A stretch of 64,000 nucleotides of DNA, taken from contig AP014683.1 of NCBI GenBank assembly GCA_000828975.1, positions 2,623,700 through 2,687,699 of the forward strand. Reading direction: 5' to 3'. The notes below the pieces were generated by a model. That model was not told the DNA's origin and did not search any database. It saw nothing but the letters and a program-made list of their open reading frames with translations. The stretch comes from Burkholderiales bacterium GJ-E10. GTDB lineage: Bacteria > Pseudomonadota > Gammaproteobacteria > Burkholderiales > Burkholderiaceae_F. Below, one piece after another: positions 1-64,000 of the stretch; the stretch's first letter is position 1; the number at the start of each line of letters is the position of its first letter. A program made the translations under genes and the position numbers.

Positions 1-61
1 CGACCAGATAGACGAACAGCCCGAGCGCCGCGATGGCGCCCACCCATTGCATTGCGGTCAT
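1..61 (-). CDS. kdpF: KdpF-like K+-ATPase small subunit (5' part only)
   Basis: The first 20 codons are in the window and the rest lies off the left edge. They encode a short hydrophobic segment (MTAMQWVGAIAALGLFVYLV), which fits KdpF, the roughly 30-residue single-helix peptide that stabilises the KdpABC potassium pump. Support comes mainly from context: it lies downstream of kdpD and kdpE on the same strand, ten bases after another one-helix peptide. kdpA, kdpB and kdpC should follow outside the window. Identity of so short a hydrophobic peptide cannot be proved from sequence alone. Confidence 0.65.
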   Translation of the reverse strand, partial: MTAMQWVGAIAALGLFVYLV

Positions 62-71
62 GTCGTGGTCC

Positions 72-167
72 CTATTTCCGCTGCTGCAACTGTGCGCAGC
101 CAATGGTCAGCAGGCTCACCAGCGCGAAGAAGATCAGGATTCCGAAGACGTAGGAAAAGTCCGCCAT
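72..167 (-). CDS. 31-aa single-helix membrane peptide ahead of kdpF
   Basis: A complete 31-codon frame starts at ATG 165-167 and stops at TAG 72-74. It reads MADFSYVFGILIFFALVSL followed by LTIGCAQLQQRK: a short polar start, one membrane helix and a basic C-terminus. It ends ten bases before the kdpF start, and similar short peptides beginning MADF are often found just before kdpF in other proteobacterial kdp operons. The function is unknown; an accessory role in the Kdp complex is an inference from position. Confidence 0.6.
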   Translation of the reverse strand: MADFSYVFGILIFFALVSLLTIGCAQLQQRK

Positions 168-291
168 CACATCATTCCGTAAAGGTCTCGACCAACGGAA
201 TGCTATGGCGCAACAAATATCGATTTTCTATAAACGCACCGGGTGCTGCATAAAATCGGCGTAAAAACCGCCTCCCGGGGCAACGCCTGCC
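168..291 (-). promoter_or_regulatory. probable kdp structural-gene control region
   Basis: This 124-bp gap separates the kdpE stop from the small-peptide/kdpF genes. Bases about 205-290 are unusually AT-rich for this genome, with TATAAA- and TTTTAT-like runs, and contain the small palindrome GCACC-G-GGTGC at 236-246. It is the natural place for the KdpE-activated promoter of the pump genes. No single promoter or KdpE box can be assigned with certainty. Confidence 0.35.
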
Positions 292-1005
292 CTACAGCGC
301 GAACCGGTATCCGATTCCGGCCTCGGTCAGGAGGTGCGCCGGCCGGGCGGGGTCGGCTTCGAGCTTCCGGCGCAGGTGCCCCATGTAGATACGGACGTAG
401 TGGGCGTCTTCGACGTGGGACGGCCCCCAGACGCTCTTGAGCAACTGGCGGTGAGTCAGCACGCAGTCGGGATGCGCGACGAGCACCGACAGCAGGCGGA
501 ACTCGATCGGCGTGAGGCGGACGAGTTCCCCCTTGCGCCAGACCAGCCGCTTCGCAGGATCGATCCGGATGTCGCCGAACTCGACCACGGAGTCCGACCG
601 CGAAACGCCGCGGAACCGGCGACGCAGCTGCGCGCGCACGCGGGCGAGCAATTCTCCGGCGCCGAACGGCTTGGTGAGGTAGTCGTCGGCCCCGGCGTCC
701 AGCGCCGCGATCTTTTCCGCTTCCGCCGTGCGCGCCGAAAGCACGATGATCGGCACGTCGGACCAGCTGCGCAGGTCGCGGATGACCTCGGTGCCGTCGA
801 GATCGGGAAGCCCGAGATCGAGCACCACGAGATCCGGCCGGCGCGTTCCGGCCTCGATGAGGCCGCGCTTGCCGGTCTCGGCTTCGAACGCATGGCATCC
901 GTCCGATTCCAGGGCGAGGCGGACGAAATGCCGGATCTGCGCCTCGTCCTCGATGACGATCACAGCGGGTGCAGGCGCGGCGGCGGCGTCGGCGGATGGG
1001 CTCAT
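292..1005 (-). CDS. kdpE: KdpE response regulator (OmpR/PhoB type)
   Basis: This 237-aa protein has an N-terminal receiver domain and a C-terminal winged-helix DNA-binding domain of the OmpR/PhoB family. The acidic pocket (EDE, residues 19-21), the phospho-acceptor Asp63 in LVVLDLGLPD, the conserved LSA segment and the KPF lysine are all present. The C-terminal half carries the typical LTPIEFRLL and YIGHLRRKLE-like signatures. The start ATG overlaps the kdpD stop (ATGA), so the two are translationally coupled. In the known system KdpD phosphorylates KdpE under K+ limitation, and KdpE activates kdpFABC. Confidence 0.95.
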   Translation of the reverse strand: MSPSADAAAAPAPAVIVIEDEAQIRHFVRLALESDGCHAFEAETGKRGLIEAGTRRPDLVVLDLGLPDLDGTEVIRDLRSWSDVPIIVLSARTAEAEKIAALDAGADDYLTKPFGAGELLARVRAQLRRRFRGVSRSDSVVEFGDIRIDPAKRLVWRKGELVRLTPIEFRLLSVLVAHPDCVLTHRQLLKSVWGPSHVEDAHYVRIYMGHLRRKLEADPARPAHLLTEAGIGYRFAL

Positions 1006-3755
1006 TGCAGGTCGACGGATTCTGCCGGAACGTCCGGCGGATTGCCGCGCGGCAGTTCGATCCAGAACCGTGCGCCGCCGCCGGGCCGGTTTTCCGCACG
1101 GATGATCCCGCCGTGGGCTTCGACGATCGCCCGGCAGATCGCCAGTCCGAGGCCGACTCCGGGCGTCGCGCTCTCGACGTGGCCACGCTCGAACTTGCTG
1201 AAGATCGCTTCCTCCTTCCCGCGGGGAACCCCGGGACCGTTGTCTTCGACCCACAGCACGACGCGCTCCGGCTCCGCGCGTGCGCCGATGTCGATGACGC
1301 TGCCGGGCGGCGTGAACTTGCCGGCGTTTTCGAGCAGGTTGTCGAACACGCGCTCCATGAGCGCGGCATCCATTTCCAGCATCGGCAGATCGGCGGGCAG
1401 TTGCACGCGGACGACATGGGCGGCAAGCGCGTGCGCCATTGCACGCAGGGCGCGCTCGACCACTTCCTCGATGGCATTCCACTGCCGGTTGAGCGCCACC
1501 TGCCCCGCCTGGAGACGGGCCATGTCGAGCAGGTTTTCGACGAGCGAGCGCATCCGCTGAGTCTGCTCGCGCATGCGTTCGACGATCGCCTTCTGCTGCA
1601 CCGGCGTGCCGCCCGACCATTGCAGGGAATCGGCGAGTCCGACGAGCGCGGCCAGCGGCGTGCGCAGATCGTGCGAAATGGCGGAAAGGAGCGAATTGCG
1701 CAGCCGCTCCGATTCCATCTGCAGGCTCACCCGCTGCGCGACGTCGACATAATGGACGCGCTCGAGTGCGATGGCGGCAAGGCGCGCCACGGTATCGAGT
1801 AGCCGGCTCTGCTCCGGTCCCTGCAGGCGCGCGGCTTCCCGGGGCCGGACGACCAGCACGCCCCGCATGCGCATCGGAGCCTTGAGCGGGAGATAGAGCG
1901 CAGGCGTCGCGGGCAGCGTGTTCGTCCCCATGCCCGCGGCTTCCCCATGATCCAGGGCCCACTGCGCGATGCCCGGTTCCAGCGGAACGGAATCGGCGCG
2001 ATCGCCGTCGTCGCGGGGAAGAACGACCTTTTCCTGGTCATCGGCGAGGAGCAGGGTCGCCTGCGCGTGCAGCTCGCGGTCGAGAAAGCGCTCGCAGATC
2101 TCCGCGATCTGGTCCGGAAGCAGGGCGCCGGAAAGATCGCGCGCCATTTCGTAGAGGCCGCGCACCCGCCCTTCGCGCCGGTTTGCGACCCGCGCCTGAT
2201 ATTTCAGTCCGGCGGTGAGCTGCCCCGCGATCAGGCCCACTGCCAGCATTACGGCGAACGTGAGCAGGTACTGCACATCCGAAACGGCGAAGGAGAACTT
2301 CGGCGGCACATAGAAGAAGTCGAATTCCAGCACGCTCAGGAACGAAGCCAGCACGGCGGGTCCGCGGCCGAACCGCAGCGCGACCAGCACCACGGCGAGC
2401 AGGAAGAGCATGACGATGTTGGGCAGCGTGAAGATGGACTGCAGCGGCGCGGAAATCAGCGCCGCGCCGGCGCACACGGCGGCGGCGCCGGCATATGCCG
2501 GAAGCGACCCCGCCTCGAACACGAACCGGTCCTCGCGCGCCGGAGATCGACTCCCGGCCGAGGCGGGGTCGACCGCGCTCACGATCGTCACCTCGAGATC
2601 CGGGGCGCTTCCGGCGAGTCGATCCGCGAAGGAGCGATGCCAGATTGGCAACCCCGCGCGGGACAACCCGGTGCGCGCCGACCATCCGCGGGGCAGCCAC
2701 CGGCGGAGCGGGCCGGAATGGCCGACGATCATCCGCGAGAGATTGTGGTCCCGCGCGTAGCGAACGGTCGCCGCGACCTCGTCGTGGTCGGCAAGCGTCG
2801 CCGTCTCCGCGCCCATCGATTGCGCCAGCTTGAGCGCCTTCATCACCGCCTGCCGCGCGGCGTCGCCGATCCGGGTGCGCTCCGGCGTTTCGACGTAGAT
2901 CGCGTGCCAGGGGATCTCCAGCCGGCTCGCAATGCGGCCCGCGGTGCGGACCACCCGGTCGTCGTCCGCGCCCGCCGTGACGCAGGCAAGCAGGGAGTCG
3001 CGCGTCTGCCAGACCGGGGCGACCGCCCGGTCCCGCCGGTATTGCAGCATCTCCCCGTCGACGCGGTCCGCGGTCCGGCGCAGCGCCAGCTCCCGCAAGG
3101 CGATGAGATTGCCTTTGCGAAAGAAGTTCCGCACTGCGCTCTCGGCCTGCCGGCTGATGTATACCTTGCCGTCCTTGAGCCGCTGCAGGAGCTCGTCGGG
3201 GGTGAGGTCGACGAGCACCACCTCGTCCGCCCGGTCGAACACCCGATCGGGCACCGTTTCCCGGACGCGGACCCCGGTAATCCCGCTCACCACGTCGTTG
3301 AGCGTTTCCAGGTGCTGGACGTTGATCGTGGTGTAGACGTCGATGCCGGCGGCGAGCAGTTCCTCGACGTCCTGCCACCGCTTGGGGTGGCGCGACCCTT
3401 CGACGTTGCTGTGGGCCAGCTCGTCGACGAGGATCAGCGCCGGCTTGCGCTGCAGCGCCGCGTCGAGATCGAACTCGGCGAATGTCCGGTCGCGGTAGGC
3501 GATCTCGCGCAGGGGGATGCGCTCCAGCCCGAGCGTCAGCGCCTCGGTTTCGCTGCGCCCATGGGTTTCGACCACGCCAATGACGACATCCACCCCCTGG
3601 TCGCGCTGGCGGCGGGCCGCCGACAGCATGGCGTAAGTCTTCCCGACCCCGGCGGAGGCGCCGAAAAACAGCTTCAGACGGCCGCGCGCCGCGCGTTCGG
3701 CTTCATTCTGGATCCGCGCAAGCAGCGCGTCGGGGTCTGGACGTTGATCGGCCAT
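1002..3755 (-). CDS. kdpD: KdpD sensor histidine kinase
   Basis: At 917 aa this is full-length KdpD. It has the N-terminal KdpD domain with Walker A motif GASAGVGKT (about residues 32-40), a Usp-like domain (about 250-375), a block of four membrane helices (about 415-510), a GAF-like region, then HisKA with the phospho-acceptor His in SHDLRTPL (about residue 694). A HATPase domain follows with N box (NLLENAGKF), EDNGPG and GVGLGL boxes. It is a membrane kinase/phosphatase that senses K+ limitation or ionic stress and signals to KdpE. Here kdpDE precede the structural genes, whereas E. coli has kdpFABCDE. Confidence 0.96.
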   Translation of the reverse strand: MADQRPDPDALLARIQNEAERAARGRLKLFFGASAGVGKTYAMLSAARRQRDQGVDVVIGVVETHGRSETEALTLGLERIPLREIAYRDRTFAEFDLDAALQRKPALILVDELAHSNVEGSRHPKRWQDVEELLAAGIDVYTTINVQHLETLNDVVSGITGVRVRETVPDRVFDRADEVVLVDLTPDELLQRLKDGKVYISRQAESAVRNFFRKGNLIALRELALRRTADRVDGEMLQYRRDRAVAPVWQTRDSLLACVTAGADDDRVVRTAGRIASRLEIPWHAIYVETPERTRIGDAARQAVMKALKLAQSMGAETATLADHDEVAATVRYARDHNLSRMIVGHSGPLRRWLPRGWSARTGLSRAGLPIWHRSFADRLAGSAPDLEVTIVSAVDPASAGSRSPAREDRFVFEAGSLPAYAGAAAVCAGAALISAPLQSIFTLPNIVMLFLLAVVLVALRFGRGPAVLASFLSVLEFDFFYVPPKFSFAVSDVQYLLTFAVMLAVGLIAGQLTAGLKYQARVANRREGRVRGLYEMARDLSGALLPDQIAEICERFLDRELHAQATLLLADDQEKVVLPRDDGDRADSVPLEPGIAQWALDHGEAAGMGTNTLPATPALYLPLKAPMRMRGVLVVRPREAARLQGPEQSRLLDTVARLAAIALERVHYVDVAQRVSLQMESERLRNSLLSAISHDLRTPLAALVGLADSLQWSGGTPVQQKAIVERMREQTQRMRSLVENLLDMARLQAGQVALNRQWNAIEEVVERALRAMAHALAAHVVRVQLPADLPMLEMDAALMERVFDNLLENAGKFTPPGSVIDIGARAEPERVVLWVEDNGPGVPRGKEEAIFSKFERGHVESATPGVGLGLAICRAIVEAHGGIIRAENRPGGGARFWIELPRGNPPDVPAESVDLQ

Positions 3756-4073
3756 GGGGTTCGGTCACGGGTCCGGCGGGGCCCGGAGCGTCAATGTACA
3801 CCCGGGCTGCGCCCGGCCCACCGAACCCGGCGCCACCCGCAACGCGCATTCGAGGACACGGACAAAGTCCGTCTCGGCGTTCATCTGTCATGGTCTCCCT
3901 GGATATTTCATCGGGCGCCGCTCCCTCCATGAAAGCCATGCGCGATAGCGCACCTCCCCTCGCAGCAGGATCCGGAGAACCATGTTGTTCACGAAATGAA
4001 AGTCGCGTAGCCTGCTGCCGCTCCCTGTCAGCGCTTTCACTGCGCGCAGGACATTTCCTACCATTCCTCGGTG
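3756..4073. other. intergenic region between kdpD and the 4074 gene
   Basis: About 318 bp between divergent genes. It should hold the kdpD promoter on the minus strand and that of the 4074 gene on the plus strand, but no clear -35/-10 pair stands out. Nine-base inverted arms GGGTTCGGT (3757-3765) and ACCGAACCC (3820-3828) bracket a GC-rich segment at the kdpD start. I see no convincing gene. Confidence 0.4.
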
Positions 4074-4817
4074 ATGCGCACGCTACTTTTCTGCACAAGC
4101 CATGTACGGAACGAGCAGTCCTGGATTTCCCGATACCGGCGCTGGATCGACTACTACGCGGGCGGTCCGATCCAGTACTCCAGAATGCTCCTGCTCGATG
4201 ATGCCTCCCCATTCACGCCGGATCGCAGCGAGATCGAAACGGTCTCGAGCGAAGACATCGCCGGAAGGGGCGATGGCGCGAGTCACCTCTTGGTCCGCTT
4301 TCCGAAGCACCTTGGCAGGCAAAGCATGTCTGCCTATCCGGGTTGGTGGAGAAGCTTTTTTTTCTCGCTGGATGTGGCGCGAGCGATGAATCTGCAGAAG
4401 ATCGTCCATGTCGAATCGGATGCGTTCGTACTGAGCACCCGATTGGCAGATTTCCTGAACGATGTGCGCTCCGGGTGGCACACCCTGTGGTTGCCCAAGT
4501 ACGGCATGCCGGAAACGGCGGTTCAAGTCATTTGCGAGGATCAGCTTTGTCGATTCGCGCAGTTTCAAAGGGATTCGACAAACCAGATCAACCAGACCAT
4601 CGCCGAACATATCTTGCCATTCACGCACGTTCACAAGGAATTCACGGGAGACCGGTACAGCGAATTCAAGCGCAACCGGTGGATCTTCCGGTCCCGAAAA
4701 TTCGACTTTCTGCCGATTTTCCAGAAAGATTTCTTCTGGAAACCCATTCCCCCTCACGCCGATTTCGCCACGCAAGTCGTCCCGCGTCAGTCCGTCGTTT
4801 TCCGATCCGCGCCATGA
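4074..4817 (+). CDS. unrecognised protein, glycosyltransferase-like features
   Basis: This 247-aa protein has no signal peptide and no membrane helix. It is rich in Trp, Phe and Tyr and basic near the C-terminus. The opening (RTLLFCTSHVRNEQSW...RWIDYY), the LLLDDASPF segment and an internal IVHVESDAFVLS strand-acidic-strand motif resemble GT-A-type nucleotide-sugar enzymes or polysaccharide-modifying proteins, but no family can be named securely. The ATG at 4074 was chosen; a GTG lies directly before it at 4071. Base composition is visibly less GC-rich than both neighbours, and a run of eight T occurs near 4356. The gene stands alone, so it may have been acquired by transfer. Confidence 0.6.
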   Translation: MRTLLFCTSHVRNEQSWISRYRRWIDYYAGGPIQYSRMLLLDDASPFTPDRSEIETVSSEDIAGRGDGASHLLVRFPKHLGRQSMSAYPGWWRSFFFSLDVARAMNLQKIVHVESDAFVLSTRLADFLNDVRSGWHTLWLPKYGMPETAVQVICEDQLCRFAQFQRDSTNQINQTIAEHILPFTHVHKEFTGDRYSEFKRNRWIFRSRKFDFLPIFQKDFFWKPIPPHADFATQVVPRQSVVFRSAP

Positions 4818-5269
4818 GTCCGCGGTAGCGCAGTGACGAGGCGACGCGGCAACCAACCCGGGCCCTTGCCCGTTTTTCCCGCACGAGTCCAACACGTTGT
4901 CTCGGGGCCTGGGATGCACACAATTCTCATTACCCAACCGATTCGTTCGAATTTCAGCGGTCTTTTACGGAGATGCAGGAGATCCGGCGCCGCCGCCCGA
5001 CCCTCGGACAAGTAGGGGTTTCTTCCATTGCCGGGGAAAAAGTGGGCCGGGGCCAACAAGAAGGGCGGTCCAACCGAAGGCATCGAATGCGAATCAGCGC
5101 GACCCTCCCACCGAATACCACGACTTTCCCCAATAAAAACAATGCATAACGGCAGAACCTGCGCCGGGCGCGGGTTCAGAACTGAGTTGGGAGCCGTCGA
5201 CGCTGAATGAAAGCCGACAACAGCCACCGGCGATTTCCGCCGGAACTTTGATCTCCATTCCGGCTCAAA
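4818..5269. other. long intergenic region upstream of rpoH
   Basis: About 450 bp with no supported gene on either strand; the short frames here have no family-like composition. The part from about 5120 to 5160 is relatively AT-rich (CCAATAAAAACAATGC). The rpoH promoter must lie in the right-hand part, ending in the CIRCE operator at 5270. A TTGATC hexamer at 5248-5253 could be a -35 element, but no convincing -10 partner was found. Confidence 0.4.
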
Positions 5270-5296
5270 CTAGCACTCTCGGACTGCGAGTGCTAG
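5270..5296 (+). promoter_or_regulatory. CIRCE operator (HrcA binding site) upstream of rpoH
   Basis: Inverted repeat with arms CTAGCACTC (5270-5278) and GAGTGCTAG (5288-5296) and an exactly 9-bp spacer. This matches the CIRCE consensus TTAGCACTC-N9-GAGTGCTAA at 8 of 9 positions in each arm, and the changed outer bases still pair. HrcA represses heat-shock genes through CIRCE and is released when GroEL is busy. The element ends 44 bp before the rpoH start codon, so rpoH transcription is predicted to be under HrcA control. Confidence 0.9.
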
Positions 5297-5340
5297 GATT
5301 TATTTTCGTGACCGAGTGTCCGAGGCTTGAGAGGGGATCC

Positions 5341-6246
5341 ATGGAATCGAGTGAGTTCGCGCTGTCCTTTCCGGGAAATACCGCTGCGCTGGCGCTGTCG
5401 CCCAGCGGGTTGGGCAATTTCGATGCCTACGTAACCGCGGTCAACCGCATTCCGATGCTGCAGGCGGAGGAAGAAATCCGGCTCGCGCGGGAATACCGCG
5501 ATCGGGGCGACCTGGATGCGGCGGGGCAGCTGGTCCTTTCGCATCTCCGTCTGGTGGTCGCGGTGGCGCGCAACTATCTCGGCTACGGTCTGCCGCATGC
5601 GGACCTCGTGCAGGAAGGCAACATCGGCCTGATGAAGGCGGTCAAGCGTTTCGATCCGGACCGCGGCGTCCGGCTCGTTTCCTTCGCCCTGCACTGGATC
5701 AAGGCGGAAATCCACGAATACGTGCTGCGCAACTGGCGGCTGGTCAAGGTGGCCACGACCAAGTCCCAGCGCAAGCTGTTCTTCAATCTGCGCAGCATGA
5801 AAAAGGAATCCGGGGCGTTGACCCGGGAAGAGGTCGCGGAGGTGGCGCGCGAACTCCGGGTGAAGCCGGAGGAAGTGGTCGAAATGGAAACGCGCATGGC
5901 CGGCGGCGACGTCTCCCTGGAAAACCGGGGGGACGAGGAAGCCGACGCGGCGCCGGCCCCCATCGCCTATCTGTCGGATCCCGAATCGGAACCCACCCAG
6001 GTGCTGGAACGCCGGCGGACGGACGTGCTGCAGAGCGACGGTGTGCTTCGCGCCCTCGACACCCTCGACGCCCGCAGCCGGCGGATCGTGCAGGCCCGCT
6101 GGCTCGACGAAAACGAAGATGGGAGCGTCGGCACCGCGACGTTACAAGATCTTGCAAACGAGTTTGGCGTATCCGCGGAACGAATTCGCCAGATCGAGTT
6201 CAAAGCATTACGGACGATGCGTGAGGAGCTTGCTGAGTACGCCTGA
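5341..6246 (+). CDS. rpoH: heat-shock sigma factor RpoH (sigma-32)
   Basis: This 301-aa protein has sigma-70 regions 2 (DLVQEGNIGLMKAVKRFDPDRG), 3 and 4 (ending in an ERIRQIEFKALRTMR helix-turn-helix). The RpoH-box sequence QRKLFFNLR, found only in sigma-32 proteins, is present at about residues 142-150. It directs RNA polymerase to chaperone and protease promoters. The ATG at 5341 gives the usual length; upstream in-frame starts would run into the CIRCE region. It is a single-gene unit with its own operator and terminator. Confidence 0.96.
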   Translation: MESSEFALSFPGNTAALALSPSGLGNFDAYVTAVNRIPMLQAEEEIRLAREYRDRGDLDAAGQLVLSHLRLVVAVARNYLGYGLPHADLVQEGNIGLMKAVKRFDPDRGVRLVSFALHWIKAEIHEYVLRNWRLVKVATTKSQRKLFFNLRSMKKESGALTREEVAEVARELRVKPEEVVEMETRMAGGDVSLENRGDEEADAAPAPIAYLSDPESEPTQVLERRRTDVLQSDGVLRALDTLDARSRRIVQARWLDENEDGSVGTATLQDLANEFGVSAERIRQIEFKALRTMREELAEYA

Positions 6247-6320
6247 CGTATCCCCCCGTGGATGGGTTTGTGTCTTTCCGCCTCTCTTCCTCCCCCTCTC
6301 CTCTGTAGAGGCGGAATTCT

Positions 6321-6349
6321 CGCCCCGCGCAAGCGGGGCGAACTTTTTT
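6321..6349 (+). terminator. rho-independent terminator of rpoH
   Basis: A perfect 8-bp GC stem CGCCCCGC/GCGGGGCG (6321-6328 and 6333-6340) with a GCAA loop is followed by AAC and six T (6344-6349). It lies 75 bp after the rpoH stop. The remaining 240 bp up to prkA (6350-6591) show no gene; they must contain the prkA promoter, which I cannot pinpoint. Confidence 0.85.
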
Positions 6350-6591
6350 CGGGACACGGGGCGCTGCCGAGTCCCCGGCCGACCGTCACTGCGGCCCCGT
6401 GCCCCCGTTTCCCGTACAGCGACCCTGAACGATTTGCCGCGACCGGGGACTAATTTGCGGTGTGGGTGCGGGCGCCGCGCGCTGCAGGTTGATTGCGGCG
6501 GGTTTCGGATTCATATTCCATTCACCCGCTCGCCGTGTCTGCGCCTACACTGTGTCTCGTCGGACGTGTATTCCGAGTTGCAGGAGGCGAT

Positions 6592-8547
6592 ATGAGCAGT
6601 GCGCCAGCAGAGCTGATTTCCGCGTTCCAATCCGACTTCGCCCGCTCCCTGGACGAAGAGATGGGGCTGGAGGATTTCCTCCAGTATTGCCGGACGGACC
6701 ACATGGCCTACGCGTCCGCGCACGAGTGCGTGCTGGAGGCCATCGGCAAGCCGCGGCTGGTCAACACCGCGGATGACCCCCGCCTATCGCGCATCTTCCA
6801 GAATCGAGCCATCCAGGTGTGGGATACCTTTGCCGAGTTCCACGGCATGGAAGACACCCTGATGCAGCTCTATGCGTACTTCCTGCATGCCGCGCAGGGG
6901 CTCGAAGAACGCAAACAAGTGCTATATCTCCTCGGGCCGGTAGGCGGAGGAAAGTCCTCGCTGGCCGAAAAGATCAAGAAACTGGCCGAACAGTTCCCGA
7001 TCTATGCCCTGAAGGACTCGAAGCACGGACGCATCTCGCCGCTGCTGGAGTCGCCGCTGTGCCTGTTCGATCGCGAAAAGTTCGGCCCGATGCTGGAAGA
7101 CCGCTACGGCATTCCGCGCCGCGCACTGCCGGGGATCGCCAGCCCGTGGGCGCTCAAGCGCCTGCGCGAATACGGCGGCGACATTTCCCAGTTCCGCGTC
7201 GTGCGGGTGATCCCCTCCGTACTCAACCAGGTGGGCATCGTCAAGACCGAGCCGGGCGACGAGAACACCCAGGACATTTCGACGCTGGTCGGCAAGATCG
7301 ACCTGCGCATGCTGGAACGCTATGCGCAGGACGACCCCGACGCGTACAGCTATTCGGGCGCGCTGTGTCTGGGCTCGGCGCGCTGCGTCGAATTCGTCGA
7401 GATGTTCAAGGCGCCGCTCAAGGTCCTCAACCCGATCCTCACCGCGACCCAGGAAGGCAACTTCAAGGGTACGGAGGCGCTGCCCGCCATGCCGTTCAAC
7501 GGCTTCATCATGGCGCACAGCAACGAGGCCGAGTGGCTCAAGTTCCGCAACAATCGGGACAACGAGGCATTCATCGACCGCGTGTATCTCGTGAAGGTGC
7601 CGTACTGCCTCCGCGTCGACGAGGAGGTCCGCATCTACGACAAGATGCTGAAGTCTTCGACGCTGGCCGAGTCGCCCTGCGCGCCGCAGACGCTGCGCAC
7701 CCTCGCCGAGTTCACCGTCCTGTCCCGCCTGGTCGTGCCGGAAAACTCGTCGATCTATTCGAAGATGCGCTCCTACAACGGCGAGAACCTCAAGGATCTC
7801 GACCCGCGCGCCAAGAGCGTCAAGGAATACCGCGACGACGCCGGCGCGCCGGAAGGGTTCTCAGGGCTCTCGACCCGCTGGGCGTTCAAGACGATCTCGG
7901 CGGCGTTCAACCGCGATCCGAGCGAGATCGCCGCCGATCCGGTCAACCTGCTGGTCGTGCTCGAGGAGCGTCTTTCGAAGGAAGACCTTCCCGAAGAGTA
8001 CAAGCGGCGCCTGCGTTCGCACATCAAGGAGTGGATCGTCCCGCGCTTTGCGGAGTTCCTGGAAAAGGAACTGCAGATGAGCTATCTCGACGCCTACTCC
8101 GAGTACGGGCAGAACCTGTTCGACCGCTACGTGACGTACGCCGACAAGTGGTTGCTCGACGAGGACTGGCGGGACCAGGAAACGGGGATGCAGTATTCGC
8201 GCGAGGCGCTCAACGCGGAACTGGAAAAGATCGAAAAGCCGGCGGGAATTTCCAATCCCAAGGACTTCCGCAACGAGGTCGTCAACTTCGTGCTGCGCGC
8301 CCGCGCCCATGGCAAGAACCCCCACTGGACGAGCTACGAAAAGCTGCGCTCGGTGATCGAGAAACGGATGTTCAGCAAGACCGAGGACATCCTGCCGGTG
8401 ATCTCGTTCGAGGCCAAGGGGTCCGCAGAACTCGACGACCGGCACCGCTCCTTCGTGAGCCGCATGGTGGCGCGCGGGTATACCGAGAAGCAGGTTCGGC
8501 GGCTGGTCGACTGGTACCTGCACTTCAAGAAGAGCGCGCAATCGTGA
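6592..8547 (+). CDS. prkA: PrkA/YeaG serine protein kinase
   Basis: This 651-aa cytoplasmic protein matches the PrkA family (640-650 aa): an AAA-type N-terminal domain with Walker A GPVGGGKSS (about residue 113) and a C-terminal kinase-like domain. In E. coli yeaG is induced with yeaH and ycgB under stationary phase and nitrogen starvation. The start is ATG 6592 with a strong GGAGG five bases upstream; a longer frame from 6493 lacks such support. It is the first gene of a tight operon with yeaH (10-bp gap) and ycgB (4-bp overlap). Substrates are not known from sequence. Confidence 0.95.
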   Translation: MSSAPAELISAFQSDFARSLDEEMGLEDFLQYCRTDHMAYASAHECVLEAIGKPRLVNTADDPRLSRIFQNRAIQVWDTFAEFHGMEDTLMQLYAYFLHAAQGLEERKQVLYLLGPVGGGKSSLAEKIKKLAEQFPIYALKDSKHGRISPLLESPLCLFDREKFGPMLEDRYGIPRRALPGIASPWALKRLREYGGDISQFRVVRVIPSVLNQVGIVKTEPGDENTQDISTLVGKIDLRMLERYAQDDPDAYSYSGALCLGSARCVEFVEMFKAPLKVLNPILTATQEGNFKGTEALPAMPFNGFIMAHSNEAEWLKFRNNRDNEAFIDRVYLVKVPYCLRVDEEVRIYDKMLKSSTLAESPCAPQTLRTLAEFTVLSRLVVPENSSIYSKMRSYNGENLKDLDPRAKSVKEYRDDAGAPEGFSGLSTRWAFKTISAAFNRDPSEIAADPVNLLVVLEERLSKEDLPEEYKRRLRSHIKEWIVPRFAEFLEKELQMSYLDAYSEYGQNLFDRYVTYADKWLLDEDWRDQETGMQYSREALNAELEKIEKPAGISNPKDFRNEVVNFVLRARAHGKNPHWTSYEKLRSVIEKRMFSKTEDILPVISFEAKGSAELDDRHRSFVSRMVARGYTEKQVRRLVDWYLHFKKSAQS

Positions 8548-8557
8548 CGGAGTGACC

Positions 8558-9838
8558 ATGTCTGCCGCCCGCGGCATGCTGCGCATCGTCGACCGCCGGT
8601 CCGATCCGCCGGGGCGCGGTGCCGTCAATCGGGAGCGCTTCATCCGGCGCTTCAAGGACGACATCAAGCGCGCCGTCGACGAGGAATTCGACAAGCGTTC
8701 GATCACCGACATCGGCCGCGGCGGGCGCATCGCGATCCCCGGCCGGGGCCTTGCCGAACCGCACCTGATCCATGACGACAGCACCGGCAGCCGCGACTTC
8801 GTGCTGCCCGGAAACCGGGAGTTTCTGCCCGGCGACACCATCGACCGCCCGCGCGACGACGAAGGCCAAGGGGCGGGCGACGGCGCCGGAGAAGGCGGGG
8901 GCGGCGCCGATTCGTTCGGGTTTGTGCTCTCGCGCGAGGAGTTCCTCGCACTTTTCTTCGACGATCTGGAGTTGCCCAACCTCGAGCGCACGCGCTTCGG
9001 CGAGGTCACGATGGAACGCATGCGTCGCGGCGGCCACAGCCGCGACGGCGTCCCATCGAGCCTGCTGCCGGCGATGACCGTACGCATGGCCATCGCCCGG
9101 CGGATCGCACTGCGCGGCGCAATCGCCGAAAGACTGGAAGAACTCGAGCGGCAGGCGCAATCCGCCGACGGCGAGGCGCTCCTCGCCCTCGAACGCGAGA
9201 TTGCCGTCCTGCGCGATCGCCGGGCGCACCTGCCGTTTCTCGAGGACGTCGACCGGCGCTACCGCGCGCGCGTGCCGACCAGCGCGCCGGCCACACGCGC
9301 CGCGATGCTGTGCCTGATGGATGTGTCGGGGTCGATGGACGAACGCAAGAAGGATCTCGCCAAGCGCTTCTTTGCCCTGCTCTATCTGTTCCTGGAGCGC
9401 AAGTACGGCCACGTCGACGTGGTGTTTGTCCGCCATACGGAAACCGCCGAAGAGGTCGACGAAGAGCGGTTCTTCCACGATCCGCTCAGCGGCGGCACCC
9501 TCGTGCTGCCAGCGCTGGAACTCGCGCACCGCATTCTCCTGGCGCGCTACGCCGGCCCCGACTGGAACGTGTACGTGGCGCAAGCTTCCGACGGCGACTG
9601 CACCGCCGACGACGGCCGGCGCAGCGCCGCCTTCGTCCGGCAGACCCTGTTGCCGAGCCTGCGGTATTTCGCCTATATCGACACGCCCAGCGCGACCGGC
9701 TGGTTCCGCCGCAGTTCGGATCTCTGGCAGGCGTACGACGCGATCGACAGCCCGGCCTTCGCCCGCCGCGCCGTGCACGACCGCGGCGACATCTGGCCGG
9801 TATTCCGGGAACTGTTCGCGCGGAGGACCGCAGCATGA
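8558..9838 (+). CDS. yeaH: YeaH/UPF0229 family von Willebrand-type protein
   Basis: This 426-aa protein of the UPF0229 (YeaH/YhbH) family has a low-complexity Gly/Asp-rich linker around residues 105-125 and a C-terminal vWA-like domain. Its MIDAS-type metal-binding motif DVSGSMDERK lies at about residue 252. It sits between prkA and ycgB, the conserved trio thought to act together in starvation and stress adaptation, though the molecular role of YeaH is not established. The start ATG 8558 has GGAG six bases upstream. The stop overlaps the ycgB start (ATGA). Confidence 0.93.
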   Translation: MSAARGMLRIVDRRSDPPGRGAVNRERFIRRFKDDIKRAVDEEFDKRSITDIGRGGRIAIPGRGLAEPHLIHDDSTGSRDFVLPGNREFLPGDTIDRPRDDEGQGAGDGAGEGGGGADSFGFVLSREEFLALFFDDLELPNLERTRFGEVTMERMRRGGHSRDGVPSSLLPAMTVRMAIARRIALRGAIAERLEELERQAQSADGEALLALEREIAVLRDRRAHLPFLEDVDRRYRARVPTSAPATRAAMLCLMDVSGSMDERKKDLAKRFFALLYLFLERKYGHVDVVFVRHTETAEEVDEERFFHDPLSGGTLVLPALELAHRILLARYAGPDWNVYVAQASDGDCTADDGRRSAAFVRQTLLPSLRYFAYIDTPSATGWFRRSSDLWQAYDAIDSPAFARRAVHDRGDIWPVFRELFARRTAA

Positions 9839-11451
9839 CCCGCAAGCCCGACCCCGGCCCAGGAGCAATCCGGGACGAAACCCGGGACGACGACCGCCAC
9901 CGGCAGCGCCCGTGGCCGAAGCTGCTCGCCAAGCCCACCGTGCCGATGCCCAAGCCCGGCATGAAGCGCCGCGCCGAGCCGATCGCCACCGGTTCGGAAT
10001 GGACGCTGGGGACGCTGGAGAAGTTCGACCATGCGCTCGCGCACCATGCCCGGCAGCACGGCCTGGACACCTACCCGATCCAGTACGAGATCATCACCGC
10101 CAGCCAGATGATCGATCTGGTATCCACGGTCGGGATGCCGGTGCATTACGCGCACTGGAGCTTCGGCAAGCAGCTGCTTGCGCAGGAGCACAGCTACCGC
10201 AAGGGCATGAGCGGTCTCGCCTACGAGATCGTCATCAACACCGATCCGGCGATCGCCTACCTCATGGAAACCAACACCACGGCCCTGCAGGTCCTGGTGA
10301 TGGCGCACGCGGGATACGGGCACAACGCGTTCTTCAAGAACAACTACCTGTTCCGGCAATTCACGCAGGCCGATGCCATTCTCGACTACCTGCAGTTCGC
10401 GCGCGGCTTCGTGCAGGATTGCGAAGAGCGCTACGGCTGGCGGGAGGTCGAGGAAATCCTCGACTGCTGCCACACCCTGGCGCCCTATGGCGTCGACCGC
10501 TACCGGCGCCCTGCCCGCCTGTCGGTGAAGCGCGAGCGCGCCCGCTTGAACGAACGGCTGCAGTTTGCGGAAAAGCACTACAACCCGGACTTCGCCCACC
10601 TCCACCTCAACGGCAAAAAGGCCGCCGAACCGGCGCAGAGCTTCGAGCCGCAGGAAAACCTGCTGTACTTCATCGAAAAGCACGCGCCGAGACTCCAGCC
10701 GTGGCAGCGCGAACTGGTGCGCATCGTCCGCAAGGTTTCGCAGTATTTCCATCCCCAGCGTCTGACCAAGGTCGCCAACGAGGGGGCGGCGACCTTCTGG
10801 CACTACACGCTGCTGCACGACCTCTACGACGCGGGGGAGATCGACGACGGGTTCATGCTCGAGTGGCTGGCCAACCACGGCGACGTCGTGGCGCAGCCGG
10901 CGTTCGATTCCCGCGGCTTCCACGGCATCAACCCGTACGCGCTGGGCTTCTCGATCTTCCGCGACATCCGGCGCATCAGCGAAGCGCCGACGGACGAAGA
11001 TCGGCAGTGGTTCCCCGGCATCGCCGGAATGCCCTGGGAGGAGGCGATCCATTTCGCGATGGCCAACTTCAAGGACGACAGTCTGGTCGAGCAGTACCTT
11101 TCGCCCAAGGTCATGCGCGACATGCGGCTCTTTCTCCTCCATGACGGCGAAGAGGATCGCGACCACTATCACGTCCAGGCGATCCACAACGAATCCGGAT
11201 ACCTGCGGATCCGCCAGGCGCTGGCCCGGCAGACCCGCGGCGAGACGACGATCCCCCCGCTCACCGTGGCGCGCGCCAACGACGACACCGAACGGGCGCT
11301 GCTGCTCCAGCACCGCGTCGAGAACGGCCGGCTGCTCGACGCCCAAAGCACCGAAACGGTGCTGGGCTACGTCAAGCGGCTCTGGGGGTTCGACGTAGTG
11401 CTCGAAGAAATCGACGAAGCGGGCAACCGGTTGAAGATCCACCGGACATAG
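9835..11451 (+). CDS. ycgB: SpoVR/YcgB family protein
   Basis: This 538-aa protein of the SpoVR family carries the conserved IQYEIITASQMIDLVSTVGMPVHY-type core (given here as positions about 80-105) and the HAGYGHNAFFKNNYLF histidine-rich segment typical of the family. SpoVR is needed for spore cortex formation in Bacillus; in Gram-negative bacteria YcgB is a stress and stationary-phase protein of unknown activity. It is the third gene of the prkA-yeaH-ycgB operon, translationally coupled to yeaH. The N-terminal 40 residues are basic, Pro-rich and probably disordered. Confidence 0.94.
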   Translation: MTRKPDPGPGAIRDETRDDDRHRQRPWPKLLAKPTVPMPKPGMKRRAEPIATGSEWTLGTLEKFDHALAHHARQHGLDTYPIQYEIITASQMIDLVSTVGMPVHYAHWSFGKQLLAQEHSYRKGMSGLAYEIVINTDPAIAYLMETNTTALQVLVMAHAGYGHNAFFKNNYLFRQFTQADAILDYLQFARGFVQDCEERYGWREVEEILDCCHTLAPYGVDRYRRPARLSVKRERARLNERLQFAEKHYNPDFAHLHLNGKKAAEPAQSFEPQENLLYFIEKHAPRLQPWQRELVRIVRKVSQYFHPQRLTKVANEGAATFWHYTLLHDLYDAGEIDDGFMLEWLANHGDVVAQPAFDSRGFHGINPYALGFSIFRDIRRISEAPTDEDRQWFPGIAGMPWEEAIHFAMANFKDDSLVEQYLSPKVMRDMRLFLLHDGEEDRDHYHVQAIHNESGYLRIRQALARQTRGETTIPPLTVARANDDTERALLLQHRVENGRLLDAQSTETVLGYVKRLWGFDVVLEEIDEAGNRLKIHRT

Positions 11452-11547
11452 CGCCCGCGCCGGTGGCCGGCGCATCGCGGCAGAGGGCGCGTCCGGCTAC
11501 CGGAAGCGGGGGGGCGTCGGGCCGCTACGCCGCATACGCTGTACCGC

Positions 11548-12384
11548 GTGGACAGCCATTTCCTCGATTCGATCCGGCGCGCCCTTGCGCCCTGGTGCGT
11601 CATCTGCGGCGTGGAACGGGGCGACCCGGTCTGCCCGGGGTGCCTCGAGGATTTCCTGCCGGAGGACGTCCGCCGTTGCCGGCGCTGCGCCAACCGTCTT
11701 CCCGCATCGCCGGACCCGGCTGTGGAAAACCCTGTGCATGACCCTGTGGGCAACTCCCGGATCCTTGTGGAGCAACCGGTGGAAAAGTCGGCGATTTCCG
11801 GGGAAAACCCTGTGGACATCCCTGGGGATTTCCCTGTGGATCACGTTGTGGACTTGTGCGGCGGATGCCTGGTACGCCGTCGTCGTTTCGATGCCACGGT
11901 CGCGCTCGCCGACTACGCCGCCCCCATCAGCGGTATGATCGCCGCGCTCAAATTCCAGGGTCGCCTGGATCTCGGGCACGCCTTCGGCCGGTTGCTGGCG
12001 CGGCGCGCGGCACGCCGGCCGGGGCGCGGCTTCGATGCGCTGATCCCGATCCCCGTCGCACCGCAACGCTTGCGCGGCCGCGGCTACAACCAGGCGGAAG
12101 AGATCGCACGCGCAACCGCCGCCGGCCTCGGCCTCCCCGTCCTGGCGCGCCACCTGATCCGGAACCGCGATGGTCCGGCCCAGCACGATCTTCCCCTTGC
12201 GCAGCGGCGCACCGGCATCCGCGGGGCGTTCGCGCTGCGAATGCCGCTGCCGGGCTCCATCCGGTGCGTGGCGCTGGTCGACGACGTGATGACGTCGGGG
12301 TCGACCCTCGACGAAGCGGCCGGCGTGCTCAAGCGCGCCGGAGTCGAGCGGGTGGTCAATCTGGTGGTGGCGAGAACGCCGTGA
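11548..12384 (+). CDS. comF: ComF family phosphoribosyltransferase-like protein with repeat insert
   Basis: This 278-aa protein has the ComF layout. The N-terminal zinc ribbon has CVIC, CPGC, CRRC and CGGC cysteine pairs (about residues 17-112). The C-terminal phosphoribosyltransferase-type domain has the PRPP loop VALVDDVMTSGSTLDEA (about 244-260) and the typical RGYNQAEEIAR motif. ComF proteins take part in DNA uptake and later processing of incoming single-stranded DNA. Between the second and third CxxC pairs there is a 45-residue insert of VENP/VDIP-like tetrapeptides (see the repeat at 11721-11855) that the family normally lacks. The start appears to be a GTG at 11548; a weak ribosome site leaves it slightly uncertain. 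Confidence 0.88.
   Translation: MDSHFLDSIRRALAPWCVICGVERGDPVCPGCLEDFLPEDVRRCRRCANRLPASPDPAVENPVHDPVGNSRILVEQPVEKSAISGENPVDIPGDFPVDHVVDLCGGCLVRRRRFDATVALADYAAPISGMIAALKFQGRLDLGHAFGRLLARRAARRPGRGFDALIPIPVAPQRLRGRGYNQAEEIARATAAGLGLPVLARHLIRNRDGPAQHDLPLAQRRTGIRGAFALRMPLPGSIRCVALVDDVMTSGSTLDEAAGVLKRAGVERVVNLVVARTP
11721..11855 (+). repeat. 12-bp-periodic TGTGGA repeat inside comF, DnaA-box-like
   Basis: Nine related 9-mers begin at 11721, 11733, 11745, 11766, 11778, 11811, 11823, 11835 and 11847, so the spacing is 12 bp or a multiple of 3 close to it. Examples are TGTGGAAAA, TGTGGGCAA, TGTGGAGCA, TGTGGACAT and TGTGGATCA. They resemble the reverse complement of the DnaA box (TGTGGATAA), with up to seven matching bases. 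The period is four codons, so the array stays in frame and is read as a Val-x-x-Pro-type repeat. Confidence 0.75.
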
Positions 12385-12465
12385 ATTCCCGACGAACGCC
12401 GTGGCGACGAAAAATCTTGCGAGCGAAGAACGGGCGGGAATGAAGGCCGCCGGACGCCGGGGGCG

Positions 12466-13401
12466 TCAATGGCGCTGGAACAAGGGCAAGCCGTGCTGGT
12501 GCGCGCGGAGCCGCGCGCAGGGGTCCGGACGCGCCTGCGCCGGCATGCGGAATGCGAGGTCGTACGCGGACGCGCGTTCCGGAGATTGCGGATCGTCCTC
12601 GAGCAACCCGATGGAGATGGCGCGGGCGCGCTCGGCATCGGACAGGTGGACCATCACGCCGATGTCGCGACGGGCATGGCCGTTGCCGGTCAACAGGACC
12701 ACGCCGCGGGAAAAGTACGGCCGGATCGACTCCGCCAGCACCGCGTCGCGGGCGATCTGCGCCGTCGCGATCGCCGCCAGCATGTCCTTCGGCGCGAGGC
12801 CGCAGTGCCCGATCGCGATTTCGTGCTCCTGCGCGCGCAACAGACGCGGCGGGATGTCGCGCAACCCCAGCGCCGCCGCCCGATCGGGCGGAAACACCGA
12901 CGACACGCCGTGCATCGCCACCTTCATCGCCTGCGCGCCCGACAGGTCGGCCGCGACGATGGGCAGGTGATATTCCAGGGCCAGTTCGACGTAGGGACGA
13001 TAGAAGTTCCAATTCCAGCCCTTGGCGCCCGCCGCCCGGATGATGCGTTGCGCCCGCGCGGCGACGCTGCCCCGCGCCGCCTTGCGCGCCGCATTCAACG
13101 CCGCCTGCCGATCGGCGTCGAACTGCTCGAACGCGATCGCCGGCCGCGCGCCGCCCTGCAGGAGCAGGCGCAATGCCTGCGCGCGCATGGCGTGCTGCGC
13201 GGCGTTGTCATGGACCTCGCCGGACAGCACCACCGGTTCGCGCGCCATCGCCGCGGCGAGACGTGTCGGCGTGAGCCACGGCAAGGCATGGATGCCGTTG
13301 TCCACGGCGCCCGGACCGGATTCCGGGGACGTCGTCGTGCAGGCGGCGGATGCCGCCACCAGGACTGCCGCAATCATCGACCGGAACATGGTGCGCATCA
13401 T
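12466..13401 (-). CDS. ChaN-family (haem-binding/Tiki-like) lipoprotein
   Basis: This 311-aa protein has a lipoprotein signal peptide (basic MRTMFR, hydrophobic core, then AASAAC, lipidated Cys at about residue 20). It contains the ChaN signature: VVLSGEVHDN near residue 55, FEQFD near 95 and a TGNGHARRDIGV histidine segment near 240. ChaN proteins are outer-membrane or periplasmic lipoproteins related to haem or iron handling. Start ATG 13401, or the next ATG at 13398, follows GAGGTG. Only 10 bp separate it from the metH stop, so it is probably cotranscribed with metH. The biochemical role is not shown by the sequence. Confidence 0.85.
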   Translation of the reverse strand: MMRTMFRSMIAAVLVAASAACTTTSPESGPGAVDNGIHALPWLTPTRLAAAMAREPVVLSGEVHDNAAQHAMRAQALRLLLQGGARPAIAFEQFDADRQAALNAARKAARGSVAARAQRIIRAAGAKGWNWNFYRPYVELALEYHLPIVAADLSGAQAMKVAMHGVSSVFPPDRAAALGLRDIPPRLLRAQEHEIAIGHCGLAPKDMLAAIATAQIARDAVLAESIRPYFSRGVVLLTGNGHARRDIGVMVHLSDAERARAISIGLLEDDPQSPERASAYDLAFRMPAQARPDPCARLRAHQHGLPLFQRH

Positions 13402-13411
13402 CACCTCAGAA

Positions 13412-17143
<3,732 letters not shown>

Positions 17144-17264
17144 GCTGCGGCGTCGAAAAGTGCAGGCCGCATTGTACGGGGGAGGGGGTTTCCGGCGGCG
17201 CGAAGCGGGCGCCGCGGGACGAAACGAACGGCGCCCCGGCCCGGCAGACGGGCGGGGCGGAGCG

Positions 17265-17522
17265 TCAGTGCAGAACGACCGGCTGGGTCATCAATCCGGT
17301 GTAGCTGGCCAGGAAGTCGTCGAACTCGTCGACCGAGGGTTCATGGGAGATGAGTCGCGCGATGTCGTCCCGAAACTGCTCTGCCTGCCGGCCGTCGAGA
17401 AAAATTTCGCGACGGGACCCTTTGTCCATGATCTCGAATCCGCCGGCCGGATGCCGGGCGTCGTCGCCAAGATCCGAGAACTGGACAATGCAGAAATTCG
17501 AGCTGTTGTAGACCATGTTCAT
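17265..17522 (-). CDS. DUF3567 family protein
   Basis: This small protein of 85 aa begins [15 protein letters not shown]. Its conserved core [18 protein letters not shown], followed by an [11 protein letters not shown] segment and the TQPVVLH C-terminus, matches DUF3567, a family known almost only from betaproteobacteria. It has no signal peptide or membrane helix and its function is unknown. The ATG at 17522 gives the family's usual N-terminus; the frame could extend upstream, but that part is low-complexity. It lies upstream of metH on the same strand, 121 bp away. Confidence 0.85.
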
Positions 17523-17766
17523 GATGCGATCCGTTTCTCCATCCTCGTGCCGCCCGCCCTTCCGTGGGCTCCTACGCCCGCCGCCGTCGTCCGTCACACC
17601 TGCTATATCGGCCTCTCCGCCCGATTTTCAAGTGGCAACCGATGGGGGAATCGGGGCGAGTGCGGGAAATCCCGCCGGGTTTCCCCCGGAACCGATGCGC
17701 ATCGCCCGTGCATAATGGGCACGAGCGGGTTGCGCCGCAGCCGACACCCCGCGAGCGGCGGCCCGG

Positions 17767-18672
17767 TCATCGCGGCTCCCGGACCGACGCACGCAAGGCG
17801 CCGAGCGAGGTGACGCCCGAAGCAACGAGACGCAGCCCGCGCTCCCAGAGGCCGCGGCCATCAGCCAGCAAGCGCCGTTCCATCTCCGTCGCACCGACGC
17901 CCTCCTCGACCAGCGAGCGCACGCCCGAGTCGACCTCGATCCACTCGTAGACCAGAGCGTGGCCACGATATCCCTCGCCGCGGCAGTGGCTGCACCCGCC
18001 CGGATTGGCCATACGGGCCTGCACGGAATCGCGCGCGGCGGGCGGCGATCGCCATCCGTCGGCGGCCCGTACCAGCGCTTCGCGCACCACCTCGGAGTCG
18101 TCCGGCCGCGAACAATGGCGACACAGCGCACGCACCAGCCGCTGCGCGACCACGAGCACGAGATGGTCGGCCAGATCGGTCGCCGCAACGCCCCAGGCAC
18201 GGAAACGGGGGAAGACGTGGTGCGCGCGGCCGCCGTGCAGCGCCGAAAACACCCGGCAGCCGGCCTGCGCCGCCCGAAGCACCAGCTGCGCCGCCTCGGA
18301 CGAATCGATTTCCGCCAACAGCACGGCATCGGGGCGGCTGCGCAGCAGCCGCCGGAACCGCGCCGCCAGCGGATCGTGCCCGCGGCCGTCGTCCGGATCG
18401 GCGGCCTCGCTCTGCGACCACTCCGGACGGCGACGGGGGACGGTGTCCTCGACGGTCCGGATGCGGTTGCATTGGGGGGCGATGGCCTCGAGCATGGCAT
18501 GGAGCGAGGCGGTCCGCCCAGACCCCGCCGGACCGATGGCCAGGACGATTCCGTCCGGTTGCTGCAGGATGCGGCGGATCTCCGCCAGATCCTGCGTGTC
18601 ATAACCGAGCTCGCCGAGCGTCCGTTCCGCCGTCGGCGGCCCGCGGCGCGGCGCGGCATCATTCCCGAGCAT
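17767..18672 (-). CDS. degenerate GspE/PilB-type ATPase domain protein
   Basis: This 301-aa protein corresponds to the C-terminal ATPase part of type II secretion/type IV pilus ATPases and lacks their N-terminal domains. A Walker A-like loop reads GPAGSGRT, with Arg where Lys is expected. The Walker B region reads PDAVLLAEID instead of the usual GEIRD pattern. The His-box segment (FSALHGGRAHH) and a tetracysteine zinc site (CRHC...CSHCRG) are retained. It overlaps the upstream 85-aa gene by 14 bp. Start ATG 18672 is chosen because the longer frame to 18825 is out-of-family sequence. No other secretion or pilus genes are nearby, so a decayed or repurposed ATPase is likely. Confidence 0.75.
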   Translation of the reverse strand: MLGNDAAPRRGPPTAERTLGELGYDTQDLAEIRRILQQPDGIVLAIGPAGSGRTASLHAMLEAIAPQCNRIRTVEDTVPRRRPEWSQSEAADPDDGRGHDPLAARFRRLLRSRPDAVLLAEIDSSEAAQLVLRAAQAGCRVFSALHGGRAHHVFPRFRAWGVAATDLADHLVLVVAQRLVRALCRHCSRPDDSEVVREALVRAADGWRSPPAARDSVQARMANPGGCSHCRGEGYRGHALVYEWIEVDSGVRSLVEEGVGATEMERRLLADGRGLWERGLRLVASGVTSLGALRASVREPR

Positions 18673-18916
18673 CGGCGGCCCACTGCAGCAGGAACCGGGC
18701 ACATTCCCGGCGGGGCGCCACGAGCCACGCCGAGCGGAACGGCAGGACCTCGTACTGCATGGCGGCCTGCAATCCGGTTCCGAACGCGACGGCGCGCGCA
18801 AACGGAGCGCACAGGTAGTCGGCACGTTCGGGCATGGCCCGCGGGGCTCGGCCGTACCAGCCGGCCGCGGCGCTGATCGCGAGCAAGACGGCCCAGATGC
18901 CGGCGCGGCGGGTCAT
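18659..18916 (-). CDS. 85-aa membrane-anchored protein of unknown function
   Basis: It begins MTRRAGIWAVLLAISAAAGW, a basic N-terminus and one hydrophobic helix (signal anchor or signal peptide). About 60 soluble residues follow, with two Cys (about 36 and 72). I do not recognise the family. Its 3' end overlaps the GspE-like gene by 14 bp, so the two are probably translated together and may be functionally linked. The N-terminal anchor could bring the ATPase-like partner to the membrane, but that is inference only. Confidence 0.6.
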   Translation of the reverse strand: MTRRAGIWAVLLAISAAAGWYGRAPRAMPERADYLCAPFARAVAFGTGLQAAMQYEVLPFRSAWLVAPRRECARFLLQWAADARE

Positions 18917-19075
18917 TGCACCACCCTGATCCGACGGCAGTCCGGCAGCGCCCGACCGTTTGCCATATTTGCCACTTTTCGCTCCCCCGATCGCATGTAC
19001 GAGGGGAGAACGGTAGCCCGCGATCGCGGCCCGGGAACTACCGGGAGCGGGAGTGACGGCTCCGGATCGGGGGCG

Positions 19076-19684
19076 TCAGTAGCGGCGACCGCGCCCGCGA
19101 CCGCCGCCGAACTTCATCAGCAGCCAGCCTCCCAGCATTCCGCCCAGGTGGGCGAAATGGGCGACCCCGGCCTGCGTGCCGACGACCCCCTGGAACAATT
19201 CGATCACGCCGAAGATCGTCACGAACAGCCAGGCCGGCATCGGAATGGGCGGGAAGATCAGCATCACGATGCGCCGGGGGAACAACAACCCGAATGCGAG
19301 CAGGATTCCGAACACACCGCCGGACGCGCCGATCGTGGGCTCCAGCGAACCGGTGAACCAGGTGAAGAGCAACTGCGTCAGCCCGGCCGAAATCACGCAG
19401 ACGAAGTAATACGTCAGGAACCGGTTGCGCCCCCAGACGCGCTCGACGTCGCCTCCGAACATGACGAGGCCGAGCATGTTGAGGAAGATGTGCATGAACC
19501 CGGCATGGAAGAAGCTGTACGTGACGAGCTGCCAGGGCATGAAGCCGGGTGCGCCGAACGCGCGGGAACCGATCGGCCACAGCGCGAGACTGGTGCTCAG
19601 GGTCCCGCCGAGCAGATAGTCGAGGAGGAACGTGCCCACGTTCATCCACAACAGTAGTTGCGTACCGGGGGGGAGCGGAAACAT
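19076..19684 (-). CDS. rhomboid family intramembrane serine protease
   Basis: This 202-aa membrane protein has about six helices. The rhomboid catalytic Ser lies in GASGGVFG (about residue 122), the catalytic His in AHFAHLGGMLGG (about residue 176), and the conserved HAGFMHIFLNM loop in helix 2 supplies the oxyanion-side histidine and asparagine. Rhomboids cleave transmembrane substrates within the bilayer. The C-terminus is short and Arg/Gly-rich. It is on the same strand as the ferredoxin reductase gene, 180 bp downstream of that gene's stop, with a REP-like hairpin between them. Confidence 0.93.
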   Translation of the reverse strand: MFPLPPGTQLLLWMNVGTFLLDYLLGGTLSTSLALWPIGSRAFGAPGFMPWQLVTYSFFHAGFMHIFLNMLGLVMFGGDVERVWGRNRFLTYYFVCVISAGLTQLLFTWFTGSLEPTIGASGGVFGILLAFGLLFPRRIVMLIFPPIPMPAWLFVTIFGVIELFQGVVGTQAGVAHFAHLGGMLGGWLLMKFGGGRGRGRRY

Positions 19685-19819
19685 GGGGCAAGTGTACCGG
19701 AGCGGACTGCGAACCCCGGTCGCGGCCTGCAGAAAGCTCCCTTGGAGGGAGGGTCGGGTGCGCGGAACGAGGCGGGCGCGCGGCGGCGTCGCGCAGCTTG
19801 GCTCTTGCGCCGCCGCCTG

Positions 19820-19843
19820 CCCTCTCCCGCAGGCGGGAGAGGG
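19820..19843. repeat. REP-like hairpin
   Basis: A perfect 11-bp inverted repeat CCCTCTCCCGC / GCGGGAGAGGG (19820-19830 and 19833-19843) with a 2-base loop, between the rhomboid and ferredoxin reductase genes. It has no T-run on either side, so it is more likely an extragenic palindrome than a terminator. A related hairpin with the same CCCTCTC core occurs at 23387-23420. Confidence 0.65.
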
Positions 19844-19864
19844 TGAATGCGGCGGGGCCGCCGG

Positions 19865-20965
19865 TCAGTCGAAGACCGGCGTCTCGACGCCCAGCACCTT
19901 GTGCAGCTTGGGCGAGGTCGTGGTGTACTGCAGGTGGATGTGCTTCTCCGGGAACACGTAGCGCGCCGCCGCGAACGCCGCGAGCGCCGCCTCGTGGAAG
20001 CCCGAGAGAATGAGCTTCTTCTTGCCCGGGTAGATATTGATGTCGCCCACCGCGAAGATCCCGGGGACGTTGGTCTCGAACTTCTCGGTGTCGACGACGA
20101 TCTGCTTGCGCTCGATGCCGAGACCCCAGTTCGCGATCGGCCCCAGCCGCGGCGACAGGCCGTAGAACACCAGCAGCGCATCCATCGGCACGACACGGGT
20201 CACGCCATCGCCGCCCGTCACCTTGATCGCCGACAGGCGCTCGCCCTTCACCTCGTAATCGGTGATCTGGCCGACCAGGAACTGCATCTGCATCTGCTCG
20301 CACAGCTCGTGCATCTTCGCCACGCTCGCGGGCGCGGCGCGGAACCCGTCCCGCCGGTGCACCAGGATCACGCTGCCGGCCTGGTTCGGGCCTTCCTGCA
20401 CGAAGTTCAAGGCCCAGTCCAGCGCCGAGTCGCCGCCGCCCGCGATCACGATGTCCTTGCCGGCGAAATCGGCCGGATTCCGGACCCGGTAGAACAGTTG
20501 CTTGTCGACGAACTGCTCGATGTTCGGCAGGCGCAGCGGGCGCGACTCGAACGCGCCGACCCCCGCCGCGATGAACACCGTACGGGCAAGGAAGCGGTCG
20601 TTGCGCGAGGTTTCCACCAGAAAGCGGCCATCCTCCCGGCGCTCGACCTTGGTGACGGTGCGTCCGAGATGGAACTGGGCGCCGAACGGCTCGATCTGCT
20701 TGAGCAGCGAATCGGTCAGTTCGCGACCGGTACAGACCGGCACGGCGGGAATGTCGTAGATCGGCTTGTCGGGGTAGAGCTCGACGCACTGTCCGCCGAC
20801 GTGGGCCAGCGAATCGATGACGTGCGCCTTGATCTCCAGCAGCCCCAATTCGAATACCTGGAACAATCCGACCGGCCCGGCGCCGATGATGAGGGCGTCG
20901 GTTTCGATCTCGTGTGCCGCTCCGGCCGCGGCGTGGCTTCCCGTAGGTTCCTGATGAGCTTTCAT
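19865..20965 (-). CDS. ferredoxin/flavodoxin--NADP+ reductase, thioredoxin-reductase type
   Basis: This 366-aa flavoprotein has an N-terminal FAD-binding GAGPVG motif (about residues 28-33) and a central NADPH-binding GGGDSALDW motif (about 178-186). A C-terminal FAD contact [13 protein letters not shown] lies at about 301-313. The CxxC dithiol of thioredoxin reductases is absent, which places it with the TrxR-like ferredoxin NADP+ reductases that move electrons between NADPH and ferredoxin or flavodoxin. Start ATG 20965 gives the family length; longer frames run into the glmS promoter region. Confidence 0.9.
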
Positions 20966-21320
20966 GACGTTCAGATGGAGTGGACCGGTCCGTGAACCGG
21001 GAGCGCGGCGCCGAAACCGGCAACCGGTGCGCAAGGGCTTGCGGACGACGCCGCGAACCGCCGCGGCCGAGTGCGGATTGTACGACCCCCCTTCCCGGCG
21101 GGGGCCGTTTTCCCGGAATGGAGCGAGCAGCAATCGTAATTCCGATATTCCGGTTTCTTTGAAGGCCCTATCATTGGAGCTTGGGTGCCGGAGGCGCGCG
21201 GGCATGCAATCCGCGGGCTCCTCCGTGCCCGAAATCGCTCCGAAATCGCTCCGAAATCGCGGCGAACCCGTGCGGACCCCATGCCGCCGCGTTCCCGCAA
21301 CCCAGAAAGGGATTGAATCC
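20966..21320. other. divergent promoter region fnr-like / glmS
   Basis: About 355 bp between the divergent ferredoxin reductase and glmS genes. It must contain both promoters; the stretch at 21130-21165 is the most AT-rich part. It also holds the 11-bp tandem repeat at 21229-21261. No gene and no glmS ribozyme-like structure was recognised. Confidence 0.4.
21229..21261 (+). repeat. three tandem 11-bp repeats upstream of glmS
   Basis: The unit CCGAAATCGCT is present at 21229-21239 and 21240-21250, and as CCGAAATCGCG at 21251-21261, directly head to tail. The last copy ends 59 bp before the glmS start codon, so it would lie in the promoter or 5' leader. One helical turn is close to 11 bp, which would put the copies on one face of the DNA if they are protein sites. 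Confidence 0.7.
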
Positions 21321-23177
21321 ATGTGCGGCATCGTTGGCGCCGTCGCGCAGCGCGACATCGTGCGCTTGTTGGTGGAAGGCCTACGCCGGCTCGAGTACCG
21401 GGGCTACGACTCCTGCGGCCTGGCCGTGCAGACCCGCGCGGGGATCGAGCGCGTCCGCAGCGTCGCGCGGGTCGCCGAGCTCGACGCCCAGACCGCCGCA
21501 CGGACCGCACAGACCGGCATCGCCCACACCCGCTGGGCCACCCACGGCGCACCCACCACGGACAACGCCCACCCGCACGTCTCCTACGGCCCCCGGACGG
21601 GCACCGCAAGCGGGCGCCCGGAACTGCCGATGTCCCGTGTGGCGCTGGTCCATAACGGCATCATCGAGAACTACGAGGCCTTGCGCAGCGAACTGCGGGC
21701 CGCGGGGTACGAGTTCGCCAGCGAAACCGACACCGAGGTCGTTGCCCACCTCATCGATTCCCTCTATGCCGGCGACCTGCTCGACGCCGTGCGCAAGGCG
21801 GTGACGCGGCTGCACGGCGCCTACGCGATCGCCGTGCTGCATGCGCAGGAGCCCGGCCGGATCGTCGGCGCCCGCGCCGGCAGCCCCCTCGTCCTGGGAC
21901 TCGGGCAGAACGAACACTTCCTGGCCTCCGACGCCCTGGCCCTGGCCGGGGCCACCGACCGCTTCGTCTATCTGCAGGACGGCGACCTCGTCGATCTGCG
22001 CGCCGACCGCGCCGTCGTCTTCGATGCGGACGGAAACCCGGCGCACCGGATCGAACACAAGCTGGGCGCGGTCGCAAGCGCAGTCGAGCTCGGGCCCTAC
22101 CGGCACTACATGCAGAAGGAGATCTTCGAGCAGCCCCAGGCGATCGCCGACACGCTCAACGAGATCCACGCCATCCTGCCGGCGCGATTCGGCGAGATCG
22201 CCGAATCGATCATGCCGCGCGTCGATCGCATCCTGATCCTCGCCTGCGGAACGAGCTACTACGCCGGCTGCGTGGCGCGGTACTGGATCGAGGCGATCGC
22301 CGGCATCCCGACGACGGTGGAGATCGCCAGCGAGTACCGCTACCGCCGATCCGTACCGGACCCCGATGCGCTGGTCGTGGTCATCTCGCAATCGGGCGAG
22401 ACCGCCGACACCCTGGCCGCCCTGCGGCATGCCCAGTCGCTGGGCATGAAGCACACGCTCGCGGTATGCAACGTGGCGACGAGCGCGATGGTGCGCGAAA
22501 CCGAGATGGTCTTTCCCACGCGCGCCGGCACCGAGATCGGCGTCGCGTCCACCAAGGCGTTCACGACCCAGCTGGTGGGCTTGTACCTGCTCGCCAACGC
22601 GCTGGCCCAGGCGAAGGGCCGCCTGTCGCCGGACGCCGAGATGGATGCCGTCCGCAATCTGCGCCACCTGCCCGCGGCGGTGCAGAGCGTGCTCGCCCTC
22701 GAGCCCCAGGTCATCGCCTGGGCCGAACGCTTCGCGCGCAAGGAAAACGCCCTCTTCCTCGGGCGCGGGCTGCACTACCCGATCGCCCTCGAAGGCGCGC
22801 TCAAGCTCAAGGAAATCAGCTACATCCACGCCGAAGCCTATCCGGCGGGAGAACTCAAGCACGGCCCGCTCGCCCTCGTCACCGAGGCGATGCCGGTGGT
22901 GACAGTCGCCCCCAACGACGCGCTGCTCGAAAAGCTCAAGAGCAACATGATGGAAGTGCGGGCGCGGGGCGGCGAACTCTACGTCTTCGCCGACGCCGAC
23001 ACGCGCATCCAGCCCGCCGCCGGCATGCACGTCATCCGCATGCCGGAGCACTACGGCGATCTGTCGCCGATCCTGCACGTCGTACCGTTGCAATTGCTGG
23101 CGTACCACACCGCCGTAGCGCGAGGAAGCGACGTGGACAAGCCGCGGAACCTGGCGAAGTCGGTGACGGTGGAGTGA
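21321..23177 (+). CDS. glmS: glutamine--fructose-6-phosphate aminotransferase
   Basis: At 618 aa this is full-length GlmS. The N-terminal glutaminase domain starts with the catalytic Cys (MCGIVGA, mature Cys1) and has the conserved RWATHG motif. Two SIS sugar-isomerase domains follow, with CGTSYYAG and SQSGETADT phosphate-binding loops, and the C-terminus ends [13 protein letters not shown] as in the family. It makes glucosamine-6-phosphate, the first step toward UDP-GlcNAc for peptidoglycan and LPS. UDP-GlcNAc is also the substrate of the NeuC-type epimerase at 56797. Start ATG 21321 follows GAAAGGGA. Confidence 0.97.
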
Positions 23178-23386
23178 GCGGGCGGCGGAAATGGTCGCGA
23201 ACAATAAAGTTCCGAAAACCGCAGATTCGGAGTTGGAAGAACGGGAGCGATCGAACGGCGGAAACGCTGGAATGCTGCGCCGCGCAAACGCGCGGCCGCT
23301 ATGCCTCAGGACCGGGCGCTAGGATGTCGGCTACGGATAGCCGGCTTTGCCCGGACCCGGCCAGGAGCGGCTGCTCGAGGTTACGA

Positions 23387-23420
23387 AACCCCCTCTCCCG
23401 CGCAGGCGCGAGAGGGGGTT
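23387..23420. repeat. hairpin inside the MITE-like element
   Basis: An 11-bp perfect stem AACCCCCTCTC / GAGAGGGGGTT (23387-23397 and 23410-23420) with a GC-rich 12-base loop that can pair further. It shares the CCCTCTC core with the hairpin at 19820-19843. The right arm is immediately followed by the first 36-bp direct repeat copy. Confidence 0.65.
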
Positions 23421-23518
23421 GGCGCGCCCCCCATGTCGGCGGTCTGCTCCGGTCCTGAGCTTGCGCGCGCCAAGTATCGGGAGGTTGGCGCGCCCCCCAT
23501 GTCGGCGGTCTGCTCCGG
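23417..23518 (+). repeat. two 36-bp direct repeats with 30-bp spacer
   Basis: Identical 36-bp copies lie at 23417-23452 and 23483-23518, starting GGTTGGCGCG and ending GTCTGCTCCGG. They lie wholly within the MITE-like element. The repeat and spacer sizes imitate CRISPR, but there are only two copies and no cas gene, so an internal duplication of the element is the better explanation. Confidence 0.8.
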
Positions 23519-23623
23519 GTCGACAGTGGAAGTTTATTGTTCGCAACCAGGAAATTTGAACAGGCCGATGAGCGGAAAATGCTGCTCCACAGGGCGAGGA
23601 AAGAGCCCGGAATTCAGGAGCAT

Positions 23624-23664
23624 GCACGCACAAATTGCTTGCAAAGCAAGCTATTTGTGCGTGC
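23624..23664 (+). promoter_or_regulatory. nested palindrome upstream of brnT, probable BrnA operator
   Basis: Outer arms GCACGCACAAAT (23624-23635) and ATTTGTGCGTGC (23653-23664) are perfect 12-bp inverted repeats. They enclose a second inverted repeat, GCTTGC (23637-23642) and GCAAGC (23646-23651), around AAA. The palindrome ends 10 bp before the brnT start codon. BrnA antitoxins autorepress their operons through ribbon-helix-helix binding to upstream palindromes, so this is the obvious operator. A transcript hairpin is an alternative. Confidence 0.7.
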
Positions 23665-23674
23665 AATTTGATGC

Positions 23675-23920
23675 GTGAAGATCGAATTCGACGAGAAAAA
23701 GAACGCGAGAAACATACGGGAACGGCATCTGCCGTTCGGGCGCGCCGCCGAGTTCGACTTCGATACAGCTATTGTTTGCGAAGATATTCGCAATCCGTAC
23801 CCCGAGGCTCGATACGTGGCGGTTGGGCTCCTCGACGGGCGTTTGCACGTATTGTGCTTCACGCCTGTCCGTAGCGGAATCCGCGTGATCAGCTTCCGCA
23901 GGCCAATGCCAGAGAGGTGA
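23675..23920 (+). CDS. brnT: BrnT-family ribonuclease toxin
   Basis: This 81-aa protein matches BrnT, the RelE-fold ribonuclease toxin of type II BrnT/BrnA modules. The N-terminus MKIEFDEKKNARNIRERHL, the FDF pair, and the central RYVAVGLLDGRLHVLCFT strands followed by an IRVISFRRPMPER C-terminus are all family features. It starts at GTG 23675, just downstream of a 41-bp palindrome, and ends 6 bp before brnA. The module sits next to a mobile-element candidate, as often seen for toxin-antitoxin genes. Confidence 0.88.
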   Translation: MKIEFDEKKNARNIRERHLPFGRAAEFDFDTAIVCEDIRNPYPEARYVAVGLLDGRLHVLCFTPVRSGIRVISFRRPMPER

Positions 23921-23926
23921 GAGATT

Positions 23927-24202
23927 ATGAAAAAACGCGCTCCGCTGACTGACGCCGAAGGTGAGGTCAGGGAATTGACGGCGGAGGACTTCCGCCATTT
24001 CAAGCCGGCTGCGGATGTGTTGCCGCCTGCGGTAGCACGCAAGCTTGGGGTACGCGGCCCGCAAAAGGCCCCGACAAAAGACCGAATCACAATCCGTTTG
24101 TCGCGGGACGTCGTCGACCGTTTTCGTGAAACCGGTGACGGGTGGCAGACCCGCATTGATGCTGCCCTGAAGGATTGGCTCAAGCGCCACAAGCCAGCTT
24201 GA
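23927..24202 (+). CDS. brnA: BrnA-family antitoxin
   Basis: This 91-aa protein has a flexible, charged N-terminal half and a C-terminal ribbon-helix-helix DNA-binding segment (KDRITIRLSRDVVDRFRETGDGWQ, given as residues about 51-74, then an IDAALKDWLKRH helix). This is the BrnA antitoxin layout. It neutralises BrnT and represses the operon. Start ATG 23927 follows AGAGGTGAGAG. It is intact, so the module is probably functional. Confidence 0.88.
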   Translation: MKKRAPLTDAEGEVRELTAEDFRHFKPAADVLPPAVARKLGVRGPQKAPTKDRITIRLSRDVVDRFRETGDGWQTRIDAALKDWLKRHKPA

Positions 24203-24312
24203 ACTGAATGCGCGAGGAGGGCACGGGGCCGGCTGGCGAGGCCCCCAAGTTCTACCTGAGAAAAATTGAACTGTCGGAGACGGGCCTCCGACAAGACGGA
24301 GCTCCCTTCCCG

Positions 24313-25041
24313 CTACGTTCCTGGCGTGCGGTTGGCCGCTTCCGTGAGCGACGTCAGGGAGACGCGCTGTCGGCCATCGCGATCGAAGTTTTCAGGGGCC
24401 AGCCAGCGCTCGATGGCGGCATGCAGCGCGGGCCATTCTCCGTCGATAATGCTGAACCAAGCGGTATCGCGATTGCGGCCCTTGACGACGGCTGCCTGTC
24501 GGAAGATGCCTTCGAAGCGAAAGCCGAGGCGTTGCGCGGCGCGGCGCGATGGCTGGTTGAGCGAATTGCACTTCCACTCCAGTCGGCGGTACCCGAGGGC
24601 GAACGCCTCGCGCATCATCAGGAACAGCGCCTCCGTCGCCATCGCGGTACGCTGCAGCAGCGGCGAGAAATGCAAATGCCCGATCTCGATCGTGCCGGCG
24701 TTGGGCGTGATCCGCAGGTACCCCGCCACACCGAGCGCGCGTTCGGTTGCGTTGTCGACAATGGCGAACAACAGCGGATCGGCGGAGAGATGGACGGACT
24801 GCACCCAGGCCTCGTACGCGCCGGGATCGGCAAACGGACCGTAGGGAAGATATGTCCAGCCGGTCCCTTCGACATCGCCGGCATCGGCGTCGAACAGATC
24901 GCGCGCATGCCGGACCGGGTCCAGCGGTTCCAGGCGGCAAAGACGGCCCCGGCGAACATGCCGCTCGGGTGAGGATGGCGGACGCCAGTTCGGTAGCGGG
25001 GCGCCTAACGGTTCGGGTTTGGGTTCGGGTTTGTTTTGCAT
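24313..25041 (-). CDS. GNAT family N-acetyltransferase (RimJ/RimL-like)
   Basis: This 242-aa protein has a Pro/Glu/Lys-rich N-terminus (PEPKPEP repeat) followed by a RimL-type GNAT domain. The HLHFSPLLQRTAMATEAL segment stands for the acetyl-CoA-binding loop and helix, followed by ALGYRRLEWKCNSLNQPSR and the GFRFEGIFRQ strand typical of N-terminal amino-acid acetyltransferases in this group. The C-terminal 40 residues lie outside the domain. It acetylates an amino group using acetyl-CoA; the substrate is not predictable. Its 5' end overlaps the PaiB remnant (25005-25124) in another frame. Confidence 0.85.
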   Translation of the reverse strand: MQNKPEPKPEPLGAPLPNWRPPSSPERHVRRGRLCRLEPLDPVRHARDLFDADAGDVEGTGWTYLPYGPFADPGAYEAWVQSVHLSADPLLFAIVDNATERALGVAGYLRITPNAGTIEIGHLHFSPLLQRTAMATEALFLMMREAFALGYRRLEWKCNSLNQPSRRAAQRLGFRFEGIFRQAAVVKGRNRDTAWFSIIDGEWPALHAAIERWLAPENFDRDGRQRVSLTSLTEAANRTPGT

Positions 25042-25124
25042 GATCGGTCCCAGTGGGGGTGGGCATGCACCAGCGCATGCAGGACGCGGGCATCGTCGGC
25101 GCGAAATGCCGCGGAAACGTACAT
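25005..25124 (-). pseudogene. N-terminal remnant of PaiB-type FMN-binding regulator
   Basis: A 39-codon frame from ATG 25124 reads MYVSAAFRADDARVLHALV followed by HAHPH. This is very like the start of PaiB/FMN-binding negative transcriptional regulators (MYxPAxFR...LHALIRAHP). After that it loses all similarity and stops at 25005 inside the GNAT gene. The rest of PaiB (about 170 residues) is missing. PaiB often neighbours a GNAT gene (PaiA), so a deletion has probably fused the remnant to this GNAT locus. Confidence 0.6.
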
Positions 25125-25498
25125 GACCGTCTCCGGTTCCAAGAACGAGTTCGCCGCGCAGATCGTCGACCGGGTACAGGAGAATCCGCCCGGGGTTCGG
25201 CTTTTCCGAATTGCGTTCAATGGGTCCATACGAGCATGCCTGAATCTTGCCAGCACCGTGCGTGCGAAGGCCACCACCGCCTGGCATGTTCCGATGGCGT
25301 GCATCGCAAGGTTCACAAGGCAGAACTTTTCGGCCAATCGGAATTCGTCGACCGCACCGCAGAAAACGACTGCACCAATTCACGCAGGTCCGGCATTTCA
25401 GGGAACGGCGGGCCCATGTCGGGGGTGGGCCGTCCCCTGATAGGCCACCCAGGATACCAAGGCGTCCTGCCGGGAGCGCTCGCGGGCTTCCTCCCGCA
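25125..25498. other. intergenic region, no supported gene
   Basis: About 370 bp between the PaiB remnant and the end of the lipoprotein cluster. Frames on both strands are open by chance, but none has family-like features. It should contain the promoter that once served paiB and now serves the GNAT gene, and the 3' end of the lipoprotein transcript. No terminator with a T-run was found. Confidence 0.4.
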
Positions 25499-27205
25499 TC
25501 AAGGCTGCGCAACGGTCACGGAGGAGGGGTAAGACCCCGCCGCAAAGGGGCTGCCCGGGACCTGCGTCAGCGCGCCCGTGGTGGCGTCGATGCCGTAGAC
25601 CGAAACGTCGTTGCTGCCATTGCTCGCCGCGAAAGCCAGCGTGCCTGCCGGATTGACCGCCACGGAGAAGGGAGCCGCCGCCGCGAAGGGGCTGCCCGGG
25701 ACGGCGGTGAGCGCGCCCGTGGTGGCGTCGATGCCGTAGACCGAAACGTCGTTGCTGACCGCGTTGGCCACGAAGGCCAGCGTGCCCGCCGGGTTCACCG
25801 CCACGGAGTAGGGGCTTGACCCCGCCGCGAAAGGGCTGCCCGGGACCTGCGTCAGCGCACCCGTGGTGGCGGCGATGCGGTAGACCGAAACGTTGTTGCT
25901 GTTTGCGTTCGCCACGAAGGCCAACGTACCCGCCGGGCTTACCGTCACGGACGCGGGGCTCGACCCCGCCGCAAAGGGGCTGCCCGGGACCTGCGTCAGC
26001 GCGCCCGTGGTGGCGCCGACGCTGTAGACCGAAACATTGTTGCTGTCATAGTTCGCCACGAAAGCGTATGTCGGATTTGTGGTGCACCCTAGCGTGACAC
26101 TGGTCACATCGGCCGTGGCCGTGCCGCTGCCATTGGTGACGGCGCAAGTCTGATGCACAGGCTGCGTTCCTACCGTCACGGCATATGTCGCCCCACTGGC
26201 CAGTTGTGTGGGAAAGGTGAAGAAGCCGTTGGTGCTTACCGTGACGGTGTCACTGTTGTTGTCCAGCAGGGTCACCGATTTGCCTGCGGTCAGGCCGCTG
26301 ACCACACCGCCCACCGCATACTGCACGTTGCAGGTCACGGTGGTGTTCGTGACATTGCCGGTTCCGACGGTGCCCGAACCGTTGGTCACCGTGCAGGATC
26401 CGCCAGCGGGTTGGGTGGCTACCGTGACGTCGTAGGGATGACCGCTCATGACGGCATCAAAGGAAAAGGTGCCGTTGGCGGCAAATGCCTGAGTCGTTCC
26501 CGATACTGTGTCGTCGAGGACGACCGATGTCCCTGCCGGCAGGCCATCGATCGATCCGCCCAGCGAGAAGTTCGCAGCCGGGTTGTCGACGCACGCGACC
26601 GACACGTTCGTGATATCGGCCCCCTGGACCGTTCCGGCACCGTCGGTCACCGTACAGGTTTGTCCGACCGGCTGACTGGAGACCGTCACATCGTATGCGG
26701 CCTGATCGACAATTCGTCCCGGAAGGGAAAACTTGCCGTTGGCGCTGAGGGGGGTCGGCGCGCCGCCGTCATCCTGCAGCGTCACCGATCCGTTGAGGCC
26801 GGAGACCGTTCCACCAAGGGTGTAGGTCACCGCCGGATTGGCCGCGCAAGCCACCTCAATGTTGGTGACGTTGGTGGCGGCAACCGTTCCCGCGCCGTTG
26901 GTTACCGAACAAGCCTCGCCAGCAGGCTGGGTGGCAACTGCCACCTGGTACGCCGTCCCGGAAGGCAGAGAAACAGGAAACGGAACTCCCCCATTGGCTG
27001 CAAGTACCAACGGGTTCTGTCCGTTGAGTTGCAAAACCAGGCTTGTACCGCTTTGCAGCCCGGTCACGTTGGCGACGATCTTGTAACCGCTGGCGGCCGA
27101 AGCCGTTGCTCCGGCGGAGGATCCTCCGCTCCCGCCGCCGCAGGCGGTGAGCACGGAAATCCCGATCGCGGACAGGAGGTTCCGCACCCTGCTTGCCCGT
27201 ACCAT
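25499..27205 (-). CDS. lipoprotein with four N-domains and four propeller blades
   Basis: This 568-aa lipoprotein has signal peptide and lipobox (ISVLTACGGG, Cys near residue 21), then a Ser/Ala/Gly linker. Four copies of a roughly 85-aa domain follow (consensus GGxVSGLxxGxSVxLxDN, NGxFxF, VTVxTQP, CxVTNGSGT, VxVxC), each with two conserved Cys. After these come four beta-propeller repeats of about 47 aa (AFVANxxSNxVSVYxIDATTGAL, xxVPGSPFAAG, SVAVNPAGTL). The propeller repeats are lactonase/YVTN-like. The blades are nearly identical at DNA level, a sign of recent duplication. Start ATG 27205 follows AAAGGA. Function is unknown; it probably lies in the outer membrane or on the surface. Confidence 0.85.
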   Translation of the reverse strand: MVRASRVRNLLSAIGISVLTACGGGSGGSSAGATASAASGYKIVANVTGLQSGTSLVLQLNGQNPLVLAANGGVPFPVSLPSGTAYQVAVATQPAGEACSVTNGAGTVAATNVTNIEVACAANPAVTYTLGGTVSGLNGSVTLQDDGGAPTPLSANGKFSLPGRIVDQAAYDVTVSSQPVGQTCTVTDGAGTVQGADITNVSVACVDNPAANFSLGGSIDGLPAGTSVVLDDTVSGTTQAFAANGTFSFDAVMSGHPYDVTVATQPAGGSCTVTNGSGTVGTGNVTNTTVTCNVQYAVGGVVSGLTAGKSVTLLDNNSDTVTVSTNGFFTFPTQLASGATYAVTVGTQPVHQTCAVTNGSGTATADVTSVTLGCTTNPTYAFVANYDSNNVSVYSVGATTGALTQVPGSPFAAGSSPASVTVSPAGTLAFVANANSNNVSVYRIAATTGALTQVPGSPFAAGSSPYSVAVNPAGTLAFVANAVSNDVSVYGIDATTGALTAVPGSPFAAAAPFSVAVNPAGTLAFAASNGSNDVSVYGIDATTGALTQVPGSPFAAGSYPSSVTVAQP

Positions 27206-27271
27206 CACCGGGTCCTTTCGTTTTCGATCGATTGCACGCCCCGGACGCGACCCGACTCCGCAAACACGGAT

Positions 27272-29200
27272 TCAATGCACCACGACCGGGGTCGGGTTGG
27301 CGTAATACGCCTTGATTTTTCCGGCAAGCCAGCCGTGATCGTCGGCGTTGCTGAAATTCTTGATCACGTTGGTCGTGTTGCCGCCGCCCCAGAGGATCGC
27401 GAATACCCCGTCGTTCGCCGCGATGGCGAGCTTGCCGTTGCCGGAACTCCAGTCGTAATGGTTGGCCTGTCCACCGTATTCCAGCAGGTACGCCTGGTAG
27501 GTGGCATTGGGCACAAGGCAGTTGTACGCGGTCGGTCCGCAGGGAACAGCGAAGCTCCCGACCGCGATCGGCGCCGCGGCGTTCGCGGGACCGAGCACCA
27601 TGTCACCCAGGTTCGGCGTCAGATCCGGGTCGCCGAAAAAATACACCGGCGCGGTGCTGAACACATAGCCGGTGTCGCCGTTTCCCGCCGGGTAGATTTC
27701 CGGCGCGGCCTCGGCGGTGTTGGGGATATGCGATCCGGGAATCTGCCACAGCATGATCGGAATGTCGTGATTCGACCGACTTACTTGTCCGACCGCGCTG
27801 AGATAGTTGTCCCACGATCGGGCGTTGTACAGCGTCGCTGCCGCGGGTGCCGCGCTGTCATCCATTTCATAGCGGTCAAAGACGAAAAAGTCGGGCCCGG
27901 TGGCAAGGGTGATGTCGATGGCCGATGGCGCATTGGCCTGCAGGAAACGGGCGACCGGATCGGCGTAGATCGCAGCGACCTGCGACGCGCTCAAGGTCTG
28001 GTGCACCCAGAACCCCGATCCGACAGCCCAGATATTGTCCTGCCATCCGACGGTGACGGTACCGTGGGGAGCGAGGGCGCGAACGATCCAGTTGTTCGCC
28101 GCGACCCAGCCTTCGAATCCGGCGGGAAAGTTCGGGACCGGATACCGCGTCGTGTCGTACGCCGGGTTCTGGATGCAGGACACGAACCACTGGCCGACGG
28201 CGCTGTATGCCGACGCCCCGATCCGATTGTCGATCCCGCTGTTCCAGTAGGGATCGTTGCCGCCATCCAGGCTCCACTCCGGGTAGCCCGCCGACAGCAT
28301 CTGCTGCAGGATCTGCACCGGAGTTCCCGAAAACGTCCTTCCGACATAGGGCGCCGTGGAATTGCCGTTCGGATCGGTGATCACCGTGAAGCCGTGCGGC
28401 GTCGTCAACAGGCACAGCGCCTGCGCGACCGCGGTGTTCACGGCGCCCGACGGCAGTGCCGCATTCACCTGCGCAATGAGATTGTTCTGCTCGATGGTTC
28501 CGAGCAGATCGGGATTCATGATCAGGGCCCCATAGTAGTTCGTCTGGTTGTAGCGCACGGGCTCCGATGCCAGCTGCATCGCGTCGGCACCCAGGGATGC
28601 AAAATGCCGCGCCATCACATAGGAAGCGGCGGGATTGCCGGCGGCGAGTCCGGGCGGGCCGTCGGTGAAGTCGTCAAGCGAAAAGCCGCCGCTCATCTGG
28701 GATGTGTACTCGACCATCGCCACTCGGGTCGGGTGCTGATTGATCGCGCTCAACAGGTCGAAGTCGCGCGTCATGCGATAGGCGTTGGTCGGCGGATCGA
28801 TGACCCCGGGGTCGCCGTTGCCGTCGACGCCGGCGTACTTGAACACCACATCCACCGGGCGACCGCCAAAATCGTCGCTGCCTCCGGTGGAGGTCGCGGT
28901 GGGGGGCGTGACATCGGGTCCGCCGATCGCTCCCATGGCGATGTAGGCGGGCCATCCCGGAACCGCGGTTTTCGCGACGGGTCCGCCGGAGGAGCCGGAG
29001 CCGCCACCGGATACGGCCGATCCGGCGGCCGATCCCGACGACGCCGTGCCCCCACCGCCGCAACCGGCGAGCAAGCAAGCCGTCATGCCCAGCGCCGAAG
29101 CGACGCGAACCGGAAAGCCGCGAATCGCCGCCCTCTGCCGATGTCGTTTCGGTGGCGCTGCGCCGCGCCTTCGTCTGGTGCGCCAATGCCCCGCGCGCAT
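27272..29200 (-). CDS. unrecognised 642-aa lipoprotein, possible TIM-barrel hydrolase
   Basis: It has a long basic N-terminus, then ALGMTACLLAGCGGGG (lipobox LAGC, Cys near residue 47), a Gly/Ser linker, and about 560 residues that match no family I can name. Segments such as VDVVFKYAGVDG, TRVAMVEYTSQMSGG, DFFVFDRYEMDD, IPIMLWQIPGSHIP and GKLAIAANDGVFAILWGGG look like strands of a secreted TIM-barrel glycosidase-like enzyme with acidic and aromatic residues, but that is a guess. ATG 29200 overlaps the upstream stop by one base (TGATG), so it is translated with the propeller lipoprotein before it. Confidence 0.75.
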   Translation of the reverse strand: MRAGHWRTRRRRGAAPPKRHRQRAAIRGFPVRVASALGMTACLLAGCGGGGTASSGSAAGSAVSGGGSGSSGGPVAKTAVPGWPAYIAMGAIGGPDVTPPTATSTGGSDDFGGRPVDVVFKYAGVDGNGDPGVIDPPTNAYRMTRDFDLLSAINQHPTRVAMVEYTSQMSGGFSLDDFTDGPPGLAAGNPAASYVMARHFASLGADAMQLASEPVRYNQTNYYGALIMNPDLLGTIEQNNLIAQVNAALPSGAVNTAVAQALCLLTTPHGFTVITDPNGNSTAPYVGRTFSGTPVQILQQMLSAGYPEWSLDGGNDPYWNSGIDNRIGASAYSAVGQWFVSCIQNPAYDTTRYPVPNFPAGFEGWVAANNWIVRALAPHGTVTVGWQDNIWAVGSGFWVHQTLSASQVAAIYADPVARFLQANAPSAIDITLATGPDFFVFDRYEMDDSAAPAAATLYNARSWDNYLSAVGQVSRSNHDIPIMLWQIPGSHIPNTAEAAPEIYPAGNGDTGYVFSTAPVYFFGDPDLTPNLGDMVLGPANAAAPIAVGSFAVPCGPTAYNCLVPNATYQAYLLEYGGQANHYDWSSGNGKLAIAANDGVFAILWGGGNTTNVIKNFSNADDHGWLAGKIKAYYANPTPVVVH

Positions 29201-30588
29201 CACGGCTGGGCCACGGCGACGGACTGGGGGCTGGTTCCGGCGAGGAACGGCGATCCCGTGACCGGCGCGAGCGCACCCGTGGTTGCGTCGACGCGATAGG
29301 CCGAAACGGTGTTGTCCCCGACGTTCGACACATACGCGAAGGTCGCGGAAGGGTCGAGCGCGACGGAGATGGCGAGATTCCCGGCCGCGAACGGTGAACC
29401 CGCCACCGGCGTGAGCGCGCCGGTCGTCGCATCGATGTGGTACGCCGAGACGGCGTTGTTGCCGTTGTCCGCGATATAGGCGAACGTCCCGGCAGGGCTG
29501 ACCGCGACGGAATTGGGACCGCTGCCCGCGACGAACGGAGAGCCTGCCACCGGCGTGAGCGCGCCGGTCGTCGGGTCGATGAGGTAGGCCGAAACCGTGC
29601 CGTCGCCTACGTTCGCGACATATGCGAGGGTGCCGGCGGCATTGAGCGCAATCGAAATCGGAGAATTCCCTGCGGCGAATGGTGATCCGGGCACCGGTAT
29701 GAGCGCGCCGCCCGCGCCGATGCGGTAGACGGAGACGTCGTTGCTGCCCTGGTTCGCCACAAAGGCAAAGGTTCCGGCAGCGTTGACGGCGACAGAGTCG
29801 GGGCCGGTTCCCGCGGCAAACGGCGACCCCGGCACCGCAGTCAGTGCACCCGTCACCGGGTCGACGCCGTACGCCGAAATGTTGCCGCCATTGTTCGCAA
29901 CATAGACGAAGGTTCCCGCCGCACTGACCGCGACGGCTTGCGGGTTGGTTCCGGCCGGGAAGGGCGATCCCGGAACCTGCACAAGCGCTCCGGTGGCCGA
30001 ATCGATGCGGTAGACCGATACGGTGTCGTCGTTGACGTTCGCGGCAAACGCCAACGTTCCGCTGACGTTGGTCGTGATCGCGTACGGACCCCGCCCCCCT
30101 GGAAACGGCGATCCTGAAACCGGCGCCAGCGCGCCCGTCGCCGCATCGATGCGGTACGCGGAGACATCATTGCTCCCGACGTTCGCAACGTACACGAACT
30201 CGGGACCCGCGGAACAGGAAACGGCCACCCCCGTCACGGGGCCGCTTGCCGTCCCCGCGCCGTGGGTCACGGAACAGATTTCATGCAGCGGCTGGGCCAG
30301 CACGGTGACACCGTATGCCGAACCAGCCGGAACGCCTTTCGAGAAGGTGAATGCGCCGTTGGCGGTGCGCGCGAGATCGTCCGACCCGTTGTCCTGCAGG
30401 GTCACGGTGGCACCGGGAGTCAATCCGGTGAGCGATCCCGAAACCGCGTACTGCTGGACCGTTGACGGAAGCGATGCGCTCGCGGAATTGCCGTCGCCGT
30501 CAAGGTCCAGATCGCCGCCGCCACAGGCGAGCAGCGATGCCGTCATGACGAACGTCAACACCGCGCGAGGCAAGACATCGCGGTTCAT
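29200..30588 (-). CDS. seven-bladed lactonase-type propeller lipoprotein
   Basis: This 462-aa lipoprotein (lipobox SLLAC, Cys near residue 22) has one roughly 85-aa N-domain (VSGSLTGLTPGATVTLQDN, then the ICSVTHGAGT Cys motif). Exactly seven beta-propeller repeats follow, each like FVYVANxGSNDVSAYRIDxxTGAL, VPGSPFxAG, SVAVxxAGT. Seven blades are usual for lactonase-like (PF10282-type) propellers. Start ATG 30588 has a good GGAAAGGA upstream. It is a paralogue of the 30669 and 25499 genes and is probably in one operon with them. No catalytic site for a lactonase can be assigned. Confidence 0.87.
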   Translation of the reverse strand: MNRDVLPRAVLTFVMTASLLACGGGDLDLDGDGNSASASLPSTVQQYAVSGSLTGLTPGATVTLQDNGSDDLARTANGAFTFSKGVPAGSAYGVTVLAQPLHEICSVTHGAGTASGPVTGVAVSCSAGPEFVYVANVGSNDVSAYRIDAATGALAPVSGSPFPGGRGPYAITTNVSGTLAFAANVNDDTVSVYRIDSATGALVQVPGSPFPAGTNPQAVAVSAAGTFVYVANNGGNISAYGVDPVTGALTAVPGSPFAAGTGPDSVAVNAAGTFAFVANQGSNDVSVYRIGAGGALIPVPGSPFAAGNSPISIALNAAGTLAYVANVGDGTVSAYLIDPTTGALTPVAGSPFVAGSGPNSVAVSPAGTFAYIADNGNNAVSAYHIDATTGALTPVAGSPFAAGNLAISVALDPSATFAYVSNVGDNTVSAYRVDATTGALAPVTGSPFLAGTSPQSVAVAQP

Positions 30589-30668
30589 TGCGGTCCTTTC
30601 CGGGATCGGCGCGACGGCACCGCACCAACGACCACGTCCTCTCCGGCGCACCGATTCCGGCCCGGCAC

Positions 30669-32042
30669 TCACGGTTGCGCCACGGCGACGGACTGAGGGC
30701 CGCTTCCCGCCGCGAACGGCGAGCCCGCCAAGGAGCTAAGCGCACCGGTGGTCGCATCGATGCGGTAGCCGGAGACGCCGCCGCCCTGGTTCGCGACATA
30801 GACGAAGGTTCCGGAGGGACTGACTGCGGCGGAGATGGGGGAGTTTCCCGCCGCGACCGCCGAGCCCACCGGGGTAAGCGTGCCGGTTGTCGCATCGATG
30901 CTGCAGGCCAGGACGCTGTTGCTGCCGTTGCCCACCACGTAGGCGAAGGTGCCGGCGGGACTGATCGCGATCGCGGCGGGGTTGCTTCCGGTCGCGACCG
31001 CCGAACCCACCGGCGTAAGTGCGCCGGTCGTCTGGTCGATGCCGTAGGCTGCAACGCCCCCGTTCAGGTTCGCCACGTAGGCGAAAGTTCCGGCCGGGTT
31101 CACCGCGATGCCATGGGGATTGTTGCCGGTCGCAAACGGCGATCCGGTCATCAACGTGAGCGCACCGGTCGTCGCGTCAGCGGTGTACGCCGTTACACCG
31201 CCGTTGAAGTTCGCCACGTAGACGAAGGTTCCCGCCGGATTGAGGGCGACGGGGCCGGGAAACGAAAGCCCTCCGCCACTGTACGGCGACCCGGCGACCG
31301 CCGTAAGGGCTCCGGTTGTCGCATCGATGGCGAAAACCGAAACGGTCTGATTGGAATCACCCGTCACATAAGCGAAGGTATCGCTGGCGTTGATCGTGAT
31401 GGAGACGGGACCGGTACCGGTGCCCATCGCGAACGGCGAGCCCGCCACGGGCGTGAGCGCCCCGGTCGTCGCATCGATGGCGTAGACCGAAATGCTGTCG
31501 CCGCCGGAGTTCACCACATAGGCGAAGGTGCCGGCGGGGTTGACCGCAATGGACGTGGGACTCGTATAGGCGCCCGTCGCGAACGGTGAGCCCGGCACGG
31601 GCGTAAGCGCCCCGGTCGCCGCATCGACGGCATAGGCCGAAACCGTATCGTCGGTCCGGTTCGCGACATAGACGAACTGCGGTCCCGCCGAGCATGTCAC
31701 GGCCACGCCGGTCCCATTGGTGCCGGCCGTGCCGCTGCCGTTGGTTACCGAGCAGGTTTCATGCAGGGGATCGGTCGGAACCGTGACGCGGTATGCAGAA
31801 CCCGCAGCGACGTCCTGCGGGAACGTGAAGGTCCCGTTGGCGGTGACGGTGAGATTGTCGGCGCCGTTGTCCTGCAGCACCACCGACGTTCCGGGCGACA
31901 GGCCCGTGATCGTTCCCGAAATCTGCACTTTCTGCACCGCCGGAACGGACGGCGCCGCACTCCCTCCGCCGCCGCAGGCGGCGAGCAGGGAAGCCGTCAT
32001 GCCCAGCGCCAGCGCGACGCGCAACGTAACCGCTCCGTTCAT
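30669..32042 (-). CDS. seven-bladed propeller lipoprotein, first of the cluster
   Basis: This 457-aa lipoprotein (SLLAACGGGG lipobox, Cys near residue 23) has one N-domain (ISGTITGLSPGTSVVLQDN, ETCSVTNGSGT) and seven propeller repeats. It has the same build as the 29200 gene but different enough sequence to be an older paralogue; two blades end GSAVATG instead of GSPFAAG. It is the promoter-proximal gene of the lipoprotein cluster and diverges from the two-component system at 32259. Start ATG 32042 follows AGAGGA. Confidence 0.87.
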   Translation of the reverse strand: MNGAVTLRVALALGMTASLLAACGGGGSAAPSVPAVQKVQISGTITGLSPGTSVVLQDNGADNLTVTANGTFTFPQDVAAGSAYRVTVPTDPLHETCSVTNGSGTAGTNGTGVAVTCSAGPQFVYVANRTDDTVSAYAVDAATGALTPVPGSPFATGAYTSPTSIAVNPAGTFAYVVNSGGDSISVYAIDATTGALTPVAGSPFAMGTGTGPVSITINASDTFAYVTGDSNQTVSVFAIDATTGALTAVAGSPYSGGGLSFPGPVALNPAGTFVYVANFNGGVTAYTADATTGALTLMTGSPFATGNNPHGIAVNPAGTFAYVANLNGGVAAYGIDQTTGALTPVGSAVATGSNPAAIAISPAGTFAYVVGNGSNSVLACSIDATTGTLTPVGSAVAAGNSPISAAVSPSGTFVYVANQGGGVSGYRIDATTGALSSLAGSPFAAGSGPQSVAVAQP

Positions 32043-32258
32043 CGTGATCCTCTATGGCTGGCCGTGAATGAAAGGCGGCGATCCTAGAGGCGTCGGATCG
32101 CACCGTCTGTCCATAGAAATGGGGACACCGGGGCGGACCGCCGTCGCGCAGCACCGTTCCCGGTTGCGGCCGGTGCCACATGACCGTCGATGCGCCGGCA
32201 ACGACGCCGCCGGATGCCGTAAGCTCCCGGCGGAACGGGACCCCACGAAGGTGACTGG

Positions 32259-32942
32259 ATGCAATCGCGCTCGCAGGATCCGCGCATTCGCGTGGCTCTG
32301 GTTGAGGATGAAATCGATTTTCAAGATACGTTGATCGAAGCCGTCCAGGTCGCGAACGACCTCGATCTGCTGGGTGTGGCGGCATCGCGTGCCGACGCGC
32401 TGCAGATGCTACGGACGGTGCAGGCGGACGTGCTGGTGGTCGATCTCGGCCTGCCGGACGGTTCCGGAATCGACGTGATCCGGGTCGCCCACGAGAAAGC
32501 GCCCGCATGCGCGATCATGGTCTACACGATCTTCGACAACGAGAACGACGTCATCCGGTCGCTCGAAGCCGGTGCGTCGGGTTATCTCATCAAGGACGAC
32601 ACGCCCGTGGACATGGCCAACGGCATCCGCATCCTGCACGCCGGCGGCAGCCTGATCAGTCCCTTGATCGCGCGCCAGATCCTGGTGCGTTTTCGCGAGG
32701 ACAAGACGTCGGGGCAGCCCGAACCGTCTTCACAGGTCAGTCTGTCCGGTCGCGAGCGGGAGGTGCTGCTGTACATCACCAAGGGCTTCACGTCCGACGA
32801 GATCGCGACCCTGCTCTCGGTTTCGCGGCACACGGTGCTCACCTACGTGCGGCGCATCTACGCGAAACTGAACGTGACCTCCAAGGCGGAGGCGATCTAC
32901 GAGGCGCGCTACCTCGGCATCGTACGAGAGCCGAACGAATGA
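32259..32942 (+). CDS. NarL/LuxR-type response regulator
   Basis: This 227-aa protein has a receiver domain with acidic pocket EDE (residues 16-18), phospho-acceptor Asp62 (VVDLGLPDG) and the conserved Lys of the YLIKDD motif. A C-terminal LuxR helix-turn-helix follows (LSGREREVLLYITKGFTSDEIA, given as residues about 160-181, then SRHTVLTYVRRIYAKL). Start ATG 32259 has GAAGG upstream. The stop overlaps the start of the kinase gene (ATGA). The gene diverges from the lipoprotein cluster across 216 bp, so that cluster is a plausible target. Confidence 0.93.
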   Translation: MQSRSQDPRIRVALVEDEIDFQDTLIEAVQVANDLDLLGVAASRADALQMLRTVQADVLVVDLGLPDGSGIDVIRVAHEKAPACAIMVYTIFDNENDVIRSLEAGASGYLIKDDTPVDMANGIRILHAGGSLISPLIARQILVRFREDKTSGQPEPSSQVSLSGREREVLLYITKGFTSDEIATLLSVSRHTVLTYVRRIYAKLNVTSKAEAIYEARYLGIVREPNE

Positions 32943-34243
32943 CTTCGACCGTCCACGCCGCACCCCGCCTCGGCCGGAATCCGGTGCGTCGCGTGCGCAT
33001 GCTCATCCCCGACCCCGCCACGGAGCGGCCGTTGTTCGAGATGATGGTGCGATCGGTGCTCCATGGCGCACGTACCGGCCTGTACGGCGGCTCGGTCATG
33101 GCGGTCAGCATCGCCTGGATGTTCGCGGAGGAATGGCGGCGGCGGGATTTCTCTCTGTGGTTCGGCGCGCTCGCGCTCTCGGTGCTGCTGCGCGGGCGGC
33201 TGCTGCGCGCCTGGAGCGCGTCTTCCGTCCGGCTGGAGCGGCGCCACGTCCACATCCTGACGGCGGTCTATGGGGCCGTCGGCGCCCTCTGGGGAATTGC
33301 CGGTTGGGTTTTCAACCACCCGGGTCCGGGGCGCTGGGAGGAATTCGCCCTGCTGACCTGCCAGTATCTGCTGCTCGTCAGCTCGGCAGTCGCCCTATCG
33401 GGCTACCTGCCGGTCTACGCGGCATTCTCCACGACGCTGTGCATCCTGATCCCGGTGCCGTGGATGATCGGCGGATCCCGCGAGGGCATGATCGTCAGCA
33501 TCGGAACGGCAGCCACCTTCGTCAGCGGCCTCAGTTTTGCGCTCCATCACGCACGGCTCCAGATGGAATCGATCAGGATGCGCTTCGAACTCCTGGCGAG
33601 CGACGCGCAGATGCGCGAAGTGGAGCGGGCGCGCATCCTGAGCGAGGAGCGGCAACGGCTGATGCAGGATATGCACGACGGATTGGGTTCCTCCCTGGTC
33701 AGCACCTTGCGCGCGATGGAACGGGGAGAGCTGGAGAGCGGCAGTGCCGCACGGATGATCCGGACCTGTCTCGACGACCTCAAGCTGGTGATCGATTCGA
33801 TGGAGTCGGTCGACGCCGATCTGCTGCTCCTGCTGGCCACGTTGCGAAACCGCCTGGGTCCGCGCCTGAAGGCGAGCGGCATCGCGCTGCGCTGGGATAT
33901 CACGGACATTCCCGAACTCCCGTGGCTCGACGCAAGGAACGCCTTGCACATCCTGCGGATCCTGCAGGAGGCGTTCACCAACATCGTCCAGCACGCCGGC
34001 GCCACGGAAATCCGCGTGGCGACCTGGGCGGCGGATGGACACGTCGGCATCGACATCGCCGACAACGGACGGGGATTTCCGCCCGACACCGCCGGCAACG
34101 GCACCGGCAAGGGGCTGGCGAACCAGAGGCGGCGGGCGGAATCGATCGGCGCGTCCATCACCTGGGCCTCCGGGAACCACGGCACACGCGTCACGCTCGC
34201 ATTGCCGATCCACGGAAAGCCGATCGATGGAGAAGCGAGGTGA
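32939..34243 (+). CDS. sensor histidine kinase, NarX/DesK type
   Basis: This 434-aa membrane kinase has five or six hydrophobic helices in residues about 45-205 and no large periplasmic sensor. It then has a HisKA_3 dimerisation domain with the phospho-acceptor His in MQDMHDGLGSSL (about residue 246). The HATPase domain has QEAFTNIVQHAGA (N box) and DNGRGF and GKGLANQ boxes. This architecture pairs with NarL-type regulators, and the gene overlaps its partner's stop codon. The signal is probably sensed within or at the membrane. Confidence 0.93.
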   Translation: MTSTVHAAPRLGRNPVRRVRMLIPDPATERPLFEMMVRSVLHGARTGLYGGSVMAVSIAWMFAEEWRRRDFSLWFGALALSVLLRGRLLRAWSASSVRLERRHVHILTAVYGAVGALWGIAGWVFNHPGPGRWEEFALLTCQYLLLVSSAVALSGYLPVYAAFSTTLCILIPVPWMIGGSREGMIVSIGTAATFVSGLSFALHHARLQMESIRMRFELLASDAQMREVERARILSEERQRLMQDMHDGLGSSLVSTLRAMERGELESGSAARMIRTCLDDLKLVIDSMESVDADLLLLLATLRNRLGPRLKASGIALRWDITDIPELPWLDARNALHILRILQEAFTNIVQHAGATEIRVATWAADGHVGIDIADNGRGFPPDTAGNGTGKGLANQRRRAESIGASITWASGNHGTRVTLALPIHGKPIDGEAR

Positions 34244-34426
34244 ATCCGCCCGGCGGCACCTGGCTTCTGCAAGCGAGCCACGGCCGTGCCGCTACCCGTG
34301 CGGCTCGCGCGCGGGGATAGGCTCGCGCAAAGCCGCACTTGCCTGGAGGCACCTCGCCGGCGCACAGTTCCAACCGTGGCCGCGCCCACGAGGGTGCGAA
34401 ATTTTTGCGGGTCCCGGGAGACTGCC

Positions 34427-35452
34427 ATGAGCGTGCCAAGCGAACTGCAAGCGACCGTGGATGCGTTGACCCAGCCGGGGCGGGGCATCCTGGCCGCCGA
34501 CGAGAGTGCGCCCACGATCGCAAAGCGCCTCCAGGCAATCGGCCTGGAATCAACGCCCGCGATCCGCAATGCCTATCGCGCGCTGCTGCTGACGACCGCA
34601 GGATTGGGCGAATTCATCGGCGGTGTCATCCTGTTCGAAGAAACGCTCGGACAGAAGAGCGCTGACGGGACTCCCTTGCCGCAATGCGCGATTCGCCAGG
34701 GTATCGTTCCGGGAATCAAGGTCGATGCGGGAAAGATTCCGCTCGCGCACGCCCCCGGCGACGAGATCACGCAGGGTCTCGACGGCCTCGCGAAGCGCCT
34801 GGAGGATTACAAGCAACGCGGCGCGCGCTTTGCCAAGTGGCGCGCCGTCTACCACGTCTCCGAACGGCTGCCGAGCCGGCTCGCGATCGAAGCCAACGCC
34901 GAGGGCCTGGCGCGGTATGCCGCGATTTGTCAGGAATGCGGGGTCGTGCCGATCGTCGAACCCGAAGTGCTGCTCGACGGCGACCACACGATCGAGCGCT
35001 GCGCCGAGGTGACCGAGGCGGTGCTGCACGCGGTCTTCCACGCCCTGCATCGCCATCACGTGGTTCTGGAGCACATGCTGCTGAAGCCGAGCATGGTGCT
35101 GCCGGGAAAGGAAAACGCCCGCAAAGCGTCGCCCGGTGAGATTGCGGAATGGACGATCCGCGTCTTGCGACGTGCGGTACCGGCCGCGGTGCCAGGGATC
35201 TATTTTCTTTCGGGCGGGCAGACTCCGCGGGAAGCAACGGCGAACCTCGACGCGATCAACCGATTGGCGCCGCAGCCGTGGCATCTGCGCTTTTCCTACG
35301 GGCGCGCGCTGCAGGACCCGGTGCTGCGCGCATGGCGCGGCCAGCCGGCAAACATGGCCCTTGCGCAGCAGGCGCTGCTCGCGCGGGCGCGACTCAACAG
35401 CGCGGCGAGCCAAGGGCGATACGAGGCATCGAGGGAACCCGCGCCTGCGTAG
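34427..35452 (+). CDS. class I fructose-bisphosphate aldolase
   Basis: This 341-aa enzyme has GRGILAADES near the N-terminus (residues about 18-27), the Schiff-base Lys in HMLLKPSMVLPG (about residue 226) and the LSGGQTPREA phosphate loop (about 264-273). It cleaves fructose-1,6-bisphosphate to dihydroxyacetone phosphate and glyceraldehyde-3-phosphate. The animal/plant-type class I enzyme is less common in bacteria than class II but is well known in proteobacteria. Start ATG 34427 has GGGAG upstream. It is convergent with the ABC permease gene, 16 bp away. Confidence 0.94.
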   Translation: MSVPSELQATVDALTQPGRGILAADESAPTIAKRLQAIGLESTPAIRNAYRALLLTTAGLGEFIGGVILFEETLGQKSADGTPLPQCAIRQGIVPGIKVDAGKIPLAHAPGDEITQGLDGLAKRLEDYKQRGARFAKWRAVYHVSERLPSRLAIEANAEGLARYAAICQECGVVPIVEPEVLLDGDHTIERCAEVTEAVLHAVFHALHRHHVVLEHMLLKPSMVLPGKENARKASPGEIAEWTIRVLRRAVPAAVPGIYFLSGGQTPREATANLDAINRLAPQPWHLRFSYGRALQDPVLRAWRGQPANMALAQQALLARARLNSAASQGRYEASREPAPA

Positions 35453-35455
35453 GAG

Positions 35456-35469
35456 GGCCGGCGCCGGCC
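35456..35469. terminator. possible bidirectional terminator between convergent genes
   Basis: A fully self-complementary 14-bp GC palindrome GGCCGGCGCCGGCC lies exactly between the convergent aldolase and ABC permease genes, its last base being the first base of the permease stop codon. Only a weak T-rich tail (TATTT) follows on the plus strand, so terminator function is tentative. Confidence 0.35.
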
Positions 35470-36230
35470 TATTTCCGCAGGCGATATCCCGTTCGGAAGA
35501 TCCAGGCGATGATCGCCAGGGCGACGACGGCGAAGGTTCCGATCATCACCACGCTCGTCGTCAGGCTGACGTCCCCGTGCTCATAGAAGCTCCAGCGAAA
35601 GCCGCTGATCAGGTAGACGACCGGGTTGATCATCGATACCCGGTACCAGAACGGCGGGAGCATCTTGATCGAATAGAAGCTGCCGCCGAGGAACGTCAGC
35701 GGCGTAATGATCAGCAACGGGATCAGCTGCAGCTTTTCAAAGCCATCGGCCCAGATGCCGATGATGAAACCCAACAGGCTGAAGGTGACGCTCGTCATGG
35801 TCAGGAAGAACAGCATCCATATCGGGTGCATCACGCGCATCGGCACGAAAAATGCCGCCGTCGCGAGCACGATCGCGCCGATCATCACCGACTTGGTGGC
35901 GGCGGCGCCGACATACCCGAGCACGACCTCGCCGAAGGACAGCGGCGCGGACAGGATCTCGTAGATGGTGCCCGTAAAGCGCGGAAAATAGATCGCGAAC
36001 GACGCATTCGACACGCTTTGACCGAGCACCGTGAGCATGATCAGGCCTGGAACGATGAATGCGCCGTAGGGCACGCCGTTGATGTCCTGGATGCGCGACC
36101 CGATCGCCGAACCGAACACGATGAAATACAGCACGGTCGAAATGACCGGGGAGGCGACGCTCTGCCCCACCGTGCGCAGCGTGCGCGCCATCTCGAAGCG
36201 GTAGATGGCCCAGATGCCACGCACGTTCAT
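35469..36230 (-). CDS. ABC-2 type transporter permease
   Basis: This 253-aa permease has six predicted membrane helices and the ABC-2 signature region (ending in [37 protein letters not shown], here residues about 178-214). It resembles the NodJ/YadH group of multidrug or polysaccharide export permeases. Its ATG overlaps the stop of the ATPase gene (ATGA), so the two form one exporter. The substrate is unknown. Confidence 0.92.
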
Positions 36231-37156
36231 CGCGAGCCCACCAGCTGCATGAAGATTTCCTCGAGGCTGCTCTGACGGCACTCGATGTGCCGGGGGCGGA
36301 TGTCGTGGGCCCGCATGTCGTCGATCAGCGCCGACGCATCATGGGCATCCTCCTCGGCGTTGTAGGTGTAGACCAGCTTGCGGCCGTCCGCTTCGATGGT
36401 CAGATCGTAGGCGGCAAGGCCGTCCGGGATCCGCCGCACCGGCACGGGCAGAGTGAAGATCATCTGGCTCTTGCCCATCCTTTTCATCAGGGCCGCCTTC
36501 GTTTCGGTCAGGATCAGCCTGCCCTTGTCGATGACGCCGATCCGGTCGGCCATTTCTTCGGCCTCCTCGATGTAGTGCGTGGTCAGGATGATGGTCACCC
36601 CGGTGTCGCGCAGGGCGCGCACCTGGGCCCACATCGATTTGCGCAGCTCGATGTCGACGCCGGAGGTGGGCTCATCGAGAAACAGAACCTCCGGTTCGTG
36701 CGCCAGGGCCTTGGCGATCATCACGCGCCGCTTCATGCCGCCCGACAGGCGGCGGATCTGTTCGTCCTTCTTATCCCACAACGCGAGGTTCTTCAGGATC
36801 GTCTCGAGACGGGCCGGGTCGGCCGGCTTGCCGAACAGGCCCCGGCTGAAACGCACCGTGTCCCAGACGGACACGAAGGCGTCGGTGGTCAGTTCCTGGG
36901 GCACCAGGCCGATCGCCGCCCGCGCGCTGCGGTAGTCCTTGACGATGTCATGCCCGCACACGCGGATGCTTCCGCGACTGATCCGCACGATGCCGCAGAT
37001 GGCGCCGATCAGGGTGGTCTTGCCCGCGCCATTGGGGCCGAGCAAGGCGAAGATCTCCCCGCGCCGGATGTCGAGATCGATGCTGTCGAGCGCCGCAAGC
37101 CCGTTGGCATAGGTCTTGTGGAGGCCCGAGATCGAGATGGCGCTGACGCCGGTCAT
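36227..37156 (-). CDS. ABC-2 transporter ATP-binding protein
   Basis: This 309-aa ATPase has Walker [10 protein letters not shown] (about residues 41-49), a Q-loop (LVPQELT), the ABC signature LSGGMKRR (about 138-145), Walker B VLFLDEPT and the switch His (TTHYIEEAE). The roughly 90-aa C-terminal extension is usual in drug- or lipid-type exporters of this subgroup (YadG-like). ATG 37156 is preferred over the GTG two codons upstream because GGAG is then correctly spaced. It forms a two-gene operon with the permease. Confidence 0.94.
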
Positions 37157-37325
37157 ATGCACTCCACTGCCTGAAGCACTCCATCCCCGACAGAAGCGTC
37201 GATGCTAGCGTATCGCCGCCGGCGAAGGGGCGACGCGCCGGGGAAGCGCCCGCTCGCGCCCCGCAGATCGCCCACGGCCGCAAGGACCTCCCGGACCGAA
37301 CCGCTGCGATATAGGATAATTACGC

Positions 37326-39215
37326 GTGGAACCAAACTCGATCGCGCCGCGTGGCGCCCTTTTTTCCGATCTCCATCTCGGCGAGGCGCTCTTGCGCGCC
37401 TTGCAGGAGGTCGGATACGAAGCCCCCTCCCCGATTCAGGCGGCGACCATCCCGCGCATCCTCGAAGGGCGGGACGTCCTAGGTCAGGCCCAGACCGGCA
37501 CCGGCAAGACGGCAGCCTTTGCGTTGCCGATTCTGGCGCGCATCGACCTGGCGGCGGGTACCCCCCAGGCGCTGGTGCTGGCGCCGACGCGCGAACTTGC
37601 CATCCAGGTCGCCGAGGCGTTTCAACGGTATGCGACCCACATGGCGGGGTTCCACGTCCTGCCGCTCTACGGCGGCCAAAGCTACGGTCCGCAGCTTTCC
37701 GCGCTCCGCCGCGGCGCCCATGTGGTGGTGGGCACCCCCGGACGGGTGATCGACCACCTGGAAAAGGGTTCGCTCGACCTGACGAACCTGCGCACGCTGG
37801 TGCTCGACGAGGCCGACGAAATGCTGCGCATGGGCTTCATCGATGACGTCGAACGCATCCTGCAAAGCGCGCCGGCGCAACGGCAGACCGCCCTGTTCTC
37901 GGCCACCATGCCGGCCGAGATCAAGCGCATCACCAAGGCCTACCTGCGCGACCCGGTCGAGGTCACGGTCGCCACGCACCGGAGCACCGCCGACAACATC
38001 CGCCAGCGCTACTGGCTCGTCAGCGGCATGCACAAGCTCGACGCCCTCACCCGGATCCTCGAGGCCGAGCCCTTCGACGGCATGATCATCTTCGTGCGCA
38101 CCAAGCTCGGCGCCGACGAGCTGGCGCAGAAGCTGCAAGCGCGCGGCTTTTCCGCCGCGGCGATCCACGGCGACCTGCAACAGCAGCAGCGGGAACGCAC
38201 CATCAGCCAGCTCAAGGACGGCAGCATCGACATTCTCGTGGCGACGGACGTCGCGGCGCGCGGCCTGGACGTCGATCGCATCAGCCATGTGATCAATTTC
38301 GACGTGCCCGTCGATCCGGAAAGCTATGTCCATCGCATCGGACGCACGGGCCGCGCCGGGCGCAAGGGCGAGGCGATTCTCTTCGTCAGTCCGCGCGAGC
38401 GGGGGCTGCTGCGGGCGTTCGAGCGCTCGACGCGGCAGCCGATCTCGGTCCTGGAAATGCCGACCATCCAGGCGGTCAACGACGTGCGCATCGCCCGCTT
38501 CAAGGAGCAGATTTCCACGGCGCTGGCGAGCGGGGAACTGGAAGTCTTCACCTCGATCGTCGAGGATTTCGAGCGCGAAAACGACGTCCCCGCGGTGGAG
38601 ATCGCGGCCGCGCTTGCCAAGATGGTCCAGCGCGGGGTGCCGCTGCTGCTGGCCAAGCCCGATCGCGACGCCGTGCCCGCCCCCGTCAAGGAGCCGCCTG
38701 CCAAGGTCAGACCGGGCAGGACTGCGCCGACGGCCGCCGCGAACCGGGCGCACGCCGACGCCCCGTTCCCGGGTGCCGCCGAGGGCCCCGCCGGAACCAA
38801 GGACAAGGAGCGCGGAAGCGCAGCGGGCGTGTTTCGTGTGGAGGTCGGCAGCGCGCATGGGGTCAAGCCCGGCAATCTGGTGGGCGCGATCGCCAACGAA
38901 AGCGGGCTGGAAGCGCGGAGCATCGGCCGCATCGAGATCTTCGATACCTACAGTCTCGTCGAACTGACCACCGCCATTCCGAAACGAATCCTGGACCACC
39001 TGCGGACGGTGCAGGTGGCCGGACGCGCCTTGCACATCCGCCCCGGCGGCGAGATGCCGGTGCAGCGCGGCGCACGGCACAAGGACAAAGACACGGGCAG
39101 AGACAAGGGGGGCAAGGCCCGCGATACGGCGGAGCCGCGGAGAATGCCGGGCAAGGCCGCACAACGGCCTCGCAGCAACACGAAAGCCGGCAATACGAAG
39201 GCCAAACGGACCTAA
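37326..39215 (+). CDS. deaD: DEAD-box RNA helicase, DeaD/CsdA type
   Basis: This 629-aa helicase has a Q-motif (PSPIQAATIP), Walker A AQTGTGKT (about residues 55-62), PTRELA, GG, TPGR, VLDEADEM (DEAD box, about 160), SAT and HRIGRTGRAG motifs. After the RecA domains comes a Pro/Ala-rich linker, then a DbpA/CsdA-type RNA-binding domain (about residues 500-580). A Lys/Arg-rich tail ends in KAKRT. It unwinds rRNA and mRNA structures during ribosome assembly and cold adaptation. The start is GTG 37326; a TATAGGATAAT stretch just upstream may hold the -10 element. Confidence 0.94.
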   Translation: MEPNSIAPRGALFSDLHLGEALLRALQEVGYEAPSPIQAATIPRILEGRDVLGQAQTGTGKTAAFALPILARIDLAAGTPQALVLAPTRELAIQVAEAFQRYATHMAGFHVLPLYGGQSYGPQLSALRRGAHVVVGTPGRVIDHLEKGSLDLTNLRTLVLDEADEMLRMGFIDDVERILQSAPAQRQTALFSATMPAEIKRITKAYLRDPVEVTVATHRSTADNIRQRYWLVSGMHKLDALTRILEAEPFDGMIIFVRTKLGADELAQKLQARGFSAAAIHGDLQQQQRERTISQLKDGSIDILVATDVAARGLDVDRISHVINFDVPVDPESYVHRIGRTGRAGRKGEAILFVSPRERGLLRAFERSTRQPISVLEMPTIQAVNDVRIARFKEQISTALASGELEVFTSIVEDFERENDVPAVEIAAALAKMVQRGVPLLLAKPDRDAVPAPVKEPPAKVRPGRTAPTAAANRAHADAPFPGAAEGPAGTKDKERGSAAGVFRVEVGSAHGVKPGNLVGAIANESGLEARSIGRIEIFDTYSLVELTTAIPKRILDHLRTVQVAGRALHIRPGGEMPVQRGARHKDKDTGRDKGGKARDTAEPRRMPGKAAQRPRSNTKAGNTKAKRT

Positions 39216-39218
39216 GGC

Positions 39219-39243
39219 AACGCGCGTCCGGAACGGCGCGTTT
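39219..39243 (+). terminator. possible terminator after deaD
   Basis: A 7-bp inverted repeat AACGCGC/GCGCGTT (39219-39225 and 39236-39242) lies just after the deaD stop, ending in three T. It lies between convergent genes (deaD and the PatB-type gene). The short T-run makes it a weak candidate. Confidence 0.35.
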
Positions 39244-39272
39244 CGGGTCTGCGATTTCCCCGATCGGCCGGG

Positions 39273-40517
39273 TCAGCGTGGAAGCGCCGACGTCAGGCGG
39301 TCGAGCGCTTCGTCGACGAGCCGCCGCGGACAGGCCAGATTGATGCGCAGGAAGCCTTCGCCTGCAGCGCCGAACTTGGACCCCGGATCGAGCCACAAGC
39401 GCGCGCGCCGCAACAGGAAGTCGTGCAGTGCGGCGGGCGCCATGCCAAGCCGGCGAAAATCGATCCACGCCAGATAGAGGGCGTCGGTCGGCGTGACGGT
39501 GACCGGCAGCCCGAGCGCGCCGATCCGTTCGGCGAAGTGGCGCTGGTTGCCGCGCACGTACTCGAGCATCGCCTCGACCCAGGGCTCGCCCTCCCGATAC
39601 GCCGCCTCGCACGCGGCCGTGCCCAGAACATTGACGAGGTGGACGCCGTTGCGCTCGGACTGCCTGCGGTACTGCAACCGATGGCGCGCGTTGGGGATGA
39701 AGACGTTTGCGCAGGACAGCCCGGCGATATTGAACGTCTTGCTCGGCGCCGTGCAGACGATGACGTTGTCGGCGATCGCGTCGTCGAGCATGGCCAGGGG
39801 CAGATGGCGCACTCCTTCGCCGAATACGAGGTCCTGGTGGACTTCGTCGGCGAGAATCAGGATGCCGTGGCGCTCGCAGATCGCCGCCATCGCAAGCAGT
39901 TCTTCGCGCGTCCACACGTTGCCGGTCGGGTTGTGCGGGCTGCACAAGATGAAGAGCCGGGTGCCCGGCTGGATGGCGGCCTCGAACCGCTCCGGGTCGA
40001 ATCGGTATCGCCCCTGATCCAGCGTGAGCGGCGCCAGTGCCAAGCGACGCCCGTTGGCGACGACATCGTGAAGAAAGTGGAAGTAGACCGGCGGCTGCAC
40101 GAGCACGTGGTCACCCGGCTGCGAGAACGCCTGGATCGCCGTGTTGAGCGCGGTGACGACGCCCGGCGATTGCACGAGCCATTCCGGTTTCGCCTGCCAG
40201 CCGAAACGCCGCGCCTGCCAGGCGACGGCGGCTTCGCGGTAGGAGTCCGGCATGCCGCCGTAGCCGAACACGCCCGCCTCGACCTGGCGACGCAAGGCTT
40301 CGAGGATCGGCGGCGCCGCGCGGAAATCCATGTCGGCAACCCACATCGGCAGCGGATCGGCCGCCGACTGTTCGGGAGTCAGGAGCTGACGCGCGTAGCC
40401 CCACTTCATGGAATTGGTGCCACGCCGGTCGATCACTTCGTCGAAGTCGTAGCGCGGCGATCCTTCGAGGAACGCAGCCGGCGCCGCGGCAACGGCGGGA
40501 CCCGGTTCGCCGCTCAT
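39273..40517 (-). CDS. patB: PatB/MalY-type C-S lyase (PLP aminotransferase fold)
   Basis: This 414-aa fold-type I PLP enzyme of the MalY/PatB cystathionine beta-lyase group has the N-terminal FDEVIDRRGTNSMKWG motif. PLWVADMDF-like PMWVADMDF lies near residue 60, CSPHNPTGNVW near 192, DEVHQDL near 225 and the PLP-binding Lys in TAPSKTFN near 261. It cleaves carbon-sulfur bonds of cysteine derivatives or cystathionine. The start overlaps the stop of the UvrD-like helicase gene (ATGA). It may therefore also be read from the SOS-controlled helicase promoter, an unexpected pairing. Confidence 0.9.
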   Translation of the reverse strand: MSGEPGPAVAAAPAAFLEGSPRYDFDEVIDRRGTNSMKWGYARQLLTPEQSAADPLPMWVADMDFRAAPPILEALRRQVEAGVFGYGGMPDSYREAAVAWQARRFGWQAKPEWLVQSPGVVTALNTAIQAFSQPGDHVLVQPPVYFHFLHDVVANGRRLALAPLTLDQGRYRFDPERFEAAIQPGTRLFILCSPHNPTGNVWTREELLAMAAICERHGILILADEVHQDLVFGEGVRHLPLAMLDDAIADNVIVCTAPSKTFNIAGLSCANVFIPNARHRLQYRRQSERNGVHLVNVLGTAACEAAYREGEPWVEAMLEYVRGNQRHFAERIGALGLPVTVTPTDALYLAWIDFRRLGMAPAALHDFLLRRARLWLDPGSKFGAAGEGFLRINLACPRRLVDEALDRLTSALPR

Positions 40518-42616
40518 TGCCACATGGCCCGCATCCGCGCGGGCAGGTCGGTGCGCTCGCCGACGACGACGGCGGGGGCCGGTTCTTCCCTCTGCGATTC
40601 CGGCCACGAAATCGATTCGAAGTGATGCAGCACGCGCTCCGGGAGGAACCGGGTGCGAACGGCATGAACGTGCCGATCGCCGCCGCCGGGCTGGTTGGAG
40701 ACGTAGAAGCGCTGCGGCACGACGATGTCGAGGTGGTCCCGGGCCCGGGTCATCGCCACGTACAGCAGGCGCCGCTCCTCTTCGACCTGCGCCGCCGACC
40801 CCGTCGACAGATCGGACGGAATGCAGCCGTCGACGGCGTTGAGCACGGTCACGGCAGCCCATTCCCGCCCCTTGGCGGAGTGAATGGTCGAAAGAATCAG
40901 GTAATCCTCGTCGAGCAGCGGCGCTCCCGCTTCGCCTGCGGTTGCGCTGGGCGGGTCGAGCGTGAGTTCGGTCAGGAACCGCTGCTGGCCGGGGTAGGTG
41001 GCCGCGATCCGCGCCAACTGCTGGATGTCGGCGACGCGCGCCGACGCGTCTTCGTAAATCCGCTCCATCTGGGCTTCGTACCAGCCGCAGACCGCCTCGA
41101 AGACCGCCGGCCACGGCGCCACGTCCGAACCGATTCCTTCCACCAGCGCGGCGAACTCACGCCACGCCGGCGCCGCGCCGTCGGGAACCGGGTGGCTCGC
41201 AAGACCTGCGCTGCCGGCCCCGGCGCACTCGCAGCGCTGCAGCACGCGCTCGGCCGTCTTCGGACCGATGCCTGGAAGAAGCTGGATGGCCCGGAAGCCC
41301 GAGACGCGGTCGCGTGGATTCCGCGCCCAGCGAAGAACCGCCAGCACGTCCTTGACGTGCGCGGACTCGAGAAACTTCAGACCGCCGAATTTGACGAAGG
41401 GAATGTTGCGACGGGAGAGTTCGATCTCCAGACGGGCGCTGTGATGCGATGCGCGGAACAGGACGGCCTGCGATTTCAGCCGCAATGCGGCTTCGCGTCG
41501 TTCCAGGACGCGCTCGGCGACGAAGTCGGCCTGGCCGGCCTCGTCGCGGACGTTGACCAGACGCGGTGCCGACCCGGCGCGGCGTTCCGTCCACAGGTCC
41601 TTGTCGTGGCGCTCGGATGCGAGCGCGATCACCGCATTCGCCGCGTTCAGGATCGGCTGGGTCGAACGGTAATTGCGTTCCAGGGCGATGCGCTCGGCGG
41701 GCGGGTCGAAGCACTGCGGAAAGTCCAGAATGTTGCGCACCGCGGCGCCACGGAATGCGTAGATGGACTGGGCATCGTCCCCAACGACGGTCAGACCCCG
41801 CCCGTCGGGCTTCATCGCCAGCAGGATGGCGGCCTGCAACCGGTTGGTGTCCTGGTACTCGTCGACGAGGATATGATCGAACCGCACGCCGAGTTCGCGC
41901 GCAAGTTGCGGTTCTTGCGCCAGGTGTTCCCAGTACAACAGCAAGTCGTCGAAATCGAGAACGCGCTGCGACTGCTTGGCCTGCACATAGGCGCCGAAGA
42001 GCCGCTTGAGTTCCGCTTCCCACTCACCGCACCATGGGAAGTCCGTTCGCAGGACTTCCCCGAGACTTCTGCGCGTGTTCACCACCGCCGAATAGATTGC
42101 GAGGCAGGTTCCTTTCATCGGGAATCGCCTGGCTTTCGTCGAATCGCCAAGCTCATGGCGGACGAGATTCATCAGGTCGGCGGAGTCCTCCCGATCGTGA
42201 ATGGTGAACGCGGGGTCGATCCCGATCCGGCCGGCATACTCGCGCAGCAGCCGCGCGCCGACGCTGTGGAACGTGCCGGCCCAGGCAAGCGAAAGTGCAG
42301 CGCCGCGCGACGGGGCCAGCGCTTCGCGGCAGATCCGGGTGACCCGGCGGGCCATCTCGTCGGCCGCCCGGCTGGAGAACGTCAGCAGCAGGATGCGGCC
42401 CGGATCGCCGCCCCGGGCGAGCAGATGCGCCACCCGATGCGCAAGCGTGTTGGTCTTGCCGGTCCCGGCGCCGGCGATGACGAGCAAAGGCCGGTTCCCC
42501 TCCCCCTCCTCGCCGTCGGCACCGAATTGCACCGCGCGGCGCTGTGCTTCATTGAGCCGCTCGAGATAGGCGGGAAGCGCGCCGGGGGAGCGCGGAGCCG
42601 CCGGACGATCATTCAT
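40514..42616 (-). CDS. UvrD/Rep-family superfamily I DNA helicase, SOS-type promoter
   Basis: This 700-aa SF1A helicase has Walker A GAGTGKTNT (about residues 49-57), motif II VDEYQDTN (about 240), motif III GDDAQSIYAFRGA, the IALERNYRST motif, an STIHSAKGREW motif V region and LLYVAMTRARD motif VI. A helix-hairpin-helix-like LLPGIGPKTAERVL lies at about residue 440. The protein differs enough from canonical UvrD and Rep (both somewhat longer or differently tailed) that I do not give it a symbol. Start ATG 42616 has GGAGG upstream, and a LexA box lies 15 bp further, so it should be induced by DNA damage. Confidence 0.92.
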   Translation of the reverse strand: MNDRPAAPRSPGALPAYLERLNEAQRRAVQFGADGEEGEGNRPLLVIAGAGTGKTNTLAHRVAHLLARGGDPGRILLLTFSSRAADEMARRVTRICREALAPSRGAALSLAWAGTFHSVGARLLREYAGRIGIDPAFTIHDREDSADLMNLVRHELGDSTKARRFPMKGTCLAIYSAVVNTRRSLGEVLRTDFPWCGEWEAELKRLFGAYVQAKQSQRVLDFDDLLLYWEHLAQEPQLARELGVRFDHILVDEYQDTNRLQAAILLAMKPDGRGLTVVGDDAQSIYAFRGAAVRNILDFPQCFDPPAERIALERNYRSTQPILNAANAVIALASERHDKDLWTERRAGSAPRLVNVRDEAGQADFVAERVLERREAALRLKSQAVLFRASHHSARLEIELSRRNIPFVKFGGLKFLESAHVKDVLAVLRWARNPRDRVSGFRAIQLLPGIGPKTAERVLQRCECAGAGSAGLASHPVPDGAAPAWREFAALVEGIGSDVAPWPAVFEAVCGWYEAQMERIYEDASARVADIQQLARIAATYPGQQRFLTELTLDPPSATAGEAGAPLLDEDYLILSTIHSAKGREWAAVTVLNAVDGCIPSDLSTGSAAQVEEERRLLYVAMTRARDHLDIVVPQRFYVSNQPGGGDRHVHAVRTRFLPERVLHHFESISWPESQREEPAPAVVVGERTDLPARMRAMWQ

Positions 42617-42631
42617 GCCGGACCTCCGATC

Positions 42632-42647
42632 CTGTAAATATTTACAG
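42632..42647 (-). promoter_or_regulatory. LexA box (SOS operator) of the UvrD-like helicase
   Basis: The perfect 16-bp palindrome CTGTAAATATTTACAG fits the CTGT-N8-ACAG LexA consensus of E. coli-like and betaproteobacterial LexA, with an all-A/T core. It ends 15 bp before the helicase start codon and overlaps the likely -10 region. The antiporter on the other strand starts about 170 bp away and is less likely to be affected. Confidence 0.88.
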
Positions 42648-42818
42648 TATCACAGATCGCGGCAGCCGCCGAAACCGATGCGGATTGCCGTGGGGATTTT
42701 CCGGCAAGGACGGCAATGGATGCTTCCGGTCAATGCGATCCGGCGCCCCCGCGCCGCTCGCCCGCTTCCCGTCGTCATAATCGTCCCGACTTGGCATTTT
42801 CGAGGCGGCGGCCCACCC

Positions 42819-44513
42819 ATGGTCGACAACGTACCCCTGATCACGACGATCGCCACGGCGCTCGGCCTCGCCCTCGTCCTCGGGTTCCTCGCCACCCGGA
42901 TCAAACTGCCGGCGCTGGTCGGCTACCTGTTGGCCGGCGTTGTCATCGGCCCGCTCACCCGCGGCTTCGCCGTCAACATGGAGATCGCGCGGGAACTCGC
43001 GGAGATCGGGGTGATGCTGCTGATGTTCGGCGTCGGGCTGCATTTCTCGCTCGACGATCTTCTGGAGGTGCGCAAGATCGCCTTGCCCGGCGCCGTGCTG
43101 CAAATCGCCGTCGCCACCATGCTGGGCGCCGGCGTGGCCGTGGCGTGGGGGTGGGGACTCGGGACAGCCCTGGTATTCGGTCTGACGCTTTCCGTCGCAA
43201 GCACCGTCGTGCTGCTGAGGGCGCTGGAAGCCGGCGGCGCGCTCGAATCGATGAACGGACGCATCGCCGTGGGGTGGCTGATCGTCGAAGACCTCGTCAT
43301 GGTGCTGGTGCTCGTCCTGCTGCCGCCGCTGGCCGGGGCGCTCAACGGCACACGGCTCGGCGGCGACGCCGGCAATCTGTGGCAAGGCGTGGGGCTTACG
43401 CTGGTCAAGGTGACGGCGTTCCTCGCCTTCATGTTGGTCGTCGGCCGCCGCGTGTTCCCCGCACTGCTGTGGCAGGTCGCCCGTTCCGGTTCCCGCGAAC
43501 TGTTCACGTTGTGCGTGGTGGCCGCCGCAGTCAGCATCGCCTACGCCGCGGCGGCGTTGTTCGGCGTGTCCTTCGCGCTCGGCGCCTTCTTTTCCGGGAT
43601 GGTGATGCGCGAGTCCGAGTTCAGCCACCGCGCCGCCGAGGAATCCCTTCCTCTGCGCGACGCCTTTGCGGTGCTCTTCTTCGTCTCGGTGGGAATGCTT
43701 TTCAACCCGATGGTGCTGGTGCAACGGCCGCTCCAGATCCTGGCGGTGGTCGGCATCATCGTCGTCGGCAAATCGCTCGCGGCCGCGGCGTTGGTCCTCG
43801 CCTTCCGGTATCCGCTCAGCACGGCGCTGACCGTCTCGGCCAGCCTGGCGCAGATCGGCGAATTCTCGTTCATCCTGGCCCAGCTCGGCGTCGACCTGAA
43901 GCTGCTGCCGATCGAAGGCCGAAGCCTGATTCTCGCCGCGGCGCTGATCTCCATTGCGATCAATCCGCTGGTGTTCGCGAGCGTGCGGCCGCTCCAGACC
44001 TGGATCCGATCTCGCTCCCGGTTGACCCGGATCCTGGAGCGGCCCACGGACGCATTGGCGGAACTGCCGATATCGACCGATCGAAAATTCCTGGCGGGCC
44101 AGGTCGTCCTCGTGGGCTACGGCCGCGTGGGCCGACGCATCGGCGAAGCGCTCGCGGCGCGCGGCATTCCCTACGTCGTGGCCGAGCAGAACCGCGAATT
44201 GGTCGAACGGCTGCGGACCAAGGGCATTGCCGCCGTCTCGGGCGATGCATCGGACCCGACCGTCCTCGTCCAGGCGCACATTGCCCATGCCAGCATGCTG
44301 GTCGTCGCGACACCGGACACCTTCGACGTGCGGCAGATGATCGAGACGGCCCGCGCCCTCAATCCCGGGATCGAAACAGTCGTTCGTACCCATAACGAGG
44401 AAGAGGCAGTGCTGCTGCACCAGGAATCGGCCGACAAGGTCTTCCTCGGCGAACACGAGCTGGCGAAGGGCATGACCCGGCATGTACTGGACCGGTATGG
44501 GAAATCGTCGTGA
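42819..44513 (+). CDS. Kef/YbaL-type monovalent cation:proton antiporter
   Basis: This 564-aa protein has an N-terminal CPA2-family exchanger domain of about twelve helices (residues 1-385; for example GYLLAGVVIGP, GVMLLMFGVGL, SLAQIGEFSF). A C-terminal TrkA-N NAD-binding domain follows (VVLVGYGRVGRRIGEAL, residues about 428-444), as in YbaL and KefB/C. It exports K+ (or Na+) in exchange for H+ and is gated by the nucleotide domain. ATG 42819 matches the family start; upstream in-frame codons are low-complexity. It sits far from kdp but serves the same ion balance. Confidence 0.92.
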   Translation: MVDNVPLITTIATALGLALVLGFLATRIKLPALVGYLLAGVVIGPLTRGFAVNMEIARELAEIGVMLLMFGVGLHFSLDDLLEVRKIALPGAVLQIAVATMLGAGVAVAWGWGLGTALVFGLTLSVASTVVLLRALEAGGALESMNGRIAVGWLIVEDLVMVLVLVLLPPLAGALNGTRLGGDAGNLWQGVGLTLVKVTAFLAFMLVVGRRVFPALLWQVARSGSRELFTLCVVAAAVSIAYAAAALFGVSFALGAFFSGMVMRESEFSHRAAEESLPLRDAFAVLFFVSVGMLFNPMVLVQRPLQILAVVGIIVVGKSLAAAALVLAFRYPLSTALTVSASLAQIGEFSFILAQLGVDLKLLPIEGRSLILAAALISIAINPLVFASVRPLQTWIRSRSRLTRILERPTDALAELPISTDRKFLAGQVVLVGYGRVGRRIGEALAARGIPYVVAEQNRELVERLRTKGIAAVSGDASDPTVLVQAHIAHASMLVVATPDTFDVRQMIETARALNPGIETVVRTHNEEEAVLLHQESADKVFLGEHELAKGMTRHVLDRYGKSS

Positions 44514-44571
44514 CACGGCGCCGGCCCGATACCGCACAATTGCGGAATCGGCAAAGCAGAGGGGAGGCGCC

Positions 44572-44775
44572 GTGCTCGTCGTCGCCACGGAGAACGTTCC
44601 GGGATTTTCGGTCCAGGAAGTGAAGGGGCAGGTTTTCGCCGGCGTCGTCCGGAGCCGCGGGCTCGGCAGAAACATCCTGGCCGGCCTGCTCCGGGTTGCC
44701 GCGCACGGCGGCGAACGGCGCTATGCGCCCGCGCAAACGAACGGCGGACCGTGTCCGGAGCAGGCGCCGCGCTGA
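44572..44775 (+). pseudogene. truncated UPF0145 (YbjQ-like) gene
   Basis: From GTG 44572 (GGGGAGG upstream) the frame reads MLVVATENVPGFSVQEVKG and then FAGVVRSRGLGRNILAGL. This matches the first 40 residues of UPF0145/YbjQ proteins (about 105 aa). After LAGL the similarity stops, and the remaining 26 residues are GC-driven low complexity. A frameshift or deletion in the middle of the gene is the simplest reading. It could still be translated as a 67-aa peptide. Confidence 0.6.
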
Positions 44776-44809
44776 CGGCGCAGCGTCGCTTCCCGAGGTG
44801 CTGCGCACG

Positions 44810-46399
44810 ATGTCGAAACCCCCGACCGCATCCGGAGGCATGGCCGTCGCCCCGCACCATCTGGCGGCCCGCGCCGGGCGCGACGTATTGTTCGACGGCG
44901 GAAACGCCATCGAGGCGATGGTCGCCGCGGCGGCCGTGATCGCCGTCGTCTATCCGCACATGAACTCCCTCGGCGGCGACGGGTTTTGGCTCATCCATGC
45001 GCCAGGGGGAACGCCGCTGGCCATCGACGCTTGCGGACCCGCGGCGGCGCTTGCCACACGGGACCATTACGCCGGGCTCGATCGCATTCCCGCGCGAGGT
45101 CCGCAAGCGGCGCTCACCGTGGCGGGCACCGTCGCAGGCTGGCGCAAGGCGCTGGACCTGGCGCGAACCTGGGGAGGAACGCCGCTGCCGCTCGACCGCC
45201 TGCTGCGGGATGCGATTCGCCACGCGCAGGACGGAACGCCGGTGACGGCCGGGCAATCGGAACTCACCCGGCAAAAGCTCCCGGACCTGATGGCGGCCCC
45301 GGGCTTTGCCGACACGTTCCTCGTCGACGGCGCGCCGCCTCCGGCGGGCCATATCCTGCGCCAGCCGGCCCTGGCCAACACCCTTCGCTGCCTCGCCGCG
45401 GGCGGCCTCGACGATTTCTACCACGGCGGCGTCGGCTGCCGCATCGCGGCCGAACTCGAACGCATCGGCAGCCCGCTTCGCCGCGAGGATCTGACCGCCT
45501 ATTCGGCCGCCATGGTGCCGCCCCTCTCGGTTCGCCTTCGGGACAGCACGATCTACAACCTGCCGCCGCCGACGCAGGGGCTGGCGTCGCTGCTCATTCT
45601 CGGCATCTACGAGCGACTCGGAATCGCGGAGGGAGAGGGCTTCGCCCATCTGCACGGTCTGGTCGAATCGACGAAGCGCGCCTTCCGGATCCGCGATCGC
45701 GTGGTCACCGACCCGCGACGGATCCGGAACGACGTGGCAGCGTACCTTTCGCCCGCGACGATGGACGCGCTTGCCGCCGAAATCGACATGCACGCCGCGC
45801 TGCCGTGGCCCGGGCCTGCAGCACCCGGGGACACCGTATGGATGGGCGCCGTCGACCGCGAAGGCCGCGCAGTGAGCTTCATCCAGAGCATCTACTGGGA
45901 GTTCGGCTCCGGCGTGGTGCTGCGCGACACCGGCATCACCTGGCAGAACCGCGGTGTCAGTTTTTCCCTGGATGCCGAAGATCGGAACGCGCTCGAACCG
46001 GGCTGCAAGCCTTTCCACACGTTGAACCCTGCGCTCGCCTTGTTCGACGATGGCAGGGTCATGCCGTATGGAAGCATGGGGGGCGACGGTCAGCCGCAGA
46101 CGCAGGCGGCGGTCTTCACCCGCTACGCGCGCTACGGTCAGGCACTTCCGCAGGCGGTCAGCGCACCGCGATGGGTTCTGGGGCGCACCTGGGGCAACGA
46201 AAGCGCGAGCCTGAAACTGGAGAACCGGTTCGACCCGGCGCTCGTTCGCGCGCTGCGCGAAGCGGGCCATGACGTCGAGGTGCTCGACCGCGCCTTCAGC
46301 GACATGATGGGGCACGCCGGCGCCTTGGTACGGCATCCCGACGGGCGCATCGAGGGCGCTGCCGACCCGCGCAGCGACGGCGCGGCAGCAGGCGTTTGA
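44810..46399 (+). CDS. ggt: gamma-glutamyltransferase family protein
   Basis: This 529-aa Ntn-hydrolase precursor of the GGT family has an N-terminal large-subunit segment (AVAPHHLAARAGRDVLFDGGNAIEAMVAAA, here residues about 10-40; GGDGFWLIH). It has LPPPTQGLASLL near 245 and the predicted autocleavage site before Thr in PGDTVWMGAVD (about residue 342). A C-terminal YGSMGGDGQPQ segment supplies the oxyanion Gly pair region. No signal peptide is seen, so it may be a cytoplasmic member, like some oxamate- or cephalosporin-acylase-related GGTs. ATG 44810 follows GAGGTG by 9 bp. Confidence 0.88.
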   Translation: MSKPPTASGGMAVAPHHLAARAGRDVLFDGGNAIEAMVAAAAVIAVVYPHMNSLGGDGFWLIHAPGGTPLAIDACGPAAALATRDHYAGLDRIPARGPQAALTVAGTVAGWRKALDLARTWGGTPLPLDRLLRDAIRHAQDGTPVTAGQSELTRQKLPDLMAAPGFADTFLVDGAPPPAGHILRQPALANTLRCLAAGGLDDFYHGGVGCRIAAELERIGSPLRREDLTAYSAAMVPPLSVRLRDSTIYNLPPPTQGLASLLILGIYERLGIAEGEGFAHLHGLVESTKRAFRIRDRVVTDPRRIRNDVAAYLSPATMDALAAEIDMHAALPWPGPAAPGDTVWMGAVDREGRAVSFIQSIYWEFGSGVVLRDTGITWQNRGVSFSLDAEDRNALEPGCKPFHTLNPALALFDDGRVMPYGSMGGDGQPQTQAAVFTRYARYGQALPQAVSAPRWVLGRTWGNESASLKLENRFDPALVRALREAGHDVEVLDRAFSDMMGHAGALVRHPDGRIEGAADPRSDGAAAGV

Positions 46400-46578
46400 G
46401 ACCGGTCCCGCACACGCTGCGAATGCCTGGTCTCGCCTTTTGAGAATCTGCACCCGGGAACGGGAAAACGGTATGGGCATGCCACGGGTCGCCGGCTACG
46501 CTCCAACGGCGCCCGCCACCGACCGGATGCCACCATGGGACATGGAGCGTGCGCGCGACTGGCGAAAGGAGCAAGACG

Positions 46579-47181
46579 ATGGCCAAGATTCTGGTTCTGT
46601 ACTACAGCACCTGGGGACATGTCGAACGCATGGCGCAGGAAGTCGCGGTCGGCGCACGTGCCGTATCCGGCGTCACGGTGACCCTCAAGCGGGTCCCGGA
46701 AACCATGCCGGCCGAAACCCTGGCGGCGATTCACGCAAAGACCCAGCAGGACGCCCCGGTGGCAAGCCCCGGAGAACTGGGCGACTATGACGCGATCCTC
46801 TTCGGCACCCCGACACGCTTCGGCAACATGTGCGGCCAGATGCGGAACTTCCTCGACCAGACCGGCGCGCTGTGGCAACAGGGCAAGCTGGTCGGCAAGG
46901 TCGGAAGCGTATTTGCCAGCACCGGTACGCAACATGGCGGCCAGGAAACCACCATCACATCGTTCCATACCACGCTGTTTCATCACGGCATGATCATCGT
47001 CGGGGTTCCCTACGCCTGCCCGCAACTGAGCAACATGGACGAAATCACCGGCGGCACCCCGTACGGAGCGACGACATTGAGCAGAGCGGACGGCACGCGC
47101 ACGCCCAGCGCCAACGAACTGGCCGTGGCGCGCTACCAGGGGCAACACGTCGCCGAGATCGCCAGGAAGCTATTCGGCTGA
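46579..47181 (+). CDS. wrbA: NAD(P)H:quinone oxidoreductase WrbA
   Basis: This 200-aa flavodoxin-fold protein has the FMN phosphate loop in [14 protein letters not shown] (residues about 6-19), the [21 protein letters not shown] segment (about 75-95) and the [12 protein letters not shown] loop (about 113-124). All are typical of WrbA. It reduces quinones by two electrons and protects against redox stress. Start ATG 46579 follows AAAGGAG. The gene stands alone. Confidence 0.95.
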
Positions 47182-47284
47182 GCGTCGGGCGCGGAATGAT
47201 GGCGGCATCGCGATCATCGCCAGAACACCGGGCATCGCCATTGCGGGATGAACCCGGTGTTGCCTGGTCGCATGCCGCGACCCG

Positions 47285-47524
47285 TCAAAGCGACTGGTGG
47301 GTGCCGTCGCACAAGACGCCGTTGCCGCTCTGCTTGCAGCCGCAGAAATACACCGTCTTGGTCTCGGCCGCGGTGTACTCCTGCGGCGTGAATTCGGTGC
47401 CCTTGTGCGAGCCGTCGCAGAAGGGCTGGTTCTTGCTCCTGCCGCACGCGCACCACCAATAACTCTTGCCCGCTTCGACCTCGACCGCATAGGGGGACTT
47501 CTGTGCAACCTGTGCCTTCGTCAT
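47285..47524 (-). CDS. double CDGSH iron-sulfur domain protein
   Basis: This 79-aa protein has two CDGSH-type [2Fe-2S] motifs. The first is CACGRSKNQPFCDGSH (residues about 25-40, perfect C-x-C...CDGSH). The second is CGCKQSGNGVLCDGTH (about 61-76), with Gly-Thr in place of Gly-Ser before the His. The paired arrangement is known from bacterial MitoNEET-like proteins, which carry redox or iron-sulfur functions. Start ATG 47524 follows AGAGGC. It is divergent from the HDOD gene. Confidence 0.92.
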   Translation of the reverse strand: MTKAQVAQKSPYAVEVEAGKSYWWCACGRSKNQPFCDGSHKGTEFTPQEYTAAETKTVYFCGCKQSGNGVLCDGTHQSL

Positions 47525-47655
47525 TTGCAACGCCTCTTTCCTGTTGAAGATCAATCCGGATTGAAGTACCGATTTTAGTGGTCTGCAGAATTTCCGCCGA
47601 ATCTGTCAAGATTGCACCGATCGATTCCGAACCCCAGTATTGGCGACTGATCGCG

Positions 47656-48639
47656 ATGTCGGACCGGAAGAATCCGAAGCTCCCTTTCCATTGGTGGCCG
47701 TGGCGATGGCACGGCAGGCCGGGAACCCGCACCGCATCGGCTGCCGACCCGGCGGGCGCGGTCGCAGCGCCGCCCGCCGCATCGGGTCCGGTTGACGAGC
47801 CCGATGCCCTCACCGCGCCGGGCGCGGTTGCCCTGTTCGAGCACTTGACCGGATGCCGCTGCGACGCCGACAAAAAGCTGTTCCCGGGCGAGCTCGGAGT
47901 GCTCCACAGGATCGAGGCACTCCTCGAATCGGGCGAGTCGCTCGCCGCGTGGGTGCCGCGGCCGCCGAACATGCTGCCGCGCCTCCTTGCCTGTCTGCAC
48001 GGCACCGATCCGTCGTTGCGGGAGGCCGCGGACCTGATCCGCGTCGATGGCGCGATGGTGGTCGAAGTCGTGCGTCTGGCGAATTCGGCGGGCATGCGAC
48101 ATGGCGACCCGGTCCGGGGCCTGGATCAGGCCGTGGTGCGCCTGGGCATCCAGGGATTGCTTCGCGTCGTCGGCACCAGCCTGGCCCGCCCGCTGTTCGA
48201 TGCCGGACGCGCCCCGCTGCTTGCGCGCGCGGCCCCGACGCTATGGAAGCTTTCCGAGGAAAAATGCCTCTTGTGCTATCAGCGGGCGCCGGCCGACGAA
48301 GTCGACCCATTCGACGCCTACCTCGCGGGCCTGACGCACAACATCGGATGGATCGGCGCCTTCCGCGCGATGGGCCAGCAGACGACCCTCCGTGCCCCCT
48401 ACAGCGCCCCGTTCGCGGAGCGTCTGGCCCGACTGGCCGAACTGCTGTTCGGCGCCAGCGCCGAACAGTGGCAACTCAACGCCGCGCTCGGGCAGTTGGG
48501 GCGAGCCCTGCGCGCCTCCCCGCTCGCCCGGAGCGACCTGCCGCTGGCCAGAGTGCTCTGGCGCGCCGACTGCGAGGCAATGCGCAAGGCATTCGCCCCT
48601 GAATCCGGCGACCCTTCGGCATTCCGACCGTCGGCCTGA
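47656..48639 (+). CDS. HDOD-domain protein
   Basis: This 327-aa protein has a disordered Ala/Pro-rich N-terminus (residues 1-65), then a linker and an HDOD domain. The domain starts around residue 120 (PPNMLPRLLACLHGTDPSLREAADLI, the VVEVVRLANSAGM helix, AVVRLGIQGLLRVV). HDOD domains are non-catalytic relatives of HD hydrolases and act in signalling, often with c-di-GMP proteins. The HD dyad is not retained. Its 3' end is convergent with the PAS-GGDEF-EAL gene, 60 bp away. The ATG at 47656 was chosen; a longer frame to 47578 lacks a ribosome site. Confidence 0.85.
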   Translation: MSDRKNPKLPFHWWPWRWHGRPGTRTASAADPAGAVAAPPAASGPVDEPDALTAPGAVALFEHLTGCRCDADKKLFPGELGVLHRIEALLESGESLAAWVPRPPNMLPRLLACLHGTDPSLREAADLIRVDGAMVVEVVRLANSAGMRHGDPVRGLDQAVVRLGIQGLLRVVGTSLARPLFDAGRAPLLARAAPTLWKLSEEKCLLCYQRAPADEVDPFDAYLAGLTHNIGWIGAFRAMGQQTTLRAPYSAPFAERLARLAELLFGASAEQWQLNAALGQLGRALRASPLARSDLPLARVLWRADCEAMRKAFAPESGDPSAFRPSA

Positions 48640-48699
48640 ATCCGGCCGCGACCCGCGTCCCGCAACGGATCACAGCCTGCGCAGGCGATCGCGTGCGCG

Positions 48700-51141
48700 T
48701 CAGGTCGCGGCCAAGGACCGTCCGGGCAGACTCGCCTCGAACTGTTCGATCGGCATCGGCCTGCCGAACAGGTACCCCTGGTAGCGCGCGCAACCCCAAT
48801 CGTCGAGATATTGCTTCTGCGACCGGGTTTCGACCCCTTCGGCGACCACCACCAGGTCGAGGATCTTCGCCATCGCGATGATGGTCTGGACGATCGCGCC
48901 CTCGCTCGTGTCGGGACCCAGTTCCTGCACGAAGGACTGGTCGATCTTCATGACGTTCAGCGGCAACTTGCGCAGATAGTTGAGCGACGAATACCCGGTG
49001 CCGAAATCGTCCAGTGCGAGACGGACACCGTATTGCCGAAGCGCCCGCATTGCGGCAATGACCGCTTCGGTGTCGTCCAGCAGGACGCTCTCCGTGATCT
49101 CCAGTTCGAGGCGCTGCGGATCGATCGCGTGCCGCGCCACGACCTTGCGGACCTGATCGACGAAGTCCGGCTGATGGAACTGCTTCGCGCTGACATTGAT
49201 CGCCAGCACGAGATCGCGCGTCTCGTCCCGTTCCTCCCAGCGTTTCACCTGGCGGCAGGCCGTGTCGAGAATCCACAATCCCGCAGGAATGATCAGTCCG
49301 GTTTCCTCGAGCAGCGGTATGAACTGGGCCGGGGGTACGATGCCCCGCGCCGGGTGGCACCACCGGATCAGCGCCTCGGCGCCCACCGGCTGGCCGCGGC
49401 GATCGACCTTGACCTGATAGTGCAGCGCGAACTCGTTCGCCTCGATCGCCCGCCGCAACTCCGCCTCGAGCGTCACCCGGGCGGTGATCGCTTCCTGAAC
49501 CTTCCGGTCGTAAAACTTCAGCGTATTGCGTCCGGATTTTTTCGCCTCGTACATGGCGATGTCGGCCTGTTTGAGCAATTCCTCCGGCGGCGCCCTGCCG
49601 TCTTGAAACAGGGTGACGCCGATCGACGGCGTGCACAGGAACCGGGACTCCGCCGACACGAACGGCACCGCCAGGGACCGGATGATCTTTTCCGCCACCG
49701 CAGCCGCGCGTTCCGATGCATCGGCTTGCGTTACGGCGAGGTTTTGCAGCATCACGATGAACTCGTCTCCGCCGAGACGCGCCACGGTATCGTCCTCGCG
49801 AACCTCCGATGCCAGGCGGTTTCCCACCTGCTGCAGCAGCCAGTCACCGACCGCGTGTCCGCGGGTGTCGTTGACGATCTTGAAATTGTCAAGATCGATG
49901 AACAGCAGCGCCCCGGCGCGCCCGGTTCGGGCGGCGGCGGCAAGCGCAACCTGCAGGCGGTCCATCAGCATGCGCCGGTTCGGCAGATTGGTCAGCGGAT
50001 CGTAGAGCACCAAGCGCTGGATTTCCTCCTCCGTCTTCTTGGTCGGCGTGATGTCGGACAAGGAGCCGACGTAATTCGTCACGCGTCCATCGCCGTCCTT
50101 CACTGCCGTGATCGTCAGGTGTTCGGCAAAGAGCTCGCCGTTCTTCCTGCGGTTCCACAGCTCTCCCGACCAATACCCGGAATCCTCGACTCCCTGCCAC
50201 AACGCCTTGTAGAAATCCGGGCTCTGGCGCCCGGAATGCAGAATTCGCGGATTCCTGCCGATCACCTCGGCTGCCGAATACCCGGTGATCCGGGTGAACG
50301 CGCCGTTCACCCGCAGGATGTTGGCGTTCTCGTCCGTGATCAGCATTCCCACCTGGGACTCGAACGCGGTGGCCGCGATCCGGACCTCCTGCTCCATGGT
50401 TTTGCGCGCGGCGATGTATCGGACATACGCGCAGTTGTACTCCTGGCCACCGTATCGAATGTAGTTGGCCGCAATCTCCACCGGGATGGTCTCGCCGCTG
50501 CGCGTGCGGTGGGTGGTTTCAAACGTCAACGATCCGTTTCGCTTCAGGTCCTCCCAGTGGCGCGGCCAACTCTCCTCGCGATAGTTGGGATCGAAGTCGC
50601 CGATGCGCATCGACAGCACCGCATCCCGCGCATAGCCAAGGGACTCGACGAACGCCTTGTTCACGTACACCAACCGGCCCCGCTCGTCGGAAATGCTGAC
50701 GCCCTCGGCCAGATGGTCGGTGATGAACTGCATCAGTTCCATTTCGCGCTGAACACGGAGCCGCTCGGTGATGTCCCGGGAGGAATTGAAGAGAACGAGA
50801 TCCCCGCCCAACCGCACCGGGCAGCCCGAAACCTCGACATCGAAAACGCTGCCGTCCTTGCGGCGATGCTTGGTCTGGAACTCGGAGCGACTGTCGGTGG
50901 ACAGCTGATCGGTTATGACTTGGATGATCTCCTGCCGGTCACGAAAATGCGCCTCCCATTGCAGGACGTTCATGCCGATGACTTCCTCGCGCGAATATCC
51001 CAGCATCCGGCAAAACGAATCGCTCGCCTCGATCACGTTTCCGTTCCGGTCGAGGATATGGATGCCGTCGCTGGCATTGCGCAGCAGGGGATCGGAATCG
51101 GCCTGACCCGGCGTGGGATCGAGGGGATGGCAGAAAGACAT
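48700..51141 (-). CDS. PAS-PAS-PAS-GGDEF-EAL c-di-GMP signalling protein
   Basis: This 813-aa protein has three PAS domains in tandem (residues about 18-135, 140-260 and 265-385). A GGDEF domain follows with intact LGGDEF (about 462), then an EAL domain with AEALIRW (about 589), the EITESVLLDD motif and the DDFGTGYSSLNYL motif (about 680-692). Both catalytic sets look complete, so it may both make and break cyclic di-GMP, with the PAS domains sensing redox, oxygen or ligands. No membrane helix. Start ATG 51141. Confidence 0.95.
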   Translation of the reverse strand: MSFCHPLDPTPGQADSDPLLRNASDGIHILDRNGNVIEASDSFCRMLGYSREEVIGMNVLQWEAHFRDRQEIIQVITDQLSTDSRSEFQTKHRRKDGSVFDVEVSGCPVRLGGDLVLFNSSRDITERLRVQREMELMQFITDHLAEGVSISDERGRLVYVNKAFVESLGYARDAVLSMRIGDFDPNYREESWPRHWEDLKRNGSLTFETTHRTRSGETIPVEIAANYIRYGGQEYNCAYVRYIAARKTMEQEVRIAATAFESQVGMLITDENANILRVNGAFTRITGYSAAEVIGRNPRILHSGRQSPDFYKALWQGVEDSGYWSGELWNRRKNGELFAEHLTITAVKDGDGRVTNYVGSLSDITPTKKTEEEIQRLVLYDPLTNLPNRRMLMDRLQVALAAAARTGRAGALLFIDLDNFKIVNDTRGHAVGDWLLQQVGNRLASEVREDDTVARLGGDEFIVMLQNLAVTQADASERAAAVAEKIIRSLAVPFVSAESRFLCTPSIGVTLFQDGRAPPEELLKQADIAMYEAKKSGRNTLKFYDRKVQEAITARVTLEAELRRAIEANEFALHYQVKVDRRGQPVGAEALIRWCHPARGIVPPAQFIPLLEETGLIIPAGLWILDTACRQVKRWEERDETRDLVLAINVSAKQFHQPDFVDQVRKVVARHAIDPQRLELEITESVLLDDTEAVIAAMRALRQYGVRLALDDFGTGYSSLNYLRKLPLNVMKIDQSFVQELGPDTSEGAIVQTIIAMAKILDLVVVAEGVETRSQKQYLDDWGCARYQGYLFGRPMPIEQFEASLPGRSLAAT

Positions 51142-51417
51142 CGGCTACCGTGAACAGTCGACTGGAATGGCTTGGCAACACCATACACGACGCAGGACGC
51201 CTCGTCCTGCAGGACGTTTATCGGATTTCTGGCGCGGGGTGATCACGATGAACAATCGGTCTTTTGATGTCGCTCAACAACGATCGGCGGCGCCGACGCA
51301 TCGCCGTCCGGACTCGTTCGCCGACGATCGATCGCACGCTGACTCCGGCGCTCCCTGCCGGAGAGTGTGCCGAAGTTCGGCGCGCAACGACGTGGCGGTT
51401 CCGGGTGCCGCGGCGCG
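51142..51417. other. intergenic region with small inverted repeat
   Basis: About 276 bp between two minus-strand genes, holding the promoter of the PAS-GGDEF-EAL gene. A 7-bp inverted repeat CTCCGGC/GCCGGAG lies at 51343-51349 and 51357-51363, without a T-run. No gene was found. Confidence 0.4.
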
Positions 51418-52791
51418 TCAAGTACCCGGAGCCACGACCGTGCGCTCCTCCTCGCGGTACAGATCGGACCGGGTCCACGGCACCGGCCATCGACCCTCGT
51501 CGTCGCCGCTTCCCCGGGTGGATGCGAGGATCTGGTAGACGCCGATCTCGCCGACGTCGAACAGCATGGCGCACGCCGCCATGTAGAGCCGCCAGACCCG
51601 GAACGCCGTCTCGCCGACGAGTTCGGTTGCCTCGTTCCGATGGGCCTCCAGGCGCCGCACCCAATGCCGCAGCGTATGGGCGTAGTGGGGGCGCAACCCT
51701 TCGACATCGTGGATTTCGAAACCGGCACGCTCCATGCCTCGCTGGATGTTGCTGAGGAGGTCCAGTTCGCCGTCGGGAAACACGTAGCGATTGACGAACC
51801 GCGCGCTGGCTTCGGGTTGCCATCCCTCCGTGTCGTGGGTGATTCCGTGGTTTAGGAACAGCCCGCGGGGATGCAGGACGCGGCGCACGGCGGCGTAGTA
51901 GCCGGGCAAGTTCGCCAGCCCGACATGCTCGAACATGCCGATGCTCGCCACCTTGTCGTATGCCGGGCGCTCCGGCAGATCGCGATAGTCGCAAAGAGAT
52001 ATGGCCGCGCGGTCTTGCAGTCCCTCGGCACGGATCCGGGAAACGGCGTAGTCGCACTGCCGTCTGCTCAACGTGATTCCATGCGCCTGCACGCCATACT
52101 CCCGGGCCGCCCATCGCACCAGCGCGCCCCAACCGCAACCGATGTCGAGGAATCGCTCGCCGGACTTGAGTCGCAGCTTGCGGCAGATGTGATCGAGCTT
52201 CTGCCGCTGCGCGGCTTCCAGGGAATCGTCCGGACGCTCGAAGTAGGCGCAGGAATATACGCGTTCGTCATCGAGCCACAGGCCGTAGAAGTCGTTCGAC
52301 AGGTCATAGTGGAAACGGATGGCCGCGTGGTCGGTGTCGCGCGAATGGCGATGGGAGAACCCGCTCGCGACGGGGGAACCGAATCCCGGCAAGGGCGCTC
52401 CTCGTGCCGGGATTCGGTTCTTCGAGCGGAACAAGAGTAATACGTCGCGCAACAGGGACAGTCTCTCCCGTGCCGTCAGTGAAACCGATTCGAGGTGGCG
52501 CTTGAGGCGCAGCGCGTCATACAGATCGCCCTCGACGTCGAGGACGCCGCGAAAATACGCGTCGGCGAGCGGCAGCGCGTCGCGCGCGGCGGCCAGGCTG
52601 CGCAGAATCCCGGGGTCGCGCAGAACCAGGGTGCATTCGGGATGCTGCGACAACGCGAGCGTCCTGCCGTCCCAAAGACGCAGGGCCGGCGGCCTCTCCA
52701 TGCCCGCAAACAGGCGGTGGAGAATGCGCAGCGCCGGCTCCGCATCCGGCCTCGGGCCATCCGCGGCACTCCACGTCGTGGTGTTCATCAT
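51418..52791 (-). CDS. cfa: cyclopropane-fatty-acyl-phospholipid synthase family methyltransferase
   Basis: This 457-aa protein has the CFA/Mycolic acid synthase layout: an N-terminal domain (residues about 20-140, with LALSQHPECTLVLRDP) and a C-terminal SAM-dependent methyltransferase domain. The SAM loop is LDIGCGWGALVRWAA (about 217-231), followed by ITLSRRQ, SIGMFEHVG and the PDGELDL segment. It methylates unsaturated acyl chains in membrane phospholipids. Start ATG 52791 (or the next ATG) follows GGAGG. It lies between cyclic di-GMP genes on the same strand, 152 bp from the HD-GYP gene. Confidence 0.9.
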   Translation of the reverse strand: MMNTTTWSAADGPRPDAEPALRILHRLFAGMERPPALRLWDGRTLALSQHPECTLVLRDPGILRSLAAARDALPLADAYFRGVLDVEGDLYDALRLKRHLESVSLTARERLSLLRDVLLLFRSKNRIPARGAPLPGFGSPVASGFSHRHSRDTDHAAIRFHYDLSNDFYGLWLDDERVYSCAYFERPDDSLEAAQRQKLDHICRKLRLKSGERFLDIGCGWGALVRWAAREYGVQAHGITLSRRQCDYAVSRIRAEGLQDRAAISLCDYRDLPERPAYDKVASIGMFEHVGLANLPGYYAAVRRVLHPRGLFLNHGITHDTEGWQPEASARFVNRYVFPDGELDLLSNIQRGMERAGFEIHDVEGLRPHYAHTLRHWVRRLEAHRNEATELVGETAFRVWRLYMAACAMLFDVGEIGVYQILASTRGSGDDEGRWPVPWTRSDLYREEERTVVAPGT

Positions 52792-52943
52792 GACGGCCTC
52801 CGGGGATCCGAAAACCTGGCCGCCCGATCATGCGCCGCCGCGAGCGCCGGGTTCAAGCGAAACCGTCCGATTCGTTGACGGCGGCCGGCCGCGGCATGAT
52901 CCCGCGAATCCGGGCGCCGACGCGGCTGAACGCGGCGCGGAGG

Positions 52944-54179
52944 TTACCGTTCGAGGCCGGCCCAGAGGTCGTCGGTATGGGCAAGCCCCCAGTCCTTGCC
53001 GTCCTCGATGCCGACGATCTTGTTCGTGCAACCCGGCGCGGCGAGATCGATCGCTTCGGGTTCGATCTGGGTCTTGTGGTGCGTGGAATAGAAAGCCTTG
53101 ACCAACGGGCGCAACAGAGGCCGCGCGCCGATGTCGACGACGACCGCGAGCCGGGTGCAGGCAAGGCGGACGATCGATCCGATCGGATAGATGCCGACCG
53201 TCTTGACGAATGCGCGGAACACGTTGGGGTCAAAGTGACCCTTCTGCCATTCGGCCATCCTGCGGATCGACTCGGCGGGCGACCAGCCGGCCTTGTAGGG
53301 GCGATTGGAGGTGATCGCGTCGTAGACGTCGCATACCGCCGCCATGCGGGCGATGGGGCTGATGTCATCACCGGCGAGCCCATCCGGGTAGCCGGTGCCG
53401 TCGATCTTCTCATGGTGATGCAGGCAGGCGTCGAGCACCGGCGGTTCGATGCCGCCCAGCGCAACCAACATGTCGTGGCCGAACCGCGGATGCGCCTTCA
53501 TCTGCGCAAATTCCGCATCGGTCAGCGCACCCGGCTTGTTGAGGATTTCCAGCGGAACCCGGGCCTTGCCCAGGTCATGCATCATGCCGGCGAGCCCCGC
53601 CTCCCGCACCGCACGCTCGTCGGCTCCGGTCTGGCGGGCCAGCGCGATCATCATTGCGCACACGGCCGCCGAATGCATGTAGGTGTAGTCGTCGGCGTGG
53701 CGGAGGCGGGACAGGCTGATCAGCGCACTTGCGTTCCGCGATACCGACGCGGAGATCTCGTCGACCAGGGTTTCGACGGCCCCGGTGTCGATCGCGCGAC
53801 CCATCCGGGCCTCGGTGAACATCGAAACCAGCGCCGGCTTGGCGCGATGCAGGATCGCTCGCGCCTCGGACAGTTCCTCGGTCAGGGACGTACGGGCCTT
53901 CCGCCGTGCGAGCGGTTCACGGGATGCGCGTCCGAGCTGCTGATCCACCTCGGCTTCCGCCTCTTCCACGCTCGCCGCAGGAGTGGGCGCATCGATGTCG
54001 GCACCCAGGTCGGTGTCGATCCACGCCTCCCCGATTCCGCTGTCGATGATGCGGCGAAGGACATCGTCGTTCTTGATCGGGAATCGCGAACGCCAGAACG
54101 GATGTTCCATCCAGGAGGCGCACAACTCGTCGATGAACATGCCGACCTTCAATTCGGCAACCGGCACACGCTTTCGCAT
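52944..54179 (-). CDS. DUF3391-HD-GYP cyclic di-GMP phosphodiesterase
   Basis: This 411-aa protein has an N-terminal DUF3391 region (MRKRVPVAELKVGMFIDEL..., residues 1-120) and an HD-GYP domain. The HD pair in MMHDLGKARVP lies near residue 200, and HHHEKIDGTGYPDGL (H-x-x-x-x-G-T-G-Y-P) near 262. The metal-binding His and Asp residues appear complete, so it should hydrolyse cyclic di-GMP. The following GGDEF gene is on the same strand, with 49 bp between this start and the other gene's region. No membrane helix. Confidence 0.94.
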   Translation of the reverse strand: MRKRVPVAELKVGMFIDELCASWMEHPFWRSRFPIKNDDVLRRIIDSGIGEAWIDTDLGADIDAPTPAASVEEAEAEVDQQLGRASREPLARRKARTSLTEELSEARAILHRAKPALVSMFTEARMGRAIDTGAVETLVDEISASVSRNASALISLSRLRHADDYTYMHSAAVCAMMIALARQTGADERAVREAGLAGMMHDLGKARVPLEILNKPGALTDAEFAQMKAHPRFGHDMLVALGGIEPPVLDACLHHHEKIDGTGYPDGLAGDDISPIARMAAVCDVYDAITSNRPYKAGWSPAESIRRMAEWQKGHFDPNVFRAFVKTVGIYPIGSIVRLACTRLAVVVDIGARPLLRPLVKAFYSTHHKTQIEPEAIDLAAPGCTNKIVGIEDGKDWGLAHTDDLWAGLER

Positions 54180-54228
54180 AATTTCTCCGGTCGAATTTTC
54201 CTGCCGTCGGCGCCCTTCGGCAACCCCG

Positions 54229-55263
54229 CTATGCGCAGGTCACCTGATTGCGTCCTTCCTGTTTCGATTGATACATGGCGCGGTCGGCGCGATTGACGAT
54301 CGCATCCGCATCATCGCCGGCATACGAACTGGCGACGCCGATCGACACCGTGATCGCGGGAAGCTGCAGGTTGTCGGTGCGACGCACCAGGCGCAGCGAG
54401 GCAACCTTCGTCCGGATCGCCTCGGCCACGATCATGGCCCGCTTTCCCGTCGTCTCCGGCAGGATCACCAGGAACTCTTCGCCGCCATAACGCACTGCGT
54501 GATCGGTCTTGCGGATGCAGCCGCGGATGGCTTGCGCAACGTTGCGGATCAGCGCATCTCCGACGGAATGACCGAAGCTGTCGTTGATCGCCTTGAAACG
54601 ATCGATGTCGACCATCAACACCGAAAACCCCTTGGTGGCACCAACCTGCAGCAGCGCCTCGAACTCGGCGTCCATGCCGCGCCGGTTGAGCAATCCGGTC
54701 AGCGGATCGACCATCGCGGCACGACGCTGCTCTTCCAGTTCGGCCCGCAACTGCTCGGCATCGGCCATCGCCGCCTCGAGCCGGGCCTGGAGCGCGCCCG
54801 CCCGCGCACAGGTCGATTCGGCCGCGGTCAGCAGCCGCTTTGCCGCGGCGAGCAGCACGTCGGGGGGGCCGCCGGGCGTGGCATCGATTTCCGCCACAGC
54901 CCGCCGTACCTCGGCGCTGAAATCGTCCGTCGACCGGCGAGCTTCGGAAATGTTGGCGGACACCGAGGTCAGGATCCTTTGCAGCGTATCCGACATGCTG
55001 TCGGACATCGCCCCGCCGCTGCCCAGGATGTGGTGGTCGTACAGATCCCGCCAGATCTTTTCCGGAACCGCCGTCCCCTGCTCGACGAACGGCTGCAGCG
55101 CGCCGCTGACCTCGCCATTGAGGCCGGCCAGATGGACGTACGCGATGGCGTAGGAAACCGGGACCGGACCCGTCTGCAGGTCTTTGAGCAGAGCAAGGGC
55201 GCGGGCGGAAAGGCGTTCCGCGTCGGGTGGCGCATCCGCGATCAAACGGACGTCGGTGAACAT
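54229..55263 (-). CDS. GGDEF diguanylate cyclase
   Basis: This 344-aa protein has an N-terminal helical region of about 180 residues with coiled-coil potential (AALQARLEAAMADAEQLRAELEEQ-like stretch near 155-180). A GGDEF domain follows with PLTGLLNRRG (about 186), DIDRFKAIND and intact YGGEEF (about 262). It synthesises cyclic di-GMP from two GTP. Start ATG 55263; a longer frame to 55488 has no support. It is likely transcribed upstream of the HD-GYP gene at 52944-54179, putting synthesis and hydrolysis genes together. Confidence 0.92.
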   Translation of the reverse strand: MFTDVRLIADAPPDAERLSARALALLKDLQTGPVPVSYAIAYVHLAGLNGEVSGALQPFVEQGTAVPEKIWRDLYDHHILGSGGAMSDSMSDTLQRILTSVSANISEARRSTDDFSAEVRRAVAEIDATPGGPPDVLLAAAKRLLTAAESTCARAGALQARLEAAMADAEQLRAELEEQRRAAMVDPLTGLLNRRGMDAEFEALLQVGATKGFSVLMVDIDRFKAINDSFGHSVGDALIRNVAQAIRGCIRKTDHAVRYGGEEFLVILPETTGKRAMIVAEAIRTKVASLRLVRRTDNLQLPAITVSIGVASSYAGDDADAIVNRADRAMYQSKQEGRNQVTCA

Positions 55264-55457
55264 GAATCGAATCAGCGAGTGAACGTTGCGGCGCAGGCTA
55301 CCAAAATGCCGGACCGTATGGGTTGATCTTACGAATCCAGCCCTGCCGGGAAAAGGGGATTTGGGCGGCGATCGCCACGCTATTTCCGCAATGGATCGCT
55401 GCCCGGCGGTCCCCGCACGCAGGGGCCCGGGATGAACCCCGGCCCCGGATGAACCCC

Positions 55458-56738
55458 CTAACGCAGATTGCCGGTGTGACCCAGGCAATACCGTCCGGGC
55501 TGGGGCCAGACCGTCAGGCCGTGCGGCTCCATCCCGACGCGGATCTGTCGCACGGCGCCGGTCGCGGTGTCGAAACGGTAGACGACGTCATCGAAGCGGC
55601 CGGACAGCCACAGAGCGCTTCCGTCGGCACTGACGTTGCCCATGTCGGGGCTGCCGCCGCCGGGAATCGGCCACTGCGCCACGATCTTCCCCGAAGCGAA
55701 GTCGATCACCGTCACGCCGCCCGCCCCATGGCGGGGGCCGTGGATGCGATGGGATCCGCGATTGGTCACATACAGGAACCGACCGTTCCGGCTCGGATAG
55801 AGACCATGGGTCCCGAGCCCCGTCCGGATGAAGCCGATTTCGCGGAATGCGTCGCCGTCGAGAACGTGCACCCCGTCGGCATCCATGTCGGCAACGTAGA
55901 ACCGCTTGCCGTCGGGCGCGATCCGGATGTCCTGCGGCATGCCATGCCGTCCCGTGAACGGCTCCATCGCGCTACGGTCGAGGGTATGGGCACCGGGGAT
56001 TTCCCGGAACCGGGTCCGCGGCATCGTCAGGACCAGATAGCCTGCCACCTTTTTGTGCACCAGGTCGATCTTGACGACGCTGCCGTTGAATTCGCAGGTG
56101 AAGATCGCATAGCGGCCGTCGATGGAGAAATCGGCGTGGTTGATTCCGTCGCACTTCGGCGCCGCGATGGAATATTGCAGAGCCAGCGTCCTCGGGTCAC
56201 GAAAATCGAGGCGACGGTGCGCCTCGGCGACGATGATGGCCGATGCACCGTCGGGGGTGAAATAGATGTTGTAGGGGTCGTCGACCGCGACGGCCTTGCC
56301 GGGCTTGCCCGTGCGCGGATCGATCGGCGTCAGGCTGCCGTCGTTGGTACCTTCCGCGTTGTTGGCGACCCACAGCGTGCGCAAGTCATAGGACGGCACG
56401 ATATGCTGCGGCGACAAGCCGACCTTGAACCGGTCGACCACCTTCATCGTGGCCGGATCGATCACGTATACGTCGTCGGACCGGATGTTGGGAACGTACA
56501 CCCGGGAAAGATCCTTGCGCACCGCGGGACTCAAATTCCCCGCGGCGATCTCGCTGTAGAGATTTTTCGGGTTCACGACCGGCGGCATCCCGGGGACCGT
56601 CTTCACCGCATCCGGATTCGCAGGCGCCGATGCACCGGAGACGCTGGTTGCCGCAAAAGCACCCGGAACCAGCGCAGTCAGCGCCAGCAGGGCCGCGCCG
56701 AACCGGAACCGGGGAAGAAATCGGGAAGAAGCGCGCAT
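55458..56738 (-). CDS. secreted YVTN-type beta-propeller protein
   Basis: This 426-aa protein has a Sec signal peptide (MRASSRFLPRFRFGAALLAL then TALVPGAFA, cleavage after AFA, about residue 29). It has beta-propeller repeats of YVTN/lactonase type: RVYVPNIRSDDVYVIDPATM, TLWVANNAEGTNDG, RYAIFTCEFNGSVVKIDL, RFYVADMDADGVHVLDG, RFLYVTNRGSHRIHG and ALWLSGRFDDVVYRFDT. Several are like the propellers next to quinoprotein or copper-dependent systems, but no cofactor ligand is clear. It is only distantly like the 25-32 kb lipoproteins. It follows neuC, and a hairpin covers its ribosome-binding site. Confidence 0.87.
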   Translation of the reverse strand: MRASSRFLPRFRFGAALLALTALVPGAFAATSVSGASAPANPDAVKTVPGMPPVVNPKNLYSEIAAGNLSPAVRKDLSRVYVPNIRSDDVYVIDPATMKVVDRFKVGLSPQHIVPSYDLRTLWVANNAEGTNDGSLTPIDPRTGKPGKAVAVDDPYNIYFTPDGASAIIVAEAHRRLDFRDPRTLALQYSIAAPKCDGINHADFSIDGRYAIFTCEFNGSVVKIDLVHKKVAGYLVLTMPRTRFREIPGAHTLDRSAMEPFTGRHGMPQDIRIAPDGKRFYVADMDADGVHVLDGDAFREIGFIRTGLGTHGLYPSRNGRFLYVTNRGSHRIHGPRHGAGGVTVIDFASGKIVAQWPIPGGGSPDMGNVSADGSALWLSGRFDDVVYRFDTATGAVRQIRVGMEPHGLTVWPQPGRYCLGHTGNLR

Positions 56739-56741
56739 TGC

Positions 56742-56780
56742 AACCTTTCGCACGATGACGTTTTCGTGGTGCGAAAGGTT
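56742..56780 (-). promoter_or_regulatory. 12-bp inverted repeat enclosing the ribosome site of the propeller gene
   Basis: Perfect arms AACCTTTCGCAC (56742-56753) and GTGCGAAAGGTT (56769-56780) with a 15-base spacer. On the minus-strand transcript the downstream arm contains GAAAGG, five bases before the start codon at 56738, so the folded RNA would hide the ribosome site. It could equally be a protein operator. There is no T-run, so it is not a typical terminator of neuC. Confidence 0.7.
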
Positions 56781-56796
56781 ACAGCAATCCGCAACC

Positions 56797-58089
56797 TCAA
56801 AAGAAATGGACCAGTTCCCCGGCAATCGGTGGCAGGGGGGCGGAACAGGAAGAAATGCCCGGGGCGAGCGGCGAAATCGCGCTGCCGTCCCACGGCCCGA
56901 TCGATCGGCGATCGCGGTTGCCGCGGGGATCGCGATAGTAGCGTTTGGTGCGGGGAGGCGGAAGACGAGCGATGACCTCGGCAATCCGTTCCCCGGAAAA
57001 CCCGGCGCCGTACAGATCGCTGCTGCCGTAGGTCTGGCGGATCTGCCGGCGCACCGCCTGGGTGATGGCCTCGCGTTCCCAGCCGCAATCCAGGACGTTG
57101 CGGGCGCGCTCGCGGCCATGCTGCCGGTCGCCGAGGTTGACGACCGGAGTGCCGAGATAGGCGCATTCGCGAATGCCGACACTGGAATTGCCGACCAGGC
57201 AGCGGCTCTGCTGCAGCAGACGCAGGAACAACCGGCCTTCCAGGTTGTTGATCCGCCATAGCGGCACCGTCGGGAATTCTCCTGCAAAGTCCGCCACCGC
57301 CCGACCCGCTGCGACGGAACCGGCATCGCTGTTCGGATCGAATGCCAGGACGGGAAGACCGACCGCCGCCACCGCCTCGATGGTCGTGCGCATGTGCCGG
57401 TAGGCGGCGGCATGCTCGGTGGTGTCGGCGTGCTGCAGCACCACCACGAAATCGCCATCCAGGGGGAAATCCTCCACCCCCTGCGCGGCCAGCTCCTGCT
57501 GCAGATCCGCCAACGGGATCCCGGTCGACGCGCGGGCCAGATCGATCGACGGGCACCCCGTGACGTAGATGGTCTCCGGATGTTCCCCCATGTCGATCAG
57601 GCGCTGTGCAGCATGGAAATTGGCCACCAGATGGACGTCCGACAGCTTCGTGACCGCGTGGCGTACGCGCTCATCGATGTTGCCGGTGATTTCGCCGCCC
57701 TGCACGTGGATCAGCGGAATGCCGAGATAGGAGGCCGCCACCGCAGTCCCCAGGGTTTCATAGCGGTCGGCGATCGTGACGACCCAGTCCGGGGCGTTTT
57801 CGGCCAGGTGACGCGCGGTGAACAGGATGGTGTGCGCCGTCGTTTCGGCCATGCGGATCGGCTCATTTCCCGGCACCAGGGTCTCCCCCTCGGCCACGAC
57901 GGAAAAGCCGTCGGCGCGGATGTGTTCGACCACCCGCCCATGGGGCGACGACAAGGCGGCACCGGAGCACAGACAGGCGATGTCGACCTTGCCCTGGTCG
58001 CGCAAGGCCCGGAGCGCGGTCCGGATGCGGGAGTAACTCGGGCGGGCCGTGATGGCCACGAGAATCTTCTTACGCGGATCGGACATCAT
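56797..58089 (-). CDS. neuC: UDP-N-acetylglucosamine 2-epimerase, hydrolysing (NeuC-like)
   Basis: This 430-aa protein of the UDP-GlcNAc 2-epimerase family (GT-B-like fold) has ITARPSYSRIRTAL at the N-terminus, VTIADRYETLGTAVAA near residue 105 and the HVQGGEITGNIDERVRHAVTKLSD segment near 130. It also has VLQHADTTEH, and GNSSVGIRECAYLGTPVVNLGDRQHGRE near 298. The hydrolysing (NeuC) subtype is suggested by pairing with neuB: it would release N-acetylmannosamine or a related sugar. It overlaps the neuB 3' end by 20 bp. The C-terminal 40 residues are atypical and Pro/Ser-rich. Start ATG 58089 (or 58086). Confidence 0.88.
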   Translation of the reverse strand: MMSDPRKKILVAITARPSYSRIRTALRALRDQGKVDIACLCSGAALSSPHGRVVEHIRADGFSVVAEGETLVPGNEPIRMAETTAHTILFTARHLAENAPDWVVTIADRYETLGTAVAASYLGIPLIHVQGGEITGNIDERVRHAVTKLSDVHLVANFHAAQRLIDMGEHPETIYVTGCPSIDLARASTGIPLADLQQELAAQGVEDFPLDGDFVVVLQHADTTEHAAAYRHMRTTIEAVAAVGLPVLAFDPNSDAGSVAAGRAVADFAGEFPTVPLWRINNLEGRLFLRLLQQSRCLVGNSSVGIRECAYLGTPVVNLGDRQHGRERARNVLDCGWEREAITQAVRRQIRQTYGSSDLYGAGFSGERIAEVIARLPPPRTKRYYRDPRGNRDRRSIGPWDGSAISPLAPGISSCSAPLPPIAGELVHFF

Positions 58090-59113
58090 TCCACTCCAGC
58101 GGGTGATCCGGATCGAGCGGGCGGATCAGGGTCCGGCCCACGAGACGTTCGAGATCGTCATATGCGAGGCCGCCGCCGGGCTTCTTGTATGCCAGGTCTT
58201 CGCGTGTCAGACAGTGCCCGGCGGGCAAGGGGCGGGTTGTCACCACCGAGCGTCCGAAGATCGCCGGGTCATAGCCCAGGCCGTCCAGACGCCGATCGGT
58301 CGCAACCGGATGAGTGCGCATGGTGCCGGCGAAGCGGACGCCGTCGACCAGGGAGCGGAGGCCGTCGGGCGTCAGCGAGGCCGCGACATCCGGACCGAAC
58401 ATGCGCGGATGCAGGGTCAGGTGCACTTCGACGATCGACGCACCCAGATAGGTCGCAACCACGGCGGGAACGGTCGACGCGGAGTGATCCGACAGTCCGA
58501 CCGGCCGCGGCGACGCACGTTCCATCAGATCGACGAAGCAGTTCATGCCGACCTCCGCCGGTGGTGTCGGATATCGGCTAGTGCAATGCAGGAGCGCCAC
58601 CGACGAACCGCCTGCCTCCAGCGTGCGGGCGACTGCGAGCAGCCGTGCGGCATCGGTGAGCCCGCCCGAAAGCAGAACCGGCTTGCCGGTTGCACCGATC
58701 CATTCGACGATCTCGCGATTGCCGACCTCGCCCGACGCGATCTTCCACGCCGCGATGTCCAGCTTCTGCAGCCACTCGCAGGCGCGCACCGAGAACGGGC
58801 TGCTCAGGAACACCAGGCGGTGACGTTCGGCATGCTCCTTGAGCAGGGCCCACTGATCGAAGGAGAATTCCATGCGACGCCAGTAGGCGTACCGGCTCGC
58901 GTCCTGGGGGCTGAAGGGAATCCGCCACGGCTCGTGCGGCGTGCTTTCCTCCGCCGCAATGTGGGTCTGGAACTTGACGGCCTGCACGCCGCATTCCGCC
59001 GCCACTTCGATGAAGGCCATCGCCTGCCCGAGACTTCCGTCGTGACTCTGCGCCACTTCGGCAATGACGAACGGGGGATGCTCCAGGCCGATCTCGGTTC
59101 CAGAAATTCTCAT
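58070..59113 (-). CDS. neuB: NeuB-family sialic-acid-type synthase
   Basis: This 347-aa protein has the NeuB TIM barrel: EVAQSHDGSLGQAMAFI near the N-terminus, VKFQTH near residue 46, FLSSPFSVRACEWL near 103, KIASGEVGNREIVEWI near 125, LHCTSRYPTPPAEVGMN near 175 and GLSDHS near 205. An SAF (antifreeze-like) domain is at the C-terminus (about 285-340). It condenses phosphoenolpyruvate with an N-acetylhexosamine to form a nonulosonic acid. It is the first gene of a neuB-neuC-propeller operon. No CMP-sugar synthetase (neuA) is in the window. Confidence 0.9.
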   Translation of the reverse strand: MRISGTEIGLEHPPFVIAEVAQSHDGSLGQAMAFIEVAAECGVQAVKFQTHIAAEESTPHEPWRIPFSPQDASRYAYWRRMEFSFDQWALLKEHAERHRLVFLSSPFSVRACEWLQKLDIAAWKIASGEVGNREIVEWIGATGKPVLLSGGLTDAARLLAVARTLEAGGSSVALLHCTSRYPTPPAEVGMNCFVDLMERASPRPVGLSDHSASTVPAVVATYLGASIVEVHLTLHPRMFGPDVAASLTPDGLRSLVDGVRFAGTMRTHPVATDRRLDGLGYDPAIFGRSVVTTRPLPAGHCLTREDLAYKKPGGGLAYDDLERLVGRTLIRPLDPDHPLEWNDVRSA

Positions 59114-59331
59114 CAGACCAATTTTTCCGATTCATTGCGGAAGTGATTTTCCCGCAATCTGCGAAGGAGGAAATCCGGCGCCTCCGTACAGCAAGTATGC
59201 AGCGGCAACGATGAGAGGGTTTTAAGAAATTCATGAGAAATTGTTAAGGCTCGCGCGATCGATGCCGGCGGCGGGAGCGGGGTATCGAGTCGCTATGATG
59301 GGAGCGCCGATCTCTTCCTCGCGATGGTTCC

Positions 59332-60222
59332 GTGTCCGTTTCGCATTCTTCTTCAACCCGCGCAGGCTCGCTGTGGATGCTCGTTGCGAGCGTCAACTTC
59401 GCCTTGATGGGTTTCTTCGTCAAGCGCGGCGCAGGCCAGTTCGGTACCACGGCGCTCGTCTTCTATCGTTCGTTGTTCGGCCTGCTGTTGCTGCTGGTGA
59501 TGGCGCGCAAGCCCTTGCGCGCCTATGCAACCCCGCATTGGCGGCGCCATCTGGGCCGCAGCGTTTCCGGTCTCGCATCGCTATGGCTGTACTTCATCGC
59601 GATCGCCCATCTTCCGCTCGCCACCGCGGTGACGCTCAGCTATACCTCGCCGCTGTTTCTCGCCGCCTATCTCCACGTCGCGCATCCGGAAGAGTCGCGC
59701 CCGGGCCTCGTGGTCTTCCTGCTGGCGGGGTTCGCGGGCGTGGCGCTGCTGCTCGATCCCCACATCACGCGCGGCCAATGGCCCTATGCGTTGATCGGTC
59801 TCGGATCCGGATTCTGCGCCGGCGTGTCCTATGCCCAGATTCGCGCGATGGCGCGGATCGGCGAACCGGACTGGCGGGTGGTGTTCTACTTCACGACGTT
59901 TTCGACCCTCGTCACGGGCGTGGCGCTGGCCTTCGGGGGCGCCCCGGCCTGGAAATGGGCCGATCTGCCGACCCTCGTCGGCCTGGGCCTGGTTGCCACC
60001 TTGGGTCAACTGGCGATGACGCGGGCATACCGCACCGGCATCGCACTGGTGGTGGCCAATCTCGCTTACGCCACCATCGTGTTTTCCGCGCTGCTGGGCC
60101 TGGGTGGTCTGCATGAGCACCTCGCCATGCAGACGTGGATGGGAATGGTGGTGATCACCCTCGCCGGCGTGGGCGCCGGCGTATGGCGACCGGTTCGGGG
60201 CGGCGGCGCGGCCGGACGGTGA
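59332..60222 (+). CDS. EamA/DMT family transporter
   Basis: This 296-aa membrane protein has ten hydrophobic helices in two EamA repeats (first repeat from about residue 12, second from about 150). The family features LVFYRSLFGLL near 42, and TAVTLSYTSPLFLAA and GQLAMTRAYR in the second half, fit drug/metabolite transporters of the RhaT/YedA-like group. Substrate unknown. The start is a GTG at 59332 without a strong ribosome site, so the N-terminus is uncertain by a few residues. It is divergent from neuB. Confidence 0.88.
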   Translation: MSVSHSSSTRAGSLWMLVASVNFALMGFFVKRGAGQFGTTALVFYRSLFGLLLLLVMARKPLRAYATPHWRRHLGRSVSGLASLWLYFIAIAHLPLATAVTLSYTSPLFLAAYLHVAHPEESRPGLVVFLLAGFAGVALLLDPHITRGQWPYALIGLGSGFCAGVSYAQIRAMARIGEPDWRVVFYFTTFSTLVTGVALAFGGAPAWKWADLPTLVGLGLVATLGQLAMTRAYRTGIALVVANLAYATIVFSALLGLGGLHEHLAMQTWMGMVVITLAGVGAGVWRPVRGGGAAGR

Positions 60223-60283
60223 ACCGCGGGCCGCGCATTCCGCCCACCGGGGCCGGCGGGCGGCCGCGGGACCGCTTGGTCGC

Positions 60284-60646
60284 TCAGTGGTCTTCGCCTT
60301 CGCCGTCGCCGCGATAAACCGGGTACGGCGCGGCATATGCCGGTTGCTGATATGCCGGGTACGCGGGGTATGCGGGCGGCGCCGGATACGGAGCCGGCTG
60401 ATAGCCATAGACGGGCGGCGCAGCCGGAACGACATAGGCAGGCGGCGGCGCGGCATACGCCGGTCCCGCGACATAGGGCGCAGCCTGCGCCAGCACGCCG
60501 CCGATCATGCCGCCGAGGACGGCGCCGCCGATTTGCGCGATCGGGTTGTCGCCTCCGCCCCAGTCTCCGCCGTCGGCATGCGCTGCGGGAATCACGGCGG
60601 CATTGATCGCTGCACCCAGAAATGCCACCATCACGATGCGCTTCAT
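60284..60646 (-). CDS. small secreted Ala/Pro/Tyr-rich protein
   Basis: This 120-aa protein has a signal peptide (MKRIVMVAFLGAAINAAVIP then AAHA, cleavage near residue 24) and an Asp/Gly-rich start. It then has a glycine-zipper segment IGGAVLGGMIGGVLA (about 38-52) and a Pro-Ala-Tyr-rich repeat tail (PAPYPAPPAYPAYPAYQQ, about 80-97). The Gly-zipper suggests membrane insertion or oligomerisation; the tail looks cell-surface or periplasmic. Function unknown. The start has an excellent AAGGAGGA upstream, which makes it a convincing gene despite low complexity. Confidence 0.8.
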   Translation of the reverse strand: MKRIVMVAFLGAAINAAVIPAAHADGGDWGGGDNPIAQIGGAVLGGMIGGVLAQAAPYVAGPAYAAPPPAYVVPAAPPVYGYQPAPYPAPPAYPAYPAYQQPAYAAPYPVYRGDGEGEDH

Positions 60647-60689
60647 CGCGTCCTCCTTCCGTTTGTTGTGGAATCGCTTGGCGGGAATT

Positions 60690-61895
60690 TTACTGATCCG
60701 CGCGGCCCCCGCCATCCTCCGAGTGCATGGTCGGCGCTAGTCCGGCTGGTCGGGCCTGGGCACGGCCCTTCCACATGCCGCCGCGGCCGCGCGCGTGCTG
60801 CCATGCACTCTCGACGGTGAATCCGAGATAGATCGCGGCAATCGCCGGCAGCGCCGGCGACCACAGGGACGAGACGCCGTAATAGCGCAGCGTCGGCAGG
60901 AACGCGGTGCTCATCAGGGCCCAGGTTGCCAACGCGAGGACGCGCGCCGGTCCCCCACCGAATGCGGCAAGCATCGGGGCCGCAAGGTAGGTGAGGATCA
61001 TCGCGACGACGGTTCCAGCGAGGAGCCACGGCGAATAATGCAGTTGCGCGTATGCGCTTCGGGTCACCATGGTGCGGATGTCGGCAAATGCCGGATAGGG
61101 GCGCAGGCTATGCACGCCGTTCGCCAGCCCGAGCCAGATCGGCCCGGCCCGCTTCATCGCCGCCCCGAGCGTGCAGTCGTCGATGAGGGCGCCCCGGATC
61201 GACGCGATTCCGCCGGCGGCTTCCAGAGCGCTACGGCGTACGAGCATGCACCCGCCCGCGGCGGCGGCAGTCCGCTTGCGCGGTCGGTTGACCCAGGCGA
61301 AGGGATACAGCTTCTGGAAGAAGAAGATGAAGGCGGGAATCAGCAACTGCTCCGCGCGGCTCGCGCACCGCAGCTTGGCCATCAGCGACACCAGCACGCG
61401 CCCCTCCGCTTCGGCGCGGCGCACCAGGCCCCGCAGGGCGAGCGGTTCGTACGCAATGTCCGCGTCGGTGAGCAGCAGGTACTCGGGCGCCTTGCTCCGC
61501 GCAGCCTCGATGCCCTGATGCATGGCCCACAACTTCCCGGTCCATCCGTCCGGCAGCGGCGCCCCGGCGACGACGGCAACGCGATCCGGCGCAACCGCTG
61601 CGACCGTGCCGGCCACCGCGCGCGTGCCGTCTTCGCTGTTGTCGTCGACGAGAATGACCGAAAACGATCCGGGGTAGTCCTGCCGCAATAGGGAACCGAG
61701 GGAGCCGGGAAGCATGTCGGCTTCGTTGCGCGCGGGAATCACCGCCACCACCGATGGCCAACGGGCGGGATCGGGATGGGGCAATTGGCGATCCTCCCGC
61801 TCGCGACAGCGCCAGAAGCCGCCGCGCAGTGCGAGCAGGTAGATCCAGATCGCCGACGAAATGCCGGCGGTGACGATGCCGAGCGCGGCGATCAT
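60690..61895 (-). CDS. hpnB: HpnB hopene-associated glycosyltransferase
   Basis: This 401-aa membrane glycosyltransferase (GT2, GT-A fold) matches HpnB. An N-terminal helix (ALGIVTAGISSAIWIYLLAL) is followed by VVAVIPARNEADMLPGSL near residue 50, VDDNSEDGT near 85, LPDGWTGKLWAMHQG near 115, LTDADIAY (DxD-like, near 141) and GGCMLVRRSALEAAGG near 212. C-terminal helices end the protein. HpnB is thought to act in hopanoid modification, though its exact acceptor is unsettled. No squalene-hopene cyclase or other hpn gene is nearby, so hopanoid genes must lie elsewhere if they exist. Confidence 0.88.
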   Translation of the reverse strand: MIAALGIVTAGISSAIWIYLLALRGGFWRCREREDRQLPHPDPARWPSVVAVIPARNEADMLPGSLGSLLRQDYPGSFSVILVDDNSEDGTRAVAGTVAAVAPDRVAVVAGAPLPDGWTGKLWAMHQGIEAARSKAPEYLLLTDADIAYEPLALRGLVRRAEAEGRVLVSLMAKLRCASRAEQLLIPAFIFFFQKLYPFAWVNRPRKRTAAAAGGCMLVRRSALEAAGGIASIRGALIDDCTLGAAMKRAGPIWLGLANGVHSLRPYPAFADIRTMVTRSAYAQLHYSPWLLAGTVVAMILTYLAAPMLAAFGGGPARVLALATWALMSTAFLPTLRYYGVSSLWSPALPAIAAIYLGFTVESAWQHARGRGGMWKGRAQARPAGLAPTMHSEDGGGRADQ

Positions 61896-61967
61896 TTCCG
61901 TTCCGAACGCGGGTCCGGGAGCCCTGCTGCGTCCGCCGCGGCCCTCGCGGGCGCAGCGGGATTCGCC

Positions 61968-62378
61968 TCAGAACGCGTTGAAGATGTCGTTGACGACGTT
62001 CTCGGCGATGCCGAATCCAGCGCCAACTCCCAAACCGCTGACGAGGTTGCTCATGAAGCCGCCACCCATGCCGCTGCCGCCGCCTCCCAGCCCGTTCGCC
62101 CATCCCTGCGGTTGGACGGGGGCCTGCGGATGGGACTGCATTCCCTGCTCGAGCATCTGGATGTATTGCGCCATCTGCTGGCGGATCATTCCTTCGTTCT
62201 GGCCATAGGCCTGAATCGACATGGCGATCCCCCGCAGCGCGAGGGCGAGTTCGCGCCCCGTGGTCGGATCCTTGGCGTCGGTGAGCAGCCGCTGGCCGAG
62301 CGCCTGGATCTGCTGCATGATTTCCTGCGACTGCTGCTGCAGTTGCGCTGCCTGCTGTTCGGCGAGATCGAAATTCAT
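61968..62378 (-). CDS. hypothetical protein, helical N-half and Gly-rich tail
   Basis: This 136-aa protein has residues 5-75 rich in Gln and helical (MNFDLAEQQAAQLQQQSQE..., coiled-coil potential). Residues 80-115 are Gly/Pro-rich (GGGGSGMGGGFMSNLV) and the C-terminus is GFGIAENVVNDIFNAF. I do not recognise the family. No signal peptide. It starts at ATG 62378 with GGAGG upstream. It lies between hpnB and the end of the S10 ribosomal operon on the same strand, where rplN would be expected in most genomes. Confidence 0.7.
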   Translation of the reverse strand: MNFDLAEQQAAQLQQQSQEIMQQIQALGQRLLTDAKDPTTGRELALALRGIAMSIQAYGQNEGMIRQQMAQYIQMLEQGMQSHPQAPVQPQGWANGLGGGGSGMGGGFMSNLVSGLGVGAGFGIAENVVNDIFNAF

Positions 62379-62587
62379 CGTGGGTCCTCCGTTCGAATGC
62401 CGGTTCCGGTCACGGTTGGATCGCCGGGAACCGCCTTGGTTCCGACATGCGCCCGCGCACGGCCATTACGCGATTTTCGCGCGTTCGCCGCGGCCGGTCC
62501 ATTGCAATACGGGGGTGCGGGTCGATCCCGCCGGGAACGCGCGGCGCCGCCGGGCGCATGGAGCGCCGGCAGCGCGCGCGGCAAACT

Positions 62588-62878
62588 TCAGATGCGGGTT
62601 GCCGCAGTGACCACCCGGGTGACCTTCCAGAACTTGGTCCGGGAAAGCGGGCGGGTCTCGGCGATTTCGACCACATCGCCCTCGTTGACCTGATTGGTTT
62701 CGTCGTGGGCGTGCAGCTTGGTCGACTGGACGACGTATTTGCCGTACACCGGATGCTTGACCTTGCGCTCGATGAGCACGGTCACGGTCTTGTCCATCTT
62801 GTTGCTCACCACGCGGCCGGTCAGGGTGCGCTGGGGCTTCGTTTCCGCGCTTGCGGCGGTTTCTGCGGCGGCGGTCAT
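62588..62878 (-). CDS. rpsQ: 30S ribosomal protein S17
   Basis: This 96-aa S17 protein has the conserved [21 protein letters not shown] and [20 protein letters not shown] segments and [13 protein letters not shown]. An N-terminal extension of about 15 Ala/Glu/Thr residues precedes the conserved part. It is a primary 16S rRNA-binding protein. Start ATG overlaps the rpmC stop (ATGA). It is the last gene of the S10 operon here. Confidence 0.97.
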
Positions 62879-63069
62879 TTCGCGTTGGCCCTCTCGGTCA
62901 TCACCGTGCGCACGCGCGCGATATCGCGACGTAGCTTGCGCAACTGGGTATGGTTTTGCAATTGTTGGGTGGCGCGCTGCATGCGTGCCGAAAATTGCGC
63001 CTTGAGCAGGTCTCGCAGTTCCGTCTGCAAGGCCGCTTCGTCCTTGGCGCGCAGTTCGTTGGCTTCCAT
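62875..63069 (-). CDS. rpmC: 50S ribosomal protein L29
   Basis: This 64-aa L29 protein ([20 protein letters not shown]..., [17 protein letters not shown]) surrounds the exit tunnel. Two in-frame ATGs exist; 63069 is preferred because AAAGGA then sits at proper distance and the N-terminus matches the family, while ATG 63075 directly abuts the ribosome site. Overlaps rpsQ by 4 bp. Confidence 0.95.
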
Positions 63070-63095
63070 CACCATTCCTTTCGATTCGCCCGGAC

Positions 63096-63512
63096 TCAGC
63101 GCCCGATCTGCCGGTTCACGAAGACCGTCTTGATCGGCAGCTTGGCCGCGGCCAGGGTGAACGCCTCGCGGGCGATCGCCTCGTCGACGCCGTCCATCTC
63201 ATACAGCACCTTGCCCGGCTGGATCTGGGCGACCCAGTACTCGGGGTTGCCCTTGCCGTTGCCCATCCGGACCTCGGCAGGTTTCTGCGAAATGGGCTTG
63301 TCCGGGAAAATCCGGATCCAGACGCGCCCGCCGCGCTTGATGTGACGGGTGATCGCGCGTCGCGCCGCTTCGATCTGCCGCGCCGTCAGGCGACCACGCT
63401 CCGTCGCCTTGAGGCCGAATTCGCCGAACGAAACGTTGACGCCGCGGGTAGCCAGGCCGCGGTTGCGACCCTTGTGATCCTTGCGGTATTTGCGCCGTGC
63501 CGGCTGCAACAT
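63096..63512 (-). CDS. rplP: 50S ribosomal protein L16
   Basis: This 138-aa L16 protein is complete: [17 protein letters not shown] at the start, [36 protein letters not shown] in the middle (residues about 66-92) and [18 protein letters not shown] near the end. It helps to place the tRNA acceptor end in the large subunit. It lies 18 bp after the rpsC stop and 26 bp before rpmC, in the usual S10 operon order. Confidence 0.97.
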
Positions 63513-63530
63513 GGTGTCTCTCCGTATTCT

Positions 63531-64000
63531 TTACTTCGTTTCGCCGGATTCCGGCGTCGCCGCCGGGCCTGCGGCAGTCTTGCGCACGCGCTTGACGACC
63601 GAAGCCCCTTCCTTCTGCTCGCCACCCGCGGGGGCGCCTTCGCCACCCTCCGGCTTGCGCGCGCCGCGCCGCGGCGCGCCGGGCCGCGGGCCGGGGCGGT
63701 CGCCCGCCGGACGACGCGGACGCCGATCCTCCCGGTCCGACGGTGCGGGCGCGGCTTCCGTGCCCGCAGCCTGCGGCTGCCCGAGGGTGTCGCCCTTGTA
63801 GACCCAGACCTTGACGCCAATCACGCCGTAGGTCGTCTTGGCCTCCGAAAAGCCGTAATCGATGTCGGCGCGCAGCGTGTGCAGCGGCACCCGACCCTCG
63901 CGATACCACTCCGTCCGCGCGATCTCGATGCCGTTGAGGCGCCCGGCGCTCATGATCTTGATCCCCTGCGCGCCCAGCCGCATGGCGTTCTGCATCGCGC
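63531..64000 (-). CDS. rpsC: 30S ribosomal protein S3 (3' part only)
   Basis: The visible 156 codons are the C-terminal half of S3, including [37 protein letters not shown] and [16 protein letters not shown] tail of about 85 Arg/Pro/Gly/Ala/Glu residues follows (for example [16 protein letters not shown]), which betaproteobacterial S3 proteins commonly carry. The start and the N-terminal KH domain are beyond the right edge. Order rpsC-rplP-rpmC-rpsQ is as in E. coli. Confidence 0.96.

Follow-up and report, generated by a model that had tools for sequence, protein, structure and literature searches.

What is the short, transposon-like sequence lying just past glmS in the genome of Burkholderiales bacterium GJ-E10? 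The original prediction, drawn from the 64,000-nucleotide stretch of DNA analysed here (the window), took it for a MITE-like element and a good candidate for an undescribed non-autonomous family. We asked what its ends, its target site and its interior say about its origin.

Boundaries and position beside glmS

The element comprises 358 bp (23192–23549). Its inverted ends are 22 nt long (23192–23213 and 23528–23549) and complementary at 20 of 22 positions, its termini read TGG...CCA, and perfect GGAAA copies on both sides form a 5-bp target duplication. All of this agrees exactly with the original prediction. When the whole window was scanned exhaustively for inverted ends of 22 bp (20 or more positions matching, unit length 40–600 bp), this pair, with its duplication, was the only one returned, while the same scan of five Markov-simulated windows gave no comparable pair. 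As had also been predicted, the 358 bp hold no transposase; we found no coding content inside at all, and neither tnsABC nor tnsD/tniQ. RNA folding of the element is strong (z = -4.3), which is expected because of the inverted ends and a nested palindrome, and an Rfam search gave no match reaching a family threshold. Coordinates are collected in Table 1.

Table 1 Features of the element and of the repeat nested in it (window positions unless a contig is named)
Feature	Position	Strand	Basis or remark
glmS stop codon	23175..23177	+	sequence; ORF 20964-23177, SIS + GATase domains
Target duplication, left copy GGAAA	23187..23191	+	sequence, pair scan
glmS-proximal Tn7-like end TGGTCGCGAACAATAAAGTTCCGAAA, one predicted transposase-binding core, position 12	23192..23217	+	matrix, core scan
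Interior stretch, 140 bp, without inner binding site	23218..23357	.	no informative match among compared loci
Nested dispersed palindromic repeat, hairpin 23387-23420, right part doubled	23358..23526	.	copy at G000:C1:666730-666829, 96%; long forms with DUF559 gene
Distal Tn7-like end TGGTTGCGAACAATAAACTTCCACTG (read inward), one core at position 12	23524..23549	-	matrix, core scan
Target duplication, right copy GGAAA	23550..23554	+	sequence, pair scan
Long-form repeat	G000:C1 near 1526904-1527491; 2849172-2849760; 1266905-1267488		DUF559 gene between two hairpins

The location, right after glmS and close to brnTA, was correctly described: the glmS stop codon ends at 23177, 14 bp separate it from the element, and brnTA (Pfam BrnT and BrnA) occupies 23675–24202. 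The GlmS C terminus right before the stop is a conserved region recognised by TnsD of Tn7, whose insertion falls about 20 bp beyond the glmS stop and duplicates 5 bp (PMC2918618); Tn6171 is located 25 bp beyond it (PMC8190619). The site of the element is the Tn7 attachment region.

Directly upstream of brnT lies a 20-bp palindrome (window 23623–23665, 95% complementary, 3-nt loop), possibly an operator or terminator for brnTA. The interval from glmS to the aldolase gene (window 23178–34320, about 11.1 kb) is unlike that of the sister species, being about 2.2 kb with arsDA in G002; it contains brnTA, a GNAT gene, a run of lipoprotein-like genes with beta-propeller-like repeats and a two-component pair. 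No second Tn7-like end was seen on the far side of this variable region, and the element's right flank was not found beside glmS among 67 family genomes, so that none of these offers an empty site for comparison.

Tn7-like ends in the element and its sister species

The core scan predicted one binding core in each end of the element, the outermost. In the proximal end the core AATAAAGT is exact and starts at position 12, where the distal end has AATAAACT, matching at seven of eight positions. The right end of Tn7 (TGTGGGCGGACAATAAAGTCTTAAAC; plasmid R721, NC_002525.1, next to tnsA) has the same core at position 12. Over 26 positions, the proximal end is identical at 24 to an end on a sister contig (G005:C8, JAKBZN010000002.1), at 20 to the end after glmS in G004 and at 17 to each Tn7 end.

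We scored 400,096 positions (the window plus other loci of the same genome) with a weight matrix of seven Tn7 and Tn7-like ends that excluded the finding itself, the sister ends in it having been recognised by eye after glmS and only the Tn7 ends being independently annotated; the element's two ends ranked first and second. Removal of the two G005:C8 ends kept the left end in first place (24.3 bits, against 15.2 for the runner-up) and put the right end third. In Tn7-like transposons the right end faces glmS; the element's proximal end is similar to the end on G005:C8 whose sites lie close together, but has no inner sites.

Three sister species carry a Tn7-like end after glmS: G001 (23 bp past the stop; cores at 12, 32 and 52), G005 (22 bp; cores at 12, 32 and 52) and G004 (TGGTTCCGCACAATTAAGTTCGGAAC, 19 bp; cores at 12 and 45, then a toxin–antitoxin pair). 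In G003 no Tn7-like end was found past glmS, and in G002 arsD directly follows glmS. In G005 (contig G005:C16, locus L094 3356–14342) the DNA from glmS to arsDA contains, besides this Tn7-like end, a TniQ gene, an HNH gene and genes for type I restriction; it is seemingly a Tn7-like defence island, and we looked for its distal end and did not identify it.

The closest match, on G005:C8, is the element's end type with its first T replaced by A; its sites are at 12, 32 and 66. Next to it is the end of another Tn7-like element, which has sites at 12, 72 and 124; the two distinct ends stand back to back (locus L041 361–600) with no 5-bp spacer, and their sites differ (AATAAAGTCCGTCGA versus AATAAAGTTCCGAAA). 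In this genus the position after glmS is a used Tn7 docking site: at least four species, including that of the element, have Tn7-like ends there.

Further copies with duplications of their own, to be expected of a dispersed family, were absent: the genome, a single contig of 3.28 Mb, contains the pair once. No second copy of the element was found in the relatives searched either, and across 399 order-level genomes the ends, allowing up to two mismatches, gave three lone two-mismatch matches in other genera and nothing else. Being single-copy does not cleanly decide against the predicted family, because a site-specific Tn7-like element is expected to occur once. One lone TIR-like match (G000:C1:649072) was rejected as unpaired; we read its surroundings as a promoter-like gap beside a MerR-like gene. 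Among GTDB contigs the TIR pattern matched 11 times, only the match on G005:C8 having repeated sites and the others coming to about the number given by chance. Viral contigs gave zero matches and plasmids nothing relevant, and the two-site pattern, searched in 67 family and 369 class genomes, occurred on G005:C8 only.

A nested repeat and missing parts

The hairpin and direct repeats noted in the original prediction are real (the repeats, at 23414–23452 and 23480–23518, are 39 nt long and 97% alike), but occur outside the element too, as parts of a palindromic repeat dispersed genome-wide. The element holds a 169-bp copy of it, and the direct repeats are two because the right part of the repeat is present twice in this copy. 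A lone copy elsewhere in the genome has the same unit and the same boundaries. Long forms of about 590 bp stand at three places and are 96–99.7% alike, the same left and right parts enclosing a DUF559 gene that the short form lacks. Partial hairpin matches number dozens in this genome, and sister species G001 has more copies of the repeat. Its appearance is that of a mobile repeat carrying a nuclease-like gene; our literature search found no paper on a DUF559-bearing dispersed repeat. In the element, the inner 3 bp of the distal end overlap the assigned edge of the repeat, which abuts that end and may have replaced earlier sequence there.

In a studied Tn7-like CAST, efficient integration required at least three left-end and two right-end sites (PMC10201428). 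No TniQ gene was found anywhere in the 3.28-Mb genome; searches for TnsA and the TnsB C-terminal domain gave no match, yet their controls were equally silent, so that either domain may yet be present. The searches made found no complete transposon combining these ends with its tns genes.

Origin of the element and comparison with known systems

We consider it likely that the 358-bp element is what an internal deletion left of a Tn7-like transposon at the glmS site, a relic that no longer moves. With a TnsD/TniQ-type protein as guide, which reads the 3′ end of glmS, a TnsB-type transposase would have joined the ends past the stop codon, at staggered positions 14 bp beyond it, giving rise to the GGAAA duplication. 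Later the interior, with its tns genes, cargo and inner transposase-binding sites, would have been lost, leaving the outermost site of each end, and a copy of the dispersed repeat would have come to be embedded against the distal end. From the sequence we infer TnsD-type targeting, and also deletion as the route to 358 bp, because a larger precursor was seen in no strain examined. Each end having one predicted site and the interior no transposition gene, the element is probably immobile. The claim is one of descent: to file the element outright as a Tn7-like transposon would be wrong, and it is not an intact member, because we looked for both multiple binding sites per end and tns genes and found neither. 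Several points run counter to a relic: its distance from the stop codon, shorter than the 19–23 bp of the sister ends and the 20–25 bp or so of Tn7 and Tn6171; its TGG/CCA termini in place of TGT/ACA; and the failure of the searches to turn up the larger precursor or a complete element with these ends.

The intact matching ends and the perfect duplication around so short an interior would also suit a natural mini-Tn7-like element, free of cargo, that entered the glmS site as is and was mobilised in trans by a Tn7-like transposase of a plasmid or a sister element. The unit moved may have been 358 bp, or about 190 bp if the nested repeat arrived afterwards, and G005 shows that Tn7-like elements with a nearly identical end were once in the genus. 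However, such an element would have had to home to glmS with a single predicted transposase-binding site per end, fewer than the related CAST needs, and a second copy is absent everywhere searched; we regard this origin as unlikely.

A MITE of some insertion-sequence family could have landed beside glmS by chance, and the short length, inverted ends, duplication and lack of a transposase are what one would look for in it. We think this highly unlikely: the genome has one copy, Tn7-like elements match it in end sequence and in location alike, and the parent expected from the original prediction, an insertion sequence sharing these ends, was not found in the genome. The resident IS21-family element (about 3.46 kb, six nearly identical copies in G000) was rejected as that parent, its ends (TGTTAGCGGCTGCGTAG and TGTGAATGGCTGCGAG) being unlike those of the element. 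That the inverted ends and 5-bp repeat arose by chance and were never mobile might be argued from an interior partly composed of another repeat, yet this is barely credible given the empty simulated windows, the first rank of the left end under the finding-free matrix and the occurrence of this kind of end in G005 together with inner binding sites.

Returning to the probable relic of a Tn7-like transposon, the observation behind the original prediction is sound and its explanation largely known, an undescribed MITE family being unsupported: the ends are Tn7-like, they lie at the Tn7 attachment site, and the genome has a single such pair. The locus illustrates how a Tn7-like island could be reduced to a MITE-like scar with its ends and duplication preserved. 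MITE callers that look for inverted ends and a duplication would wrongly assign such scars to new families; the literature we searched describes no Tn7-derived MITE.

Of the known systems, the IS21 family, whose members are DDE-type and have repeated sites near their ends, shares TG...CA ends with the element, although the end sequences differ (compared with the resident six-copy IS21 only). Prokaryotic MITEs likewise are small, with inverted ends, a flanking duplication and no transposase; in contrast to them, the element is single-copy and at a site-specific location, and no parent insertion sequence with its ends was found in the genome. Tn7 (R721) and Tn6171 share with it the 5-bp duplication, a site just past glmS, TG...CA ends and the core at position 12, whereas they span tens of kb against 358 bp, carry tns genes, have three or four sites per end rather than one, end in TGT/ACA and lie about 20–25 bp from the stop rather than 14 bp. 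The sister ends, those after glmS in G001, G004 and G005 and the one elsewhere on G005:C8, are of the same kind as the ends of the element; they have two or more sites each, inner ones among them, which the element lacks, and the G005 glmS locus also has restriction genes and TniQ.
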